A stretch of 64,000 nucleotides of DNA, taken from Chryseobacterium indoltheticum (GTDB taxonomy: Bacteria; Bacteroidota; Bacteroidia; Flavobacteriales; Weeksellaceae). Below, piece by piece: positions 1 to 64,000 of this stretch. The notes beneath the pieces are model-generated. The model worked only from the letters and a program-made list of their open reading frames with translations. It ran no database searches and was not told the DNA's origin. The stretch covers positions 2,108,001 through 2,172,000 of the forward strand of contig NZ_CP033929.1 in the NCBI RefSeq assembly GCF_003815915.1, written 5' to 3'. A program made the translations under genes and the position numbers. How positions within the stretch are numbered: position 1 is the stretch's first letter; the number at the start of each line of letters is the position of its first letter.

Positions 1-2
1 AA

Positions 3-149
3 AATAAAATAAGACAGGGGAAGCCTTTTAATGTGAAATTAATTCAGGGCAAACTTGATGAATTGATTGAGGGAAAAGGACAAACTCTTTTTGATATTTT
101 AATTGAAATTATAGAATCGCACAAGAATATTACACTGATTTTAGAGTAA
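3..149 (+). CDS. 3' end of an unidentified protein (partial)
   Basis: An open frame runs from the window edge to a TAA at 147-149 and gives the last 48 residues of a protein that starts upstream. The tail is mixed hydrophilic and hydrophobic and ends ITLILE. I do not recognise the family from this fragment. It converges with dgkA, leaving 10 nt between the two stop codons, which supports it as a real gene end. Confidence 0.5.
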   Translation, partial: NKIRQGKPFNVKLIQGKLDELIEGKGQTLFDILIEIIESHKNITLILE

Positions 150-159
150 TCTTTACGGT

Positions 160-519
160 TTAATTAAAAAAAATATATTTCCAATACACCAAAATTCCAA
201 CAATAACCGAAGCAATAGCCATTAAAGTAACGGCTCCCGCAGAAATATCTTTAATAAAACCAATTCTTTTATCAAATTCAGGTTGAATGATATCACAGAT
301 TTTCTCGATTGCAGTGTTGAAAATCTCAGCCGATAAGACTCCAAATGAAACTATTAAAACTAAAACAGTATCTATTGTTGAAAGTTTCAGATAAAAAATC
401 AAAAAAATGTTGATCAGTAAAGCAATAACTTCCATCTGAAAATTTCTTTCAGATCTAAACATGAAAAAAATACCTCGAAAAGCATTCAGAAAACTTTTAT
501 GAATCGGAGGTTTGCGCAT
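160..519 (-). CDS. dgkA: Diacylglycerol kinase family protein (DgkA-type)
   Basis: Small integral-membrane kinase of the DgkA family, which phosphorylates diacylglycerol or, in many bacteria, undecaprenol to recycle the lipid carrier. The 119 residues show three hydrophobic segments (about 31-46, 51-64 and 94-115). The family signature sits at residues 63-76 with E65, N68 and E72, followed by the K90-D91 pair before a small-residue membrane helix. The length is typical for a one-domain DgkA. It is transcribed away from dnaN, with the two starts about 115 nt apart. The substrate (lipid versus undecaprenol) cannot be decided from sequence. Confidence 0.9.
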   Translation of the reverse strand: MRKPPIHKSFLNAFRGIFFMFRSERNFQMEVIALLINIFLIFYLKLSTIDTVLVLIVSFGVLSAEIFNTAIEKICDIIQPEFDKRIGFIKDISAGAVTLMAIASVIVGILVYWKYIFFN

Positions 520-606
520 AGCTTTTGATTTTTAACAAAGATAAATTTATTTTGATGGTTGTTAATAACTCTCCATATTATTCTTTTCTATCTGTTTTCT
601 ATTTGT

Positions 607-614
607 TATATTTG
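607..614 (+). promoter_or_regulatory. Bacteroidota -7 box for dnaN
   Basis: TATATTTG matches the Bacteroidota -7 consensus TAnnTTTG and lies 21 nt before the chosen dnaN start at 636. No clear -33 TTG is seen at the expected distance. A transcript starting just downstream would exclude any dnaN start upstream of 636. Confidence 0.5.
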
Positions 615-635
615 TGGAAACTTATTTTTAAATCT

Positions 636-1766
636 ATGAAATTTATTATTTCAAGTGGTGAACTGCAGAAGGCTTTGCAAACTGTAAGTGGCGTAATATC
701 AAGTTCTCAGTCGAGACCGATTTTAGAAAACTATCTTTTTGAACTAAACGAAAACAACGTTACCATTACTGCATCTGATGGCGAAACAACGCTTATTACT
801 TCTTTGGAAGTGAAGTCTGATGATTCTGGTAGATTTGCGGTTCCAGCTAAGATTTTTCAAGATTTTATTAAAACGTATGGCGAGCAGCCTCTTACTTTAG
901 CGGTAAAAGATAACGCTGAAGGTACAGGAAGTTTGCTTGAAATTTTAGATGAAAAAGATAATTTTGCTGTAGCATTAGATAATGCAGACGATTATCCTGA
1001 AATTCCGGAATTTGATGCTTCTCAAAGTATCACAATGCCTGCAGGAGTTTTGTCTGAAGCGTTAACCAACACCCTTTTTGCAACAAGTAACGATTCTCTT
1101 CGTCCGGTAATGACGGGAGTTTTGTTCCAGTTTGGAGAAAACGAAACTAATTTTGTTTCTACAGATTCTCACAGATTGGTGGTTTACAAAAGAACAGATT
1201 TGATGAATGCTGAGCCAATGGAATTTATCATGCCTAAAAAGCCTTTGAATATTTTCAAAAATATTTTAGCAAGCTCAAATGAAGATATTACAATCGACTT
1301 CAACGAGAATATGGCCAAATTTACTTTTGGTAAACATATCTGGATCTGTAGACTAATCGATGGGAAATATCCTAATTACACTGCAGTAATTCCTAAAGAG
1401 AACCCGAATGTTTTGACGATCAACAGAAACCTTTTATTGGGTGCAATTAAAAGAGCGTCGATCATGTCTAATAAATCAACCAATCAGGTGAGATTCAAAT
1501 TGTCTGCAAATATTCTTCACCTTCACGCAGAAGATACAGAATATGCGAACAAAGCAGATATGCAGATTCCTTGTGATTATAACGGTGAAGATATCAATAT
1601 TGGTTTCAGTTCTAAATTCTTAACAGAAATGTTGGGTATTTTAGGAGCAGACGATATTACAATGAAAATGTCTCAGCCAAACAGACCGGGAATTATCGAG
1701 CCGCTTGACGGACTTGAAGAAAACGAAAATATCTTAATGCTTTCAATGCCTGTAATCGGATTGTAA
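636..1766 (+). CDS. dnaN: DNA polymerase III subunit beta (sliding clamp)
   Basis: The beta clamp encircles DNA and tethers the replicative polymerase. From the ATG at 636 the protein has 376 residues, the normal family length. It starts MKFIISSGELQKALQTVSG and ends with the conserved MLSMPVIGL tail that forms part of the partner-binding pocket. All three clamp domains are present, for example the SLRPVMTGVLFQ segment that begins domain 2. The frame stays open upstream to 525, but those codons show no clamp homology and precede a likely promoter at 607-614, so 636 is preferred. A terminator follows. Confidence 0.96.
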   Translation: MKFIISSGELQKALQTVSGVISSSQSRPILENYLFELNENNVTITASDGETTLITSLEVKSDDSGRFAVPAKIFQDFIKTYGEQPLTLAVKDNAEGTGSLLEILDEKDNFAVALDNADDYPEIPEFDASQSITMPAGVLSEALTNTLFATSNDSLRPVMTGVLFQFGENETNFVSTDSHRLVVYKRTDLMNAEPMEFIMPKKPLNIFKNILASSNEDITIDFNENMAKFTFGKHIWICRLIDGKYPNYTAVIPKENPNVLTINRNLLLGAIKRASIMSNKSTNQVRFKLSANILHLHAEDTEYANKADMQIPCDYNGEDINIGFSSKFLTEMLGILGADDITMKMSQPNRPGIIEPLDGLEENENILMLSMPVIGL

Positions 1767-1787
1767 GATTAAAAAAAAATATAAGTA

Positions 1788-1821
1788 AAAAGGATTTCAA
1801 ATTTTTGAAATCCTTTTTTTT
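1788..1821 (+). terminator. Intrinsic terminator after dnaN
   Basis: AAAGGATTTCAAA pairs with TTTGAAATCCTTT and is followed by a run of eight T. The A-rich 5' flank could let it also stop minus-strand transcripts coming from 3345-1882. Confidence 0.85.
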
Positions 1822-1881
1822 GTTTAAGTATTTTGACCGCTTTTACATTTTCAACCTTGAATCAAAATGTTTACAATAATT

Positions 1882-3345
1882 TTACTTTTTTTCGATCTTT
1901 ACCAATCCTTGTCTAGTCGCTAAATAAAGATTTCCTTTCTCATCAAATGTCATAGTTGAGATGTATGAAGTTGGAATATCTGAGTTTTGATTATGATAAT
2001 TTTCCCATCCATCTTTTAGATCGTATCTTATTAATCCTGCTCTGTCGGTTGATATCCACACTACTTTATCAGTTTTGTCGTAAAGAATACAGTTTGTATG
2101 GTTAAAAGGGATGCCTGAGTTTTCTGTTGTGTACTGTTTAAACGTTCCATCAGTATTTCTAATTGCAAAACCTTCATTCCTATTTACCTGTCCTTTTTCT
2201 TTAGAGTTAAACTCATATAACGTAAAGTATAGATTACCATTTTCATCCTCATCCATTGAGGTAATACATTTGCCTTTTAATACCGTCGAAGTATTTTCAA
2301 AATTTGTAGCTTTTCCATTTTCATCGATCATTACCGTTCCGCTAAAAGTTCCAATCCAGATTCTGTTTTTAGAATCCCTTTTTGCGAAAGTTACTCTGTC
2401 GGAAGGAAATTCTTTAATTTTACTTTTATTGATATTTGACCATTGCCCGTTTTTGAAAATTGTTAAGCCTTCATCAGAACAGAAAAATACTTCACCAGTT
2501 TTTGGATTGTTAATTATTTCGTAGGCTCCGTCAATGCCGATTTCTTTAGGATCATATTTTGTCCATTTATCATTATCAAAACTATAAATGTTGTTGGTTG
2601 CTGCAACCCATTTTACATTGTCATTATCCGAAGCAAGGGCATAATATGAAAAGAATTTTCCTTTATCGGTAATGTTTTGCTCTGCATTTTTAAAATCTTT
2701 GCCATCAAAAGTGACCAAACTTTCATCTGCAGTTAACCAAATTAATCCACTTTTATCAATTGCAATATGATCATTCATATTATTTGGAAGATTAGAGTTT
2801 TTGGAGTTCCAAGATGTTATCTTATAATTTTTTAGATTTTCATTTTTATAATTATAAGTTTTATTGAATATTTCAGGATTTGCAGGTCTGTCAAAAGATT
2901 TTGTAAAAGCTTTGACATCAACTCTTTCTACATTCCCTTTGATTTTGTTTTCATTGATGGTGAAAATTAAATTAATTGAAGACTTTTCCTCCTTTTTTCC
3001 AGCTGTAATTGCAGGTGACCAGTTTTTCAATTTATTTAATTTTTCAATAATCTTTAAAGTAATTGGGTTTTTTAATTGGTCTGTATGGCTTAGAACACAA
3101 GCTTTTCCTTTTGAATCAACAAGTATCTGAAATTTAATAGCACCTTTTAAGCCTTTTAAATTTAAAGATTCTTGAAGTTCATTTTGTAATTGCAAAAAGT
3201 CCTCTTCATTATATCCGGCTTTTACATCTCCACAATCAAGGCAAAACTTATCTGTTTTACAGTTGTCTAATTTTACAGGAAAAAGATTTTGAGCATTCAG
3301 GTTTACTGCGAAAGCAGTCGATAAAATTAAAATTGTTCTTTTCAT
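1882..3345 (-). CDS. Secreted propeller protein with N-terminal TonB-C-like domain
   Basis: 487 residues with a signal peptide (cleavage near NLNA-QN). Residues about 50-140 resemble a TonB C-terminal-type domain (ILVDSKGKACVLSHTD, then WSPAITAGKK). The rest is a beta-propeller of the kind found in the sensor part of Bacteroidota regulators, with repeated motifs such as DKSGLIWLTADE, DSKNRIWIGTFSG and DEKGNLYLATRQG. No kinase or HTH follows, so it is a free extracytoplasmic propeller rather than a hybrid regulator. The substrate or partner is unknown. It ends opposite the dnaN terminator. Confidence 0.75.
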   Translation of the reverse strand: MKRTILILSTAFAVNLNAQNLFPVKLDNCKTDKFCLDCGDVKAGYNEEDFLQLQNELQESLNLKGLKGAIKFQILVDSKGKACVLSHTDQLKNPITLKIIEKLNKLKNWSPAITAGKKEEKSSINLIFTINENKIKGNVERVDVKAFTKSFDRPANPEIFNKTYNYKNENLKNYKITSWNSKNSNLPNNMNDHIAIDKSGLIWLTADESLVTFDGKDFKNAEQNITDKGKFFSYYALASDNDNVKWVAATNNIYSFDNDKWTKYDPKEIGIDGAYEIINNPKTGEVFFCSDEGLTIFKNGQWSNINKSKIKEFPSDRVTFAKRDSKNRIWIGTFSGTVMIDENGKATNFENTSTVLKGKCITSMDEDENGNLYFTLYEFNSKEKGQVNRNEGFAIRNTDGTFKQYTTENSGIPFNHTNCILYDKTDKVVWISTDRAGLIRYDLKDGWENYHNQNSDIPTSYISTMTFDEKGNLYLATRQGLVKIEKK

Positions 3346-3426
3346 CTAGTTTAGTTTTCTATTTTCGTGGGTAATAATATCATTTAGTTTTTAAATTTTT
3401 ATTGATCAAATATAAATTTTATATGT

Positions 3427-3798
3427 TTAATCAACTAAAATTCTATAATTAAAAATTTCTTTTCTGTCTTTTAGGATTGAATCAAAATCAAAGGGTTTAA
3501 AGCTAATCTGTCTGTCATAATATTTAAAATCACCATTGTAGATCTCTAAAATTTTATCTTTAGTTTCTTTATCCGGATTTTGTAAATATTTTTCACAAAG
3601 ACAAAGTGCCAATTCTTGTTGTGCAGATTCAAGCCTCCATTGATTACCGACCATATGTTGTCCGTCTACTTTAAATTCCACTTTTTCATCTAAAACATCA
3701 TACTTGATTTTACAAGATTTAAAACTAACTTCTCCGGTATATTTTTCGGTACAGGAAAAAAGTATTGTCAAAAGCGAGAATAGATAGATTGGTTTCAT
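3427..3798 (-). CDS. Small lipoprotein of unknown function
   Basis: 123 residues. The start MKPIYLFSLLTILFSC is a lipoprotein signal with lipobox Cys16. The mature part is charged, has three further cysteines (one near residue 28, then LCLCEKY), and has no domain I recognise. It lies 37 nt downstream of the membrane protein gene at 4375-3836 on the same strand, so the two are probably co-transcribed. Confidence 0.6.
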   Translation of the reverse strand: MKPIYLFSLLTILFSCTEKYTGEVSFKSCKIKYDVLDEKVEFKVDGQHMVGNQWRLESAQQELALCLCEKYLQNPDKETKDKILEIYNGDFKYYDRQISFKPFDFDSILKDRKEIFNYRILVD

Positions 3799-3835
3799 TT
3801 TGTAAAGCTTATGTTAGCTGTAGTTTTTTATTGTT

Positions 3836-4375
3836 TTAAAAATTCACGGATATTTTCATAGTTTTTTTGCTATTTTCCAGAAAACTTAATCTTATTTGAA
3901 TTTTATTTCTATTAATTAATAAAAATCCTTTTACTAAAAATTGATCAAGTTTTGTTTCACGTTTCGATATTACATTATTTAATGACTTTAAATAAATTAG
4001 TATTGAAGAATTATTGCTATTATCGAATAATGCGGTTTTCTTTATATCTTTTTGTTCGACAAAATATTTTCCGTTTTTATAAATAATTCCGTTTACTTTC
4101 GTAAGTTCAAGCTTTCCTCGGATTAACATACTCAATGAGTCAACTAAAAGAACTAAAAAAAGCAAGTTCAGAAATAAAGAAATTCCTAATAACAAGTTTT
4201 CTCTTTCATAAAATAATTTTCCAACCCATTGATGTCTTCCAGATGATGAAGGTGGTCTATAAGCTAAATATTCATAATTTATTGTTATTAAACCAAAAAT
4301 TACTATTAGAATTATTGATAAAGTCAAGTATTTTAAAACTTTTAATTTATTATATTTAATTGTAAGTTCTTTCAC
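3836..4375 (-). CDS. Two-helix membrane protein of unknown function
   Basis: 179 residues with one transmembrane segment at about 14-32 and another at about 62-82, joined by an extracytoplasmic stretch carrying RPPSSSGRHQWVGKL. The C-terminal half is a soluble lysine-rich domain. No family recognised. Its ATG is exactly 28 nt from the attC-like element at 4404-4501, the same spacing as for the next gene upstream and its element. It may therefore be the first gene after an inserted cassette, or a cassette gene itself. Confidence 0.6.
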   Translation of the reverse strand: MKELTIKYNKLKVLKYLTLSIILIVIFGLITINYEYLAYRPPSSSGRHQWVGKLFYERENLLLGISLFLNLLFLVLLVDSLSMLIRGKLELTKVNGIIYKNGKYFVEQKDIKKTALFDNSNNSSILIYLKSLNNVISKRETKLDQFLVKGFLLINRNKIQIRLSFLENSKKTMKISVNF

Positions 4376-4403
4376 TATTTACGGTGGATTGATAAAAATT
4401 GAG

Positions 4404-4501
4404 GCTAACGGAAAAAGTATTAGCGAGATGCTAGATTTAACTGAAAGTTCAATTCAGAACTGCGTAAAGCCTATGTTTTTTCGCCTTGTTAAAATTAGTG
4501 A
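4404..4501 (-). repeat. attC-like imperfect palindrome B
   Basis: Read on the minus strand it opens with TAACAAGG and closes with CGTTAGC, the same ends as the element at 5414-5540. An inner hairpin (CTGAA/TTCAG) and A-run/T-run complementarity lie between the ends. The length of 98 nt is within the range known for integron attC sites. The outer arms pair only partly, and the 3' box GTTAGCC departs from the GTTRRRY consensus at one position, so this is a resemblance and not proof. Confidence 0.4.
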
Positions 4502-4599
4502 AAAAACCATATGAAAAGTAGCGCAGCTGCTAAATATTTGAATATTTCAATGTAGAATTTAACCCCGCATTTGACAATACAATGCTAGCAGAATTTTTG

Positions 4600-5385
4600 T
4601 TAATAGTTTATTTTATGATTTAACTCAATAGGATTATTTTTTAGCAAAATACTATTCTGTATTTCTTTATTTTTTACAGAAATATCCACTGTATTACCTT
4701 TTGGATCGGTAAATGTAGCTGTTTTCCAACCTTTTGAATTTATATCAAATGGATCATTAAAATATGATTTGGCAAGTACTTCATATTTTTTCCAATCAAT
4801 TTTTATTGTTTTTTTTCGTGCGTCAAAAATATTCCCGCCTTTCTTGACTTCTATCAAATTAAATGAATATTCATTGTTTGAATCTTGAATAGAAACGATT
4901 AATCCGGGTAAACCACTGAAAATATAGGGACCATCTGCAAAAGGTAATTCTGAAGTAAACCAAGCAATCCAGTTTCTTCCTCCATAATTTGTTTCTGCTT
5001 TTTGAGATTTATATTTTCCAATGAGTTTCTGTTCCGAAGTTATTTTCCAATTTAATATTTCCTCAACTGGAAGAAGATAATCTGTTCCCAGATAAGTAAT
5101 TACTTTTTCAATTCTTTTTTGAGCAAGATTCTTTTTGACATAGAGTTTGTTTTCAACGCCCATATTATACCTTCCGTTTCCATTATTCAACTTTATTGAA
5201 TCATTTTTTTTGTCTAGTGAATCTCTAAAAATTGAAATATTATTTTTAAAATCCAAAATCATCTTCTGGGAATAAACATCATCTGGATTTTCTAAATTCA
5301 GTTTGTATTTTGTTTCGTAAATAAAACTTATTTTTTGCGGGAAGCAAAATGTAGAAATTCCAAGAAAAATTATAATAAATTTCAT
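4600..5385 (-). CDS. GLPGLI family secreted protein
   Basis: The 261-residue product carries the signature of the GLPGLI family (PYIFSGLPGLIVSIQDSNN), a Bacteroidota group of exported proteins of unknown role. The ATG at 5385 is preferred over the frame-opening ATG at 5475. It is followed directly by a signal peptide (MKFIIIFLGISTFCFPQ), whereas the longer version would begin inside the palindromic element at 5414-5540. Flanking attC-like elements make this gene look like a single-gene cassette. It has no promoter of its own that I can see. Confidence 0.8.
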   Translation of the reverse strand: MKFIIIFLGISTFCFPQKISFIYETKYKLNLENPDDVYSQKMILDFKNNISIFRDSLDKKNDSIKLNNGNGRYNMGVENKLYVKKNLAQKRIEKVITYLGTDYLLPVEEILNWKITSEQKLIGKYKSQKAETNYGGRNWIAWFTSELPFADGPYIFSGLPGLIVSIQDSNNEYSFNLIEVKKGGNIFDARKKTIKIDWKKYEVLAKSYFNDPFDINSKGWKTATFTDPKGNTVDISVKNKEIQNSILLKNNPIELNHKINY

Positions 5386-5413
5386 TTGTGACGAGTGGTT
5401 GCTTAAATTTTTT

Positions 5414-5540
5414 GCTAACGTTTCGGGGCTTTGCGATGGTGGGCAGTCGAAGCACAAATCTTCAGTTTTGTACAAAAGTTCAATAGAAGAACAACCGTTG
5501 AACTTTGCAGTTTCGGCCCACTATTGCAAAACCCTTGTTA
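5414..5540 (-). repeat. attC-like imperfect palindrome A
   Basis: On the minus strand the element runs from TAACAAGGG to CGTTAGC over 127 nt. A 19-nt outer arm (GGGTTTTGCAATAGTGGGC) pairs with GCCCACCATCGCAAAGCCC with only three non-Watson-Crick positions. A second perfect inner pair, AAAGTTCAA with TTGAACTTT, closes the top. This two-level fold, the length and the TAAC/GTTA ends match known attC architecture (for example Vibrio repeats of about 125 nt). It begins 12 nt after the stop of the gene at 5553 and ends 28 nt before the next start. Confidence 0.55.
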
Positions 5541-5552
5541 CCTGCCGTATTT

Positions 5553-6581
5553 TTATTTTGTAAGTATCTCAATTTTATTGTCTTTACTTATCGCAACTTG
5601 TTTTGTCTTTCTGTTAAAAGCTATTCTCGGCAAGTTGTCAAGATGATGAATGATTGAAGAAACTTGATTGCCTGATTGTATATCTTTCAGCTCATCTACA
5701 ATTTCACCAGTTTTGAAATTGATAATTTTGGGATTTTCGTATAAGTCCCAAGCAAATGTTTCATCTATTGCCGTCAAGTGTCCGCCAGTAGTAAAATTTG
5801 GTTGAATTATTTCTGTTACTTCGTTGGTTTTAATATTCCAAATCCCAATTTGTCCATTTTTAAGTTTGTCAGATGGGTCGTGGTTGAATGGTTCTGTGTC
5901 ATTAGGTGACCCAATTAAAACCAAGTCATTTGTAATAAAACTTGCGGAACAAATTTCAGCGTCAACATCAGGATTATGTTTGCTTTTGTCCAAAGCAAGT
6001 GGATTATGAATACATTCTTCAATGTCAAATACTTCAATAAAGTCATATGGATGCCAAGCCCAACCTTTGCTTAACAGTGTTTTATTATCAAGGCTAACTT
6101 CTAATCTTGAATGAAAAAAGTCAGATGGTTTTCTGACAATGTGATTTGTCAAAAAGTTGCCTGTTTCAACTTCTTCGAAGTCAAGCCTACAATATTCTTC
6201 TGGACAATGAATTAAAATGTTTCTGCCGTCCTTAAGTTTAGCAAATGCAATAGGATACTCATAAACTTCTGCGTGATAATAAGAACGATTGATTTCCCGT
6301 AAAATTTGTCCATTTTTAAGTAAAAGTCCTTTTGTTCCAAGTTTTTTATAAATGACTGAATATATTCCATCTTCTGAAGTTATTGCACTGTCAAACGAAA
6401 AAGCGAAATAATATCTTCCAAGTTCTTTTACTTGTCCATCTGCAAAATACTGTCTACCTGAATTTGCCCAATCGATTAAGTAATCGTTTGACCAAGTTAG
6501 CGTCGATAAATTATTTGTCTTTATTGTTTGTCTTTGCATAGTGTCGGTATAATATGGCAGATAACTTTTAGCTTCACGCAT
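5553..6581 (-). CDS. WD40/propeller-like cytoplasmic protein of unknown function
   Basis: 342 residues (327 if the second ATG at 6539 is used) without a signal peptide or membrane segment. It has repeating beta-strand motifs that suggest a propeller fold, for example GQIGIWNIKTNEVTEI, KIINFKTGEIVDEL and KQVAISKDNKIEILTK. I do not recognise a named family. The stop codon lies only 12 nt from the attC-like element A, which is the expected arrangement for a cassette gene and its recombination site. The function cannot be assigned. Confidence 0.6.
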   Translation of the reverse strand: MREAKSYLPYYTDTMQRQTIKTNNLSTLTWSNDYLIDWANSGRQYFADGQVKELGRYYFAFSFDSAITSEDGIYSVIYKKLGTKGLLLKNGQILREINRSYYHAEVYEYPIAFAKLKDGRNILIHCPEEYCRLDFEEVETGNFLTNHIVRKPSDFFHSRLEVSLDNKTLLSKGWAWHPYDFIEVFDIEECIHNPLALDKSKHNPDVDAEICSASFITNDLVLIGSPNDTEPFNHDPSDKLKNGQIGIWNIKTNEVTEIIQPNFTTGGHLTAIDETFAWDLYENPKIINFKTGEIVDELKDIQSGNQVSSIIHHLDNLPRIAFNRKTKQVAISKDNKIEILTK

Positions 6582-6675
6582 TGCGTCAATTCAAACTAAT
6601 TACGCTAAAGTAATATAATTATTATTCCAAAACAATTTTAAATCAACCTTGAAAGAAAAATCTTTATCTCAATAT

Positions 6676-7395
6676 TTATAGAAGTATTGAGTTTTTGGCT
6701 TCCAGCTTCTCAATCAAATTCCCTTTCACCACCGTAAAAGTATAATCCTTCGCTTCTGCAAACGAAATTTCATACTTTCTTTCAATATCTCTTAAGTCTT
6801 CGGGAAACTGAGATAAAACATGATCGTAATATTCATCAAGAAAATCTTTTGAAGGCATGGTGTAATTGATCTTTAACTGAAAACGTCTGATAATGGCGGT
6901 ATCAATAATTTCTGCGTGATTGGTAGCGCACAATAAAAGTGCATTTTCGGGATAATAATCAATCAGTTGAATCAAAGTATTAACGAGTCTTCGCATTTCG
7001 CCAACATCTTTATCGTCACTTCCACGGGCTTTTCCGATTTGGTCCAGCTCGTCCAGAAAAAGAACCGATCTTTCTCTTGCAGCTTTGTCAAAGATCATTT
7101 TGATGTTTTGAGAAGTTTCCCCAATCCTAGATGAAACAATATTGCTCAGATTTAAGATGATAATACTTTTTCCTAAAGCATTGGCGATTGCTTTTGCGGT
7201 CATTGTTTTTCCGCAGCCTGAGCTTCCTTCCAGAAGGATTTTATTATTGACGGGAAGTCCGTATTCCTGAAGTTCTTTGATGTAAGTGTGTTCTTTTATG
7301 AGCTGTACAAATTGTTGCTTATTTTGAGGTTCAAGATAAACTTCATCCAGCGTTACAGCTTCTTTATCCTGAATAATGAGATTGTACAGATTCAT
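6676..7395 (-). CDS. AAA-family ATPase, single domain
   Basis: 239 residues. Walker A GSSGCGKT is at 57-64 and Walker B VLFLDELDQIG is near 107-117. A sensor-1-like segment ALLLCATNH and arginine-finger-type residues in TAIIRRFQ follow. The arrangement matches the ATPase module of FtsH, Vps4 and proteasome-type AAA proteins, but there is no protease or N-terminal substrate domain, so the partner must be encoded elsewhere. Cytoplasmic. It stands alone, about 95 nt downstream-facing from the propeller gene. Confidence 0.8.
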   Translation of the reverse strand: MNLYNLIIQDKEAVTLDEVYLEPQNKQQFVQLIKEHTYIKELQEYGLPVNNKILLEGSSGCGKTMTAKAIANALGKSIIILNLSNIVSSRIGETSQNIKMIFDKAARERSVLFLDELDQIGKARGSDDKDVGEMRRLVNTLIQLIDYYPENALLLCATNHAEIIDTAIIRRFQLKINYTMPSKDFLDEYYDHVLSQFPEDLRDIERKYEISFAEAKDYTFTVVKGNLIEKLEAKNSILL

Positions 7396-7807
7396 ATTTC
7401 TTGAACATTAATATTAATCTGCAAAGATAAGTGATTTAGAATTTTCAAGCCAGTTTAAATGTATTTGAAAAACAATTTCTTCTTTTTATTTACTTAAAAT
7501 CTTGCAAATTAGGTGAGATTTATTTTAAAGCATTTTAAATTTGCTCAATCCGAAAAATCTGCGAGAAAATATTTAATAGTTTTGATTTTTGAATCTTTGT
7601 CTTTCGAAAACAAGTGAAACGGCTTATTTCAGTTTTTTATTTAAACTCTTTGTATATCATTGCGTTTTTTTAACCGCCAAGACAGACAAAGTTTTTACAA
7701 TAAACAATAAATAAAGGCATTTCATTTAACAAAGAAATACAATTGCTTAAATATCAATCATAAAAGACATCGCAAAATGCATAACGGGTTTAATCAGTTG
7801 TATTTCT
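7396..7807. other. Non-coding gap
   Basis: 412 nt of AT-rich sequence between the AAA ATPase and mepB. I see no supported open frame, no strong hairpin and no clear promoter match. Confidence 0.5.
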
Positions 7808-8311
7808 CTATAAGATTCTCGATTTTAAAATAGATTCAAACATATGAACATAATTTTCATCAGCAAAATCTATAAAAAATTGAGTTTGCCAGTTTTGAGT
7901 TTTCGTTGCCTGTTTGTTTTGTGGAATATCCCAATTCGGATAAACTCTGAAACCTCGTTTTCCATCTTTGTAACCTGAGCTGAGAATTTGATTTTTAATC
8001 AAACTATCTTTTGTAAAAAGGAAAAACCCGAAATTTTCAGATGTTTCAGTTAAGATTAAGTAAAAGTCTGAAGGATCTTCAGAAGTGAAAGGCTCTGTTT
8101 CTCTAGAAATAGAATTTCTTTTCCATAAAGTGACAAACTGACCAATTTTTGTCGGTGTTACTTTGGCTTTTCTGAATTTAATTTGAAAGGAGTTGAGTTG
8201 AAAATTACATCCGAAATATTCTTTGCATTCCTGCTCCTGATGTAAATTGGAAATGACCAGACTGAGATTAGAAAATAGTAATTCTTGAAGTTTCTCGAGT
8301 GGTGCAATCAT
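7808..8311 (-). CDS. mepB: MepB-like protein
   Basis: 167 residues with the MepB family core, including the signature RKAKVTPTKIGQFVTLWKR at about 47-65, then DFYLILTE, GFFLFTKDSL and GFRVYPNWD. MepB is named from the Staphylococcus aureus mepRAB operon next to a multidrug pump, and its biochemical role is unknown. Here no MepA-type pump or MarR regulator lies beside it. The upstream region holds a 12-bp hairpin and a 15-nt palindrome that might be regulatory. Confidence 0.8.
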   Translation of the reverse strand: MIAPLEKLQELLFSNLSLVISNLHQEQECKEYFGCNFQLNSFQIKFRKAKVTPTKIGQFVTLWKRNSISRETEPFTSEDPSDFYLILTETSENFGFFLFTKDSLIKNQILSSGYKDGKRGFRVYPNWDIPQNKQATKTQNWQTQFFIDFADENYVHMFESILKSRIL

Positions 8312-8326
8312 AGTTTTATGTTTTCA

Positions 8327-8371
8327 GCTCTTCTACTCCGGTTGAGTAGAAGAGCGACAGTTTTAAACTGT
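8327..8371. promoter_or_regulatory. Hairpin and palindrome upstream of mepB
   Basis: GCTCTTCTACTC (8327-8338) and GAGTAGAAGAGC (8344-8355) form a perfect 12-bp stem with a 5-nt loop and no T-run. Directly next to it, ACAGTTTTAAACTGT (8357-8371) is a perfect 7-1-7 palindrome. Both lie within 60 nt upstream of the mepB start on the minus strand, where an operator or 5' leader would be expected. Confidence 0.35.
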
Positions 8372-8428
8372 AAACATAAAAAAATATTAATTGAAATTTG
8401 TTAAATAGAGGAATGTTTTAATTAAAAA

Positions 8429-8509
8429 CTAGTTCCCTTCTCTTCTAGCAGTTACAAAATAAGAAGTAACAAGAATTGCACATGTTGCGATACCAATGTA
8501 AGCGATCAT
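8429..8509 (-). CDS. 26-residue single-pass membrane microprotein
   Basis: A short minus-strand frame reads MIAYIGIATCAILVTSYF followed by VTARREGN and a stop. That is one hydrophobic helix of about 18 residues followed by a positively charged tail, a typical layout for small inner-membrane proteins with the C-terminus in the cytoplasm. An AT-rich leader precedes the ATG. It lies alone in a large gap. Coding potential is inferred from composition only. The role is unknown. Confidence 0.4.
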   Translation of the reverse strand: MIAYIGIATCAILVTSYFVTARREGN

Positions 8510-9156
8510 AATTTTTGAATTTTTAATTTATTTATTTTTTATTGCGAATTTTATAATGCAATATTACGACTTTCAAATGATGTGCCAAATTGAATTATTA
8601 TGATGTTTATCAGTGTTTTATGTATCTGTGGATGTGATTTTAAAACTTTTAAGGTTTCTTGATTATTAATTTTGCGTTAAATTTGGTTGTTTTTAAATTG
8701 TATTATAATTAAAAAATTATCAATTTATTAATGTTTCTGTATTTCTTATTTTCATATTGACAATATCAAGCGAATAGCAAGTGATGCATAGCAATTGTTA
8801 AAATCGTCTTTACTGATGATCAATTGGTCATCAATTTTTTTTATTTCGTTTTAATTATATGAATAGGATAGAGGAGTTTCTATGTTAATAGAATGTGAAA
8901 CTTCAGCAGATAGGAATCAACGAGATTTTGTGCGAAAATATGTAAAGTAGTGTTTGACTTTGATTTACGTTCCGTTAGAATTTCGGTCAAAAGGAGTTCC
9001 CGATTAGAAAGGAATTGATTTGATGCAGTCTAAAATTGTATTTATACTGAAGATTAATACCAAAAATTGACATGATGAATGGTTGTGTCTTCACCAAACT
9101 TCTAAAAAATAAGATTAAATAATCTTTGTGGTCGGTTGGTCTGACTAAAAAGTATA
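8510..9156. other. Non-coding gap with an orphan terminator-like hairpin
   Basis: 647 nt without a supported gene. At 8814-8842, TGATGATC-AATT-GGTCATCA is followed by eight T, which is a plus-strand terminator, yet no plus-strand gene lies upstream of it in this gap. It could end a small RNA or simply insulate. Confidence 0.35.
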
Positions 9157-9783
9157 TTATTTTTTCTTTCCCAAAAATCGAATGACGGAGCCGGTTCCGT
9201 TGTGAAAAAGACCTTCATTAAGTTCTATTTTAGTTTCTGATAGTTCTATAATATCGTAATCTGGGAAATCTGCTTTGATTTCTTCAATTGAAAATAAAGA
9301 TTCTATATCTTTTGGACCGCCAACTTTTTCATCTTTTAATACAAAGTCAAGATGTTTTTTACTGAAAGCTTCAAAAATAATATAACCTTCTTTACGTAAA
9401 TAGGTATCTAGCAGTTTATGGATTGATGATTTCAAATTTGCAGGAAAATGTGCATAGATCAGTGCAATTGCATCAAACTGCTCTTTTTGAAAATTCAATG
9501 TTTGCAATTCCCCTACCTGATAATTTATCCTTACATTATTGATTTCTGCCAGATGCAAAGCCTTGTTTTTTCCTTCAGCGCTGATATCAAATGCGTAAAC
9601 CTCCCATCCGAGCTGAGCAGCAAAAACGGCATTTCTTCCTTCACCTTCTGCTGGAAAAAGAATAGAGCCTGTTTCCAGTTTTTGAAGTTGATCTTTTAGG
9701 TAGTTGTTGGGTTGGGTTCCGTAGGCAAATTCGTCATTGCTATATCTTTCGTTCCATCGGTCAAGCCATTTATTGTCGGTCAT
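9157..9783 (-). CDS. Class I SAM-dependent methyltransferase (TehB-like)
   Basis: 208 residues. The start [21 protein letters not shown] is characteristic of the TehB/thiopurine-type class I methyltransferases. Motif I is [16 protein letters not shown] (about 41-56), the acidic ribose-binding residue is in VYAFDIS, and motif IV lies in [12 protein letters not shown]. Cytoplasmic. The acceptor substrate is unknown. The gene sits 56 nt downstream of the Fpg/Nei glycosylase gene on the same strand. Confidence 0.8.
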
Positions 9784-9839
9784 TTCAAGAAATTAATGTT
9801 CTATAAAGTTAGAAAAATTCTAGCTCTTAAAAATGACTT

Positions 9840-10571
9840 TTAATACAATTTCTGGTCATTCTCACAGAAAAAGCTGGTACGTTTACTTTTTCCGGTATCT
9901 TTTTTAATAACTTCAGCGCCACATATCGGACAGTTTTTCTGATGATAAATCTTAAAATTTTTGCTCAGAACATTTGCTTTCTTCCACTTCTTAAAATCGA
10001 AACTGTAATTTCTGGCTTCTTCAATAATTTCTTTCAGTTTCTTTGATGGTAATTTGCCAATCAGGCTTTCGGGATGAATTCGGGCTCTTAACAAAGCTTC
10101 ATTTTTAATAATATTTCCGACACCTGAGAAAATATCCTGATTCATCAAAGCATCACAAATCATCATTTTAGAATTTTCAACCAAAGTTTTTTCGGTTTTT
10201 TCGGGATTCCATTTTCTGCTCATCACATCAGCTTCCCAATTGATTTTATTTAAATGGCTTTCATCCACTATTTTTACTACACAAGTATAAAAGTACATTC
10301 CGCCATCTTTAAATTTTAACCCAAGCTTTAGGGTATCAATATCTTTCCTTTCATATAAACTGTAAGAACCAAACATCATCAGATGAATTTTAAATATAAT
10401 TTTATCGAAAATCAAATATGTTTGTTTTCCGAAAGTTTTTATTTCTCTTAAAATTTCTCCTTTTACTTCGGATTCTTTTGGAATTTCGCTTCCGTCAACA
10501 TCCATTACTTTTTCGCCTACAAATTTTTGCAGATCTTCTTTCATCAGAACAATAGTAGGACCTTCGGGCAT
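9840..10571 (-). CDS. Fpg/Nei family DNA glycosylase
   Basis: Base-excision repair glycosylase/AP-lyase that removes oxidised bases. It has 243 residues with the family start MPEGPTIVL (catalytic Pro2 and Glu3 after Met removal) and the helix-two-turn-helix region around DALMNQDIFSGVGNIIKNEAL. The C-terminal zinc finger begins CPICG but its second half reads FFCENDQ. The usual fourth cysteine of the CxxC pair is therefore an aspartate, so metal binding may be altered. Fpg versus Nei specificity cannot be settled here. Divergent from dgt. Confidence 0.85.
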   Translation of the reverse strand: MPEGPTIVLMKEDLQKFVGEKVMDVDGSEIPKESEVKGEILREIKTFGKQTYLIFDKIIFKIHLMMFGSYSLYERKDIDTLKLGLKFKDGGMYFYTCVVKIVDESHLNKINWEADVMSRKWNPEKTEKTLVENSKMMICDALMNQDIFSGVGNIIKNEALLRARIHPESLIGKLPSKKLKEIIEEARNYSFDFKKWKKANVLSKNFKIYHQKNCPICGAEVIKKDTGKSKRTSFFCENDQKLY

Positions 10572-10638
10572 CGTATAGTTTTCAACAAAAGTTCAAATAT
10601 TATTCCTTTAAAAGTAAAAATTGAATTAATTTTGGAAA

Positions 10639-11997
10639 ATGATGAATTTGAACCAGATTTTTACCAGTCAACGTACCGGAAACAATCCAAATACAATTGC
10701 TTCAAGAACAGATTTTCAGAGAGATTTTGATCGTATTATTTTCTCTTCAGCTTTCAGAAGACTACAAAATAAAACACAGGTTTTCCCGCTCCCGGGAAGT
10801 GTTTTTGTACACAATAGATTGACGCACTCTTTAGAAGTTTCTTCTGTGGGAAGAAGTTTGGGAAGTGTGATCGGTGAGTTTATTGCGGAGCATTATAAAA
10901 GTGACCTTACAGAAGAATCAAAGAATTTTTATAATCATAATTTAGGAAATGTAATTGCTGCAGCATGTCTTTGTCATGATGTGGGAAATCCTGCTTTCGG
11001 ACATTCGGGAGAAGATGCAATTGCCAGTTATTTTGACCGAAATGAAAATGATCTTAAACCTAAATTCAACGAAAAAGAATGGGCTGATTTGGTCAATTTC
11101 GAAGGAAATGCCAATGCGATTCGGGTTTTAGCTCAGCAGCAAAACGGGAAAGATGCCGGTGGAACCCAGTTGACGTTTGCCACTTTGGCGAGCATTGCAA
11201 AATACCCTTGTGAAGCAATTGCCAAGAAAAAAGGAATTATACACAGAAAGAAATTCGGTTTTTTTCAGAATGAAAAAGAGATTTTTCTTGAAATTGCAAA
11301 AGGCACAAACTTAATCTCAGAAAGCGAAGAACCTTATATTTTCAAAAGGCATCCTTTCGTTTGGCTGGTAGAAGCTGCCGATGATATTTGCTATAATATT
11401 ATCGATATGGAAGATGCACACAGATTGGGCATTGTTTCAACGGCTGATTGTACAAACTTATTTTTTGAATTGGTAAAATCAGAAACTGATGATGTTGACA
11501 GAGTAAAAAGAAAGCTTGATTCTATAGGAAATGACAATGAAAAAATTTCTTATTTAAGAGCAAAAGTTATTAATGCTTTGATTAATAAATCGATCTCAAT
11601 GTACAAGCAAAATTTTGATAAAATTCTTGAGGGAAATCTTGACAAAGCATTGCTTGACATTTATAAAAGTGAAAATAAGGCTTTACAGGATATTGAAAGC
11701 TTTTCGGTAGAGAAAATATACAATCATAAAGCAGTTGTGGAGATTGAAAATGCTGGCTACAACGTAATGTACGAATTGCTTGATCATTTTATTCCGTCAA
11801 TTTTAAAGTCTGAAGATAAAATCAAATCTTATGATACAAAAGCTTTAAAACTAATTCCGAAACAGTTTATTTACGAAGAAGGAAGTGATTACCAGAAAGT
11901 TCTTGGTGTCATTGATTTTGTTTCTGGAATGACCGATAATTATGCAACAGATCTTTACCGAAAAATAAAAGGTATTGATATCGGAATGACGATGTAG
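10639..11997 (+). CDS. dgt: Deoxyguanosinetriphosphate triphosphohydrolase
   Basis: HD-domain dNTPase that hydrolyses dGTP to deoxyguanosine and tripolyphosphate. The 452-residue length is normal. Metal-site motifs are visible: His in RLTHSLEVSSVGRS, the HD pair in CLCHDVGNPAFGHSGEDA, and the distal Asp in LVEAADDICYNIIDME. The protein may start at the first or second of two adjacent ATG codons (10639 or 10642). Monocistronic, 73 nt before the SPFH gene. Confidence 0.92.
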   Translation: MMNLNQIFTSQRTGNNPNTIASRTDFQRDFDRIIFSSAFRRLQNKTQVFPLPGSVFVHNRLTHSLEVSSVGRSLGSVIGEFIAEHYKSDLTEESKNFYNHNLGNVIAAACLCHDVGNPAFGHSGEDAIASYFDRNENDLKPKFNEKEWADLVNFEGNANAIRVLAQQQNGKDAGGTQLTFATLASIAKYPCEAIAKKKGIIHRKKFGFFQNEKEIFLEIAKGTNLISESEEPYIFKRHPFVWLVEAADDICYNIIDMEDAHRLGIVSTADCTNLFFELVKSETDDVDRVKRKLDSIGNDNEKISYLRAKVINALINKSISMYKQNFDKILEGNLDKALLDIYKSENKALQDIESFSVEKIYNHKAVVEIENAGYNVMYELLDHFIPSILKSEDKIKSYDTKALKLIPKQFIYEEGSDYQKVLGVIDFVSGMTDNYATDLYRKIKGIDIGMTM

Positions 11998-12070
11998 AAT
12001 TACTCATTTTAATTTGATTTATACTGTGGAATATTGTATCTTATCAACTAATTATTAAAATAAAAACTAT

Positions 12071-13009
12071 ATGGTGTATTTAGGTATTTTGGTCTTTTTT
12101 GGACTGGTCACATTATTTGCCTCTTTCTTTACGGTAAAACAGGAGTCTGCCGCTGTTGTAGAAAGATTAGGGAAGTTTTTAAAAGTGAGCCATGCTGGTT
12201 TACATTTGAAAATTCCTTTTCTGGATCAGATCTCAAAACGTCTCAATCTTAGAATTCAGCAGCTTGATGTTATTATTGATACTAAAACTTTAGATAATGT
12301 TTTTATCAAAATGAAAGTTTCTGTGCAGTATCAAGTAATCAGAGAAAATGTAAAAGATGCATATTATCGTCTTGAAAATCCTGAAAATCAGATCACTTCT
12401 TATGTATTTGATGTAGTAAGAGCAGAAGTTCCAAAGACGAAATTAGACGATGTTTTCGTAAGAAAAGATGATATTGCAATTGCTGTAAAAAGTGAATTAC
12501 AGGAAGCGATGCAGAGTTATGGATATGATATTATCAAAGCTTTGGTAACTGATATTGATCCGGACGAACAGGTAAAACACGCTATGAACAGAATCAACGC
12601 TGCAGAACGTGAAAAAACTGCCGCAGAATACGAATCTGAAGCACAAAGAATAAGAATTGTTGCTGTAGCAAAAGCTGAAGCAGAATCTAAAAAACTTCAG
12701 GGACAAGGTATCGCAGATCAAAGAAGAGAAATTGCAAAAGGTCTGGAAGAATCTGTGAAAATGCTGAATGCAGCCAATATCAATGCGCAGGAAGCTTCTG
12801 CATTAATCGTGGTTACACAGCATTATGATACTTTGAATTCTATTGGGGCTAATAATAGAAGTAATTTGGTTTTACTGCCCAATTCTCCTACAGCAGCGAG
12901 TACTATGTTGAATGATTTGGTAGTCTCTATGGCGGCAACTCAAAAAATGGAGGAATATTCTAAACCTCAAATGCCTAATCCTCCTCAAAATAGAGGACTT
13001 CAGGAATAG
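12071..13009 (+). CDS. SPFH/Band 7 (stomatin-like) membrane protein
   Basis: 312 residues. An N-terminal membrane helix at about 3-19 is followed by the SPFH domain (VERLGKFLKVSHAGLHLKIPF, about 31-50). An alanine/glutamate-rich coiled segment follows (RINAAEREKTAAEYESEAQR and KAEAESKKLQGQG), then a flexible tail. This is the paraslipin/stomatin layout. Such proteins form membrane cages or microdomains and often partner a NfeD protein or protease, but none is adjacent here. A terminator follows. Confidence 0.9.
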   Translation: MVYLGILVFFGLVTLFASFFTVKQESAAVVERLGKFLKVSHAGLHLKIPFLDQISKRLNLRIQQLDVIIDTKTLDNVFIKMKVSVQYQVIRENVKDAYYRLENPENQITSYVFDVVRAEVPKTKLDDVFVRKDDIAIAVKSELQEAMQSYGYDIIKALVTDIDPDEQVKHAMNRINAAEREKTAAEYESEAQRIRIVAVAKAEAESKKLQGQGIADQRREIAKGLEESVKMLNAANINAQEASALIVVTQHYDTLNSIGANNRSNLVLLPNSPTAASTMLNDLVVSMAATQKMEEYSKPQMPNPPQNRGLQE

Positions 13010-13028
13010 AATAAGCATTCTAAAATAC

Positions 13029-13063
13029 AAATCCCTTTCAACAATAATTGAAGGGGATTTTTT
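13029..13063 (+). terminator. Terminator after the SPFH gene
   Basis: AATCCCTTTCAA pairs with TTGAAGGGGATT (one mismatch) and is followed by six T. It separates the convergent SPFH and DUF4377 genes. Confidence 0.8.
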
Positions 13064-13064
13064 G

Positions 13065-13412
13065 TCATTTCTTGGTTTTAGAAACCTGTTTTATCAAAGT
13101 ATATTTGATTGAGGAAGCATCCATTGGCGGGTTTTCAATTTTCTCTGTTCTCACTTTTAAAACATATTCATATCCCGGTTCGTAAGTGAAACCTTCAATG
13201 TTGGTGTAGAAATTCTGCCAAGTATCAGATTCTTTTTCTTTTACCTGAAGACATTTCATAGGTGCTACTCCTGTACAATCTGCTGTTTCGGGACCTACAA
13301 TAAATGTTTTTTCATTGTCTGATGTCGAGTTTGGCATCGGCTTACATTGCGATAAAATTAAAAAAGATAATATTGTAAAAGTTCCTTTTAGAAAGAGAGT
13401 TACATTTTTCAT
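13065..13412 (-). CDS. DUF4377 lipoprotein
   Basis: From the ATG at 13412 the product has 115 residues. It has a lipoprotein signal (FLILSQCKP) and the DUF4377 core: ETADCTGVAPMKCLQVKE, then WQNFYTNIEGFTYEPGYEY and a final LKVRTEKI strand. DUF4377 occurs alone or after META domains in secreted proteins, and the function is unknown. A longer frame to 13442 exists, but its extra residues sit before the signal peptide and are unlikely. Confidence 0.8.
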   Translation of the reverse strand: MKNVTLFLKGTFTILSFLILSQCKPMPNSTSDNEKTFIVGPETADCTGVAPMKCLQVKEKESDTWQNFYTNIEGFTYEPGYEYVLKVRTEKIENPPMDASSIKYTLIKQVSKTKK

Positions 13413-13541
13413 AAGTTCATATATTTTGAGGTTGCATTGCAAGTTTGATGCCGAAGAAATTTCTAAATAGATACAAGATAATAGAAGTAAATTAATAGGC
13501 TTTTCTTAAGATTTAGACTTTAAAATTATATCATTAAATAT

Positions 13542-13886
13542 TTAATACTTCTCACCTTTTGTTAAGTCAGAATTATTTCCATTAAATTTTTGTTTCCCTA
13601 TTAAAAGCTCAAAAAAAAGTTTAAAATCAGACAATAAAGACCAAAGCGGATACTTAAACGTTGCCGGTTTATTTCTTTCAATAAAAGCGTGACTCAGCCA
13701 GGCAAAACCATACCCGAAAATTGGAATATACCACAAGAACCGTTCTTTACCGGTATATAATACAAATCCTATGACGATAAATACACATAAGATTCCAAGA
13801 AAATGAAAAATCCTTGTTCCGAGTTTTTTATGTTCGCCAAGGTAAAACTCATAGAATTCGTCGTATGTTTTTATTCTTTCAGACAT
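13542..13886 (-). CDS. Mpo1-like (DUF962) membrane protein
   Basis: 114 residues with the family layout: EFYLGEHKKLGTRIFHFLG at about 12-30, two or three membrane helices, then GYGFAWLSHAFIERNKPATF and a YPLWSLLSDFK segment. The conserved histidines match those of yeast Mpo1, a dioxygenase that shortens 2-hydroxy fatty acids. Bacterial members are usually annotated only as Mpo1-like. Inner membrane. Stands alone. Confidence 0.85.
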   Translation of the reverse strand: MSERIKTYDEFYEFYLGEHKKLGTRIFHFLGILCVFIVIGFVLYTGKERFLWYIPIFGYGFAWLSHAFIERNKPATFKYPLWSLLSDFKLFFELLIGKQKFNGNNSDLTKGEKY

Positions 13887-14187
13887 GGCTTGATAGTTTA
13901 AAGTTCTTAAAGAACGTTAGCAATAATTTCGCCAAATAGTACTGTGTTAAAAAAGAGTAATTTGATTATTTACATTACATTTTAAAACATTAAGAAAATT
14001 AAAGGTTTAGGAATGATTTAGAACCAATAAATTGATTTCAGCAGTATGTTTAATGACTCACCTTGCTGAATTTCAATAAATCAAAATGATAATTGTCCGT
14101 AAAAACTTAATTACTGTAATGATTCAAAAAACAATAAAAATTTTTGAATACCTTTTGCGTTGAAAATTAATATCATTTACTAAAATT
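13887..14187. other. Non-coding gap
   Basis: 301 nt. GTTCTT-A-AAGAAC, a perfect short palindrome, lies about 20 nt upstream of the Mpo1-like start and could be an operator. Nothing else stands out. Confidence 0.3.
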
Positions 14188-14799
14188 TCAATAATTTAAA
14201 GTTCCAATCATAAAAGTTTTAGAAGCATTAAGAGCTTGCGATGCTTGCGTTAATTCTTTTACGACAGCTTTATTTTTGATATAATTAGAATGAATAAAAT
14301 AGGTGTCTTTATTATCTCTTGTAATAAAACCGGTGTGAAAATCTAGACCAACAATATAAACCTGATTTTTATTTTCACTTAAAATATATTTCTCTAAATC
14401 TTCTCTGCTAGAAAAATATTTAATGTTTTTACAAAGCTTTTTGATCATTACCGATGAAGCTTGCTGTGCTAAATATGTTCTGTTGATATCAAAACCGAAA
14501 TCAGTAAGCGTATTGGTTACAAAATATCCGCAGGCAATCGTGCTTTTCTGGGGTTCTCTCGATGTTCCGTTGAATGACCAAGGTGTACTCATCCAGTAAT
14601 TGGGAACGTCATAGTTGATGAATTTAAACAGATAATTTTTCTTTTCTTCCGCAGTCTTTTTATTAATCGACATTAAAAATTCTTTGTAAGGAATCTTCTT
14701 TATTTCTAACTTCTCTGAAATTACATTATTGTCCGATTCAACTTTAGATTTGTTGCATCCGATAATGATTAAACATAGCAGACAAAAAAGATATTTCAT
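14188..14799 (-). CDS. Lipoprotein with possible NlpC/P60-like cysteine hydrolase fold
   Basis: 203 residues. Lipoprotein signal with the lipobox IIIGC (Cys15). The mature part has a cysteine in STIACGYFVTNTL followed later by a histidine in VGLDFHTGFI. That order and spacing are reminiscent of papain-like NlpC/P60 or amidase-type domains, but I cannot name a family. The gene begins 3 nt after the stop of the permease gene on the same strand, so the two form an operon. Confidence 0.55.
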   Translation of the reverse strand: MKYLFCLLCLIIIGCNKSKVESDNNVISEKLEIKKIPYKEFLMSINKKTAEEKKNYLFKFINYDVPNYWMSTPWSFNGTSREPQKSTIACGYFVTNTLTDFGFDINRTYLAQQASSVMIKKLCKNIKYFSSREDLEKYILSENKNQVYIVGLDFHTGFITRDNKDTYFIHSNYIKNKAVVKELTQASQALNASKTFMIGTLNY

Positions 14800-14802
14800 C
14801 TT

Positions 14803-16476
14803 TTAATTGGTATTTCTCAATTTGCTGTTCTGATATCCGTAACAGAAATATATTACTAAACCGATAGCGAACCATATTCCGAAATAAAACCAGTTTTCAT
14901 GGCTCATTCCTGTAAGAAGATATAAGCAAGAGCTTAAACCAATCAATGGAATTAGTGACAAATTTTTAATAAATGTTAAAACACAAAGCCCAAGATTGAT
15001 CAAGATGAAAAAGAAAATCGAAGCTTTGAATTCGCCTTCTTTAGGATCAGACCATTCCATTAAATGATCAAAAAAGTCCGGCTGGAAATAATGGAATCCC
15101 ACCAATGAACCGATAAAAATAACAGGGAAAATTATTTTCCCATTAATATAAGGAAGGTGAAATCTCCCTTTAATCTTTTCTTTTGGAGCAAGCATCAAAA
15201 CTCCTGCACAAACCAAAACGAAGGCGAAAATAGTTCCGATACTTGTAAAGTCTAAGATGAAACTTTTATCGGTAAAAATAATAGGAACTCCCACCACAAT
15301 ACCGGTAACAATCGTTGCAAACGAAGGCGTTTTGTATTTTGGGTGCACATCCTGGAATTTTTTAGGCATCAATCCGTCACGGCTCATCGCATACCAGATT
15401 CGAGGCTGTCCCATCTGGAAAACCAATAATACGGTAGTAATTGCTACAATCGCCACGAAAGAAACGGTAAGTTCCATCCATGCAACATTGGCATTTGTTT
15501 TTTCAAATATAAATGAAAGAGGATCGCCGATACCGTCAAATTTTCTATAATCTACCATTCCTGTTAACACTAAAGTCAGGGCAATGTAAATAACGGTACA
15601 AAGAACCAGAGAAATAATCATACCTTTGGGTAAGGTTTTCTGAGGATCTTTTGTTTCTTCAGAAAGTACACTCAATGCGTCAAATCCTATGTAGGCAAAG
15701 AAAACTCCTGAAACTGCACTCATTACTCCGGCAAAACCATTCGGCATAAAAGAAGAAGTTCCGGTTTCCAGACTTACGGGAGTCCAGTTTTCGGTATTGA
15801 TGTATGAAAAGCCGACTAAAATAACCAAAACGATTACGGCAAGTTTTAAGATAACTAAAGAATTGTTGAAGTTCTTGCTTTCTTTCACGCCACGGTAACA
15901 AAGCCAGGTAATTAATCCGTTAATAACCAATGCTGGAATATCTACGATAAATTTTAAACTTCCTAATAATGGTGCATTTGTCCAAGCATTGATCAATTCT
16001 TTGTTTTCAGAACCATTTGTAAAAGCTTTTTTGGCTTCGGTATAGCTGCAAGTGAGATAATCTGGAATATGCATGCCGAGTCGCTCTAGAAAACTGGTAA
16101 AATAATCAGACCATGAGAAAGCAACATAGATATTTCCGAAAGAATATTCCATAATCAAAGCCCAGCCAATTACCCACGCAATCAATTCACCAAAACTGGC
16201 GTAAGCATAGGTGTAAGCAGAACCCGCCGTAGGAATTCTACTCGCAAATTCAGCGTAGCACAAAGCAGTAAAACCGCAGGCAAAACCACAAATCAAATAG
16301 AGAATAATCACACCGGGACCACCTCTGAAAACTGCTTCGCCTAAACTACTGAAGCTTCCTGCTCCGATAATAGCTGCAATACCAAAAAATACAATGTCCC
16401 AAGTTCCCAGAACTCTTAGAAGATTTGTCGATGTGTCTGTCTCTGAATAGGTTTTCCTTTTGAAAAGTTGATTCAT
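14803..16476 (-). CDS. APC-family amino acid permease (CAT-like)
   Basis: 557 residues with 12-14 hydrophobic helices. The start (GTWDIVFFGIAAIIGAGSFSSLGEA) contains the substrate-binding GAGSFSS loop typical of the APC superfamily. The later FAYIGFDALSVLSEETKDPQKTLPKG is diagnostic of the cationic amino acid transporter (CAT/YfnA) branch. It imports amino acids with protons, but the exact substrate is not readable. It is followed immediately by the lipoprotein hydrolase-like gene. Confidence 0.9.
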   Translation of the reverse strand: MNQLFKRKTYSETDTSTNLLRVLGTWDIVFFGIAAIIGAGSFSSLGEAVFRGGPGVIILYLICGFACGFTALCYAEFASRIPTAGSAYTYAYASFGELIAWVIGWALIMEYSFGNIYVAFSWSDYFTSFLERLGMHIPDYLTCSYTEAKKAFTNGSENKELINAWTNAPLLGSLKFIVDIPALVINGLITWLCYRGVKESKNFNNSLVILKLAVIVLVILVGFSYINTENWTPVSLETGTSSFMPNGFAGVMSAVSGVFFAYIGFDALSVLSEETKDPQKTLPKGMIISLVLCTVIYIALTLVLTGMVDYRKFDGIGDPLSFIFEKTNANVAWMELTVSFVAIVAITTVLLVFQMGQPRIWYAMSRDGLMPKKFQDVHPKYKTPSFATIVTGIVVGVPIIFTDKSFILDFTSIGTIFAFVLVCAGVLMLAPKEKIKGRFHLPYINGKIIFPVIFIGSLVGFHYFQPDFFDHLMEWSDPKEGEFKASIFFFILINLGLCVLTFIKNLSLIPLIGLSSCLYLLTGMSHENWFYFGIWFAIGLVIYFCYGYQNSKLRNTN

Positions 16477-16690
16477 TCAATGTTTATATAAAGTTGAAAA
16501 AAACAAATGTAATTATTTCTGTGAAATAATTAATATTTTCTTAATATTTCTTCTTCAAAAGTTAATAAATATTAAAAAATAATCCACATACTAACATTAT
16601 GTAAAAAGACTTGTTTATACAATATCTTTTCGATATTTTCGTTGATAATTTGTGGATAAATTCTTATCTCAAAATTAAAACATTTGGTCT

Positions 16691-16698
16691 TATTTTTG
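16691..16698 (+). promoter_or_regulatory. -7 box for the TPR gene
   Basis: TATTTTTG matches TAnnTTTG 30 nt before the ATG at 16729. It lies after the alternative TTG start at 16684, which argues against that start. Confidence 0.4.
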
Positions 16699-16728
16699 AA
16701 GGCTTACCCATTTTTAAATTTGATATTA

Positions 16729-19692
16729 ATGAAATCAAAAAAAATACTTTTAGCGGCTGCTGTTTTCTATTTCGGAGTTTCGGAAGCGCAACAGTCTCAA
16801 TACTTTACCCAGAAGGAAAACTATAGGTTTAATCTGGCTCAGAATCTTTATCAGACCAAAATATACAATGCTTCTCAATACGAATATGCAAGACAGTATT
16901 TCTACAATCAGAATCTTGAACAGTCTAAAAAAGAAGCTGCCCAATTTTTTGATAATGTAATTGGAGTTATTCTTCAGAAAAATCATGCAGAAGACGGATT
17001 GACAGCTTTCATGAAAGAATATCCTAATTCAGCCTATTTTGCACAGGCTAATTTACCTTTGGCAGATTATTATTTAGCTAAAAAAGATTTTGAGGAAGCT
17101 TTAAAAACTTTAAAGAAAGTCAATCAATATCAATTGACCAAGGAAGAAAATACACAGTATATTCTGAAGCTTGGCTATGCTAAATTTATGATGGGCGATT
17201 CTAAAGGTGCAATTGATGCACTGGAAGAAGCTCACAAAACTGCTGATGAATCTCAGAAAGGCGATATCGCTTATATGTTGGGACATTTGTATTATTCAAA
17301 GAGACAGAATGATCAGGCGTTTCAGTATTTTGATTCTGTAAAAGATCAGCCTAAATATTCAAAATTAGTGCGTCCGTATTACGTGCAGATGTATTACAAC
17401 GATAAAGATTATGATAAAGCAATTTCGGAAGGAAATGCTTTGTTGAATGAAGATATTTCAGATTCTTATAAAGCAGAAGTACATAAAATCATTGGTGAGT
17501 CTTATTTCATGAAAAATGATTACAACTCTGCTTATCCACATTTGAAAGATTATTTAAGTGTTCAGCAAAACCCGTCTGAAAACGATTTGTACGAAATGGG
17601 ATTTGTAGCGGCTCAGCTTAAAAAATATGATGAAGCAGTTTCTTATTACAACCAACTGTTAAACAGTAATTCGGCTTTGGCTCAGAATGCTTATTATCAA
17701 TTGGGGAACGCTTATTTGGCTGTTGAGAAAAAGCAGGAAGCACTTTCGGCATTCCGTTCGTCTTATCAGATGGATTATGATAAAAGTGTTAAAAAACTGG
17801 CACATGAACAGTACGCAAAATTAAGTTACGATATTGGTAACCCTTTTGAAAGTCCGACAACAGTTATTCAAGATTATATCACCATTAATAATAATGATGC
17901 AAAAACGGCAGAAATGAGATCCCTTTTGGTGAAATCTTATCTGTATTCCGGGAACTTTAAAGAAACGTTGAATGCGATTGATAAATTGCCAAATTCAACT
18001 CCTGAAACCGATAAAGTAGATCAGGAAGTCTCTTACCTTTTGGGAACGGAAGAATTCAATAAAGGTAATTTTGACGAAGCTGAAAAATATTTCCTAAGAA
18101 GCTTAGAATTCGATTTAAATAAAGAATTCCACAGCAGAGCTTTGTATTGGCTCGGTCAGGTATATTATCAGAAAGGGAATTATCCTTCAGCAATTGTGCG
18201 TTACGAAAAATTGGCCAACGAAACTTTCCCTGAAAAGCAACAGCTTTCTTATGATTTGGGATATGCTTATTTTAAATCTAAAAAATTCGATCAGGCAGAA
18301 CAATATTTTACGCAATATTTAAAAAATCCGAAACCTGAGTTTAAGAATGATGCAGAACTTCGTTTAGCAGATATTAATTATGCTAACAATGATTTGGATC
18401 AGGCGATCGCGATTTACGATAAAAATGAAGACGCAACAGACTATACTTTATACCAAAAAGCTTTGGCTTTAGGGTTTAAAGAGGATCAGGCTGCAAAAAT
18501 CACCAACCTAAAATCATTGATTTCAAAATATCCTGCTTCCGAATATATTGATGATGCACAATACGAAATCGGAGTTGCTTATGCCGCTCAAAATGATTTT
18601 GCCAATTCTAATGATTTCTTCGGAAAAGTAATTAAATCTTCTTCCGATAAAGATCTTGTGGCAAATGCATCAATTTACAGAGCGCAGAATTATATTGATC
18701 AAAATCAAAGTGATAAAGCATTATCTGAATTAAAATCTTTAGGTGAACAATACAAAAATACAGCTTACGCACAGAAAATTGTTCAGGCTGCAAAACCTGT
18801 TTTCACTAAAAATGGTGATGTTAGTGGTTACGCTGATTTCGCAAGAAATATAGGTGTAAATATCGACGCTTCTGAATTTGACGAAATCAACTTATCAACA
18901 GGTAAACAGTATTTCACCAAGAAAGACTACAAAAATGCAATCTCTTATTACGAAAAATATTTAACTCAAAATCCAACAGGAGAAGGCCTTTATCAGGCTA
19001 AATATGAGTTGGGAGAAAGTTATTACCAGACCAATAATCCTACAAAAGCATTATTGGTTTTACAGGAAATTGCAAATGTTCAGAATGATTATCAGGACGA
19101 TGCAGCAACAAGAGTTTCTCAAATTTACATTGCACAAGGAAATTCTGCTGAGGCTAAAAAATACTTAGAAAACATCAGAAACTCTTCGAATATTAACGTT
19201 AAAAATTACGCAAATGTTGAGTTGATGAAAATGTATGCGGAAGAAAAAGATTTCTCACAAGCTGAAAAATTAGCCGATGCAGTAATCGCCAATAATAAAA
19301 ACTCTGCAGCAGTTATCGAAACTGCAAAAGTGATCAAGGCAAGAAGTTTGATGAATTCAGGAAAAGATAAAGATGCACAAGCGGCCTATACAGCTCTTGA
19401 AAAATCTTCAAACACTGAAGTTGCGGCTGAAGCTTTCTATGCAAAAGCATTTTATCAAAACAAAGCGAAAGCTTATAAATCTTCCAATGAAACGATCTTT
19501 AAAATTGCCAACAATTACGCTTCAGAAGATTATTGGGGTGCAAAAGCATTGGTGTTGATGGCGAAAAACTACATTGGTCTGAAAGATAATTATCAGGCGA
19601 GTTATACTTGCGACCAGATTATCTCAAACTATGCAGATTTCCCTGAAATTGTTGCAGAAGCGAAGGAAGTAAAAAAACAAATTAAGAAATAA
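16729..19692 (+). CDS. Large periplasmic TPR protein
   Basis: 987 residues from the ATG at 16729, which is followed by a signal peptide (MKSKKILLAAAVFYFGVSEA). The rest is a chain of tetratricopeptide helices, recognisable by repeats such as NSAYPHLKDYLSV, ALYWLGQVYYQKGNYPSAI and AKYELGESYYQTNNPTKAL. TPR scaffolds bind other proteins. The gene is followed 81 nt later by an outer-membrane barrel gene, so the two products probably work together at the cell envelope. No enzyme domain is visible. Confidence 0.88.
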   Translation: MKSKKILLAAAVFYFGVSEAQQSQYFTQKENYRFNLAQNLYQTKIYNASQYEYARQYFYNQNLEQSKKEAAQFFDNVIGVILQKNHAEDGLTAFMKEYPNSAYFAQANLPLADYYLAKKDFEEALKTLKKVNQYQLTKEENTQYILKLGYAKFMMGDSKGAIDALEEAHKTADESQKGDIAYMLGHLYYSKRQNDQAFQYFDSVKDQPKYSKLVRPYYVQMYYNDKDYDKAISEGNALLNEDISDSYKAEVHKIIGESYFMKNDYNSAYPHLKDYLSVQQNPSENDLYEMGFVAAQLKKYDEAVSYYNQLLNSNSALAQNAYYQLGNAYLAVEKKQEALSAFRSSYQMDYDKSVKKLAHEQYAKLSYDIGNPFESPTTVIQDYITINNNDAKTAEMRSLLVKSYLYSGNFKETLNAIDKLPNSTPETDKVDQEVSYLLGTEEFNKGNFDEAEKYFLRSLEFDLNKEFHSRALYWLGQVYYQKGNYPSAIVRYEKLANETFPEKQQLSYDLGYAYFKSKKFDQAEQYFTQYLKNPKPEFKNDAELRLADINYANNDLDQAIAIYDKNEDATDYTLYQKALALGFKEDQAAKITNLKSLISKYPASEYIDDAQYEIGVAYAAQNDFANSNDFFGKVIKSSSDKDLVANASIYRAQNYIDQNQSDKALSELKSLGEQYKNTAYAQKIVQAAKPVFTKNGDVSGYADFARNIGVNIDASEFDEINLSTGKQYFTKKDYKNAISYYEKYLTQNPTGEGLYQAKYELGESYYQTNNPTKALLVLQEIANVQNDYQDDAATRVSQIYIAQGNSAEAKKYLENIRNSSNINVKNYANVELMKMYAEEKDFSQAEKLADAVIANNKNSAAVIETAKVIKARSLMNSGKDKDAQAAYTALEKSSNTEVAAEAFYAKAFYQNKAKAYKSSNETIFKIANNYASEDYWGAKALVLMAKNYIGLKDNYQASYTCDQIISNYADFPEIVAEAKEVKKQIKK

Positions 19693-19773
19693 ATGTACTG
19701 TCGTATTCATGTAAAATGTATTCATGCAATTTGATCATTTATACTTTTTACTTTATACATTAATACAATATAT

Positions 19774-21543
19774 ATGAACAAGAAAATTCAAATACTATCT
19801 ATATTATTTCTAGGAATTTCGTCTGTGGCGTTTTCTCAGATCAAGGAAGAAAAGCTGATTCTTAATAAGAAAAGAGAACCGGAAGTAAAGAAAATCGAGA
19901 AGAAGAAAACTTCTGTAGTGATAGAGAAAAACTATCCGCCTGAAGAGAAATCAGCAAATCCTGTAAGATATACGATTACGGATGTTCCTGCAGTTTCAGA
20001 TTTTAAAACTTCTACCATTCAGGGTGAAGATGTGACTCCGAAATTTGACGGAACGGCTCAAAATAATTATTTCCAATTCGGAATGGGGAATTACGGGAAG
20101 ATTTTAGCCGATGCCAATATTTCTACAACGCTTGAAAATAAGCTGGAAGTGGGTGCCGATGTTCATGTTTTATCGACGAACGGTCTGAAAAAAGTTTATC
20201 CTTGGGATTCTAAGCAAAGCTCGGCAACATTAGGCGCTTTCTTAAACTCTTACGGAGAAAAAGGAAAAATAAATGTTAATGCTGAATATGGCTTAAATAA
20301 CTATAATTATTATGGGATTTATGCCGTAAATCCTTCAGCTGACGTAGATTTACAACAAAAAGTAAATCAGTTTAAAGTAAACGGTTACTATGATTTTTAT
20401 TCTAATGAAATCCTGAATGATGTAAGAGTAAAATCTTCATTTCTGAGCGATCATTTTGATGCAAAAGAAAATCAGGCTTCCATTTTAGCTAATCTTTCAA
20501 AGCATGCTGTAAAGCTTTCAGACAACGGAATTGTAATGAATGCTGATTTAGGATTAGGTTTAGAAACGGTAAAAACTGATTTTAAAATAAGAGATGAAAA
20601 TGCGGCAACGTTTTTTAACGCAAGTCTAGCTCCGAAAGTTACTTTTGCAAAAGGTGAATCTTACTTAATGTTGGGTTCTTCATTTAATTTTTTAAATGCA
20701 AGAAATTCTAATTTAATTTTAGCAGAAGAACTTAAAAATAATAAAACATATTGGTTTCCACAGGCTGAATTTCAGGTGGCTGCTTCTAAAGAATTTAAAT
20801 TCTACGGTGGAGTTGACGGTGGTTTAAAACTAAATACGTATGCTGAATTGTTGCAGGAAAATCCATTCTTGGTTTCCGATCAAATGTTGAGACCAACTGA
20901 AACACAGTATCATTTTTATGCAGGTTTGAGAGGAGATATCGACGAAACTTTTAAATATGATGTTTCTGCCGGATTTGGAAAAATGAAAAATATTATGTTC
21001 TTCGGAGCAAATAATCTTTTTACCAATGAATTTACTTTAGACAGACCTGGTTACGATTTTGCCAATACGTTCTCAGCAGTCTATGACGATGGAAATGTGA
21101 GTGACATTAAAGGTAGTTTACAATATTTTCCTTTAGAAAACTTAATTGTAGATGCTGATGTAAGATTTTTAAAATATGATTTAAAGAATTACGAAAATAT
21201 TTATAACGTTCCTTTAGTTACGGGAAGTATCGGTGCAAAATACACGATGTTTGAGAAAAAATTGTCTTTAGGTTTCAAAGGAATTTTCGCAACAGACAGA
21301 ACTACAAATTCGTATATGCTTGAAGGAGTGGGAAGTCCGTCTATGATTTTCCAGTCGACTGAAGATACGAATGATAAAGTTGGTGGATATGCTGATTTAA
21401 ACTTATCTGCAGAGTACAAAATTCACAAAAATTTCAGTATTTTTGCACTCGGAAACAATCTTCTAAGCTCAAAATACCAAACGTATAAAGGATACAAAGT
21501 TCTTGGTGCGCAGGTAGTGGGAGGTGTGAAAATCACGTTTTAG
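19774..21543 (+). CDS. Outer-membrane beta-barrel (TonB-receptor-like) protein
   Basis: 589 residues. The signal peptide ends at VAFS-Q. A lysine/glutamate-rich linker follows (about 25-60), then many amphipathic beta strands ending in the aromatic outer-membrane signal (VLGAQVVGGVKITF). It lacks the plug domain, carboxypeptidase-like domain and TonB box of a full receptor, so substrate import through TonB is doubtful. It pairs with the TPR protein just upstream. Confidence 0.75.
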   Translation: MNKKIQILSILFLGISSVAFSQIKEEKLILNKKREPEVKKIEKKKTSVVIEKNYPPEEKSANPVRYTITDVPAVSDFKTSTIQGEDVTPKFDGTAQNNYFQFGMGNYGKILADANISTTLENKLEVGADVHVLSTNGLKKVYPWDSKQSSATLGAFLNSYGEKGKINVNAEYGLNNYNYYGIYAVNPSADVDLQQKVNQFKVNGYYDFYSNEILNDVRVKSSFLSDHFDAKENQASILANLSKHAVKLSDNGIVMNADLGLGLETVKTDFKIRDENAATFFNASLAPKVTFAKGESYLMLGSSFNFLNARNSNLILAEELKNNKTYWFPQAEFQVAASKEFKFYGGVDGGLKLNTYAELLQENPFLVSDQMLRPTETQYHFYAGLRGDIDETFKYDVSAGFGKMKNIMFFGANNLFTNEFTLDRPGYDFANTFSAVYDDGNVSDIKGSLQYFPLENLIVDADVRFLKYDLKNYENIYNVPLVTGSIGAKYTMFEKKLSLGFKGIFATDRTTNSYMLEGVGSPSMIFQSTEDTNDKVGGYADLNLSAEYKIHKNFSIFALGNNLLSSKYQTYKGYKVLGAQVVGGVKITF

Positions 21544-21548
21544 AGTGG

Positions 21549-21591
21549 GAGAGTGGTAGAGCTACAGAAACTCTGAAACCCTACCACTCTC
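21549..21591. repeat. Intergenic inverted repeat
   Basis: GAGAGTGGTAG (21549-21559) and CTACCACTCTC (21581-21591) pair perfectly around a 21-nt loop. There is no T-run, so it is not a classical terminator. It may be a dispersed intergenic repeat or a 3'-end stabilising stem for the barrel gene. Confidence 0.45.
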
Positions 21592-21609
21592 AGACACTAA
21601 AACATAAAT

Positions 21610-21683
21610 GGCTTCGTAGTTCAACTGGATAGAATATCGGATTTCGGCTCCGAGGGTTGGGGGTTCGAATCCCTTCGAAGTCA
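21610..21683 (+). tRNA. tRNA-Arg (anticodon TCG)
   Basis: A complete cloverleaf is readable. Acceptor GGCTTCG pairs with CGAAGTC (one G-T), the D stem GTTC pairs with GAAT, and anticodon stem TCGGA/TCCGA closes the loop TTTCGGC. The T arm is GGGGG-TTCGAAT-CCCTT. The anticodon TCG reads CGA and related arginine codons. The discriminator base is A and CCA is not encoded. A terminator hairpin follows at 21694. Confidence 0.95.
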
Positions 21684-21693
21684 CTTTAAATAG

Positions 21694-21728
21694 ACAATCT
21701 GCTGTATTACAGTAGATTGTTTTTGTTT
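21694..21728 (+). terminator. Terminator after tRNA-Arg
   Basis: ACAATCTGCTGT pairs with ACAGTAGATTGT (one G-T pair) and a T-rich tail follows. Confidence 0.8.
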
Positions 21729-21768
21729 ATAGAGACGATCTCAATAATGCTATAAAAAATCTTATCAT

Positions 21769-21799
21769 AAAAAAACGCTCCATTTTGGAGCGTTTTTTT
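21769..21799. terminator. Bidirectional terminator
   Basis: AACGCTCC-ATTTT-GGAGCGTT, flanked by A-run and T-run, can stop transcription in both directions. On the minus strand it ends the bacteriocin-like peptide gene at 21974-21813. Confidence 0.85.
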
Positions 21800-21812
21800 A
21801 ACAATAAATGAC

Positions 21813-21974
21813 TTACATCGAATCATCAGGACATTTGAAATCATTGCTGCAAGTTGCACAAATGACAACACCATTGCAATAATACATGCAAAATTCTGGT
21901 TCTGGTAATGGCTTAATTCCGCCTCCTGAAATACCTTTTAATTGATCTTTGCTTAGTTTTTTTAAGTTTTTCAT
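21813..21974 (-). CDS. Solitary bacteriocin-like precursor peptide
   Basis: 53 residues: leader MKNLKKLSKDQLKGISGGG followed by a short core with five cysteines (CMYYC, VVICATC, FKC). The leader is clearly the same family as the eleven peptides at 34-40 kb and has the double-glycine C39 cleavage site. It lacks the 34-nt upstream element seen there and has no transporter beside it, so it would depend on the exporter 14 kb away or be a relic. The bidirectional terminator at 21769 follows directly. Confidence 0.8.
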   Translation of the reverse strand: MKNLKKLSKDQLKGISGGGIKPLPEPEFCMYYCNGVVICATCSNDFKCPDDSM

Positions 21975-22222
21975 ATCTTTTATATTTAAAAATTGATGAT
22001 ACTGTAAATATAATTAAAATATGGATTATAATATACTTTACTAAATATTTTTTTTAATGAAAATCTTAATCAAAAATTATATTATTCTATTTTTAATTGT
22101 TTTAAATGGGAATGAACTTTTTTGACAACCTGAGTCTAACTTTTCTGAATTTTCTAAGTATAATAAACAGAGAATTCTTTAAAAAATCCACTTCGCATCT
22201 ATAAAGTTTCACAACAACGTTT

Positions 22223-22783
22223 TCAGAGTATCCTCTCGTCATACTTTTTCAGGATTTCTGCTACTTTTTTCATCAGTTCTTCTTTATTTGCCTGATACGA
22301 GTTCATATCTTTACTATTAGAGATAAAACATATTTCCCAAAGTACAGAAACACCTGCTCCTAAATGCAAAATTCCTATACGTGAATGTTGGCTTAGATTA
22401 TCCGATTTCACACCACGGTTTGGAATACGCAAAACCTTTGCAGTTATCTTACAAATTTCATCCGCCATTTTGTAAGAGAGAGAATTTTTATTATTAAAAT
22501 CTGTTGCTGTGATGTAGCATTCAGTACCGCTTGCAAGAGAGGCTGCAGAGTTAAAATGGATATCTAACAAAACAGATCCTTTACCGGGTTTTATCCTGCT
22601 TTGGTATTGAGAATTTGTTTCCCAGTCTTCATCCATAATCAGGTCTTCAGCTTTACTTCTACGAGCAATGTTATTTCTGGCTTCCTTTGTAAGGTCGGCT
22701 TCACGATATCCATTTTTTACAGCACCGGAATCCTTATTATTGTGTCCTGCAGAAGGAAAAATTTTTAAAGGTGATAAGATCAT
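22223..22783 (-). CDS. N-acetylmuramoyl-L-alanine amidase (Amidase_3 fold)
   Basis: 186 residues with the zinc ligands of the AmiC-type amidase fold: H14 in SAGHNNKDSG, E28 in GYREADL and H76 in LDIHFNSAAS. A catalytic glutamate candidate follows in VLWEICFISNS. It cleaves the bond between N-acetylmuramic acid and L-alanine in peptidoglycan. There is no signal peptide, so it is either a phage-type lysin needing a holin or is released by other means. No phage genes lie beside it. Confidence 0.85.
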   Translation of the reverse strand: MILSPLKIFPSAGHNNKDSGAVKNGYREADLTKEARNNIARRSKAEDLIMDEDWETNSQYQSRIKPGKGSVLLDIHFNSAASLASGTECYITATDFNNKNSLSYKMADEICKITAKVLRIPNRGVKSDNLSQHSRIGILHLGAGVSVLWEICFISNSKDMNSYQANKEELMKKVAEILKKYDERIL

Positions 22784-23330
22784 GGCAATAGTTTTGTGCT
22801 ACTAATTTACCAAGAATTTACGGTCTGTCAAAAATTTGAAACACTATTATATGGGGTATTATTAAAATAGTGTCTAATTATTGAGGTTTTTAAATGAACT
22901 TTATCACTTATTTATATTGTTTAAATTATTTTGTTAAAAGTCTAATTAATAACTGTTTATCACTATAAATGAAGTGATTATTTACGAATTTTTACGTCAA
23001 TATTTATAAATGGCTCCAACGGTTTCTTGCAAACGATATTTTATGATTATATATTTGTTACACATTAAACATGACACCAAATCATAAAGTATAAAAATTT
23101 TTCATCATTCAGTTTTCATGTAGAACATCAGGGTTCTAAACTCTAGGAAAAAAGAACCCTGTTCTCTACAATTTATTTTAAGAAGAATACATTGACACCA
23201 AAATTTACATTATATTATCAGAAAAACCGAGTCTTATCTAAGGCTCGGTTTTTTTATGGTTCTGTAAATTGATAATACAAAAACTCAATTAAAAATAAAA
23301 AGTTAAGATTATTATCACAGAAGTTAAGAT
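22784..23330. other. Non-coding gap with an inverted repeat
   Basis: 547 nt without a supported gene. An interrupted inverted repeat at 23122-23165 (AGAACA-TC-AGGGTTCT with AGAACCCTGTTCT) precedes the terminator hairpin at 23222 by about 60 nt. No open frame is convincing here. Confidence 0.4.
23222..23257. terminator. Bidirectional terminator
   Basis: AAAACCGAG pairs with CTCGGTTTT, with T-runs on both strands. On the minus strand it ends the EF-Tu-domain-like gene at 23639-23331. Confidence 0.75.
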
Positions 23331-23639
23331 TTATTTAGAATAAAGCTCGGTAATTAATCCGTTTCCTATAATCCCTGAATTATCGGAAATTTCAAAGTCC
23401 ATTCCTGTATATAATTTTCCGAGGAATAGTTCAGCACCGATTAAAGTAACATCCACAGCAATAGAATCTCCGGGAAAAATAAGTTCGTTTTCGGTAAATG
23501 TCTGAACTCCTAGATACGATACTAATTCGAAAGGAAATTTGAAAGACGCACGAAATCCTGTAGATACCGGCGTAACCAATCCTCCTTTTTCTGTTTTATG
23601 GTAATTGATTAAAGCCTTAAAGTGGGTAAGTTTTTTCAT
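23331..23639 (-). CDS. Stand-alone EF-Tu domain III-like protein
   Basis: 102 residues from the ATG at 23639. The sequence follows the pattern of the C-terminal beta-barrel of elongation factor Tu: FKALINYHKTEKGGLVTPVS, then GFRASFKFPF, then a GDSIAVDVTLI strand, ending in GIIGNGLITELY. The GTPase domain and domain II are absent. In EF-Tu this barrel contacts tRNA and EF-Ts. A role for an isolated copy is not known to me. The frame reaches 23714, but those residues do not match the fold. Confidence 0.6.
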   Translation of the reverse strand: MKKLTHFKALINYHKTEKGGLVTPVSTGFRASFKFPFELVSYLGVQTFTENELIFPGDSIAVDVTLIGAELFLGKLYTGMDFEISDNSGIIGNGLITELYSK

Positions 23640-23978
23640 AAAATTTAGATAAAACAAATGTAAAAAAATTAAATGAGAACAATTTTGAGCTTCTGGTAAT
23701 CGCTTGATATTCATTAAAAGCTCTAATTATGATCATGCATCAGATGAGATTATTCAAATTTATAATTGACATTGCAGATATAATTTAAATCTTGTGGTAT
23801 CAGGTATTTAAAGAATTCAATGATTAGCATAAAAAAAAATATTTTCAACAAAAAATCAAATTTATTGTTAATAGATTTAATATATGATAAGATTCACTTT
23901 TTTGGGAAATCGTCACTTTAGATTTTTATTTTTATGATTGATTTATCTAATTTTGTGCCTGAAAACTGAAATTTTTTA

Positions 23979-25793
23979 ATGATGAAGTACCTCTTAGTTC
24001 TGGCTGGACTAGGAAGCTGCTCACTATTATTTGCTCAAAAACCCGTGTCGAGAATCTACTCTGATTATGCAGGATTTTGGGATAGTGAAACCAGTGCAGT
24101 TACAAAGCCAGACAACAGTCATAATTTACTAGCATTTACTTGGGATCCTGATGGTGCAGGACCGCTTCCCGAAAAAACCTTTAGCACCGGTGTCAACAAC
24201 GGAATTCTTAACACGAAAGGAGTGTCTTTCACTGCTGGCAGCTATATTGCGTTGCCGGCATATACAATTCCTACTCCCAACAGCGATACTTATATAGGGG
24301 TGGGGCAGATGTATGGAGGTGCTGGTAATGTATCGCCTCTTCCCGTTAATAACAACTTGGTACAGTATCTTTCCGATGGAGTTCAAGGGCTTGATCTGGG
24401 TACAGCTTTGTTCAATATTACTTCAGGATCCAGCATTAGTCTGAACACGTTGGGAATTGTACCTTCTTCGATTGGTGATAATGTCCCGGACTTGATTTTT
24501 ACTCAGGTTGGAACAATAAATAATACAACATTGCCTGATACTTTCAGATTTGTAAACCAGGCAGGCCAGAACGTAGGAACTCCCTATGTGGTTTCGTTCA
24601 GTTCGGTGCCGGTTATCGGTAATGCCTGCTGGAAATTTTATAATGCCAATACAAATCCTCCCACCTACAACGCAAACACCTCTAATTCATGTACTAGGGT
24701 GATTCGTGTTTTAGCTGCTGACTGGTCAGAATTTGGAATTACCAGTAGCAATTATTCACAAGCGGTACAGCTTATACAGACATTTTCAGGATCATCTGAT
24801 TTGGCTTTTATAGGTGCTTACAATGAGCAATCGATTACATTTGCTGCAAGTTTCAATGGTTCTGTTTATAATGATAATAATGCAGGTACACCAGATGGAG
24901 TAGGAATTAATGGAGTATCATTAAATCTATACAGCAATGGAACTTTGGTGAAAAATGCCGTTACAAACAGCTCAGGATTTTATTTTTTCGATAATATTAA
25001 CACCAATACCTATCCGGGACCTTACACGATACAATTGAACTTGCCACAAGGTTTTTCTGTTGTTGGAAATCGTATGGGAACTACCTCCAATAGTATATCT
25101 GCTGTACTTTCTACAGGGTCGTCACAAGGAAATAATTTTGGTATAAACCGTCCTCCTGTTGCAGGGAATGATATTTTAGCTGCTCCTAAAAACATCACAA
25201 AAACTTTTAATCTAATTGCTAATGATAATGATTTTGATGGTGGAGTGCTGGTTCCTGCAAGTATAAACCTGATACCGCCGGGAAATTCAATCAATATTGT
25301 AAATACGGGTGGAAATGTTAAGGGCTTTACGATTACTAATCAGGGAACTTGGAATGTCGATAATTTTGGAATTCTGACATTTACGCCTGCGCAAAACTTT
25401 TATAATACTGCATCAACTGTACAATATACAATTAAGGATAATGCAGGACTTGTAAGTAATGCGGCAAATATAAGTATCGATGTTAACTATTGCTTTAAAC
25501 CTGGAACAGCGGGTACACCGTCATCTTATACCAATTTGGGTATTTCAACACTATCTGAAAGGCACAAGAACTGGCCTGAAGGCCCCGGAATATCTCAGGG
25601 AGGAATTCCTAACGGTTTTGTAGCGCTTAATTCTACGAATAAAGGAATGGTCATCAGCAGGGTCTCAAACTCATCAGCTGTTTTGGAGCCTAAGAAAGGA
25701 ATGATTGTTTATGACATTACTGCCCAATGTGTAAAACTTTACAACGGTTCCGGCTGGAATTGTATCAAAAGAACCTGTAACGAACCCAACTAA
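23979..25793 (+). CDS. Secreted multi-domain surface protein with SdrD-B-like domain
   Basis: 604 residues. A signal peptide ends at SLLFA-QK. The N-terminal 280 residues are a large beta-rich domain of unknown type. Residues about 290-385 match the SdrD B-like fold (GSVYNDNNAGTPDGVGINGVSLNLY, SSGFYFFDNI). Residues about 392-500 form a cadherin-like tail domain (AGNDILAAPKNITKTFNLIANDND). The C-terminus carries a motif shared with the next gene (GMIVYDITAQCVKLYNGSGW). Probably surface-exposed or secreted. It is 4 nt from the next gene. Confidence 0.75.
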   Translation: MMKYLLVLAGLGSCSLLFAQKPVSRIYSDYAGFWDSETSAVTKPDNSHNLLAFTWDPDGAGPLPEKTFSTGVNNGILNTKGVSFTAGSYIALPAYTIPTPNSDTYIGVGQMYGGAGNVSPLPVNNNLVQYLSDGVQGLDLGTALFNITSGSSISLNTLGIVPSSIGDNVPDLIFTQVGTINNTTLPDTFRFVNQAGQNVGTPYVVSFSSVPVIGNACWKFYNANTNPPTYNANTSNSCTRVIRVLAADWSEFGITSSNYSQAVQLIQTFSGSSDLAFIGAYNEQSITFAASFNGSVYNDNNAGTPDGVGINGVSLNLYSNGTLVKNAVTNSSGFYFFDNINTNTYPGPYTIQLNLPQGFSVVGNRMGTTSNSISAVLSTGSSQGNNFGINRPPVAGNDILAAPKNITKTFNLIANDNDFDGGVLVPASINLIPPGNSINIVNTGGNVKGFTITNQGTWNVDNFGILTFTPAQNFYNTASTVQYTIKDNAGLVSNAANISIDVNYCFKPGTAGTPSSYTNLGISTLSERHKNWPEGPGISQGGIPNGFVALNSTNKGMVISRVSNSSAVLEPKKGMIVYDITAQCVKLYNGSGWNCIKRTCNEPN

Positions 25794-25797
25794 AAAG

Positions 25798-26322
25798 ATG
25801 AAAAAAACTCTAATATTAGCAATCACTGCATTTTTCTCCATCGCAAATGCATAGGTAGCGATAGGGAAAACAGAATTGTCAGGAATCGGATCATTGATGG
25901 AATTTGCAGGCAATACTGCGACAAACGATACTTCCAATACCAAAGGCATTATTTTACCGGCTGTAAATACAGTTCTGTCACCGGCAAATTCTCAAAACGG
26001 AACATTTATTTTTGATAAACAAAGCAGCAAAACAAAGTTTTATGAAAATGGTACCTGGAAAGATATGTCAGATGAGGGAAGTGTTGCTGCATTGGTACCT
26101 GCAAGCGGAAATGAAGTAGGTAACGGTGTTATCATCGGTTCAGCTTCAAGTGCTGCAAAAGGAGTATTGATTTTTGAATCTTCAAACAAGGCTTTAGTAC
26201 TTCCTCATATTAAAAATCCTCATGAATCTGTTTTGAGTCCTTATCCCGGGATGATGTGCTACGATACGGTAAGCAATTCGATAGCAGTTTTTGACGGGCT
26301 CAACTGGAGTTATTGGAAATAG
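25798..26322 (+). pseudogene. Surface-protein gene interrupted by an in-frame TAG
   Basis: From the ATG at 25798 the frame encodes a signal peptide (MKKTLILAITAFFSIANA). It hits TAG at 25852-25854, exactly where a mature N-terminal Gln (CAG) would be expected. It then continues open for 155 codons with two repeats of the motif found at the end of the previous gene (GTFIFDKQSSKTKFYENGTW and GMMCYDTVSNSIAVFDGLNW). This looks like a one-base nonsense change in an otherwise intact gene, or a sequencing error. Without suppression the product is not exported. Confidence 0.75.
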
Positions 26323-26460
26323 GTTTCAGGTAAAATCTACGTGTGAATAATTTAGAATCGTGCAAAAATTATACGTTTAAATTCTGTAAGAAATTTATAT
26401 CTAAAAGATTTATTAAAAACTATAAAAAGTGAAAATTACTTGTAGAATAGTAACAATAAG

Positions 26461-26826
26461 CTATCCTACAAGTAATCCTTCTATCTTGGAAGAAATATCG
26501 TCCATATCGAATGGTTTTGCGATAAACGTATCTGCACCTGCACTACTAGCTATCTCCTTACCATCTACACTCGCTGAAAAAATAATTACAGGTAAGTTTT
26601 TCAACTCACTTGTCGTTCTGATTGTTTTAAGCAATTGATCTCCCGAAAGTACCGGCATCCAAAGATCCATCAGCAAAAGATCGGGGTTTACATTATTTAT
26701 TTGTTTAATCAGATTGGTGCTGTTGTTTTCCAGAAAAACGGTGTATCCATCAAACTCAAGCATCATTTGAAGAACTTCCAGTATGCTGTCATCGTCATCG
26801 CAGATCATTATTTTTTTACCTTCCAT
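26461..26826 (-). CDS. Single-domain response regulator
   Basis: 121 residues comprising only a receiver domain: acidic pocket CDDDDS near residue 10, phospho-acceptor Asp in LLLMDLWMP, Ser in IIFSAS and Lys in FIAKPF. No output domain, so it acts by protein contact or as a phosphorelay intermediate, as CheY does. Its start overlaps the end of the histidine kinase gene by 11 nt, which makes the kinase its probable partner. Confidence 0.92.
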   Translation of the reverse strand: MEGKKIMICDDDDSILEVLQMMLEFDGYTVFLENNSTNLIKQINNVNPDLLLMDLWMPVLSGDQLLKTIRTTSELKNLPVIIFSASVDGKEIASSAGADTFIAKPFDMDDISSKIEGLLVG

Positions 26827-28360
26827 TTCTATTTTCTTTTATAATTGGTAATGTGAAATTAAAGGTAGAACCTGCACCAATTTCACTTTCTACCCAAAGT
26901 GTACCATTGTGCTTGGCGATGATCTCATGACATATATAAAGGCCAATTCCCATTCCCGGAAATTTTTTCTGAATATCTCGAGCTCTGAAAAATCTTTCAA
27001 ATATTTTAGACTGATCCTGCGGGCTGATTCCCATCCCGTAATCTGTTACTGAAACCTTTACAAAGTGACCGACCCTGTTACAGTAAACATCAATTTTATC
27101 AGATCCGGGTGAATATTTGATAGCATTTGAAATCAAATTATTGATTACCTGAGAGATTTGCAGCTCATCCCCGAAAATCGTAGCATTGGTATTGCTGCTG
27201 ATGTTAATTTTGTAATCCGTTGCCAGAGAAAGATTCTCCACGGTATCTCTGATCAGGGTGTCAATTTTAAAAGGTTCATTATGTATCTCAATATTTCCAG
27301 ACTGTATTTTGGAGGTATCCAATAGCTCAGAAATTAAATTATTTAGCCTTTCAACATTTACAGATACTTTATCTAAAGTAGTTAAGAACTTGTCTGAAGC
27401 TTCTTCAGGAGCCATTCGCTTAAGCAGCTGTACAAATCCTTTAATTGTAGTTAACGGTGTCTTCAATTCGTGACTTGCAATAGAAAGAAAATCATCTTTT
27501 CTACGGTCAATTTCCTTTTTTTCGGTAATATCTTCAATTGCAATCAATATTCTGTCTTTATACTGACCTTCAAACTCTACTCGATAGGCATTAACCAGCA
27601 TAATTTTTCTTCCGATATAAGGGAAGTCGTGTTCTACCTCAAAATCGATTACAGGATTATTTGTTGGAAGAATTTTCGTTAAAAGCTCTTTTAAAGGTTC
27701 AATATCCCATTGATGATTTCCTAATTCAAAAAGTATCTTACCAACCGTATCTTCCGGTGTTACTTTGAAAGAATTCAGAAAGTGAGTATTGGCACTCAAG
27801 ACCTTATAATCGGAATCTAATACTAAAAGAGATTCTCTTACGGTTTGAATAATACTCGAAAGAAATGCTTCATTATCATGAAGTTCCTTGGTACGTTCGA
27901 GGATCTTTTTTTCAGCTGACGCTTTTTCTTCCCGTAATTCATTTTCTGCTTTTTTTCTGTCGGTAATATCATTTTGAACTCCGATAAAATGAGTTACCTC
28001 GCCCTCTTTATTCCTTACTGGAGATATGATAAGTTCGTTCCAGAATAATGTTCCGTTTTTTCTGTAATTCCGGATTTCCAAATGGCATTCTTTACCATTT
28101 TTTACCGCATCTTTTATCATTTCCCGTTCAGGTTGGGTGCGGTCTTGTGCCTGCAGAAAACGACAATTATGACCAATTATCTCATTGTGCAAATAGCCTG
28201 TAATTTCTTCAAAAGACTTATTGCAATAGATAATTGGATTATCTGGCTGTCGGTTGTCAGTAATGATAATTCCCGATTTTGCAGAATTCAATGCCTGAAG
28301 ATAAATGTTGTTATCCAGATTGTCATTAATCGAATTAAGATGGTCGTATATTGTTTCCAA
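26816..28360 (-). CDS. LOV-domain (blue-light) sensor histidine kinase
   Basis: 514 residues, no membrane segments. Residues about 20-140 form a PAS domain with the LOV signature GHNCRFLQ (adduct Cys66). The other flavin-contact motifs are NYRKNGTLFWNEL and FIGVQNDITDR. A coiled linker and a second PAS domain (about 165-280) follow. The HisKA H-box is SIASHELKTPLTT (His near 297), then a HATPase with NLISNAIKYSPG and GMGIGLYICHEI. LOV domains bind FMN and respond to blue light through a cysteine adduct, and the required cysteine is present here. It is coupled to the single-domain regulator. Confidence 0.9.
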   Translation of the reverse strand: METIYDHLNSINDNLDNNIYLQALNSAKSGIIITDNRQPDNPIIYCNKSFEEITGYLHNEIIGHNCRFLQAQDRTQPEREMIKDAVKNGKECHLEIRNYRKNGTLFWNELIISPVRNKEGEVTHFIGVQNDITDRKKAENELREEKASAEKKILERTKELHDNEAFLSSIIQTVRESLLVLDSDYKVLSANTHFLNSFKVTPEDTVGKILFELGNHQWDIEPLKELLTKILPTNNPVIDFEVEHDFPYIGRKIMLVNAYRVEFEGQYKDRILIAIEDITEKKEIDRRKDDFLSIASHELKTPLTTIKGFVQLLKRMAPEEASDKFLTTLDKVSVNVERLNNLISELLDTSKIQSGNIEIHNEPFKIDTLIRDTVENLSLATDYKINISSNTNATIFGDELQISQVINNLISNAIKYSPGSDKIDVYCNRVGHFVKVSVTDYGMGISPQDQSKIFERFFRARDIQKKFPGMGIGLYICHEIIAKHNGTLWVESEIGAGSTFNFTLPIIKENRNGR

Positions 28361-28992
28361 AATCTTTCTGTTTTAAATAAATAATTAAAAATCGGAACTG
28401 CAGATTTGACTTTAATTATTTTCAAGTTCACTTTTTGTTTAACCAAAATTTGCGCCAGATCTGTTAATTGGTGCTATTCGGGTTTACTATTTTTAAATTT
28501 TTATGATTATTAATTGCATTCGCCTGTGAATTAAATTTCCACTTGACAATTGTTTCACCATCTTTAATCTCAAATTTGATATAGTATATGATTTTGAAAA
28601 ATATGTTCTATTTGACGAATATGACAGGTATAATAACAGAGCCCGATATTATAAATATGATTACAGAAAATTAAGCAATTTTAAAGTTTATTATTAATGT
28701 AAATATTTAATATTCAGTCTTTTTTTAATAGTTTGATATTATTCTCTTTTTGTATTTAGTAATTTTATTTACAAAATTATTATTTGTTAAAAAAATCATA
28801 AAAAAAATTATTTCAATTGGTGAAATATTCTATCTTTGTCGAGTTATGCATTTTTAATAATAATTGATTATTACTTAATGATGGTATAATGGATTGAGAT
28901 TATTTTCATCAAATTTTCATTTTAACACCAAATCAGATTAACAGAATATTATTTGAATATAACAGTTCAATATAATTTAGATACGATTTAGG
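28361..28992. other. Non-coding gap
   Basis: 632 nt of AT-rich DNA between divergent genes. I find no supported frame and no strong hairpin. It probably contains promoters for the LOV kinase and for the small gene at 28993. Confidence 0.4.
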
Positions 28993-29244
28993 ATGAATTA
29001 CAAAGAAGCATTGGCTAGAACTTTAAAGTTACAGGAATACGCTGCCGAATATAATCATAAGGATATACAATATATTGTAGTTCCGGCAGCTTATCAAGAA
29101 ATGGAGAAGTTTCTTAAAGATTATAAAGATCATAAAGAGCCTGACTGCAGACAGTACTCTGTTGATGGAAATTTTTCGGTGTATAGAACAGAGATTTCAC
29201 CGGATAGCAAAACCGTTACCTTAAAAGATTTTGCAAATAAGTAG
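28993..29244 (+). CDS. Small hypothetical protein, 83 aa
   Basis: A soluble, charged protein (MNYKEALARTLKLQEYAAEY, later VDGNFSVYRTEISPDSKTVTLKDF) with a predicted helix-then-strand pattern. No family recognised. It stands alone between two regulatory genes transcribed the other way. Amino-acid composition is normal for the genome, which supports it as real. Confidence 0.55.
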   Translation: MNYKEALARTLKLQEYAAEYNHKDIQYIVVPAAYQEMEKFLKDYKDHKEPDCRQYSVDGNFSVYRTEISPDSKTVTLKDFANK

Positions 29245-29359
29245 CGGCGTGTAACAATGTGTAATTTGGCAGGTATAATTTTCTTTAATCTGCAACACTA
29301 ACGTGTAGTTATTAATTTATTATAGACACAATAGCCAGATCTAATCTGAAATTCTTCCT

Positions 29360-31072
29360 CTAAATTGTATTCAAAAATTCACTTAGGTCTTCTTCTTTGG
29401 GCAATCCGATTTTTGATTTTATTTTCGCTTTATAAACTCTGATACTTCCTACTGTGAATTTCTCCAAAAGAGCAATTTCCTTTCCAGATAAATTGAGTTT
29501 AAAATAAACGCAGAGCTTCAGCTCCTGCTGAGTAAGAACAGGAAACCTTTCAGAAAGATTATCCATGAATAATTTATTCTCCAGTGAACTTTCATTAATC
29601 AGCTCAATGTCTTTTTTATCAAGCTGTATTAAATTATTTATTTTAAATTGTAGATCTCTTAAAATTTCCTCAGGCTCGATGTTCTTCGTTTTCTTTATCT
29701 TTTTCAAATTTTCCAAAAATGCCCTTTGGGTTTCTGTTTTCAGATTGAGATTAAGATGAAGATTCTTTACCTTTTCTTTTTGCAATTGAAGATCTTTCTC
29801 TAGAATTTCTTTTGAAGTCTCAAATATTATTTTTTCTTTTTCTGTAAGTTCTTCTTTTTTCTTTTTTCTCATTCTCAAAATGATTATACAACCCGTAAAA
29901 ACAGCCGATATAAGGAATATGAAAAAAATCAGGAAGACGTTTTGCTTCTTTTGATCTTCTTTATCTTTATTGATCTCTTTAATGATATAGCTGTCAATGG
30001 CATCTACTGTTTCACTTAGCGCTTTTTGAGACAAATGATCCTGCTCATCATTGAGATCTGCTAATTTCATCGAAATGCCTTTAAAATCTTTGAAATTATC
30101 ATTTCTTAAATAATAATCTTTAATCAGTTTGGTCAAAATGATTTTATCTTCTACTTTTTCCAGCTTAGGTTCGATAATTTTAAGAGATTCGATAATTTCA
30201 TCTTCATCAGATCTCTTGCCTGTAATATCGTAGATATTCAAAATATCTTTAGCGGCAAAAAGTGCCATTCTGTTGTTTCCGTTTTTAAAGGAAAAACTCC
30301 ATTTTTCTAAGAATAATTTTTCAGAAATATCATATTTTTTTAGTTCTAAATAATATTGAGCAAGGCTGCCCTTCATATAATATACAAAAACCCTTTGCTC
30401 ATTATTTAATATGTTTTTCTGTGTTAATATCTGTATAGCTTTATTAGTTTCCGAAATAGCCAGATTCAGTTTTCCCATTTTTGCATAACACATTCCAAAA
30501 TTATTATGCATTGATGCAATATAGAGCAGTTCTTTCTTTTTGTTATAAGTATTTAAAGCTTTTTTAAAGAAAACCAATGCATTGGGATAGTCTGCTTTAT
30601 TATACAACAGTCTGCCCTTAAAATGATATAAATGAGGAAGATAATATTTGTTTCCTACTTTTTCATTGAGTTCTATTGCTTCATTGATATGCCGCATAGA
30701 CCAATCGGGAGAACTGGTCTCAAACTGAGTTGCCAGATTGTAATTACAGGTAATACTTACATAATTATACTTCCCGTCACTCAGTCTTAAAAGTTCATAC
30801 ACAAGCGGAATCTGCTCATTTCTTTTATCAGCGAAGTAAAGCACATTTACATATTTACTGCTGATGAGATAAAGCTGCTTTTTGTCTTCATTATATTTTT
30901 GCAGTTCTTCATTATAAAATCTTTTAATAATAACATGACGATCTTCTTTTCGAGCAGCCAGAGATGTATTAATTTTCTTATTTAATTTATCAAAATAATC
31001 ATCTTCGCTGGAAGAATTGCAGGAAGTAAATAAAAAACTAAAGAATAAAAAATAGAGTAAATATTTAATCAT
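29360..31072 (-). CDS. Membrane TPR protein with C-terminal LuxR-type HTH
   Basis: 570 residues from the ATG at 31072 (a second ATG lies three codons upstream). A lipoprotein-like signal (FFSFLFTSC) is followed by TPR repeats (about 110-340) and a membrane helix near 385-405 (VFLIFFIFLISAVFTGCII). A coiled coil comes next, then a C-terminal helix-turn-helix resembling the LuxR/GerE class (LTQQELKLCVYFKLNLSGKE, VGSIRVYKAKIKSKIG). This is a common Bacteroidota type of membrane-tethered transcription regulator. The signal it senses is unknown. Divergent from the HTH/bacteriocin-like cluster. Confidence 0.8.
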   Translation of the reverse strand: MIKYLLYFLFFSFLFTSCNSSSEDDYFDKLNKKINTSLAARKEDRHVIIKRFYNEELQKYNEDKKQLYLISSKYVNVLYFADKRNEQIPLVYELLRLSDGKYNYVSITCNYNLATQFETSSPDWSMRHINEAIELNEKVGNKYYLPHLYHFKGRLLYNKADYPNALVFFKKALNTYNKKKELLYIASMHNNFGMCYAKMGKLNLAISETNKAIQILTQKNILNNEQRVFVYYMKGSLAQYYLELKKYDISEKLFLEKWSFSFKNGNNRMALFAAKDILNIYDITGKRSDEDEIIESLKIIEPKLEKVEDKIILTKLIKDYYLRNDNFKDFKGISMKLADLNDEQDHLSQKALSETVDAIDSYIIKEINKDKEDQKKQNVFLIFFIFLISAVFTGCIIILRMRKKKKEELTEKEKIIFETSKEILEKDLQLQKEKVKNLHLNLNLKTETQRAFLENLKKIKKTKNIEPEEILRDLQFKINNLIQLDKKDIELINESSLENKLFMDNLSERFPVLTQQELKLCVYFKLNLSGKEIALLEKFTVGSIRVYKAKIKSKIGLPKEEDLSEFLNTI

Positions 31073-31410
31073 ATATGGCAAATGGCTTTACAGTGTCAAT
31101 ATCAGTAAAATTTTTTTATTAAAGATGTACTAAAAAAAATATTTAAAAAAAACTTTTATAAAATTAATGCTTTTATTATATTAAAATATTGTTTTTCAGT
31201 TGATTGCTTTTTTAAAATTAATGTTTTTTTTTGATTATTATCAGTTTTATTAATGTTAATTAATGGCTTTATTCTCGTTTTTTGATTTTCCAGCATTTAA
31301 TTTCGTTTTCGACAGGATTGGGAAAAGCAATTTCTGTCTGAAAATAAAAATTTAATAAAAACAGATGAGTCATTCTGTGAATGATGATTTATGAAAACGA
31401 TGATTAAAAA

Positions 31411-31833
31411 ATGAAGTTCGATTATAAAAAAATACACATTGGAAATTTAATTCAAAAAGAGGTCATTACAAAAAAAATTGAAAATGACCGAATATGTAAT
31501 TTTATGAATTGTAATGAAGATGAAATAGAGGAGATGTACCGGTCAGTTGATCTTCCTGCCAATATCATGTTAAAATGGTGCAAACTTCTTGAATATGATT
31601 TTTTCAGGCTCTATTCGCAACACCTTATTTTATTTTCTCCACAAAAGTCACCAAATGCAGGAAGTCACGAAAATAAAACTTCTTTACCTAGTTTCAGGAA
31701 AAATCTCTACACCAAAGAGATTATCAACTTTGTTTTAGAGCTTGTGAGAACAGGAAAAAAAACAAAGGCAGAGATTATGGAAGAATATAAAATTCCTAAA
31801 AACACTCTGCTGAAGTGGATTGAAAAATATTAG
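31411..31833 (+). CDS. Small HTH protein (transposase-OrfA-like)
   Basis: 140 residues: an N-terminal region of unknown type and a C-terminal helix-turn-helix (EIINFVLELVRTGKKTKAEI, EYKIPKNTLLKWIEKY) like that of IS3-family OrfA proteins. No recombinase domain follows, so it is more likely a DNA-binding regulator than a transposase. It lies 80 nt before a second protein of the same design and upstream of the peptide cluster, which suggests regulation of that cluster (inference). Confidence 0.6.
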   Translation: MKFDYKKIHIGNLIQKEVITKKIENDRICNFMNCNEDEIEEMYRSVDLPANIMLKWCKLLEYDFFRLYSQHLILFSPQKSPNAGSHENKTSLPSFRKNLYTKEIINFVLELVRTGKKTKAEIMEEYKIPKNTLLKWIEKY

Positions 31834-31913
31834 ATATATAAATGTAAACTGCAAATGTTGGAACTATACTCATACAGAACATAGAGCAATCTTATTAATA
31901 AAAACACAAAAAA

Positions 31914-32240
31914 ATGATTCGACCTGATTATCAAAGGATCTATAAAGACCTTTTAAAAATGAAATTTCCTGATAAGGAAAAAGATAGCGTAATAAAAGCT
32001 TTATTAGAGAAAGAAAATTTTTCTCAGTTGGATGTTATTAAACTTGAAAGTATTTTATTTGGAAATACACAAAATGATAAACTGCTAAAAAACGGGAGTC
32101 ATCGTTCTTATGATAAATCAACAATTTTTAAGATTCTGGAGTATCAAAAGAAAAACAATCTTAGCAATATAGAACTGGCAAAACATTATGGACTCAGCAG
32201 AAATACCGTTGCCAAATGGAAAAAGTATTTCTTAGTCTGA
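31914..32240 (+). CDS. Second small HTH protein
   Basis: 108 residues. The C-terminal half is a clear helix-turn-helix (TIFKILEYQKKNNLSNIELAK followed by HYGLSRNTVAKWKKYF). Its layout mirrors the 31411 gene product, although the N-terminal halves differ. It is 271 nt upstream of the VKOR-thioredoxin gene and is a candidate regulator of the bacteriocin-like locus. No transposase catalytic domain or inverted repeats are seen nearby. Confidence 0.6.
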   Translation: MIRPDYQRIYKDLLKMKFPDKEKDSVIKALLEKENFSQLDVIKLESILFGNTQNDKLLKNGSHRSYDKSTIFKILEYQKKNNLSNIELAKHYGLSRNTVAKWKKYFLV

Positions 32241-32511
32241 TCATAATAATCTAAAATACGTAATAACAGAAGTATTTAATAATTTTCACTCAATTATTTT
32301 ATAAAATATTCAGCAACTCTATATTACAGTTCTGAATATTTAAACTGTACAATGTCAATAAGATCTATTGACGTTGTTTTTATATTTTTATACGGTAATG
32401 GCGTTTTTTGTTTAACTAAAAATAGAAAATGTTACTTATTTTCTTGAATTTTCTTAGCTGATAAAGTAATTTTTATTATCTTCATCCCATTAACTATAGA
32501 CCAAATCATCA

Positions 32512-34020
32512 ATGAATTTCGACAAACTAATAGATCATTTTAGACTCGACAAACAAGAATTTTATTTCCAGTTCAACTCTCATCCCAATTATCCTTCAGC
32601 TTTAGCGTTTAGCGACACACTCAATTTTTTGGGTTTAAAAAATGACGCTTATGAGCTGGATAAAGAATATTGGGACGAATTACCTAGTGAATTCATGGCC
32701 TTGGTCGATAATTCTTTTTCTCTAGTAAAAAAGAAAGACAGTGAGTTTACTATTTATTCTGATAAGGTAAAGAATATAAGTAAGGAAGAACTTTATAAAA
32801 ACTCAGGTGATTTTGTGCTTCTTTTTGAAAAAACGGAGAATGTAAAGACGACAACATTTTTCGATTTTAAACCGTTTATTTATGTGATTTTCGGGATCAT
32901 TCTTCTTTATTCGTTTTTGCAGTTTACCTGGTACGAAAGCATTTTTAATCTATTGTCTTTACTCGGAATTTACATTTCTTTAGAACTTTTTAATCAAAAA
33001 TTCGGGCAAGAATCTGTGGTAGTTAACAATATTTGCGGTGGCGCTTCAAACAGTAATACCCAAAGTGCATGTGCAACGATTTTTTCTTCAGACAAGACCA
33101 ATATTTTAGGATTGAAGCTTTCTGATTTTAGCTTAATCTATTTCTTGGGAATAACTTTTATCGGGCTATTGTTTCCGAGTGCTCAGTTTGCTTTAAGAAT
33201 TATTTCGTTAATTTCCGTTTTGGTTATTTTATATTCTCTGTATGTACAGGCTTTCGTAGAAAAATCATTGTGCAGAGTTTGTTTATTCATTATTTTTATT
33301 CTGCTTTCACAGATTGTAATCAGCAGCTTCTATTTTAGTCTAGAAGTTTACATACCAATTGTCTTTATTGGTATTATTGCATTTATTTCGTTGTTTTTTA
33401 CAATTGCTTTCCTAAATAATTTGATGAATCAAAAAGAAGAGCTCAAAAAATCGAATGCAAAAAATCTTAGATTCAAAAGAAATTATGATTTGTTCAAAAG
33501 AGAGCTTTTAAGTAATGAGAAAATTGATTTTTCAGATAAGAACACTTTTTTCTTAGGTAATAAGGATGCAAAACTTCACATTTCTGTGGTTTCCAATCCA
33601 TATTGTGGTTTTTGTAAAAATGCGCATAAGATTCTTGAAGATTTATTAGCTAAATATCCAGATGAAATTTCTGCACAGATTAGATTTAATTATTCGGGTG
33701 AAAGTGCCGGTGAAAAATATACCCAGCTTATTTCAGACTTTTTGAGCATTTATCTAAACAAATCACAACACGAGTTTTTAAATACTGTTGATATCTGGTT
33801 TGAAAATAGAAATGAGGATGAAATTAAGAAAAAATCGGGAACCAATCAACCGCAAAATCTTACCAATATTATTCAGATGACATCAGAAAATAGTTCTGCC
33901 GGACTTACTTTTACACCAGTTTTTATTCTTAACGGTTATCAGTTTCCGGATAAGTATGATCGCGAAGACATTCATTATTTTATTAATGAATTGATCGAAG
34001 ATGAAGATTTTTCTGCTTAA
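32512..34020 (+). CDS. VKOR-thioredoxin fusion protein with C39-like N-terminus
   Basis: 502 residues. The first about 110 resemble a degenerate C39-type domain lacking catalytic residues. A helical VKOR domain (about 118-300) follows, with Cys175 and Cys187 in its loop and the active CxxC pair Cys254/Cys257 (SLCRVCLF). The C-terminal thioredoxin/DsbA-like domain has the redox site YCGFC (Cys365/Cys368). Such fusions reoxidise their thiol oxidase with quinone and so make disulfides in the periplasm. The neighbouring peptides carry 4 or 6 cysteines and are the likely substrates. A decayed copy of its 3' end is at 34809-34966. Confidence 0.88.
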   Translation: MNFDKLIDHFRLDKQEFYFQFNSHPNYPSALAFSDTLNFLGLKNDAYELDKEYWDELPSEFMALVDNSFSLVKKKDSEFTIYSDKVKNISKEELYKNSGDFVLLFEKTENVKTTTFFDFKPFIYVIFGIILLYSFLQFTWYESIFNLLSLLGIYISLELFNQKFGQESVVVNNICGGASNSNTQSACATIFSSDKTNILGLKLSDFSLIYFLGITFIGLLFPSAQFALRIISLISVLVILYSLYVQAFVEKSLCRVCLFIIFILLSQIVISSFYFSLEVYIPIVFIGIIAFISLFFTIAFLNNLMNQKEELKKSNAKNLRFKRNYDLFKRELLSNEKIDFSDKNTFFLGNKDAKLHISVVSNPYCGFCKNAHKILEDLLAKYPDEISAQIRFNYSGESAGEKYTQLISDFLSIYLNKSQHEFLNTVDIWFENRNEDEIKKKSGTNQPQNLTNIIQMTSENSSAGLTFTPVFILNGYQFPDKYDREDIHYFINELIEDEDFSA

Positions 34021-34065
34021 ATTATTTCCGTTTAATTAAAATTGATTAATTTTAAATGAATTAAA

Positions 34066-34099
34066 AGCGAGGTCCGAAAAGCTTAAAAAGAGTAGGAAA
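34066..34099 (+). promoter_or_regulatory. 34-nt leader element, copy 1
   Basis: AGCGAGGTCCGAAAAGCT followed by the AGAGTAGGAAA half. It ends 18 nt before peptide 1. A near-match to the -7 box (TAATTTTA, 34047-34054) lies 11 nt upstream, so the element would sit at the 5' end of the transcript. Confidence 0.8.
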
Positions 34100-34117
34100 T
34101 TACCAAATTCAATTTTT

Positions 34118-34261
34118 ATGAAAAATCTAAAAAAAATCAACCGACAGGAAATGAAAACCATTCAAGGTGGTATTAATTGCCAAGGCGGGCAAATTTGCCT
34201 GATCAACGGAAAATGGAAATGCATGCCATACGATGGATGCGGTGGCGGAAACCAGCCATAA
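34118..34261 (+). CDS. Bacteriocin-like precursor peptide 1
   Basis: 47 residues. Leader MKNLKKINRQEMKTIQGG ends in the double glycine cut by C39 proteases. The 29-residue core has four cysteines (NC, QIC, WKC, DGC) and a glycine-rich end. First of three peptides in a row after leader element 1. It sits 97 nt after the VKOR-thioredoxin gene. Function as a toxin, signal or other secreted peptide is not known. Confidence 0.85.
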   Translation: MKNLKKINRQEMKTIQGGINCQGGQICLINGKWKCMPYDGCGGGNQP

Positions 34262-34294
34262 TTTAATCATCAAATCAAACTAAATTACAGTATT

Positions 34295-34441
34295 ATGAAA
34301 AATTTAAAAAAAGTATCAAGAAATCAGATGAAAGACATTAGCGGAGGGGCTTCTGGTTGCTCTCAAGCATGTTGTCCTCCTCCGGGAATAAAAAGATGTC
34401 CTAATATTATTTGTATTATAGCATGTCCAGTAGAATCTTAA
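34295..34441 (+). CDS. Bacteriocin-like precursor peptide 2
   Basis: 48 residues. Leader MKNLKKVSRNQMKDISGG; core with six cysteines and a proline-rich centre (ACCPPPGIKRCP) followed by NIICIIACP. It has no leader element of its own and lies 33 nt after peptide 1, so it is probably on the same transcript. It is a paralogue of peptide 3, sharing the CCPPPG core. Confidence 0.85.
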   Translation: MKNLKKVSRNQMKDISGGASGCSQACCPPPGIKRCPNIICIIACPVES

Positions 34442-34453
34442 AAAATTAATGTT

Positions 34454-34615
34454 ATAAAAAATTTAAAAAAAATTTCAAGAAATCAGATGAAAAATATTAC
34501 CGGAAGCGGTGGAATAATCGTAAAACAATGCGTAAATATCTGTTGTCCGCCTCCTGGACAAATTAAATGTCCAAAATTGATTTGCCCGGCTGTAGTTTGT
34601 CCACAGTATGTTTAG
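34454..34615 (+). pseudogene. Bacteriocin-like peptide 3 with ATA in place of ATG
   Basis: The frame is intact for 53 residues (xKNLKKISRNQMKNITGSGG, then a core with six cysteines containing CCPPPGQIKCP), but its first codon is ATA. The next in-frame ATG (34487) would delete most of the leader. Either ATA is used inefficiently, or the gene has been silenced by one base change while its core stays intact. It is a paralogue of peptide 2, 12 nt downstream of it. Confidence 0.7.
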
Positions 34616-34665
34616 AATTTATTAGATAATAATTATTATCTACAATACATAATATTTAATTAAAG

Positions 34666-34698
34666 AAAGAGGCTGTCTTATCTGCCTCTTTTATTTTG
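34666..34698 (+). terminator. Terminator after peptide 3
   Basis: AAAGAGGC-N10-GCCTCTTT followed by a T-rich tail. It ends the first peptide transcript. Confidence 0.8.
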
Positions 34699-34808
34699 TT
34701 ATTATCTAAACTTTTGTTTTAAAATTTTACTTCTTCTTAAGTTAATTATATTTTTTCTTAGGAAAAGATACGTATTTTATAGTTGGCAATTGATTAAGAT
34801 AAGATGAG

Positions 34809-34966
34809 AAAAAATCCGTTTATTATTCAGATTACCTAAAGCAATTTCGCAGGGTTTATTTTACTAAGATACTTAACGGTTCTATGTTGCAGATAAATTT
34901 ATTTGTGAAGTTATTCATTGTTTTATTAGTGAATTGATTACAGATGGAAATATTGTTATCATATAA
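34809..34966 (+). pseudogene. Decayed copy of the VKOR-thioredoxin 3' end
   Basis: The sequence aligns with the last about 160 nt of the intact gene at 32512-34020. TTATTATTCAGATTAC matches ATATTATTCAGATGAC, TTAACGGTT is shared, and the final frame reads VIHCFISELITDGN against DIHYFINELIEDED, with small deletions between. Promoter, leader element and peptide follow, in the same order as after the intact gene. Confidence 0.75.
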
Positions 34967-34998
34967 TTGTCGGTTTTAACTTTTTTTAACAAAAACGA

Positions 34999-35030
34999 TT
35001 GTGAAGATTAAAATATTTCATTTATATTTG
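34999..35030 (+). promoter_or_regulatory. Promoter of the peptide 4-7 unit
   Basis: TTG at 34999-35001 and TATATTTG at 35023-35030 match the Bacteroidota -33/-7 pattern with a 21-nt spacer. Transcription would start about 35037, immediately before leader element 2. Confidence 0.7.
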
Positions 35031-35040
35031 AAATAAGTAA

Positions 35041-35074
35041 AGCGGTATCCGAAAAGCTTCAACAGAGTAGGAAA
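35041..35074 (+). promoter_or_regulatory. 34-nt leader element, copy 2
   Basis: AGCGGTATCCGAAAAGCT followed by the AGAGTAGGAAA half. It ends 17 nt before peptide 4. Its position right after the promoter shows it is transcribed as the extreme 5' leader. Confidence 0.85.
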
Positions 35075-35091
35075 AAACTAAAAAATATTTT

Positions 35092-35289
35092 ATGAAAAAT
35101 TTAAAAAAGTTATCAAGAGAAAATCTTAAAAATTTAAAAGGAGGAGGAGGAATAGGATCATCATGGGATCTATGTACTGACATTCGTGATGTGAGTAATT
35201 GCTACTCTTCTTATGATCATTGTAGGCTTTATTCAGGCAGTGGTTGTGCAACTACACAATTTTGTGGACAAACATTATATTGTGTATGA
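35092..35289 (+). CDS. Bacteriocin-like precursor peptide 4
   Basis: 65 residues. Leader MKNLKKLSRENLKNLKGGGG; core with six cysteines in the order C-DIRDVSNC-YDHC-SGSGC-FC-LYC. Peptides 6 and 7 share this cysteine frame with substitutions concentrated in the loops, so the three are recent duplicates. Confidence 0.9.
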   Translation: MKNLKKLSRENLKNLKGGGGIGSSWDLCTDIRDVSNCYSSYDHCRLYSGSGCATTQFCGQTLYCV

Positions 35290-35434
35290 TAGTTATTTGA
35301 AAAATAAAAATACTAGACTATCTAACAGGTAATTATATATTATAATCACAGACAAATATTCAGAAAAATTAAATATTTCTTTAATTAAATATAATATTTG
35401 AATTTGAAAAATCCCTAAATTGGGATAAAACTAA

Positions 35435-35468
35435 AGCGGCATCCGAAAAGCTTCAATAGAGTAGGAAA
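35435..35468 (+). promoter_or_regulatory. 34-nt leader element, copy 3
   Basis: AGCGGCATCCGAAAAGCT plus the AGAGTAGGAAA half, 16 nt before peptide 5. It is preceded by a small hairpin ATCCC-TAAATT-GGGAT that recurs in degenerate form before copies 4 and 5. No -7 box is visible here. Confidence 0.8.
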
Positions 35469-35484
35469 ACCAAATCTTATATTT

Positions 35485-35664
35485 ATGAAAAACTTAATAA
35501 AACTTTCAAGAGAAAATCTTAAAAGCGTACAGGGAGGAATTACTCTTGAATGTGCACAAGGGCAAGCAGCATCTGTAAAGTGCTACAATACAAATGTTGA
35601 ATGCGTAAATGATCCTAATTCAGGCGGTTTTTGCATTCGTTATTGCAATAAGTCTTGCTACTAA
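35485..35664 (+). CDS. Bacteriocin-like precursor peptide 5
   Basis: 59 residues. Leader MKNLIKLSRENLKSVQGG; the core has six cysteines (ECAQG, VKC, VEC, GGFC, YC, SCY) but is unrelated in loop sequence to peptides 4, 6 and 7. It therefore shows a different core inserted behind the same leader and 5' element. Confidence 0.85.
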   Translation: MKNLIKLSRENLKSVQGGITLECAQGQAASVKCYNTNVECVNDPNSGGFCIRYCNKSCY

Positions 35665-35755
35665 TATCTAAAAGTTTTTAATTATTAAAAAATATAAATT
35701 TTATTTAATATAATATTTGTATTTATTAAAAATCTCTAAATTGGGATAAAAATAT

Positions 35756-35789
35756 AGCGGTATCCGAAAAGCTTCAATAGAGTAGGAAA
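35756..35789 (+). promoter_or_regulatory. 34-nt leader element, copy 4
   Basis: Identical to copy 5 over the full 34 nt and its flank to the ATG. It ends 16 nt before peptide 6. Confidence 0.8.
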
Positions 35790-35805
35790 AAACTAAAAAT
35801 ATGTT

Positions 35806-35994
35806 ATGAAAAATTTAAAAAAATTATCAAGAGAAAATCTTAAAAATTTAAAAGGAGGAGGAGGTCCGTATAAACCATGTGATGACATTAGCGATGTAAG
35901 TACTTGTTATCCATCTTATGATCATTGTAGGCTTTATTCAGGTAGTAGCTGTACACCTAGAGGATTTTGTGGTCAAACATTATATTGCATATGA
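35806..35994 (+). CDS. Bacteriocin-like precursor peptide 6
   Basis: 62 residues. The leader is identical to that of peptide 4 through KGGGG. The core keeps the six-cysteine frame (PCDDISDVSTCYPSYDHC onward) with changed loops such as TPRG. Product of tandem duplication. Confidence 0.9.
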   Translation: MKNLKKLSRENLKNLKGGGGPYKPCDDISDVSTCYPSYDHCRLYSGSSCTPRGFCGQTLYCI

Positions 35995-36031
35995 TAGTTA
36001 TTTAAAAAATTCCTAAATTGGGATAAAATAT

Positions 36032-36065
36032 AGCGGTATCCGAAAAGCTTCAATAGAGTAGGAAA
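36032..36065 (+). promoter_or_regulatory. 34-nt leader element, copy 5
   Basis: Same sequence as copy 4. It ends 16 nt before peptide 7 and is preceded by the hairpin variant ATTCC-TAAATT-GGGAT. Confidence 0.8.
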
Positions 36066-36081
36066 AAACTAAAAATATGTT

Positions 36082-36273
36082 ATGAAAAATCTAAAAAAGT
36101 TATCAAGAGAAAATCTTAAAAATTTAAAAGGAGGAGGAAAACCACATTTATGTTTAGATATACGTGATGTAAGCAGTTGTTTTTCTTCTTATGATGAATG
36201 TAGACTTCATTCTGGTAGCGGTTGTTTAAATACTATAGAATTTTGTGAGCAAACATTATATTGCATGTGGTAA
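36082..36273 (+). CDS. Bacteriocin-like precursor peptide 7
   Basis: 63 residues. Leader MKNLKKLSRENLKNLKGGG; core LCLDIRDVSSCFSSYDEC onward with six cysteines in the peptide 4 frame and a C-terminal Trp. Last peptide before the exporter gene, separated from it by a terminator-like hairpin. Confidence 0.9.
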   Translation: MKNLKKLSRENLKNLKGGGKPHLCLDIRDVSSCFSSYDECRLHSGSGCLNTIEFCEQTLYCMW

Positions 36274-36298
36274 TTACATTTGAAAAATATCTTAAATT

Positions 36299-36325
36299 GA
36301 GGCTGTATTTTATACAGTCTTTTTA
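36299..36325 (+). terminator. Terminator-like hairpin before the C39 exporter
   Basis: GGCTGTAT-TTT-ATACAGTC with a following T-run ends about 10 nt before the exporter start codon. It can cut exporter mRNA relative to peptide mRNA, or end the peptide unit altogether. Confidence 0.7.
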
Positions 36326-36335
36326 ATATAAAGCA

Positions 36336-38531
36336 TTGAAAAAAAAATTCCCAAATTACATACAGCCCGACTCTAAAGATTGTGGCCCTACTTGTCTAAG
36401 AATTGTCAGCAAACATTACGGAAAAAGTATTTCCCTGCAACAGATTCGTAACCTTTCAGAAACTACCCGGGAAGGAAGCAGCTTACTTGGTTTAAGTGAT
36501 GCTGCCGAAGATTTGGGCTTCCGTTCTTTAGGAGTGCAGGTCGATTTCAATACATTAGCTGAAGAAGTACCTTTCCCATGCATTGTACACTGGAACAAAA
36601 ATCACTTTGTAGTCGTTTATAAAATAGATAAAAATAATTTGGTATATATTTCAGATCCGAGCTACGGACTGATTACTTATTCCAGAGAAGAATTTATCAA
36701 AAGATGGATTGGTGAAAATGCCAACGAAAACACGGAAGAGGGAATTGCTTTGATTCTGGAAACTACACCAGCATTTTTCCAAACCGAATTTGACGATCAG
36801 GAAAGTAAAGCCAGTTTTTCTTTTTTATCTAAATATCTGTTAAAATATAAATCGCTTATTGTTCAGTTGGCGGTAGGATTATTAGCGGGAAGTTTACTTT
36901 CTCTTATTCTTCCTTTCCTTACTCAGAGTATTGTGGATGTTGGAATTCAGAATCAGGATCTGAATTTTATCTATCTTGTTCTTCTCGCTCAAGTGATGCT
37001 TTTTCTAGGCAGAATGGGAATTGAGGTTATCCGAAGCTGGATTTTACTTCACCTTTCAACAAGAATCAACATTTCAATTATTTCAGATTTCTTTATTAAA
37101 TTAATGAAACTTCCCATCAGTTTCTTTGATACAAGAATGACCGGAGATATTATGCAGAGAATTAATGACCATCACAGAATTGAACAGCTTCTGACCAACT
37201 CTTCTCTGAATACATTGTTCTCATTAGTCAACCTGATTATTTTCAGTATTGTATTGCTGTTTTATGATTACAGATTATTTGTTGTCTATTTAGTTGGAGC
37301 CACCTTATATATTGCATGGATTACTTTTTTTCTCGGAAAAAGAAAAGAATTAGATTATAAAAGATTTTCACAGGTTTCACAGGAACAGAGTAAAGTCATT
37401 GAACTGATCAACGGAATGCAGGAGATAAAAATGCATAACGCTGAAAAACAAAAACGTTGGGATTGGGAATTTTTACAGGTAAAACTTTTTAAATTAAAAA
37501 TAAAATCGCTGTCATTAGAGCAATGGCAATCGGTTGGAGGAAATTTCATCAACCAAATGAAAGATATTTTGGTAAGTTTTCTTTCTGCTAAATTGGTTTT
37601 GGAAGGGAATCTTACTTTAGGGATGATGCTTTCTGTACAATACATTATCGGACAGTTGAATAGTCCCCTATTGCAATTGATTGATTTTGTAAAACAAACT
37701 CAGGATGCCAAAATTTCTTTAGAAAGACTACGCGAAATTCATGATAAAGAAGATGAGGAAAGCAAAGACGATCAATATGCTACAGAAATTCCGGATAAAG
37801 ATATAGAAATCAATAATATGTCTTTCAGATACATCGGTGCGGATGTTCCTGTTTTTGAAAATTTAAACTTAAATATTCCACACCAAAAAACAACGGCAAT
37901 CGTTGGAGCCAGCGGAAGTGGGAAAACGACATTGTTGAAATTATTAATGAAGTTTTATGAACCTAACGAAGGTGAAATCAAAATAGGGAATACCCAAATG
38001 AAAAACATCTCACCAAGATTCTGGAGAGATCAGTGTGGTGTGGTGATGCAGGAAGGATATGTTTTTAATGACACAATTGCTAATAATATTGCAGTCGGAG
38101 AAGATTATGTAGACAAATCAAAACTAAGAAAAGCTGTAGAAATTGCCAATATTAAAGAGTTTATCGAAGATCTACCTTTAAGCTACAACACAAAAATAGG
38201 AAATGAAGGAGTCGGTGTAAGTGGTGGTCAAAAGCAAAGACTTTTCATTGCAAGAGCGGTTTACAAATCTCCGGAATATATTTTCTTTGATGAAGCAACA
38301 AGTGCTTTAGATGCCAATAATGAAAAGGTAATTATGGAAAATCTAGAACAGTTCTTTAAAGGAAAAACAGCGATTGTCATTGCTCACAGATTATCAACCG
38401 TAAAACATGCCGATAAAATTATTGTTCTCGATAAAGGCAAAGTTGTAGAAGAAGGAAACCATGTGGAATTGGTAGCTTTAAAAGGAGAATATTACAGACT
38501 CGTTAAAAATCAACTGGAATTAGGTAATTAA
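36336..38531 (+). CDS. C39 peptidase-containing ABC exporter (PCAT)
   Basis: 731 residues from a TTG start (no in-frame ATG lies upstream). The C39 protease domain has oxyanion Gln10, catalytic Cys16 (SKDCGPTC), His90 and Asp107. A six-helix membrane domain spans about 165-450. The ATPase has Walker A GASGSGKTT near 523, signature GVSGGQKQR near 627, Walker B IFFDEATSALD and the H-loop AHRLS. Such transporters cut leaders after a double glycine and export the core. All neighbouring peptides have matching leaders. The HlyD adaptor is at 39763. Confidence 0.95.
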   Translation: MKKKFPNYIQPDSKDCGPTCLRIVSKHYGKSISLQQIRNLSETTREGSSLLGLSDAAEDLGFRSLGVQVDFNTLAEEVPFPCIVHWNKNHFVVVYKIDKNNLVYISDPSYGLITYSREEFIKRWIGENANENTEEGIALILETTPAFFQTEFDDQESKASFSFLSKYLLKYKSLIVQLAVGLLAGSLLSLILPFLTQSIVDVGIQNQDLNFIYLVLLAQVMLFLGRMGIEVIRSWILLHLSTRINISIISDFFIKLMKLPISFFDTRMTGDIMQRINDHHRIEQLLTNSSLNTLFSLVNLIIFSIVLLFYDYRLFVVYLVGATLYIAWITFFLGKRKELDYKRFSQVSQEQSKVIELINGMQEIKMHNAEKQKRWDWEFLQVKLFKLKIKSLSLEQWQSVGGNFINQMKDILVSFLSAKLVLEGNLTLGMMLSVQYIIGQLNSPLLQLIDFVKQTQDAKISLERLREIHDKEDEESKDDQYATEIPDKDIEINNMSFRYIGADVPVFENLNLNIPHQKTTAIVGASGSGKTTLLKLLMKFYEPNEGEIKIGNTQMKNISPRFWRDQCGVVMQEGYVFNDTIANNIAVGEDYVDKSKLRKAVEIANIKEFIEDLPLSYNTKIGNEGVGVSGGQKQRLFIARAVYKSPEYIFFDEATSALDANNEKVIMENLEQFFKGKTAIVIAHRLSTVKHADKIIVLDKGKVVEEGNHVELVALKGEYYRLVKNQLELGN

Positions 38532-38534
38532 ATA

Positions 38535-38569
38535 TAAAAAATAATTCATCTATGTCGGAATTATTTTTT
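38535..38569 (+). terminator. Terminator after the C39 exporter
   Basis: AATAATTC-N10-GAATTATT followed by T-run. A TATATTTA near-match to the -7 box begins at its end and may serve leader element 6. Confidence 0.75.
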
Positions 38570-38588
38570 ATATTTAAGTCTTAATAAA

Positions 38589-38622
38589 AGCGTTATCCGA
38601 AAAGCTATAAGAGAGTAGGAAA
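38589..38622 (+). promoter_or_regulatory. 34-nt leader element, copy 6
   Basis: AGCGTTATCCGAAAAGCT then ATAAGAGAGTAGGAAA. It ends 21 nt before peptide 8 and lies 12 nt after the -7-like box TATATTTA (38569-38576). Confidence 0.8.
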
Positions 38623-38643
38623 AATCAAAAATATTTTACCAAT

Positions 38644-38856
38644 ATGAAAAATTTTAAAAAAATCTCAAGAAAAGAATTGAAAGACATCAAAGGAGGAGGA
38701 CGTGCTGATGATTGCTTTGCTCACTTTGTTCCTGGTGATCAGATACCAGAAGATGGGGGGTATAATTGTCCTTGCAAATTAGTGTGGTGCCCGCAAAGAG
38801 GATCATGCATACATCAAAATATGTATGACCCACAAGATTGTCAGACTGGTCTCTAA
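38644..38856 (+). CDS. Bacteriocin-like precursor peptide 8
   Basis: 70 residues. Leader MKNFKKISRKELKDIKGGG; core with six cysteines (DDC, NCPC, VWC, GSC, QDC), acidic and unrelated to the other cores. First peptide after the exporter gene. Confidence 0.88.
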   Translation: MKNFKKISRKELKDIKGGGRADDCFAHFVPGDQIPEDGGYNCPCKLVWCPQRGSCIHQNMYDPQDCQTGL

Positions 38857-38875
38857 TGAGATGGAATTTATTAAA

Positions 38876-38909
38876 AGCGTTACCCGAAAAGCTATAAAAG
38901 AGTAGGGAA
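38876..38909 (+). promoter_or_regulatory. 34-nt leader element, copy 7
   Basis: AGCGTTACCCGAAAAGCT then ATAAAAGAGTAGGGAA. Here TCC has become CCC and the matching downstream GGA has become GGG, a compensatory pair. It ends 21 nt before peptide 9. Confidence 0.8.
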
Positions 38910-38930
38910 ATCAAAATCAAACTATTTATC

Positions 38931-39134
38931 ATGAAAAATTTAAAAAAACTGAAAAGAAGCGATTTAGGTAAAATTTTAGGTGCTGGTCACGGTGAGCCAA
39001 TTCCAGTTGATGATTGTGGCGGTCAGCCAAATGGAATTCCAAGTAGCGGATCGTGTCCTGCAGGTTACATTTACTGTTCATTGCCTAGCTGCTGTTTTAA
39101 ATCTAATAGACCTTACGCTTGTATTGATTATTAA
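38931..39134 (+). CDS. Bacteriocin-like precursor peptide 9
   Basis: 67 residues. Leader MKNLKKLKRSDLGKILGAG, with Gly-Ala in place of Gly-Gly at the expected cleavage point, a variant known for C39 substrates. The core has six cysteines (DDC, GSC, IYC, SCC, YAC) with the motif CPAGYIYCSLPSCCFK shared with peptide 11. Confidence 0.85.
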   Translation: MKNLKKLKRSDLGKILGAGHGEPIPVDDCGGQPNGIPSSGSCPAGYIYCSLPSCCFKSNRPYACIDY

Positions 39135-39231
39135 TTCCAAACAAATATTATAAGTTAAATCCTCTTAATGATAGGAGGACTTCTTAGAGACTTACTAAAA
39201 TACTTAAAACAAGGATTAATTAAACTTTTAA

Positions 39232-39265
39232 AAAATAATCTTAAAACCTGTAAGAGAGTAAGAAA
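39232..39265 (+). promoter_or_regulatory. Degenerate leader element, copy 8
   Basis: Only the 3' half (TGTAAGAGAGTAAGAAAA) is clear. The 5' half and the GGA are lost. It still ends 21 nt before a peptide start, as do copies 6 and 7. Confidence 0.5.
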
Positions 39266-39286
39266 ACCAAAATAACTGTATATATT

Positions 39287-39457
39287 ATGAAAAATTTAAA
39301 AAAACTTTCAAAAAAGAATTTAAAAGAGATCCATGGTGGAGGTTATGGGGAAAATGATTGGGGTGTCTGTCGTGTTAATGGAGCATGGGTACCCACAAAG
39401 TGTTTAGATCGTTGTCCAAATGGCACAGATCCAATATGTTTAGCTCCAGAGGTATAA
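39287..39457 (+). CDS. Bacteriocin-like precursor peptide 10
   Basis: 56 residues. Leader MKNLKKLSKKNLKEIHGGG; core with four cysteines (GVC, TKC, DRC, PIC). It is preceded only by the degenerate element. Peptide 11 starts 16 nt after its stop. Confidence 0.85.
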   Translation: MKNLKKLSKKNLKEIHGGGYGENDWGVCRVNGAWVPTKCLDRCPNGTDPICLAPEV

Positions 39458-39473
39458 TTAAAACAAATTTATT

Positions 39474-39677
39474 ATGAAAAATTTAAAAAAAATTAATAGA
39501 AATGATTTAAGTAAAATTTTAGGTTCTGATAAAGAGCTACCCCCAATTGATCAATGCAGTGGTCAATATCCATATGCGACTCCTCCAAGTGGGGGAACAT
39601 GTCCTTCAGGTTATATTTATTGCTCATTCCCTAACTGTTGTTTTAAAATGGGACAAATAGTAGTTTGTTATGATTAA
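39474..39677 (+). CDS. Bacteriocin-like precursor peptide 11
   Basis: 67 residues. Leader MKNLKKINRNDLSKILGSD, with Gly-Ser at the cleavage point. The core is a paralogue of peptide 9 (CPSGYIYCSFPNCCFK) with six cysteines. Co-transcribed with peptide 10. A strong terminator hairpin lies between it and the HlyD gene. Confidence 0.85.
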   Translation: MKNLKKINRNDLSKILGSDKELPPIDQCSGQYPYATPPSGGTCPSGYIYCSFPNCCFKMGQIVVCYD

Positions 39678-39729
39678 TGATAGAATTTTTGAATGCAATT
39701 ATAAATTATTATATACATCAATATGATTA

Positions 39730-39758
39730 CTAAATCCTCAATTGAGGATTTAGTTTTT
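39730..39758 (+). terminator. Terminator directly before the HlyD gene
   Basis: CTAAATCCTC-AATT-GAGGATTTAG, a perfect 10-bp stem followed by five T, ends 5 nt before the HlyD ATG at 39763. This repeats the arrangement in front of the C39 exporter. Confidence 0.85.
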
Positions 39759-39762
39759 AATT

Positions 39763-41058
39763 ATGAAAGACACTTTAGACAACATAGAACTGCGCTCAGA
39801 AAGCGTTCAGGATATACTTACAGAGCCGCCACATTGGATGTTCCGATGGGGAAATACCATTATATTACTTATACTATTACTCATTCTTGCGATGAGTTAC
39901 ATCATCAAATATCCGGAATTTGTTCCGGCTCCGATTATTGTGACTTCACAAAATCCACCGGAGAAAATTGAAGCAAGAAGCAGCTCAAAAATTGAGAAAA
40001 TATTCATTAAAGATCATCAAAAAGTAAAAAAAGGTGATGTAATGATGGTTTTGCAGTCTACAGCAAATTATCAGGATGTTTTAAAACTAAAAAAACTGGT
40101 AGACTCTATTGCTTCGGATCAACTGCTTTCTTTTCCTGTGAAAGAGGCTTCTCATTTTAAATTAGGCGAACTTCAGAGTGATTACAACAGTTTTGCGAAA
40201 GCTTTTCAGGATGAGAATTTATTTACCCGTTTACAGCCTTATGCCCCAGAAAATATTGCTACGAATCTGAGTATTTCAGAATCCAGAGGCCGAATTGCTA
40301 ATTTAAAGCAGCAAAAAAATCTGGAAGCAGCAAAGGCCGAGCTTTCCCGTAAAAGCTATCAAAGATCTCAGGAATTATTTAATCAAGGCGTGATTGCAGC
40401 GGTAGAACTCGAAACTGAAAAAATAAAATATCTGCAGGCTCAGCAAAACTTAGAAAATTTAAATATTTCTCTTTCTCAATTACAGGAAAGTATTTCTAAT
40501 TTCAATAAAACAAAAAGCGGAACCGCAATCAACACAGAAAAAGATAAAATTACTTATTCGTCGCAAACTCTTCAACTATTCGAACAGTTGCGAAAATCTT
40601 TAAAACAATGGGAACAGAGTTATCTTATTGTTTCTTCTACCAATGGAATGGCGAGTTTTCAGCAGTTTTATGGCGAAAACCAATTTGTAAAAGCTGGCGA
40701 TCCTATAGTGTCTATTTTACCGGATAATACTGAACAATTGGTGGGTAGAATGTCTGTACCAACAGCAAATTCGGGGAAAATTATTCCCGGAGAAAAGGTG
40801 TTGATTAAATTAGATAATTATCGCTTTCAGGAATACGGAATTATCGAAGGGAAAGTACAGAATATCTCATTAATTCCGGATGATAAAGGAAATTATTACG
40901 TAGATGTTGTGCTGCCAAAAGGTTTAAAAACATCATACAATAAAACCCTTAAATTCGACAAAGAGCTTAGAGGAAATGCCGAGATTGTTACACAGGATTT
41001 AAGATTAATTGAAAGATTCTTCTACCAGATTAGAAAATTATTGGGGTATCAATCATAA
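39763..41058 (+). CDS. HlyD-type membrane fusion protein
   Basis: 431 residues. A single membrane helix (about 31-47) is followed by a periplasmic biotinyl-lipoyl-like half-motif (IEARSSSKIEKIFIKDHQKVKKGDVMMVL). A long coiled hairpin (about 185-275) and the returning barrel domain (GDPIVSILPDNTEQLVGRMSV, EKVLIKLDNYRFQEYG) follow. It links the C39 ABC exporter to an outer-membrane channel. No TolC gene belonging to this system is in the cluster. Confidence 0.9.
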   Translation: MKDTLDNIELRSESVQDILTEPPHWMFRWGNTIILLILLLILAMSYIIKYPEFVPAPIIVTSQNPPEKIEARSSSKIEKIFIKDHQKVKKGDVMMVLQSTANYQDVLKLKKLVDSIASDQLLSFPVKEASHFKLGELQSDYNSFAKAFQDENLFTRLQPYAPENIATNLSISESRGRIANLKQQKNLEAAKAELSRKSYQRSQELFNQGVIAAVELETEKIKYLQAQQNLENLNISLSQLQESISNFNKTKSGTAINTEKDKITYSSQTLQLFEQLRKSLKQWEQSYLIVSSTNGMASFQQFYGENQFVKAGDPIVSILPDNTEQLVGRMSVPTANSGKIIPGEKVLIKLDNYRFQEYGIIEGKVQNISLIPDDKGNYYVDVVLPKGLKTSYNKTLKFDKELRGNAEIVTQDLRLIERFFYQIRKLLGYQS

Positions 41059-41078
41059 AAACAAATATTATCATACTA

Positions 41079-41107
41079 CTCTAATGTATTTTTATTAGAG
41101 CTTTTAA
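41079..41107 (+). terminator. Terminator after the HlyD gene
   Basis: CTCTAAT (41079-41085) pairs with ATTAGAG (41094-41100), followed by a T-rich tail. Confidence 0.65.
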
Positions 41108-41163
41108 ATAACTGAACTACAATAAAGTTTAGTTTATATAAACCATTTTTCTATTTTTGTTAA

Positions 41164-41490
41164 GTGAAACTTTTAAGACTTATATTGACAATTTATTTCA
41201 TTGCACTGCTGATTATGCCGTGCAGTGATGTCAAGGCTGAATCTGTAAAAGATAATCATACCCAAATTTCACTCAATACTGAGGATTCTCATTCTCATAA
41301 TATAGATGATGGCTGTTCTCCTTTCTGCTTTTGCAGCTGTTGCCAGATTACGGTAACATCATTTAAAATGGAACCTTTTTTAGAAGTTCCTTTACAGGTA
41401 AAAGCCTATTTTTCAAAGAAAATTCTTTTCCATAGAAACAATATTGCCTATCAGGTTTACGACCATATTTGGCAACCTCCCAAAATTTAA
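41164..41490 (+). CDS. DUF6660-like small exported protein
   Basis: 108 residues from a GTG start. A membrane/signal segment (LILTIYFIALLIMPC) is followed by a histidine-rich piece (TEDSHSHNIDDG) and the cysteine cluster CSPFCFCSCCQI, which suggest metal binding. Proteins of this type commonly precede CzcA/CusA genes in Bacteroidota, as here. A -7-like box TATTTTTG ends only 4 nt before the GTG, so the mRNA could be leaderless or the start may differ. Confidence 0.7.
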   Translation: MKLLRLILTIYFIALLIMPCSDVKAESVKDNHTQISLNTEDSHSHNIDDGCSPFCFCSCCQITVTSFKMEPFLEVPLQVKAYFSKKILFHRNNIAYQVYDHIWQPPKI

Positions 41491-41648
41491 TTTTTAGTGA
41501 TCAGATGAAAGAATTTTTTCATCAAAACCTTTAGGAAAACTTTGCAATATGATTGCATAGTGTTCTTAGTCATCTTTGTATCTCAAAAATGCATCAATTA
41601 TTTAATGCATAATGAGATTGCAGATCAATAAAAATTAAATAAAATTCT

Positions 41649-44600
41649 ATGTTAGATAAAATCATAAAATTTAGCATCAAAAACAAGATAGTCGTTGGGA
41701 TAATGACTTTATTGTGGATAATTTGGGGAGTTTGGAGCGCGACCAGATTACCCGTCGATGCTGTACCCGATATTACCAATAATCAGGTACAAATTATCAC
41801 GGTTTGTCCTACGCTTGCTGGTCAGGAAGTAGAACAGCTGGTTACTTTTCCCATTGAGCAAAGCATCGCCAATATTCCGGATATTGAGGAAACGAGAAGT
41901 ATTTCCCGATTTGGATTATCGGTAATTACCGTTGTTTTTAAAGACGATGTTAATATATATTTTGCACGTCAGCTTATCAGCGAAAAACTAAAAGAAGCTG
42001 CAGAGGAAATCCCAAAAGGAATCGGAACTCCTGAATTAGCGCCCGTAAGTACAGGTTTGGGCGAGGTTTATCAATATATTCTGCATCCGAAAAAAGGAAG
42101 CGAAAACAAATACACTTCCCAGGAACTGCGAACAATGCAGGATTGGATTGTGAGAAGACAATTAAATGGTACACCGGGAATAGCGGAAGTCAATAGTTTT
42201 GGTGGTGAGTTGAAACAATACGAAGTTGCTATTGACCCTAACCGACTGAAAGCAATGGGTGTAAGTGTGACTGATATTTTCACGTCATTAGAGAAAAACA
42301 ATCAGAATACTGGAGGAGCTTATATCGATAAAAAACCAAATGCTTACTTCATCCGTGGCATTGGCGTTGTCGCTTCTCTGGAAGATATAAAAAACATTGC
42401 CGTAAAGAACAACACAGCTAGTGTTCCGATTTTTATAAAAGATGTTGCCGACGTAAGATTAGGAAGTGCGGTACGTTATGGAGCAATGACGTTCAATGGT
42501 AAAGTAGATGCTGTAGGCGGTATTGTAATGATGCTGAAAGGAGCCAACAGTAATGAAGTGGTGAATTTGGTGAAAGAAAAAATCCCGACAATTCAAAAAT
42601 CTTTACCCAAAGATGTTGTTATAGAACCGTTTTTAGACCGAACAGATTTGGTGGGAAGAGCCATCAATACCGTTGAGAAAAACTTAATTGAAGGCGCATT
42701 GATTGTAATTTTTGTTCTGGTATTATTTCTTGGGAATTTCAGAGCAGGATTAATCGTTGCATCCGCAATTCCATTAGCATTGCTTTTTGCGTTGGGAATG
42801 ATGAATGTTTTTGGCGTAAGTGCAAATTTGATGAGCCTTGGAGCAATCGACTTTGGACTGATTGTAGACGGTGCAGTTATTATTGTGGAAGCGACGCTTC
42901 ATCATTTAGGACTCAGAAAATCGACTCAGAAACTTACGCAGACTGAAATGGATGAAGAAGTTTTTCTTTCCGCTTCAAAAATCAGAAACAGCGCAGCATT
43001 TGGTGAAATCATTATTCTTATCGTTTATATTCCTATCCTGACTTTGGTTGGAGTAGAAGGTAAAATGTTCACACCAATGGCAAAAACAGTAGGTTTTGCA
43101 ATCTTAGGAGCTTTGATTTTATCACTGACTTACATTCCGATGATGAGTGCCTTATTTTTATCTAAAAAGCCTTCCACAAAAGAAAATTTTTCAGATAAAA
43201 TGATGCGCAGGCTGCAGAATATTTACCAGCCGCTATTACAGAAAGCACTGCGTTTAAAATACATTTTAGTTTCGGCTACCGTTGCATTATTTGCAGTTAG
43301 TATTTTTGTATTCAGCAGAATGGGAGGTGAGTTCATTCCGCAATTGCAGGAAGGAGATTTTGCATTTCACTGTATTTTACCGCAAGGAAGTTCGCTTACC
43401 CAAAGTGTAGAAACGTCGATGCAGGCATCAAGAATCATTAAGCAATTTGATGAAGTGAAAATGGTTGTAGGAAAAACAGGTTCAGCCGAAGTTCCTACCG
43501 ACCCGATGCCACCGGAAGCAACGGATATGATTATTGTTTTAAAACCACAAAAAGAATGGAAAACAAAAAAATCCTACGATGAATTAGCTGATGAAATCTC
43601 TGAAAAACTGGAAAATATCCCCGGTGTTTTCTTTGAGAAAAATCAACCGATACAGATGCGTTTCAATGAACTGATGACTGGAATTCGCCAGGATGTTGCC
43701 GTGAAAATTTTTGGTGAAAACCTGGATTCTCTTGCGATTTATGCAGAAAAGGTGAATGATGTGATTCAAACTATTGAAGGGGTAACTAAACCTCAAATTG
43801 AACGGGTTAGCGGACTTCCGCAAATCAACGTAGAATACGACAGAACAAGAATGGCGAACTACGGATTGAATATTGAAGATGTGAATAATACGCTCAGTAC
43901 GGCTTTTGCGGGTAAAAGCGCAGGTTTGGTTTTTGAGAACGAAAGACGTTTTGATTTGGTCGTACGATTAGACAGCATTCACAGAACCAATATTGATGAC
44001 GTAAATAACCTGATGATATCTACAAGTTCAGGAAATCAGATTCCACTTTCACAGGTTGCCAATATCAGCTACAAACTCGGTCCTGCACAGATAAGCCGTG
44101 AAGAAGGAAAACGAAGAATTGTGATCGGTTTTAATGTAAAAGACCGTGATGTGGAAAGTGTGGTGAATGATATTCAGAAAAAATTAGACAATAAGATAAA
44201 ACTTCCTTCGGGTTATTATTTCACGTATGGTGGGCAATTCGAGAATTTGCAGGCAGCAAGCAAACGTTTGATGATTGCTGTTCCGGTTTCTCTTTTGTTA
44301 ATTTTTATGCTGCTATATTTTACATTTAAATCTTTCAAGCAAGCCGCATTAATTTTTACAGCCATTCCTATGAGTGCAATTGGTGGTGTTTTCGCATTAA
44401 TTATTCGGGATATGCCATTCAGTATTAGTGCAGGGATTGGTTTTATCGCTTTGTTTGGGGTTGCGGTTTTAAACGGAATTGTTTTGATTGGAACATTCAA
44501 TCAATTGGAAAAAGATGGTGAAACCGATATTCTGAAACGTGTTTTTGAAGGAACTAAAACAAGGCTTCGTCCGGTTTTGATGACTGCAGCGGTCGCATCG

Positions 44601-46013
44601 TTAGGATTTCTTCCGATGGCAATTTCCACAGGAGCGGGTGCAGAAGTTCAAAAGCCATTGGCAACCGTTGTTATTGGTGGATTGATAACAGCAACTTTCC
44701 TTACATTATTCGTTTTACCAATGCTTTATATTATTTTCAGCACAAAATTCAAAATAAAAAATATCAAAATGAAACCTTTAACGACGGTGATTATTTTAGG
44801 TTTTTTATTGTTTGGACAAACAATGGCTGCTCAAACTACAAAAACGCTATCGGTAGAAGAGGCAACAGAAATAGCGCTGAATAATAACCATTCAATAAAA
44901 TCAAAAGACTTAGACGTTAAGGTTTCTGAAAGCTTAAAACCAACGGCCAATGAACTTCCGAAAATGGAGTTTAATGCACAATTGGGGCAATACAACAGTC
45001 CGAAATTTGACCAGTCGTTTTCTATTTCGCAAACGATTCCGTTTCCTACATTATTTAAAGCGAGAAAGGAAATCATTGCGCAGGAAATAAAAGGAAAGCA
45101 AATTAATCGTGAAATTACAGTTAATGAGTTGGCAAAACAGGTAAGAACCTATTTTTATCAAATTGAATATCTGCATTATAATCAAAATAAACTGTTGAAA
45201 TTGGATAGTCTTTATCAGGATTTTATCAGAATTGCAACCGTAAGATTTAATGCAGGTGACATCAAGAAAATAGAAATAAGCACTGCAGAAACCCAGAAAG
45301 GAGAAATCAATTTATTATTAAATCAGAATAAGATTTATCTTAATAATGCTTACAAAAATCTGAAAATGCTTCTGAATACAAATGACGATATTCAGATTCC
45401 TCTTAATAAAAGCTATGAACCGTTGAAAGCGGAATATGTTCTTGACAGCACAGCTATTGCCAATCATCCGACTGTAAAAGCTTTTTATCAGGAAATGGAA
45501 ATCGCCGATAAGAACAAAAACGTTGAGAAGTCACAAGGCTTGCCGGAATTCACTTTAGGCTATACCAATCAGTCGATTATTGGTTTTCATACATTGAATG
45601 GTCAGGAGAAATTTTATAATGCAGGAAACCGTTTCAGTGTTGCGAGTGTCGGAGTTGCGATTCCATTGACTTTTGGAGCGACCAAAGCACGAATTCAGTC
45701 TTTAGAATATCAAAAACAGATGGCAGAATCTAATGCCAAACAGCAACAAAAACAATTGACCGCTCAGTTGGAAAATGCATTAAGCCAATATCAACAGGAT
45801 ATTCAGCAATACCAATATTACATTGCGCAGGCTTTGCCAAATGCAGAAAAAATCGTCAAAGCAGGGCAACTCGGTTACAAAACCGGAGAAATCTCTTATG
45901 TCGAATATTTATTTGCTTTGCAGACTGCGACTAATATTCAGCTGAAATATTTGGAATCCATACAACAGGTAAACCAGTCTGTGATCACCATTAACTCTTT
46001 AATCAACAAATAA
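41649..46013 (+). CDS. CzcA/CusA-family RND efflux pump fused to TolC
   Basis: 1454 residues. Residues 1-1035 form a heavy-metal RND pump: LPVDAVPDITNNQVQI near the start, the proton-relay helix DFGLIVDGAVIIVEA, and the second-half transmembrane block. From Met1041 a complete TolC-type outer-membrane protein follows, including its own signal-peptide-like stretch (MKPLTTVIILGFLLFGQTMA). Pump and channel are thus one polypeptide, a layout seen in other Bacteroidota. It expels metal cations such as Cu, Zn, Co or Cd, and the ion is not readable. The adaptor gene follows 1 nt later. Confidence 0.92.
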   Translation: MLDKIIKFSIKNKIVVGIMTLLWIIWGVWSATRLPVDAVPDITNNQVQIITVCPTLAGQEVEQLVTFPIEQSIANIPDIEETRSISRFGLSVITVVFKDDVNIYFARQLISEKLKEAAEEIPKGIGTPELAPVSTGLGEVYQYILHPKKGSENKYTSQELRTMQDWIVRRQLNGTPGIAEVNSFGGELKQYEVAIDPNRLKAMGVSVTDIFTSLEKNNQNTGGAYIDKKPNAYFIRGIGVVASLEDIKNIAVKNNTASVPIFIKDVADVRLGSAVRYGAMTFNGKVDAVGGIVMMLKGANSNEVVNLVKEKIPTIQKSLPKDVVIEPFLDRTDLVGRAINTVEKNLIEGALIVIFVLVLFLGNFRAGLIVASAIPLALLFALGMMNVFGVSANLMSLGAIDFGLIVDGAVIIVEATLHHLGLRKSTQKLTQTEMDEEVFLSASKIRNSAAFGEIIILIVYIPILTLVGVEGKMFTPMAKTVGFAILGALILSLTYIPMMSALFLSKKPSTKENFSDKMMRRLQNIYQPLLQKALRLKYILVSATVALFAVSIFVFSRMGGEFIPQLQEGDFAFHCILPQGSSLTQSVETSMQASRIIKQFDEVKMVVGKTGSAEVPTDPMPPEATDMIIVLKPQKEWKTKKSYDELADEISEKLENIPGVFFEKNQPIQMRFNELMTGIRQDVAVKIFGENLDSLAIYAEKVNDVIQTIEGVTKPQIERVSGLPQINVEYDRTRMANYGLNIEDVNNTLSTAFAGKSAGLVFENERRFDLVVRLDSIHRTNIDDVNNLMISTSSGNQIPLSQVANISYKLGPAQISREEGKRRIVIGFNVKDRDVESVVNDIQKKLDNKIKLPSGYYFTYGGQFENLQAASKRLMIAVPVSLLLIFMLLYFTFKSFKQAALIFTAIPMSAIGGVFALIIRDMPFSISAGIGFIALFGVAVLNGIVLIGTFNQLEKDGETDILKRVFEGTKTRLRPVLMTAAVASLGFLPMAISTGAGAEVQKPLATVVIGGLITATFLTLFVLPMLYIIFSTKFKIKNIKMKPLTTVIILGFLLFGQTMAAQTTKTLSVEEATEIALNNNHSIKSKDLDVKVSESLKPTANELPKMEFNAQLGQYNSPKFDQSFSISQTIPFPTLFKARKEIIAQEIKGKQINREITVNELAKQVRTYFYQIEYLHYNQNKLLKLDSLYQDFIRIATVRFNAGDIKKIEISTAETQKGEINLLLNQNKIYLNNAYKNLKMLLNTNDDIQIPLNKSYEPLKAEYVLDSTAIANHPTVKAFYQEMEIADKNKNVEKSQGLPEFTLGYTNQSIIGFHTLNGQEKFYNAGNRFSVASVGVAIPLTFGATKARIQSLEYQKQMAESNAKQQQKQLTAQLENALSQYQQDIQQYQYYIAQALPNAEKIVKAGQLGYKTGEISYVEYLFALQTATNIQLKYLESIQQVNQSVITINSLINK

Positions 46014-46014
46014 A

Positions 46015-47268
46015 ATGAAAAGAAATATCATCTATACGGCTCTCACCTTTATTTTTCTTGTAAGCTGCGGGAAAGAAGCTTCCACAAAGGAATCTGAGGG
46101 CGAAATTAAAACCGAAAAAACCGAAGAACACGATGATGAAGCTCCACAAAGCATTGCCAGTCTTACCGATGAACAAATAAAAAGCGTAGGTGTTACCTTA
46201 GGAAAAATCGAAATGAAAGAGCTGACTTCTACGATTAAAGCTAACGGTGCACTGCGGGTTCCAAATAATAATAAAGCCACTATAACTTCAATGTATGGTG
46301 GAATTATTAAGACGCTGAATGTGCAAATCGGGGATTTTGTAAGAAAAGGTCAGGTGATCGCATCCATAAGCAATCCTGAATATATACAGTTACAAGAGCA
46401 ATATCTTACTGTGAAAAGCAGAATTGCGTTTGCAGAACAGGAATACAGAAGACAAAAAGAATTGTTTGATAACGATGCCGGTGCAAAGAAAAATCTGCAA
46501 AGCTCTGATGCAGAACTAAAAACTTTGCGAACGCAAAGATCATCTTTACAAAGACAGCTTCAGATTATGGGAATCAACCCTGCAACGGTTAATAATGGTA
46601 ATTTGCGATCTGGTTTGGTTATCACATCGCCAATCAGCGGAACGGTGAGTAATATTTCTGCACAGATAGGAAGTTACGTTGATATCTCGTCCCCCGTTGC
46701 CGATGTGATTGATAATGGTTCGTTACATCTTGATCTACAGGTTTTTGAAAAAGATCTTCCTAAAATGAAAGTCGGGCAGATCGTACATTTTAAACTGACC
46801 AACAACCCGGAAATTGAGTACGATGCAAAGATCTACAGCATCGGTTCATCTTTTGAAAACGAAAGCAAAACCATTTCTGTACACTGTTCTGTCACAGGAA
46901 ATAAAGAAGGATTAATCGACGGGATGAATATCACCGGAATTGTAAGTCTTGATAAAAGCACGACACCGGCAGTTCCGAATGAAGCCATTGTAGAAGCAGA
47001 CAGCAAATATTATATTTTTATAAAAACAAATAAAAAACCTGAAGAACATACTGAAGAAAAAGGTGAACACGCAGATGAAAAGCAAGAACACGGAAAAGAA
47101 TCTAAGACAGTCAATTTTGAAAAAATAGAGATTGTAAAAGGTTCTTCAGATATGGGATATACCGCAATTACGAGCGTTAATGAAATTCCTGCCGATGCAT
47201 CGGTGGTTACAAAAGGTGCTTTTTTTGTGAATGCTAAATTATCAAATTCTGGCGAACACGGGCACTGA
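46015..47268 (+). CDS. CusB-like periplasmic adaptor of the RND pump
   Basis: 417 residues. Lipoprotein signal with Cys18 (FLVSCGK), then barrel and lipoyl half-motifs (GGIIKTLNVQIGDFVRKGQV), a helical hairpin, and LRSGLVITSPISGTVSNIS. A His/Glu-rich segment near the C-terminus (EEHTEEKGEHADEKQEHGKE) may bind metal. It bridges pump and channel. It starts 1 nt after the pump stop codon, so translation is coupled. Confidence 0.92.
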   Translation: MKRNIIYTALTFIFLVSCGKEASTKESEGEIKTEKTEEHDDEAPQSIASLTDEQIKSVGVTLGKIEMKELTSTIKANGALRVPNNNKATITSMYGGIIKTLNVQIGDFVRKGQVIASISNPEYIQLQEQYLTVKSRIAFAEQEYRRQKELFDNDAGAKKNLQSSDAELKTLRTQRSSLQRQLQIMGINPATVNNGNLRSGLVITSPISGTVSNISAQIGSYVDISSPVADVIDNGSLHLDLQVFEKDLPKMKVGQIVHFKLTNNPEIEYDAKIYSIGSSFENESKTISVHCSVTGNKEGLIDGMNITGIVSLDKSTTPAVPNEAIVEADSKYYIFIKTNKKPEEHTEEKGEHADEKQEHGKESKTVNFEKIEIVKGSSDMGYTAITSVNEIPADASVVTKGAFFVNAKLSNSGEHGH

Positions 47269-47296
47269 TTTTCGCTAAACTATAATTTTAATGTTA

Positions 47297-47330
47297 AAAT
47301 AACGTCTACAAAATCTGTAGACGTTATTTT
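47297..47330. terminator. Bidirectional terminator
   Basis: AACGTCTACA-AAATC-TGTAGACGTT is a perfect 10-bp stem flanked by A-rich and T-rich tails. It separates the convergent efflux operon and the CAT-like gene. Confidence 0.85.
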
Positions 47331-47337
47331 ATTTTAT

Positions 47338-47964
47338 TTAATTCTCATTCATCAATTCCTGAAACTTTTCAGCAAACAATCCGATATGAAAACCATCCAT
47401 CAATCCGTGATGCGCATGAATGGAAACAGACATTAATTTTTTACCATTATTTTCAGTGATTTTACCAAATGAAATTTTGGGACAACTGTCCGGAAATGTA
47501 AAACTTCTTGCGTGAGAAAGTGAATTGAAATCTAGCCACGGAACAGCCGAAAAATGAATAACATTTTCTCCCGAACCTGCAGGAATTAAACCTTTAGATT
47601 GCTGTACTCTTGCAATTTCTTCTTTTGCATTTTGGTAAAATAATTCTTCATTTTTATCATAATCCATATAAGAAAAACCAAATGTTTCATCGGGTCTGTT
47701 GATGGTTGCAGAAGCATTGATTTGGTCAAACAAATAGACTTCTTTATCAATAATTCTATAGCGGAAGTTTTCTATTTTGTTTGCTGCTTTTAAAGCTCTG
47801 TACAGGTAATAAAGAAAAAAAGAGTTGCCTTTTTCTTTCGCTTGTTGATAGGCTAAAGTACAGTCTATATTGATGGTTACACCAAAAAAAGGTTCTTCAA
47901 ATTTTGAGAAAAACTGAAAATGTTCTTTTCTTTTCCAATCATCTAGCTTAATGAGTTGTTTCAT
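47338..47964 (-). CDS. Chloramphenicol acetyltransferase-like protein (CAT fold)
   Basis: 208 residues, the usual CAT length. The catalytic motif HxxxDG is present in IHAHHGLMDGFHIG near the C-terminus. Other conserved parts are FFGVTINIDCTLAY, FFLYYLYRALKAAN, FRYRI and VPWLDFNSLSHA. The enzyme class uses acetyl-CoA to acetylate the 3-OH of chloramphenicol. Chromosomal CAT-like genes of Bacteroidota often have other or weak activity, so resistance is not implied. Divergent from the Crp/Fnr gene. Confidence 0.85.
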   Translation of the reverse strand: MKQLIKLDDWKRKEHFQFFSKFEEPFFGVTINIDCTLAYQQAKEKGNSFFLYYLYRALKAANKIENFRYRIIDKEVYLFDQINASATINRPDETFGFSYMDYDKNEELFYQNAKEEIARVQQSKGLIPAGSGENVIHFSAVPWLDFNSLSHARSFTFPDSCPKISFGKITENNGKKLMSVSIHAHHGLMDGFHIGLFAEKFQELMNEN

Positions 47965-48068
47965 ATTTTATTAAATTTTATATAAATCGAGTAAGATTAC
48001 TATTTTATTTTTCAACAGTATTGTGTATTTTTCTACCGCAAATTTCAACCTATATAAAAAATCCCGAA

Positions 48069-48082
48069 AGGACATTTGTCCT
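48069..48082. promoter_or_regulatory. Palindrome upstream of the Crp/Fnr gene
   Basis: AGGACA-TT-TGTCCT is a perfect palindrome ending 10 nt before the preferred start at 48093. It may be an operator, perhaps autoregulatory, or a small 5' hairpin. Confidence 0.35.
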
Positions 48083-48092
48083 GATTAAAAAT

Positions 48093-48656
48093 ATGTTACG
48101 CACAAACCAGACGTTTTTAGATTTTATTACAAAACTTTACGAGAAGCAGCAACGAAAAGAAGATGTGATTTTGAAACAGTTCACAAAAGGACAAAAGCTT
48201 TTCATGCAGAATGACAAATCATCCAAAGTCATGCTGATGAAAGAAGGGATTGTGAAATGCTATTTCAGTGAAGAAAATGATAAAGAATTTATTCTCGAAT
48301 TTTTAGGAAAAGGCGAAATTCTTGGTGAAATCGAATGCATTAGAAATATTCCGTGTTTATGCAATATCGAAGCGATGACCAATGTTTCGGCGTATGCATT
48401 GTCGGTTCCTTATTTTCGCAAACTTTTAAAAAATAATTTAGAACTCAATGCTTTACTCGTCGATGCTTTTGCAGAGCGCATTGTGAATACTTCAAAGCGG
48501 GCATCTTTTCAGCAGCTCTACACAGTTGAGCACAGTTTGCGAAAACTTTTGGAACTTCAGTCAAAACAGGATATTCAGCTTTCCAAAGAAGATTTGGCTG
48601 CTTATTTAGGAATTTCGGTACGAAGCCTGAACAGAAGTTTGAAGAAATTTGGCTGA
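48093..48656 (+). CDS. Crp/Fnr-family transcription regulator
   Basis: 187 residues from the ATG at 48093, a usual length for Bacteroidota members. The cyclic-nucleotide-binding barrel is seen in KGQKLFMQNDKSSKVMLMKEG and LEFLGKGEILGEIE. A C-terminal winged HTH follows (LSKEDLAAYLGISVRSLNRSLKKFG). The cysteines in IRNIPCLCNIE are too few for an FNR iron-sulfur cluster. The frame reaches back to 48021, but that part overlaps the likely promoter and the palindrome. The ligand is unknown. Confidence 0.85.
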   Translation: MLRTNQTFLDFITKLYEKQQRKEDVILKQFTKGQKLFMQNDKSSKVMLMKEGIVKCYFSEENDKEFILEFLGKGEILGEIECIRNIPCLCNIEAMTNVSAYALSVPYFRKLLKNNLELNALLVDAFAERIVNTSKRASFQQLYTVEHSLRKLLELQSKQDIQLSKEDLAAYLGISVRSLNRSLKKFG

Positions 48657-48770
48657 GTAATTCCTAAGATTAGTATTGATTTAGAAACCGCGGTACTTCA
48701 TTAAAATATCTTCGGTACTCTTTACTTTCGTCTGGTAAAAGGCTTCTGTATTCAATAAGCATAAAAATAT

Positions 48771-49220
48771 TTAAAGTTCAATCTGATAAATTCTGGATTC
48801 TTCCTCCCAAGGATGATACCCTTGTCCGATATATTTGAAACCATATTTTTCGTAAAATCCAATGTGATCGGTACATAAATTCAGATATTTAAATCCTGAA
48901 TCTTTGGTGTCTTCTTTAGCTTTATTAATCAAAAGTTCACTGTAATGATTTCCTCTGTAATCTTCATTGATAAATAGGGCACAAAGCCACGGATACAAAT
49001 CCATTCTGCTGATAAAATCATTGGTAATTAATCCTGCGCAACCGATAATTTCTTCATCTTTTTCCAATAAATACCACTGAGGTAAAGATTGCTCTGCAGC
49101 AATACTGTTCGATATACAGTCTTCATAAATAATTGGCGAAATTTCAGACCAGCTTTTCTGGAAAAATTCAATTGCTTTTTCTTTATATTCGGGATTTTGT
49201 CTTACTGATATTACTTTCAT
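48771..49220 (-). CDS. GNAT family N-acetyltransferase
   Basis: 149 residues. The acetyl-CoA-binding motif A is ALFINEDYRGNHYSELLI (about 82-99) and the closing motif B is LNLCTDHIGFYEKYGFKYIG. Cytoplasmic. The acceptor substrate cannot be inferred. Stands alone and faces the Crp/Fnr gene. Confidence 0.85.
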   Translation of the reverse strand: MKVISVRQNPEYKEKAIEFFQKSWSEISPIIYEDCISNSIAAEQSLPQWYLLEKDEEIIGCAGLITNDFISRMDLYPWLCALFINEDYRGNHYSELLINKAKEDTKDSGFKYLNLCTDHIGFYEKYGFKYIGQGYHPWEEESRIYQIEL

Positions 49221-49483
49221 GATTATTAATTTTCAACTTCATTTAATACAAGAAAGGTAAACTTAATGAAAATCCGTTGAATTTGAAAATTTTATTAAAG
49301 TCAAAAGTATCTTAAAATTTCCCACATGAAAGAGCAGGATGCTGTAAAGTAGCGGAATGTATATTTTTATGAAAATGAAATGAAAGAATAATTTTCTTTA
49401 AATAATGAAAGTTATTTTACTGATTTTTGTGTTTTATAATCAATTATTCATAAAAATCAAGACATACAGCAATATAATAAGTT

Positions 49484-50863
49484 ATGAAATATCGAAATAC
49501 ATCTAATTTCCTTTGGTCTCTTTTAATTCTCGTTCTATCTTCTTCAGGTTTCAAAAGTCAGGATAAATTCCCTGACGGAACGACGATTCCAAAATGGTTT
49601 AAAGAAAATAAACCTACAGACATCAATAAATTAGGCAAAAAATATATCCTCACAGAAAATGGAGTGAAGAATGACAGTACAATTCTTCAGACCAAGCAGA
49701 TTCAGGCAATTATCGATTTGGCTGCTAAAAATGGTGGTGGCGTTGTGGTGGTTCCGAAAGGAACTTTCCTGCTTAGTTCAGTTTTCTTTAAGCAGGGAAC
49801 TCATTTACATTTAGAAAATGGAGCGAAATTAAAAGGAAGCGATGACATCAATGACTTTCCAGTAGTAACCACAAGAATGGAAGGACAAACGGTAAAATAT
49901 TTTCCGGCTTTAATTAACGCAGACGGATTAGACGGCTTTACGATTTCTGGTAAAGGAACATTAGACGGAAACGGACTTCGTTTCTGGAAATCATTCTGGA
50001 AAAGACGCGAATGGAATCCTAAATGTACCAATATGGATGAAATGAGACCTAGAATTCTTTATGTTTCAAATTCTAAAAATGTACAGGTTGAAGGAATCAC
50101 CATTAAAAATTCACCTTTCTGGAGCACGCATTATTACAAAAGTGATTTTGTGAAATTATTAAATCTGACGATATTAGCTCCGAAAGAACCTGTAAAAGCA
50201 CCAAGTACAGATGCTGTTGACATTGATGCCTGTACTAATTTTTTAATTAAAAATTGTTATATGTCGGTCAACGACGATGCGATTGCATTGAAAGGCGGAA
50301 AAGGTCCGAAGTCCGATAAAGACCCGAACAACGGCGAAAACAGAAACATCCTTATCGAAGACAACAGTTTCGGATTTTGCCACAGTGTTTTAACTTGCGG
50401 AAGCGAATCGATTCATAATTATAACGTGATTTTGCGTAATTCTAAAGTGAAAGATGCTTCAAGATTATTACACCTGAAAATGCGTCCCGACACGCCACAA
50501 CATTACGAATATCTTACGGTTGAAAATATCACAGGAAACGTAAAAACTTTTTTATATGTAAAAGGCTGGAACCAGTTTTTTGATTTAAAAGGTGAAGAAA
50601 GACCTAAAAAAGGATTAGCCAACAATATCACAATAAAAAATATCGACATCAGTTGCGGAACTGCGTTTTCTATTGAAAAATCAGATTTATTCGATGTGAA
50701 GGATTTCACATTTGAAAACTTTAAAATAAAGGCTTTAAAACCTGAAATGCAAAACCTGAATAACATTCAGAATTTAAAACAAAAAAATATTAATGTAACT
50801 CAGGTTGCTTCTCTCACTCAATCTTACGATAAAAAAGACGATTCCGATATTGCCGCAAAATGA
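49484..50863 (+). CDS. GH28 polygalacturonase-like hydrolase
   Basis: 459 residues with a signal peptide. A right-handed beta-helix of GH28 type with the catalytic Asp motifs: STDAVDIDAC (in place of NTDG), VNDDAIALKGG, the histidine-containing FGFCHSVLTCGSES, and LHLKMRPDT. It cleaves galacturonic-acid-containing chains, here probably rhamnogalacturonan-I given the neighbours. First gene of the cluster. Its stop overlaps the next start by 4 nt. Confidence 0.9.
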   Translation: MKYRNTSNFLWSLLILVLSSSGFKSQDKFPDGTTIPKWFKENKPTDINKLGKKYILTENGVKNDSTILQTKQIQAIIDLAAKNGGGVVVVPKGTFLLSSVFFKQGTHLHLENGAKLKGSDDINDFPVVTTRMEGQTVKYFPALINADGLDGFTISGKGTLDGNGLRFWKSFWKRREWNPKCTNMDEMRPRILYVSNSKNVQVEGITIKNSPFWSTHYYKSDFVKLLNLTILAPKEPVKAPSTDAVDIDACTNFLIKNCYMSVNDDAIALKGGKGPKSDKDPNNGENRNILIEDNSFGFCHSVLTCGSESIHNYNVILRNSKVKDASRLLHLKMRPDTPQHYEYLTVENITGNVKTFLYVKGWNQFFDLKGEERPKKGLANNITIKNIDISCGTAFSIEKSDLFDVKDFTFENFKIKALKPEMQNLNNIQNLKQKNINVTQVASLTQSYDKKDDSDIAAK

Positions 50864-53715
50864 GATGTTTTTCCAAAATATTCGTTCTATTATGTTTATG
50901 CTCTCAATTGTTGCATTCTCAATCTAAGGAAATTCAATTCCTGAGCGGGACAGATTCTGAGCATACGAAAGAATGGAATTTTTGGATAAATGGTGGAAGA
51001 AAATCAGGAAACTGGAACAAAATCCAAGTTCCTTCACAATGGGAACAGCAGGGATTTGGCTCGTACAATTACGGACGAGATTATGTCACCTATGGCAAAA
51101 ACTTTAAATTCAATGACGAAGTTGGTTTGTATAAACACCAATTTTCAGTTCCAAATTCCTGGAAAGGAAAATCAGTCAATATCGTTTTCGAAGGTTCGAT
51201 GACCGATACCGAAGTAAAAATCAATGGTAAATTAGCCGGAGAAACTCACCAAGGTGCTTTTTATGAATTTAAATATGATATTTCTGACAAATTAAATTTC
51301 GGAAAAGAAAATATTCTTGAAGTCAAAGTTTCGAAAATGTCTGCTGATAAATCGGTTAACAATGCAGAACGATTGGCTGATTATTGGGTTTTGGGAGGGA
51401 TTTTTAGACCAGTTTATCTGGAAGCAAATTCGAAAGAACACATTACATCAACCTCGATTGATGCCAAAGCAGACGGAACTTTTCGTTCAAATATTTATTT
51501 ACAAGGAATCCAATCGGTTAATAATTTAAAGGTCGAAATCTTTGATGCTAAAAACATTCTTATTACTGAATCTCAGATGACCATTCAAAAAGGAGACACT
51601 TTAAAACAGATTCAATTCTCCGTTAAAAATCCTAAACTTTGGACAGCAGAAACGCCGAATTTATACAAAGCAAAATTCAGTTTAAATAAAAACAGAAAAA
51701 ATATCTTCCAAAGCGAAGAAAAATTCGGTTTCCGTACAATTGAAATCCGAAAAGGCGACGGAATTTACATCAACGGGACCAAAATCAAAATGAAAGGCAT
51801 CAACCGTCACGTTTGGTGGCCTGAAACCGGAAGGGCAGTCAACAAAAACATCGATTTGATGGACGTTCAGCTCATCAAAGAAATGAATATGAATGCCGTT
51901 CGTTATTCGCATTATCCACCCAATAAATCGTTTTTGCAGATTTGTGATTCTTTAGGTTTATACGTTTTGGATGAATTGGCGGGTTGGCAAAAAAAATATA
52001 GTACCGAAGTTGGGAAAAAGCTTGTGAGAGAAATGGTTACAAGAGATACCAATCATCCTTCCATTATTTTCTGGAGCAACGGAAATGAGGGCGGACATAA
52101 TTTTGATTTGGATGCAGAATATGCAAAATACGATTTATCAAACCGTCCTGTCATTCACGCGCATCACAAACCTGGAAATGCTTTCAATGGAATTGACTGC
52201 AATCATTACGAAGATTATTACAGCACAAAAAAAATCCTTGAAGGCGAAAATATTTATATGCCGACCGAGTTTCTTCACGCGCAGGATGACGGCGGCGGAG
52301 GAACTTCTTTAGCCGATTATTGGGAACTTCACTGGAACTCCAAAAAAGGAGCAGGCGGTTTTCTTTGGGCGTTTGCAGATGAAGGTTTGGTAAGAACCGA
52401 TTTTAATAATCAAATCGATGTGAATGCCATCAACGCTCCGGATGGAGTGGTCGGACCACATCGTGAAAAAGAGGGGAGTTTTTATGCGATTCGGGAAATT
52501 TACAGTCCGGTAAAAATTGATTTTAAAACATTGCCGAATGATTTTAATGGAATCATTCCCGTGGAAAATCGTTATCATTTTGCCAATCTAAATGAATGTC
52601 AGTTTGAATGGAAATTGGTCAAATTCAAAACACCTTTTTCGTCAGAATCAGGATTTGATGTGATCCAAAAAGGAAAAGCAGAATCTCCGAATATCAAGCC
52701 AGTTGAAAAAGGGCAAATCAGTTTAAATCTTCCAACCAACTGGAAAGAAAGTGAAGGTTTATTATTAACCGCAACCGATTCTTTTGGTAAAGAAATTTAC
52801 ACCTGGACTTGGAAAATTAAATCTAATGATGAAATTTCAAAACAATTTTCAAAATCTTTAATCAAAGAATTTCCAGTTTTATTTTCAGAAAATGATTCAT
52901 TATTTATTTTAAAATCAGAAGAAAAAGAATTCTCGTTTGGCAAAAAAGACGGATTGCTAAAGTCAGTTATTTTAGATAAAAAAGGAAAAAAAATAACTTT
53001 CCGAAACGGACCTGTTTTCGTGAATGGAAAAACAGAATTATCATCCATTAAATCTTTTGCAGAAGGTAAAAATCAAGTCATTCAGATTTCCTACAAAGAC
53101 GGAAAAAAAGCAGTCTGGAAGCTGAATCAAAATGGAATTTTAGAATTAAATTATGAATATTCGCTTTCAGGAGATTACCAGTTTGCAGGCGTAAGTTTTG
53201 ATTATCCTGAAAATTATGTAATCAGCGCAAAATGGTTAGGCAAAGGTCCGTATCACGTTTGGAAAAACAGAACTCAAGGACAAACTTATAATGTTTGGCA
53301 AAATCTACGAAACTCAACCCGAACTGGTTTTTCGCCTTGGATTTATCCCGAATTTAAAGGTTATTTCGATGATATTTCTTGGATGCAATTGAATACAGCA
53401 GAAGGGAAAATCACTGTTGGAACTAAAGAAGAAAAAATGTTCGTTAGGCTTTTTGATTTCTACGGAATTTATGGTGCTGAAGGTTATCCGAAACTTCCAA
53501 CGGGTAATATTTCATTTTTAGATGCGATTCCGCCATTGGGAACTGTTTTGGCGTTCAATATTAACAATGATACAGCAACTTTAGGATCCGAAAGTGAACC
53601 AAATCATCTGAATGGAACGTTTAAAAGAACATTGTATTTCTATTTCGGTTTGCCGGATTTAGGTGATGAAAATAAGCAGTTTATAATGCCAAAAGAAAAT
53701 ATTTTAACAGATTAA
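50860..53715 (+). CDS. GH2 family glycoside hydrolase (beta-galactosidase-like)
   Basis: 951 residues. A signal peptide precedes the GH2 sugar-binding domain (IQVPSQWEQQGFGSYNYGRD), the immunoglobulin-like domain and the TIM barrel (GINRHVWWPETGRAV). The acid/base Glu lies in WSNGNEGG (near 410) and the nucleophile candidate in MPTEF (near 469). It probably trims galactose side chains of rhamnogalacturonan-I. It starts by ATGA overlap with GH28 and ends by TAATG overlap with the esterase, so the three are translationally coupled. Confidence 0.9.
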   Translation: MRCFSKIFVLLCLCSQLLHSQSKEIQFLSGTDSEHTKEWNFWINGGRKSGNWNKIQVPSQWEQQGFGSYNYGRDYVTYGKNFKFNDEVGLYKHQFSVPNSWKGKSVNIVFEGSMTDTEVKINGKLAGETHQGAFYEFKYDISDKLNFGKENILEVKVSKMSADKSVNNAERLADYWVLGGIFRPVYLEANSKEHITSTSIDAKADGTFRSNIYLQGIQSVNNLKVEIFDAKNILITESQMTIQKGDTLKQIQFSVKNPKLWTAETPNLYKAKFSLNKNRKNIFQSEEKFGFRTIEIRKGDGIYINGTKIKMKGINRHVWWPETGRAVNKNIDLMDVQLIKEMNMNAVRYSHYPPNKSFLQICDSLGLYVLDELAGWQKKYSTEVGKKLVREMVTRDTNHPSIIFWSNGNEGGHNFDLDAEYAKYDLSNRPVIHAHHKPGNAFNGIDCNHYEDYYSTKKILEGENIYMPTEFLHAQDDGGGGTSLADYWELHWNSKKGAGGFLWAFADEGLVRTDFNNQIDVNAINAPDGVVGPHREKEGSFYAIREIYSPVKIDFKTLPNDFNGIIPVENRYHFANLNECQFEWKLVKFKTPFSSESGFDVIQKGKAESPNIKPVEKGQISLNLPTNWKESEGLLLTATDSFGKEIYTWTWKIKSNDEISKQFSKSLIKEFPVLFSENDSLFILKSEEKEFSFGKKDGLLKSVILDKKGKKITFRNGPVFVNGKTELSSIKSFAEGKNQVIQISYKDGKKAVWKLNQNGILELNYEYSLSGDYQFAGVSFDYPENYVISAKWLGKGPYHVWKNRTQGQTYNVWQNLRNSTRTGFSPWIYPEFKGYFDDISWMQLNTAEGKITVGTKEEKMFVRLFDFYGIYGAEGYPKLPTGNISFLDAIPPLGTVLAFNINNDTATLGSESEPNHLNGTFKRTLYFYFGLPDLGDENKQFIMPKENILTD

Positions 53716-55040
53716 TGATGAAGAATTGGATGAAATTTTTAACGCTTTTCTTAGGTTCGTTTTTGTTAGCACAACAGACAACTTTTAAGTTTGATTTTGG
53801 TGGAAACAGAATTGAAAACGGTTTTATTCCCATTAGTTCAAATTCAAAATTTGACAAAAAAATCGGTTACGGATTTATGGATATTTCCGGTCTGAAATCT
53901 GTGGATAATGGAGGGAATGCTTTGACAGGAGATTTTATTACGAGCGATAAACCGTTTTATTTTTCAGTTGCGATTCCTGAAGGCAATTATGATATTCAAT
54001 TAAAACTAGGCGATTCAAAAGGAAATTCTGAAACAACCGTCCGAGTGGAAAACCGTCGACTGATGCTGAATGATGTCAAAACAAAGAAAGGTGAAATTGT
54101 TGAAAAACAAATTACAGTTCACGTAAAAGACAGTATAATTCGAAATCAGGAAGGAACTCAGATTGGGATTGTAAAGTTAAAACCGAGAGAAAGAAAATAT
54201 TTACATTGGGACAATTTGTTGACGATTGAATTCAACGACAAAGCTCCGAAAGTCTGTTCGGTAATCGTCCAACCCAACAAAAGTGCTAAAACGATATTTA
54301 TAACGGGTGATTCTACAGTTGTCGACGCGCAATATGAGCCTTGGGCGTCTTGGGGGCAAATGTTGCCGTATTTTTTCGTTCCGAATGAAGTCGTTATTGC
54401 GAATTATGCCGAAAGCGGAGAAACTTTAAAAGCCTTTGAAGACCGCCACCGAATCGATAAAATCTGGAATAAAATAAAATCAGGAGATTACCTGTTCATC
54501 CAGTTTGGGCACAACGACCAGAAATACGGAAACAGTACGAAATCCGGTTATAGAAAAAGGGTAAAAGAATGGATTCTGAAAGCAAAACAACTGGGTGCAA
54601 TTCCTGTTTTAGTTACTTCGATGAACCGAAGAGTTTTTGATGAAAATAATAAAATTATCAATACTTTGGATGACTTTCCTGATGCAATGCGTGAAATTGC
54701 GAAAGAGGAAAATGTATATTTAATTGATTTGAATGCGTTGAGTAAAACCTTATTTGAAGCAATGGGTCCGGAAGCTGCAAAGAAAGCATTTGTCTATTAT
54801 CCTGCAAATTCTTATTCCAATCAGCCAACAGCTTTGGCAGACGATACGCATTTCAATACATATGGAGCATACGAATTGGCGAAGTGTGTAGTAAAATCTA
54901 TTGTTGATGAAAATTTGCATTTGAAGAAATATATTTCAAAAAGTTATAAAAATTTTAACCCCAATAAACCTGATGATGTTGAAAAATTCCATTGGCCGGA
55001 AAGTATCTTTATGGAAACTTTAAAACCCGATGGAAATTGA
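53715..55040 (+). CDS. CE12 rhamnogalacturonan acetylesterase-like protein (first copy)
   Basis: 441 residues. After the signal peptide, about 150 residues form a beta-sandwich (FKFDFGGNRIENGFIPI). The SGNH esterase follows: catalytic Ser in FITGDSTVVD, GHND block in FIQFGHNDQ, and Asp/His in ADDTHFNTYGAYELA. It removes acetyl groups from pectin so that lyases and hydrolases can act. Longer than the second copy at 60936 because of the extra N-terminal domain. Confidence 0.9.
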   Translation: MMKNWMKFLTLFLGSFLLAQQTTFKFDFGGNRIENGFIPISSNSKFDKKIGYGFMDISGLKSVDNGGNALTGDFITSDKPFYFSVAIPEGNYDIQLKLGDSKGNSETTVRVENRRLMLNDVKTKKGEIVEKQITVHVKDSIIRNQEGTQIGIVKLKPRERKYLHWDNLLTIEFNDKAPKVCSVIVQPNKSAKTIFITGDSTVVDAQYEPWASWGQMLPYFFVPNEVVIANYAESGETLKAFEDRHRIDKIWNKIKSGDYLFIQFGHNDQKYGNSTKSGYRKRVKEWILKAKQLGAIPVLVTSMNRRVFDENNKIINTLDDFPDAMREIAKEENVYLIDLNALSKTLFEAMGPEAAKKAFVYYPANSYSNQPTALADDTHFNTYGAYELAKCVVKSIVDENLHLKKYISKSYKNFNPNKPDDVEKFHWPESIFMETLKPDGN

Positions 55041-55066
55041 AAAAATTCTCTGAGTAATAATAAGCA

Positions 55067-55149
55067 GTTTGTCATTCTGAATGAAACGAAGTGGAGTGAA
55101 GTGAAGAATCTATTTGTAAACAGATTTCTCGTTCCTCTAAATGACAAAC
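55067..55149. repeat. Intergenic palindromic repeat
   Basis: GTTTGTCATT (55067-55076) and AATGACAAAC (55140-55149) form perfect 10-bp termini around an interior with GAAGTGGAGTGAAGTGAAG. It resembles short dispersed palindromic elements found between genes in this group. It contains an ATG at 55141 in frame with the next gene. Confidence 0.55.
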
Positions 55150-55170
55150 GTTAAAAGTAAAGATTTAATA

Positions 55171-57948
55171 ATGAAAATTAAAAATATCATAAAACTCAGC
55201 GTTATCTGTTTTGCGTTCGGAAATCTTTCCGCACAAAATCCGTGGCCAAAAACTACTGAGACTGCCAAACCTTGGACACGTTGGTGGTGGATGGGAAGTG
55301 CTGTTGATGAAAAAGGGTTAGATAAACAATTGACGACACTTTCCCAAGCTGGTTTTGGAGGTGTAGAAATCGTCCCGATTTATGGTGCAAAAGGATTTGA
55401 AAATAAATATATCAATTATCTTTCTCCGGAATGGATGAAAATGCTTCAATTCACGACCAACAAAGCAAAAAGCCTGAATATGGGTGTCGATATGTCGGTT
55501 GGAACAGGTTGGCCAATTGGTGGACCGCAAGTTGACGAACAGGATGCTGCGACGAAAATGATTGTTCAGACTTACACGATTGCTCCAGGTGAAAAATTTT
55601 CGGAAAAGATTGTTTTAAAAGATGAAAAACAAAAGAATTTAAAGACGGTTAAATTAGATATTGTAACGGCTTATAATGAGAAAAACGAAGCTGTTGTTTT
55701 GACTGATAAAGTGAATAGTGATGGTATTTTAGATTGGAAACCTAATTCTGGTAAATGGACTGTTTATGCAGTTTTTGTTGGAAAAACGCTTCAAAAAGTA
55801 AAACGTGCAGCTCCGGGAGGAGATGGTTATACTTTAGACCATTTTTCACCGGAAGCAACTAAAGATTATTTGAAGACCTTTGACAAAGCTTTTGGAAATT
55901 CCAACTACGGAATCCGTTCTTTTTTCAATGACAGTTACGAAGTTTACAACGCTGATTGGACGCCGGATTTTAAAGATGAATTTAAAAAGAGACGAGGATA
56001 CGATGTAAGCCCGTACATCAAATATTTAGTGGGCAATGAGGAAAACGAAATCGCAGCAAGAATAAAATCAGATTACAGAGAAACGATGAGTGAACTGATT
56101 TTAAACAATTTTACCAAAGATTTCACCAATTGGGCACATTCCAAAAATTCTAAAAACACCAATCAGGCACACGGTTCGCCGGGAAATTTATTGGATTTGT
56201 ACGCTGCAGTTGATATTCCCGAATCTGAAACTTTTGGAAGTACAAAATTCGATATTACAGGGTTGAGAAGAAATGTGGAAGATATTAATACAAAGGAAAT
56301 TCCTGATATTAATATGCTGAAATTTGCATCTTCGGCTGCAAATGTTACTGGAAAACTTTTGATTTCTAATGAGTCTTTTACGTGGTTGACGGAACATTTT
56401 AAAACTTCGTGGTCACAGGTAAAACCCGAAGCAGAGCAGATTTTTTTATCTGGAATCAATCATATTTTTTACCACGGAACAACGTATACACCTTCAGATG
56501 TTCAGTTTCCGGGCTGGTTGTTTTATGCTTCAACCAATTTTGTTCCGGAGAATAGTTTATGGCCTCATTTGAAGGGTCTTAATTCTTATATTGAAAGAAC
56601 TCAAAGTGTTTTGCAAAGCGGAAAACCGGATAATGAACTGTTGATGTATTGGCCAATTTATGACCAATGGGCGAGTCCGAAAGGGAAAGATGTGACATTC
56701 AAAGTTCATAATGTTGAAAAGTGGTTGCAGCCAACAGTGATGTACAAAAACCTGACGGAATTAAGCAAAATTGGGTATTCGATTGATATGGTTTCTGATA
56801 AAATGATTAGCGAATCGAAGTTGGAAAATCAGAATATTCAGGTTACCAAAAATGGTGGTTCTTACAAGGTTTTAGTTATTCCGGAATTGACTTATTTGCC
56901 TGAATCTACGTTGAAAAATATTTTGGAATTGGCTCAAAACGGAGCTTCAATTATTTTTCAAAACGAACCGAAAGATATTCCAGGAAATTTTGAGGTGGAA
57001 AAGAGAAGAACTCAGTTAAAATCTCTTTGGAATCAAATTCCGTTTCAAAACCAAACCGGAAATTTGAAAATGGCAAGCTTCGGAAAAGGTAAAATTATTT
57101 TAAGTTCAGATGTTGCGAAAGCTTTAGAATATTTAAAAATTGAAAGAGAAAAACTGACCGACACCGGATTGAAATTTGTAAGAAGACAGTTTGATGGCGG
57201 AAAATATTATTACATCGTCAATCATACTTCAAAAGAAATAAATGAATTTGTTCCTTTAAATTATTCAGGAAAACAGGTGGCTTTGATGAATCCTGAAAAT
57301 GGAAATTTTGGAATTGGTGAAATACAGAATAATTCGGTTAGAATTCAACTAAAATCTGGTGAATCTTTAATTATACAAGCTTCTGAAAATACAGATATTA
57401 CAATTCCAAAATGGAAATATATTGAAAAAACAGATACTCCGATTGTTTTAAATCAACCTTGGAAACTGACTTTCAAAGAAGGCGGTCCTGAACTTCCAAA
57501 ATCCAAAACTTTAGACAAGCTTCAACCTTGGACGAATTTTACAGAAGATTCATCAACGCAGAGTTTTTCAGGAACAGGAGTGTATACGACTTCATTTAAA
57601 TTAAAGAAAAACAAAGCAGATGATTTTGTTCTGAAATTTGATAAGCTGTACGAAAGTGCAAAAGTAATCGTTAACGGTCAGGATGCAGGAATTGTGTGGA
57701 GCATTCCGTTTGAAATCAACATCGGAAAATATTTAAAGAAAGGTAATAATACCATTCAAATCGAAGTCTGTAATCTGATGGCGAATCGAATTAAATATAT
57801 GGATGAAAATAAAATTCAGTGGAGAAATTATCACGAAATCAATTTTGTAAATATCGATTATAAACCATTCGACGCATCCAATTGGAAAGTACAACCTTCC
57901 GGTTTGGATGGCGAGATTCAATTAATTCCAATCCATTATTCAAAATAA
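55171..57948 (+). CDS. GH106 alpha-L-rhamnosidase-like protein
   Basis: 925 residues from the ATG at 55171, which directly precedes a signal peptide. The upstream in-frame ATG at 55141 lies in the palindromic repeat. GH106 hallmarks: PWTRWWWMGSAVDEKGLDKQL, GFGGVEIVPIYG, GVDMSVGTGWPIGGP, and a C-terminal jelly-roll galactose-binding-like domain (SGTGVYTTSFKL, VIVNGQDAGIVW). It releases terminal alpha-L-rhamnose from rhamnogalacturonan oligosaccharides. Confidence 0.9.
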   Translation: MKIKNIIKLSVICFAFGNLSAQNPWPKTTETAKPWTRWWWMGSAVDEKGLDKQLTTLSQAGFGGVEIVPIYGAKGFENKYINYLSPEWMKMLQFTTNKAKSLNMGVDMSVGTGWPIGGPQVDEQDAATKMIVQTYTIAPGEKFSEKIVLKDEKQKNLKTVKLDIVTAYNEKNEAVVLTDKVNSDGILDWKPNSGKWTVYAVFVGKTLQKVKRAAPGGDGYTLDHFSPEATKDYLKTFDKAFGNSNYGIRSFFNDSYEVYNADWTPDFKDEFKKRRGYDVSPYIKYLVGNEENEIAARIKSDYRETMSELILNNFTKDFTNWAHSKNSKNTNQAHGSPGNLLDLYAAVDIPESETFGSTKFDITGLRRNVEDINTKEIPDINMLKFASSAANVTGKLLISNESFTWLTEHFKTSWSQVKPEAEQIFLSGINHIFYHGTTYTPSDVQFPGWLFYASTNFVPENSLWPHLKGLNSYIERTQSVLQSGKPDNELLMYWPIYDQWASPKGKDVTFKVHNVEKWLQPTVMYKNLTELSKIGYSIDMVSDKMISESKLENQNIQVTKNGGSYKVLVIPELTYLPESTLKNILELAQNGASIIFQNEPKDIPGNFEVEKRRTQLKSLWNQIPFQNQTGNLKMASFGKGKIILSSDVAKALEYLKIEREKLTDTGLKFVRRQFDGGKYYYIVNHTSKEINEFVPLNYSGKQVALMNPENGNFGIGEIQNNSVRIQLKSGESLIIQASENTDITIPKWKYIEKTDTPIVLNQPWKLTFKEGGPELPKSKTLDKLQPWTNFTEDSSTQSFSGTGVYTTSFKLKKNKADDFVLKFDKLYESAKVIVNGQDAGIVWSIPFEINIGKYLKKGNNTIQIEVCNLMANRIKYMDENKIQWRNYHEINFVNIDYKPFDASNWKVQPSGLDGEIQLIPIHYSK

Positions 57949-57960
57949 ATTTTAAAATAA

Positions 57961-58764
57961 ATGAATAACAAAATATTAAAAACATTCGCATTAGGAACTT
58001 TGCTGACATTCAGTTTTTCTAATGCTCAGCAGAAACCCAAAGTAGTTTTAGATAATTTTTTCAACAACGAAAAAAGAGAAAATAAAGAAACCAAAGAATT
58101 AGAATCTTGGCATTACACGTGGAACGACACGACCAATGGCGGATTTTCTTTGTTGGGAGAAATTTTTCAAAAACAAGGCGCAGAAATCAGTACTTTGACA
58201 ACTGCACCAACCAAAAAAGATTTGAAAAATGCCAATATTTACATCATCGTTGATGCAGATATTGACAAAGAAGCGTACGGCGGAAAGGCCAATCTGATAA
58301 ACCCAACAAGCATCAAAAATTTGACGGACTGGGTTAAAAAAGGAGGCGTTTTGGTATTGATGAGCAACGACAACGGTAATTCTGAATTTGAACATTTCAA
58401 CAAATTAGCTGGAGAATTCGGAATTCATTTCAATAATGACAGTTACAACCGGGTTCAGAAAAGAGAATTTGAACAGGGAAAAGTGATGGTTCCTGAAGGA
58501 AATGAAATTTTTTCTGAGCAAAAATTATATATGAAAGAAGTGGCAACGATTTCTGTGAAAAATCCAGCCAAAGAATTGTTGTCAGCAGGAGGGAAAAATA
58601 TCGGAGCTATTGCAAAATTCGGCAAAGGGACGGTTTTCGCATTAGGCGATCCTTGGTGTTACAACGAATATATCGACGGTAAAAAATTACCCGCAGATTT
58701 TACCAATTATCAGGGAACTGAAGAATGGGTAAAGTGGCTGCTGAAGCAAACTTCAAAAAAATAA
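57961..58764 (+). CDS. DUF4350-like secreted protein of a pectin locus
   Basis: 267 residues with a signal peptide ending FSFSNA-QQ. It shows an amidotransferase-like Rossmann pattern (NIYIIVDADID, LTDWVKKGGVLVLMSND, GKGTVFALGDPW) of the DUF4350/GATase type, without an obvious catalytic Cys. Domains like this are found beside or fused to unsaturated rhamnogalacturonyl hydrolases. The role is unknown. It lies 12 nt after GH106. Confidence 0.7.
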   Translation: MNNKILKTFALGTLLTFSFSNAQQKPKVVLDNFFNNEKRENKETKELESWHYTWNDTTNGGFSLLGEIFQKQGAEISTLTTAPTKKDLKNANIYIIVDADIDKEAYGGKANLINPTSIKNLTDWVKKGGVLVLMSNDNGNSEFEHFNKLAGEFGIHFNNDSYNRVQKREFEQGKVMVPEGNEIFSEQKLYMKEVATISVKNPAKELLSAGGKNIGAIAKFGKGTVFALGDPWCYNEYIDGKKLPADFTNYQGTEEWVKWLLKQTSKK

Positions 58765-58799
58765 AAACAGAAGTGCAATCGATTGAATTTGATTAATTT

Positions 58800-58996
58800 G
58801 GGCAGCTTTATCCGCCTTCCGCTCCCAATCTTTTTTGCAGACGATTTCCATTAAATAGAACTTAAAGTCCAAGCAAAAAAGGATTTCCGCTCAAGTCGGG
58901 CTGCGAGTGATTCAGCGAAAAAAATCCTTGACAAGGATAAAACGAGAATAATAAATAATATCGAATATTATCAATAGGAATGGGCTTTAGCCCATT
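58800..58996. repeat. Composite intergenic repeat region
   Basis: Three palindromic parts lie in a row. AATCTTTTTTGC and GCAAAAAAGGATT form imperfect arms (58828-58885). ATCCTTG-A-CAAGGAT (58924-58938) and AATGGGCT-TT-AGCCCATT (58979-58996) are perfect palindromes. They break the otherwise tight operon and look like dispersed intergenic elements. Confidence 0.5.
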
Positions 58997-59048
58997 TGCA
59001 AAATGTTTTTCAAATCCGGCTTTAGCCAAAACTTATAAAATTAGAATT

Positions 59049-60929
59049 ATGAAAATAAAATTCAAATTTATTTTAGGTGCAATTCTTTTTTCAGAACTTC
59101 TGTCTGCACAAAGACAAATGGAATATCTGAAAAGAGGAATTGTCGCTATACCTGCAGATTCTGGAGTTTTTGTAAGTTGGCGTTTGCTCGGAACTGAAGC
59201 TCAAAATACTTACTTTGATTTATATAGAGTTGATAACAATTCGACCAAAAAACTGAACGAAAAACCACTTTCAAACGAAACTAATTTTCTAGATAAAACT
59301 GCCGACAAAACAAAGAATTATACCTATTTCGTCCAATCAAATACTCAGGATAAAACGATAGATATTGATTCTGCAAAATATGTAGCGAATCAGAAACCAT
59401 ATTTTTCAATTCCATTAAAAACACCAGTTGGATATACTCCAAATGATGCTTCTGTTGCCGATTTGGATGGCGATGGCAAATATGAAATTATCCTTCATCA
59501 AACAGGAAGGTCAAAAGATAATAGCCAAAAAGGTGATACAGACCCACCGATTATTCAGGCTTATAAAATGGATGGTAAACTTTTGTGGGAGATTAATTTA
59601 GGGAAGAACATACGAGAAGGTGCGCATTATACCCAGTTTTTAGTGTATGATTTAGACCAGGACGGTAAAGCCGAAATCGTAATGAAAACAGCTGACGGAA
59701 GCAAAGACGGAAGAGGAAAATTCATAGGTGACCCGACCAAAAATTATGTGAATGAAAACGGAATGATTCTTTCCGGACCGGAATTTCTGACGGTTTTTGA
59801 CGGACAAACGGGAGCTGAAATTCATACTGTGAATTACGAAGTTCCAAGATTTGCAGGCAGTTTAAATCCAACCGCCGAGCAAATGACGGAAACCTGGGGC
59901 GATGCAAAAGGAAATCGTATCGACCGATTTTTAGGAGCAGTCGCTTATCTCGATGGAAAAACGCCGAGTATCATTATGTCGAGAGGATATTACACACGAA
60001 CAGCTATTGCAGCTTGGGATTATAAAGATAAAAAACTGAGTTTAAGATGGCTTTTTGATACTGAAAGTTCAGAAGAAAATAAGCAATATCGAGGACAAGG
60101 AAATCATAATTTAACTATTGCAGACGTCGATAACGACGGAAAAGATGAAATTGTTTACGGTGCAATGACCGTTGATGACGACGGAAAAGTGCTGAACAGC
60201 ACAGGTTATGGTCACGGCGATGCTTTGCACGTTGGCGATTTAGACCCAAGTAATCCGGGACTGGAAATTTTTGATATTCAGGAAAGGTTTGATGATGCGG
60301 GAGCGCATTTTCGGGATGGGAAAACCGGAAAAGTCTTATGGAAATTACCTTCGACAGTTTATAGTAAAGCAGGTAAATTTCAAGGACCGGGAAGAGGTTT
60401 GTCTTTAAATATCGACCCTCGTTACGAAGGTTCAGAATCTTGGGCTGCAGGAGCAGGATTAAGGGGTATTTATGATACCAAAGGAAAAAAGATCAGTAAT
60501 AAAAACCCGCCTGCCAATATGGGAATCTATTGGGATGGAGATTTTTTAAGCGAAATTTTAGATGGAACTGTCGTTTCAAAATGGGACTGGAAAAAAGAAC
60601 AATCAAACGTGATTTTCGATGCTAAAAGCTTTCAGTGCGAATCGAATAATGGAACTAAAAAGAATCCGTCTTTGGTTGCCGATCTTTTTGGAGACTGGCG
60701 GGAAGAAGTAATGTACAGAACATCAGACAATCAGGAATTGAGAATCTTCAGCACAACAATTCCAACAAAACACAGATTATATACTTTGATGCATAACCCG
60801 CAGTATCGTTTGAGTATCGTCTGGCAAAATGTGGGTTACAATCAGCCACCACACACCGATTATTATTTGGATGAATCGATTAAAGAAATGCCAAAACCGA
60901 ATATTTATACGGTAACTCCTAAACAATAA
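59049..60929 (+). CDS. PL11 rhamnogalacturonan lyase
   Basis: 626 residues from the ATG at 59049, which precedes a signal peptide. The frame opens at 58980, but there it reads through the repeat. PL11 landmarks: MEYLKRGIVAIPADSGVFVSW, ASVADLDGDGKYEIILHQTG, NLTIADVDNDGKDEIVYGAM and QYRLSIVWQNVGYNQPPHTDYYLD. The Asp-rich motifs bind the structural calcium ions. It cuts the Rha-GalA backbone by beta-elimination outside the cell or in the periplasm, producing the unsaturated ends that GH105 handles. Confidence 0.93.
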   Translation: MKIKFKFILGAILFSELLSAQRQMEYLKRGIVAIPADSGVFVSWRLLGTEAQNTYFDLYRVDNNSTKKLNEKPLSNETNFLDKTADKTKNYTYFVQSNTQDKTIDIDSAKYVANQKPYFSIPLKTPVGYTPNDASVADLDGDGKYEIILHQTGRSKDNSQKGDTDPPIIQAYKMDGKLLWEINLGKNIREGAHYTQFLVYDLDQDGKAEIVMKTADGSKDGRGKFIGDPTKNYVNENGMILSGPEFLTVFDGQTGAEIHTVNYEVPRFAGSLNPTAEQMTETWGDAKGNRIDRFLGAVAYLDGKTPSIIMSRGYYTRTAIAAWDYKDKKLSLRWLFDTESSEENKQYRGQGNHNLTIADVDNDGKDEIVYGAMTVDDDGKVLNSTGYGHGDALHVGDLDPSNPGLEIFDIQERFDDAGAHFRDGKTGKVLWKLPSTVYSKAGKFQGPGRGLSLNIDPRYEGSESWAAGAGLRGIYDTKGKKISNKNPPANMGIYWDGDFLSEILDGTVVSKWDWKKEQSNVIFDAKSFQCESNNGTKKNPSLVADLFGDWREEVMYRTSDNQELRIFSTTIPTKHRLYTLMHNPQYRLSIVWQNVGYNQPPHTDYYLDESIKEMPKPNIYTVTPKQ

Positions 60930-60935
60930 TTAATT

Positions 60936-61718
60936 ATGAAAATCAAAATCATTATTCCGCTTATCTTATTGGTTGTATTTATTGGAGTTTCATTTCAAAA
61001 ACTTCAGGAGAAACCTGTTCTTTACATTATCGGAGATTCTACGGTACAAAACGGTTCAGGCAAAGGTGCAGATTCACTTTGGGGATGGGGAAGTTTTATG
61101 AATTTATATTTTAATACAGATAAAATCGAAATTCAGAATCACGCAAAAGGTGGACGAAGCAGCAGAACTTTTATCACAGAAGGACGATGGGATTCAATTA
61201 TGAAAACAATTAAAAAAGGAGATTATGTGTTAATGCAATTTGGTCATAACGATGGTGGAGAATTGGCAGATACTTTGAGAGCAAGAGGTACGATCAAAGG
61301 CATTGGAAATGAATCGAAAGATATTTATAATCCTATTCGTAAAGTAAACGAAACGGTTTATACATACGGATATTATATGAGAAAATATGCCAGTGAAGCA
61401 AAAGCAAAAGGAGCAATTCCGATTATTGTTTCGCCTATTCCAAGAAATAAATTTAATGAAAAGGGTAAAATAGAAAAAGATCAATATGGAATTTGGGCAC
61501 AGGAAGTAGCGAAACAAACCGGAGCTTACTTTATAGATTTAAATGAACTGGTGATTGAAAAATATGAGCAAATGGGACAAGAAAAAGTAAAAGGTTATTT
61601 TCCGAAAGACCATACTCATACGAATGAAGCGGGAGCAACTTTGAACGCAGAATTAGTAGCGGAAGGTGTCCGGAATTTAAAGGAATGTGAACTCAAGAAT
61701 TATTTAAAAAGAAAATAA
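60936..61718 (+). CDS. CE12 rhamnogalacturonan acetylesterase-like protein (second copy)
   Basis: 260 residues. An N-terminal membrane anchor or signal (IIIPLILLVVFIGVSF) precedes the compact SGNH domain: Ser in YIIGDSTVQNGSG, Gly in HAKGGRSSRTF, MQFGHNDGG, and Asp/His in KDHTHTNEAGA. Same activity class as the 53715 product but without the sandwich domain, so the two may act on different chain lengths or positions. It starts 6 nt after the PL11 stop. Confidence 0.9.
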   Translation: MKIKIIIPLILLVVFIGVSFQKLQEKPVLYIIGDSTVQNGSGKGADSLWGWGSFMNLYFNTDKIEIQNHAKGGRSSRTFITEGRWDSIMKTIKKGDYVLMQFGHNDGGELADTLRARGTIKGIGNESKDIYNPIRKVNETVYTYGYYMRKYASEAKAKGAIPIIVSPIPRNKFNEKGKIEKDQYGIWAQEVAKQTGAYFIDLNELVIEKYEQMGQEKVKGYFPKDHTHTNEAGATLNAELVAEGVRNLKECELKNYLKRK

Positions 61719-61733
61719 AAATAAATATATACT

Positions 61734-62894
61734 ATGAAAAAACTGTTAACAGCAAGTTTTTTTGCGCTGATCATTGGAGGAATGACTTCCTGTTCAGTAC
61801 AAAAACAGACTTCTGCAAGTAAGGTAGAACTTCCGAATAAAAAAGAAGTTTTGGATGTTTCAAGAAGAGCCAATCAATATTTTATGAACAAATGGCCCGA
61901 TACGGGAAAAGATATCGTTGGTAAAAAAGTATGGCCAAGTAATCTTTGGACTCGTGCTGTTTATTATGAAGGATTGATTGCTTTATACAAAGTTGATCCG
62001 AAAAAAGAATATTATGATTATGCGATGTCTTGGGCAAATAATCACAAATGGGATCTGATGCGCGGAACATATACTCGAAATGCCGATCATCAGGCTTGCG
62101 GACAAACTTATATTGATTTGTATGAAATCGACGGAAAGAAACATCCGGAAAGAATTAAAAATGTAAAAGCCTCGATGGACAGCATGATTGCAACACCAAA
62201 AGTAGATGATTGGTGGTGGATTGATGCACTTCAAATGTCGATGCCGATTTTCACGAAATTAGGCAGAATTACAGGAGAACAAAAATACTTTGATAAAAAC
62301 TACGAAATGTATGCTTACACAAAATATAAGCATGGAGGAAACGGTCTGTACAATCCGGTAGACAAAATTTGGTGGCGTGACAAAAGTTTTGTTCCACCTT
62401 ACAAAGAACCGAATGGTGAAGATTGCTATTGGAGTAGAGGAAACGGGTGGGTAGTGGCTGCTTTGGCAAAAACACTTGATGATACGCCAAAATCTGACCC
62501 TCATTATCAGGAATATTTGCAGGACTATAAAGATTTGTTGGCTGCTTTGCTTCCGCTTCAGAGAGAAGACGGTTTTTGGAATGTGAGTTTGCACGATCCA
62601 AACAATTTCGGAGGAAAAGAAATGACCGGAACGGCTTTATTCGTTTACGGAATGGCGTATGGAATAAATAATAACCTCATCGACAGAGATACTTATCTGC
62701 CGGTTTTGGTAAAAGCCTGGAATGCCATTGCAAAAGATTCTGTACAACCTAATGGATTTTTGGGTTGGGTACAAGGAACGGGAAAAGAGCCAAAAGACGG
62801 TCAACCGCTTTCTGTAAGTAAAGAACCAGATTTTGAAGACTACGGTTTAGGCTGCTTACTGCTTGCAGGAAGCGAAGTGTATAAATTGAAATAA
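61734..62894 (+). CDS. GH105 unsaturated rhamnogalacturonyl hydrolase
   Basis: 386 residues. Lipoprotein signal with Cys20 (GGMTSCSV). The (alpha/alpha)6 barrel of the YteR/YesR family shows LWTRAVYYEGLIALY, the catalytic-Asp region PKVDDWWWIDALQMSMP, and YWSRGNGWVVAALAKTL. It removes the unsaturated galacturonyl residue left by the lyase. Last gene of the hydrolytic run, followed by a terminator. Confidence 0.93.
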   Translation: MKKLLTASFFALIIGGMTSCSVQKQTSASKVELPNKKEVLDVSRRANQYFMNKWPDTGKDIVGKKVWPSNLWTRAVYYEGLIALYKVDPKKEYYDYAMSWANNHKWDLMRGTYTRNADHQACGQTYIDLYEIDGKKHPERIKNVKASMDSMIATPKVDDWWWIDALQMSMPIFTKLGRITGEQKYFDKNYEMYAYTKYKHGGNGLYNPVDKIWWRDKSFVPPYKEPNGEDCYWSRGNGWVVAALAKTLDDTPKSDPHYQEYLQDYKDLLAALLPLQREDGFWNVSLHDPNNFGGKEMTGTALFVYGMAYGINNNLIDRDTYLPVLVKAWNAIAKDSVQPNGFLGWVQGTGKEPKDGQPLSVSKEPDFEDYGLGCLLLAGSEVYKLK

Positions 62895-62915
62895 ATTTCA
62901 TTTTTAACCAAATTG

Positions 62916-62951
62916 AAAGACTTAATGATGAAAATTGTTAAGTCTTTTTTT
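62916..62951 (+). terminator. Terminator of the rhamnogalacturonan operon
   Basis: AAAGACTTAA pairs with TTAAGTCTTT across a 12-nt loop, with a T-run. It makes rhaT a separate transcription unit. Confidence 0.85.
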
Positions 62952-63206
62952 GTTGATTTAATACTGTATGATGCTTCTAAATTATTAAAAGGTTAAGAAA
63001 AGTAAGATTCAGTGTTATTTTTGGTAAAATATTTTAAAGTGAAAATAACTAAAAATTAATATAACTGTCAATAAAACAGTAGATTGAAAAATACATGCAT
63101 AACATTAGAAAAAATCTTATTTTTCCAAAAAGTTTAAGCATGACACTACAAGATGCGCAATCGATTACATCTTGTTAATTTTCAAACTCAACCAATACGA
63201 TAAATT
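62952..63206 (+). promoter_or_regulatory. rhaT upstream region with possible LacI-type operator
   Basis: The region holds a -7-like box TATTTTTG (63016-63023). Close to the gene lies the near-palindrome GCAATCGATTAC (63157-63168), symmetrical at 10 of 12 positions about a central CG, a form typical of LacI-family operators. No regulator gene is in the window. Confidence 0.4.
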
Positions 63207-64000
63207 ATGAATGCATTATTAGGGATTTTATTTCATTTTTTAGGAGGATTTTCTTCAGGAAGTTTCTATTTGCCTTACAAAAAGGTAAAAGGCTGGTCTT
63301 GGGAAACGTTTTGGTTGATAGGTGGTACTTTCTCATGGATTATCGTTCCGCCATTGGCAGCATTTCTAACGATTCCTAATTTTTGGGATATTATACAAAA
63401 TGAAAGTTCATCTATTTTAGGGCTTACATTTTTATTCGGTGCCCTTTGGGGAATTGGAGGCTTTATGTATGGCTTGGGAGTTCGCTACTTAGGGGTTGCT
63501 CTCGGAAGCAGTATTATGTTAGGGTTAACGATGGTAATTGGTTCGCTTGTTCCTTCAATTTTTTATGAATTTTCTCCACAAGACGGAAAAGATAATATTG
63601 GTTTAATGCTTTCAAACTCATGGGGGCAGATGGTTCTATTGGGGCTTTTTGTATGCGTTATCGGAATTATTATCAGCGGAAAAGCTGGTGTGATGAAAGA
63701 TAAAGAGCTTAAAACAGATTCAATAGATCCGCACGGTGTAGAAGTAAAAACAGAATATAAATTTGGCTTAGGTTTAACTGTTGCTATTATTTCAGGAGTT
63801 TTAAGTGCCTGTTTTAATTTCGGATTAGAAGCTGGGAAACCAATGGCAAATGTTGCTAATGAAGCCTGGAAAATAGCAAATCCTTCACAAGGTGAGTTTT
63901 TGTTTCAGAATAATGTGACCTATGTAGTGGTACTTTGGGGCGGAATGGCTTCTAATCTTATTGGTTGCCTTTATCTTTCATTTAAAAATAAATCCTATAC
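63207..64000 (+). CDS. rhaT: L-rhamnose/proton symporter RhaT (3' part outside window)
   Basis: The frame is open from the ATG at 63207 to the window edge, giving the first 264 residues. It begins LLGILFHFLGGFSSGSFYLPYKKVKGWSWE, followed by TFLFGALWGIGGFMYGLGVRYLGVALGSS and further helices, the family pattern of the ten-helix RhaT permease of the inner membrane. It takes up rhamnose, the sugar released by the GH106 and PL11 pathway just upstream. Genes for rhamnose catabolism would be expected beyond the edge. Confidence 0.93.
   Translation, partial: MNALLGILFHFLGGFSSGSFYLPYKKVKGWSWETFWLIGGTFSWIIVPPLAAFLTIPNFWDIIQNESSSILGLTFLFGALWGIGGFMYGLGVRYLGVALGSSIMLGLTMVIGSLVPSIFYEFSPQDGKDNIGLMLSNSWGQMVLLGLFVCVIGIIISGKAGVMKDKELKTDSIDPHGVEVKTEYKFGLGLTVAIISGVLSACFNFGLEAGKPMANVANEAWKIANPSQGEFLFQNNVTYVVVLWGGMASNLIGCLYLSFKNKSY

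What the first reader, a model, noticed from the sequence alone, without database searches (positions are those of the whole stretch)
34066..39265. Seven ungapped 34-nt leader elements with a possible pseudoknot before peptide genes
Copies at 34066, 35041, 35435, 35756, 36032, 38589 and 38876 share AGCG-N3-YCCGAAAAGCT-N5-AGAGTAGGRAA and end 16-21 nt before an ATG. An eighth, decayed copy is at 39232. AGC can pair with GCT, and the YCC in that loop with the downstream GGR, giving an H-type pseudoknot. In copy 7 TCC/GGA is replaced by CCC/GGG, a compensatory change. Copy 2 starts about 4 nt after the inferred transcription start, so the element is a 5' RNA leader. It matches no riboswitch class I know. 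A DNA operator for the adjacent HTH proteins is the alternative.
Basis: partly seen in the sequence, partly recalled or inferred. Interest (0 to 1): 0.87.

Follow-up and report, generated by a model that had tools for sequence, protein, structure and literature searches.

The report
Tiny knotted RNA before peptide genes
Seven short RNA leaders in front of bacteriocin-like peptide genes belong to an already catalogued but unexplained RNA family that folds into a knot, sits about 21 bases before the start codon, and also appears between genes in phage operons, which points to a role in starting translation.

Summary
In detail: seven exact copies, none in 100 shuffles. The element is not new: all seven are Rfam RF02914, DUF805b RNA, 43.2-47.9 bits. 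A DNA operator is therefore unlikely.

Beyond the catalogue entry: (1) the nearly invariant loops, GAAAA and AGAGUA, match a 6x5 sarcin-ricin module that would stack between the stems (inference). (2) The start codon lies a median 21 nt downstream, in bacteria and in viral contigs. (3) In five congeneric genomes 36 of 75 elements precede leader_Chryseo bacteriocin-like ORFs. (4) In viral contigs 45 of 84 elements begin within 20 nt of the preceding gene's stop codon; two named Flavobacterium phages show the same.

Best reading: a cis-acting pseudoknot controlling translation initiation of the adjacent cistron in a phylum that lacks Shine-Dalgarno usage. Its partner (ribosome, RNA-binding protein or small molecule) is unknown.

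The parts
34064..34098 (+). DUF805b RNA copy 1; before the peptide ORF at 34118
   Evidence: RF02914, 43.5 bits; exact pattern
35039..35073 (+). DUF805b RNA copy 2; before the peptide ORF at 35092
   Evidence: RF02914, 47.9 bits
35433..35467 (+). DUF805b RNA copy 3; before the peptide ORF at 35485
   Evidence: RF02914, 47.1 bits
35754..35788 (+). DUF805b RNA copy 4; before the peptide ORF at 35806
   Evidence: RF02914, 45.1 bits
36030..36064 (+). DUF805b RNA copy 5; 35 nt after the preceding stop codon, before the ORF at 36082
   Evidence: RF02914, 45.1 bits; ORF ends
38587..38621 (+). DUF805b RNA copy 6; before the peptide ORF at 38644
   Evidence: RF02914, 43.2 bits
38874..38908 (+). DUF805b RNA copy 7, with the compensated CCC/GGG pseudoknot helix; 17 nt after the preceding stop codon, before the ORF at 38931
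   Evidence: RF02914, 44.6 bits; ORF ends
39232..39265 (+). decayed eighth copy before the ORF at 39287: stem lost, TCT/AGA still complementary
   Evidence: by eye; no Rfam hit
34118..34261 (+). bacteriocin-like peptide, leader_Chryseo
   Evidence: NF047798, 39.6 bits, cut-off 23.5
34295..34441 (+). bacteriocin-like peptide without an element of its own
   Evidence: NF047798, 35.9 bits
35092..35289 (+). bacteriocin-like peptide, leader_Chryseo
   Evidence: NF047798, 33.3 bits
35485..35664 (+). bacteriocin-like peptide, leader_Chryseo
   Evidence: NF047798, 31 bits
35806..35994 (+). bacteriocin-like peptide, leader_Chryseo
   Evidence: NF047798, 33.4 bits
36082..36273 (+). bacteriocin-like peptide, leader_Chryseo
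   Evidence: NF047798, 33.4 bits
36336..38531 (+). C39-peptidase ABC transporter, likely exporter and leader protease for the peptides (role inferred)
   Evidence: Pfam Peptidase_C39, ABC_membrane, ABC_tran
38644..38856 (+). bacteriocin-like peptide, leader_Chryseo
   Evidence: NF047798, 37.2 bits
38931..39134 (+). bacteriocin-like peptide, leader_Chryseo
   Evidence: NF047798, 25.2 bits
39287..39457 (+). bacteriocin-like peptide behind the decayed copy
   Evidence: NF047798, 34.1 bits
39474..39677 (+). bacteriocin-like peptide without an element
   Evidence: NF047798, 24 bits
39763..41058 (+). HlyD-type adaptor of the exporter
   Evidence: Pfam HlyD_3
32512..34020 (+). VKOR plus thioredoxin-fold membrane protein, possible disulfide partner of the cysteine-rich peptides
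   Evidence: Pfam VKOR and Thioredoxin_4; role inferred

Best explanation
The copies are DUF805b RNAs (RF02914): about 35 nt, read as RNA, folding into a compact H-type pseudoknot. Shown by covariation: P1 of 3-4 bp, a 4-nt loop, and P2 = xCC/GGy. Inferred from sequence: the nearly invariant GAAAA and AGAGUA form a 6x5 sarcin-ricin module stacked between P1 and P2. Shown: P2 ends a nearly fixed distance (median 21 nt) before the AUG, just upstream of the A-rich -14 to -10 zone, and the element often sits between genes of one direction. Inferred: it acts in cis on translation initiation of the next cistron, as a docking platform just behind the initiating 30S subunit, bound either by the ribosome itself or by an RNA-binding protein. 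In this window it would set production of seven exported bacteriocin-like peptides one cistron at a time.
For: Family. P1 and P2 covariation with failing register controls: and, free of any covariance-model selection. Sarcin-ricin match: numbering from PMC8450098 passages. Spacer: 208 of 238 elements within 14-30 nt, 78 of 98 in viral contigs with the same median of 21. Position behind the previous gene: 51 of 206 within 60 nt of an upstream stop; 45 of 84 viral elements within 20 nt, against 102 of 1680 random points and 87 of 1022 points 57 nt before other same-strand ORF starts. Ordinary start signals (A at -3, -6, -11 to -13) retained. Members of the phylum lack Shine-Dalgarno sequences (PMC6847099 passages; PMC9976891 abstract start in the listing).
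Against: No expression, probing or binding data. The direction of control is unknown. Distribution is patchy (96 of 395 phylum genomes), and 114 of the 150 listed leader_Chryseo ORFs have no element within 5-45 nt, so it is not a general requirement for translation. Nested folding energies are no better than shuffles (z -0.54 to 0.88), and copies 2, 4 and 5 show a competing CGG/CCG hairpin in the nested model. The downstream genes share no obvious function.
Confidence: 0.6

Rival explanations
1. A small-molecule riboswitch: the pseudoknot is an aptamer for a signal shared by many exported or competition genes and by phages, and ligand binding changes access to the start region.
For: Compact pseudoknot with nearly invariant loops; up to 22 copies per genome before diverse genes, as a signalling-molecule riboswitch could show.
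Against: No terminator between element and ATG in the window; a variable A/U-rich spacer of about 21 nt; phage DNA-metabolism genes and host exported proteins share no metabolite theme. The conserved loop bases are accounted for by a sarcin-ricin fold, leaving no obvious binding pocket (inference).
Confidence: 0.2
2. A binding site for a trans-acting RNA-binding regulator that controls translation or decay of a Bacteroidota regulon; phages exploit it.
For: One conserved module before many unrelated genes. A sarcin-ricin surface is a plausible protein docking site (general knowledge).
Against: No candidate protein was sought or identified. It overlaps with the best explanation, which leaves the binder open.
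Confidence: 0.35
3. A 5'-end stabiliser of mRNA.
For: Some copies lie close behind promoter-like -7 boxes: over 207 elements, 72 boxes with at least 5 of 6 matches at 5-19 nt upstream against about 33 in shuffles.
Against: Boxes are also enriched 30-49 nt upstream (78 against 48). Copies behind a preceding stop codon cannot be 5' ends without processing or a promoter inside the gene before. Loop conservation and the fixed distance to AUG are not needed for a stabiliser.
Confidence: 0.12
4. A DNA operator for the neighbouring HTH proteins.
For: An HTH-like small ORF at 31914-32240, matches below the curated Pfam cut-offs.
Against: Compensatory changes preserve RNA pairing with all four Watson-Crick types; 208 of 238 elements have an ORF on the same strand starting 14-30 nt downstream; many lie just behind another gene of the same strand.
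Confidence: 0.02

Closest known systems
Rfam RF02914 DUF805b RNA
   Same: All seven copies score above the gathering cut-off over the full model.
   Different: The consensus line printed by cmscan shows only the P1 stem.
Rfam RF03081 DUF805 RNA
   Same: Same 3' core; one copy at 1122569 of this genome.
   Different: Carries an extra 5' hairpin; the window copies score as DUF805b.
Sarcin-ricin / bulged-G module (23S H95)
   Same: G2-A3-G4-U5-A6 facing G9-A10-A11-A12; a 6x5 loop variant is named in PMC8450098 (passages).
   Different: Here it would join the two stems of a pseudoknot; no structure has been solved that I know of.
Small H-type pseudoknot riboswitches (preQ1-I type, recalled)
   Same: Size and topology.
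   Different: No hit to such a class in the Rfam scans of the window; no Shine-Dalgarno sequestration.

Membership tests
RF02914 DUF805b | CM score at or above 35.6 bits over the full model | tested here: met
   7 of 7 window copies, 43.2-47.9 bits, model 1-35/35
RF02914 DUF805b | P1 stem supported by covariation | tested here: met
   pattern-fetched bacterial elements only: pairs 1-3 Watson-Crick in 98, 105 and 96 of 120, largest of 2000 shuffles 55, 89 and 53; all 253: 222, 236, 221
RF02914 DUF805b | cis position upstream of an ORF | tested here: met
   208 of 238 have an ATG-started ORF at 14-30 nt; 9 have none within 120 nt
RF03081 DUF805 | additional 5' hairpin GUGGAG...CCAC | tested here: not met
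   window copies are reported as DUF805b, the better of the clan; the hairpin model matches L103, L111, L116, L167, L172 and L020
H-type pseudoknot | second helix between the P1 loop and the downstream strand | tested here: met
   outer P2 pair 204 WC + 13 GU of 253, null 78, maximum 102; nonredundant 151 WC + 9 GU of 178, null 57.8, maximum 80; the two inner pairs were fixed by selection
Sarcin-ricin module | core GAGUA facing GAAA flanked by WC pairs | tested here: met
   173 CM-found loci scanned; 85 distinct places had perfect 3-bp P1 and P2, of which 72 exact loops, 5 with one change, 8 with 4-5 mismatches judged wrong registers (173)
Sarcin-ricin module | three-dimensional fold | not testable with these tools
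   no RNA 3D tool
Riboswitch | specific ligand binding | not testable with these tools
   no binding data
Riboswitch | recognisable expression platform | tested here: not met
   none of the 5 terminator-like sites in the window stretch scanned lies between an element and its ATG; variable A/U-rich spacer

The most novel reading that the evidence does not exclude
DUF805b is a bacterial, IRES-like ribosome-docking pseudoknot: in a phylum whose ribosomes do not use Shine-Dalgarno pairing, a prefabricated P1/sarcin-ricin/P2 rod placed about 21 nt before the AUG recruits or re-loads the 30S subunit on individual cistrons, and both phages and host toxin-like peptide operons use it.
Probability: 0.25. 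Interest if true: 0.92.

Novelty: new member of a known kind. Interest (0 to 1): 0.6.

Why it matters
DUF805b is an orphan family: searches for DUF805, DUF805b and RF02914 in the held library found no paper on its function, judged by titles and abstract starts. A resolved architecture, a fixed distance to the start codon, a place between genes in dense phage operons and a concrete target set (bacteriocin-like peptides) turn it into a testable question about how Bacteroidota, which do not use Shine-Dalgarno pairing, choose and tune start codons.

Tried and rejected
New-RNA-class claim: rejected, Rfam RF02914. DNA operator: rejected by compensatory changes. Obligate link to the transcription start: rejected; strict TAnnTTTG boxes are scarce and many copies follow a preceding gene closely. 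Thermodynamic support from nested folding: none. P1 in other registers: rejected. A single downstream function: not found. A blastn look-up of one viral stretch in named phages found nothing; a protein search with another viral ParB-like protein did.

Literature, all in the held open-licence library, which lacks the paper recalled as founding: DUF805b 0 papers; DUF805 8 papers, none about the RNA judging by titles and abstract starts; RF02914 in one paper, listing only; Chryseobacterium bacteriocin search one listing, not read; listings gave nothing on the RNA family (33 and 74 were empty). Passages were seen of PMC8450098, PMC6847099, PMC9976891 and PMC7779021; no paper was read whole.

Own checks at the end: the 253 elements mix pattern-fetched loci with loci fetched by the Rfam model, which itself scores P1; I therefore repeated the test on pattern-fetched loci alone, and the result held. 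The random control (41 of 430) was less strict than the element count; the like-for-like figures are those.

Dropped rows: one search used 238 of 290 elements (at most 1 mismatch, loop of 3-5 nt); one search used 149 of 178 nonredundant downstream proteins (leader_Chryseo, very short and repeated families left out, proteins cut at 400 aa); one search used 63 of 86 viral proteins after redundancy removal; one search listed 150 of 238 leader_Chryseo matches; the five genomes were chosen by me from those with few contigs and many copies; one search tested 84 of 98 viral elements.

Full report
WHAT IS THERE. The eighth, at 39232, is not recognised. The host genome holds 12 hits at 34.5 bits or more, 11 of them over the 35.6-bit cut-off. 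One of the 12, at 1122569, is the longer sister family DUF805 (RF03081), which is the same core plus a 5' hairpin.

DISTRIBUTION. RF02914 matches 232 of 296 genomes of the family at E <= 1e-4, up to 22 copies each, and 96 of 395 genomes across the phylum at E <= 1e-5, in 47 of 170 genera. The 80 titles listed read as Bacteroidota, apart from one Ignavibacteriaceae and one Ruminococcus assembly; several of the 80 are chance matches inside genes, by eye. Fourteen control genomes gave no hit at these thresholds; at lax thresholds all 14 gave hits below the cut-off.

STRUCTURE. I selected 253 distinct elements by CCGAAAA and AGAGTAGG, so that P1 and the outer pair of P2 were free to vary. With a loop of exactly 4 nt, P1 pairs 1-4 are Watson-Crick in 222, 236, 221 and 139 of 253, against shuffle means of 74, 189, 90 and 90; a fifth pair is absent. 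Loops of 3 or 5 nt give no comparable signal (z at most 3.3). The outer P2 pair is Watson-Crick in 204 and wobble in 13 of 253 (mean 78, largest of 2000 shuffles 102), using T-A, G-C, C-G and A-T. The next position outward shows nothing. Part of these loci had been fetched with the Rfam model, which scores P1, so I repeated the test on loci fetched by the loop pattern alone. In 120 bacterial elements P1 pairs 1-3 are Watson-Crick in 98, 105 and 96 (largest of 2000 shuffles 55, 89, 53) and the outer P2 pair in 84 plus 9 wobble (maximum 52). In 122 viral elements they are 104, 105 and 104 (54, 75, 67) and 97 plus 6 (72). With one element per downstream protein family the P2 result is 151 + 9 of 178 (mean 57.8, largest of 10,000 shuffles 80); a register slid by one gives 53 against 44.6. 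The two inner P2 pairs were fixed by selection; under looser matching a few T-A and T-G replacements appear, and L272 shows TCT/AGA. Shuffles ignore relatedness, and R-scape was not available. Nested folding does not find the structure: energies equal shuffles, and copies 2, 4 and 5 show another hairpin.

THE LOOPS. GAAAA and AGAGUA are nearly invariant. Of 173 loci found with the covariance model, 85 distinct places had perfect 3-bp P1 and P2 near the centre; 72 of these have the exact loops, 5 have one change and 8 have 4-5 mismatches, which I judge to be wrong registers. PMC8450098 (passages) numbers the sarcin-ricin motif so that A6-G9 is the upper tHS pair, G4 is the conserved bulge in a triple with a conserved U and A, A3-A11 is the tHH pair, G2-A12 is a tested lower pair, and some motifs carry one more non-Watson-Crick pair in a 6x5 loop. 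CC|GAAAA and AGAGUA|GG fit this letter by letter (U5 and A10 by inference), including strand polarity and the flanking GG/CC. One locus (L095) changes G9 to A, which that paper found isosteric but less stable. In an H-type knot these two loops meet at the junction of the stems, so P1, the module and P2 could form one rod, with the 4-nt loop crossing the deep groove. This is inference; no 3D test was possible.

POSITION. Of 238 elements, 208 have an ORF starting 14-30 nt after the P2 strand, median 21; 9 have none within 120 nt. The nonredundant mean is 21.9, sd 4.0, with A favoured at -3, -6 and -11 to -13, signals described for F. johnsoniae in PMC6847099 (passages). Promoter-like -7 boxes are moderately enriched 5-19 nt upstream and again at 30-49 nt. 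Of 206 elements, 51 lie within 60 nt after a same-strand ORF, and window copies 5 and 7 follow the previous stop by 35 and 17 nt. In the window no terminator-like site lies between an element and its ATG.

PHAGES. Of 126 matches, 98 have P1 of 3 bp or more at a 4-nt loop, and 96 of these also pair the outer P2 position, wobble included. Spacing is again a median of 21 nt, 78 of 98 within 14-30. Of 84 testable elements, 45 begin no more than 20 nt after the stop codon of the preceding ORF, or overlap it; by the same rule this holds for 102 of 1680 random points and 87 of 1022 points 57 nt before other same-strand ORF starts. The 63 nonredundant downstream proteins include ParB-like proteins (9 match phrog_12305), and matches to DNA methyltransferase and nuclease families, which may overlap with these. 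Of 40 viral records 34 match RF02914, 1-3 copies each. In Flavobacterium phages lillamy9-1 and morran9-1 a 52.1-bit copy lies in the 59-nt gap before a ParB-like gene, next to single-strand-binding and primase/helicase genes.

TARGETS. In five congeneric genomes of my choice 36 of 75 elements lie 16-24 nt before a leader_Chryseo ORF (NF047798, 'bacteriocin-like protein'); conversely 36 of the 150 listed such ORFs have the element. Across the phylum the targets are diverse: of 149 scanned proteins, subtilases 4, DUF805 4, DUF6520 4, PixA 2 and many singletons. Among targets of at least 100 aa, 73 of 131 look exported by a crude hydrophobicity rule, against 156 of 554 neighbouring genes (odds ratio 3.2, p 5e-9).

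MECHANISM. The fixed distance to the AUG, the place between genes and the lack of a transcriptional platform point to translation initiation. In Bacteroidia the 16S tail is sequestered and Shine-Dalgarno sequences are not recognised (PMC9976891, abstract start in the listing). I propose a docking platform behind the initiating 30S subunit, bound by the ribosome or by a protein. Shown: family, pseudoknot, spacing, placement. Inferred: sarcin-ricin fold, translation level, binder, direction of effect.

VERDICT. A known orphan family, here with a clear architecture and a target set that I found described in no paper searched; ordinary as a discovery of a motif, interesting as a handle on its function.

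Noticed in passing
window 36299-36321 and 39729-39754: Terminator-like hairpins lie just before the C39 transporter gene and the HlyD gene, as if their expression depends on read-through from the peptide genes.
   Followed up: no
window 35412-35425, 35733-35746, 36010-36023: Copies 3, 4 and 5 share an upstream TCCC/TCTC/TTCC-TAAATT-GGGA segment that could form a small hairpin with wobble changes, 6-7 nt before the element (by eye).
   Followed up: no
window 21921-21974 (-): Another leader_Chryseo peptide start without a listed DUF805b element, near the tRNA at 21610.
   Followed up: no
window 41649-46013: One 1454-aa ORF reads by eye as an RND-type efflux pump fused to an outer-membrane efflux domain (no family search made).
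   Followed up: no
G000:C1:2020023-2020057: A further DUF805b element with a leader_Chryseo peptide lies about 780 nt downstream of a 5S rRNA gene.
   Followed up: partly
members of the downstream-protein set A1: One downstream protein matches bacterial rhodopsin and one a caspase domain, so the targets reach well beyond export.
   Followed up: no
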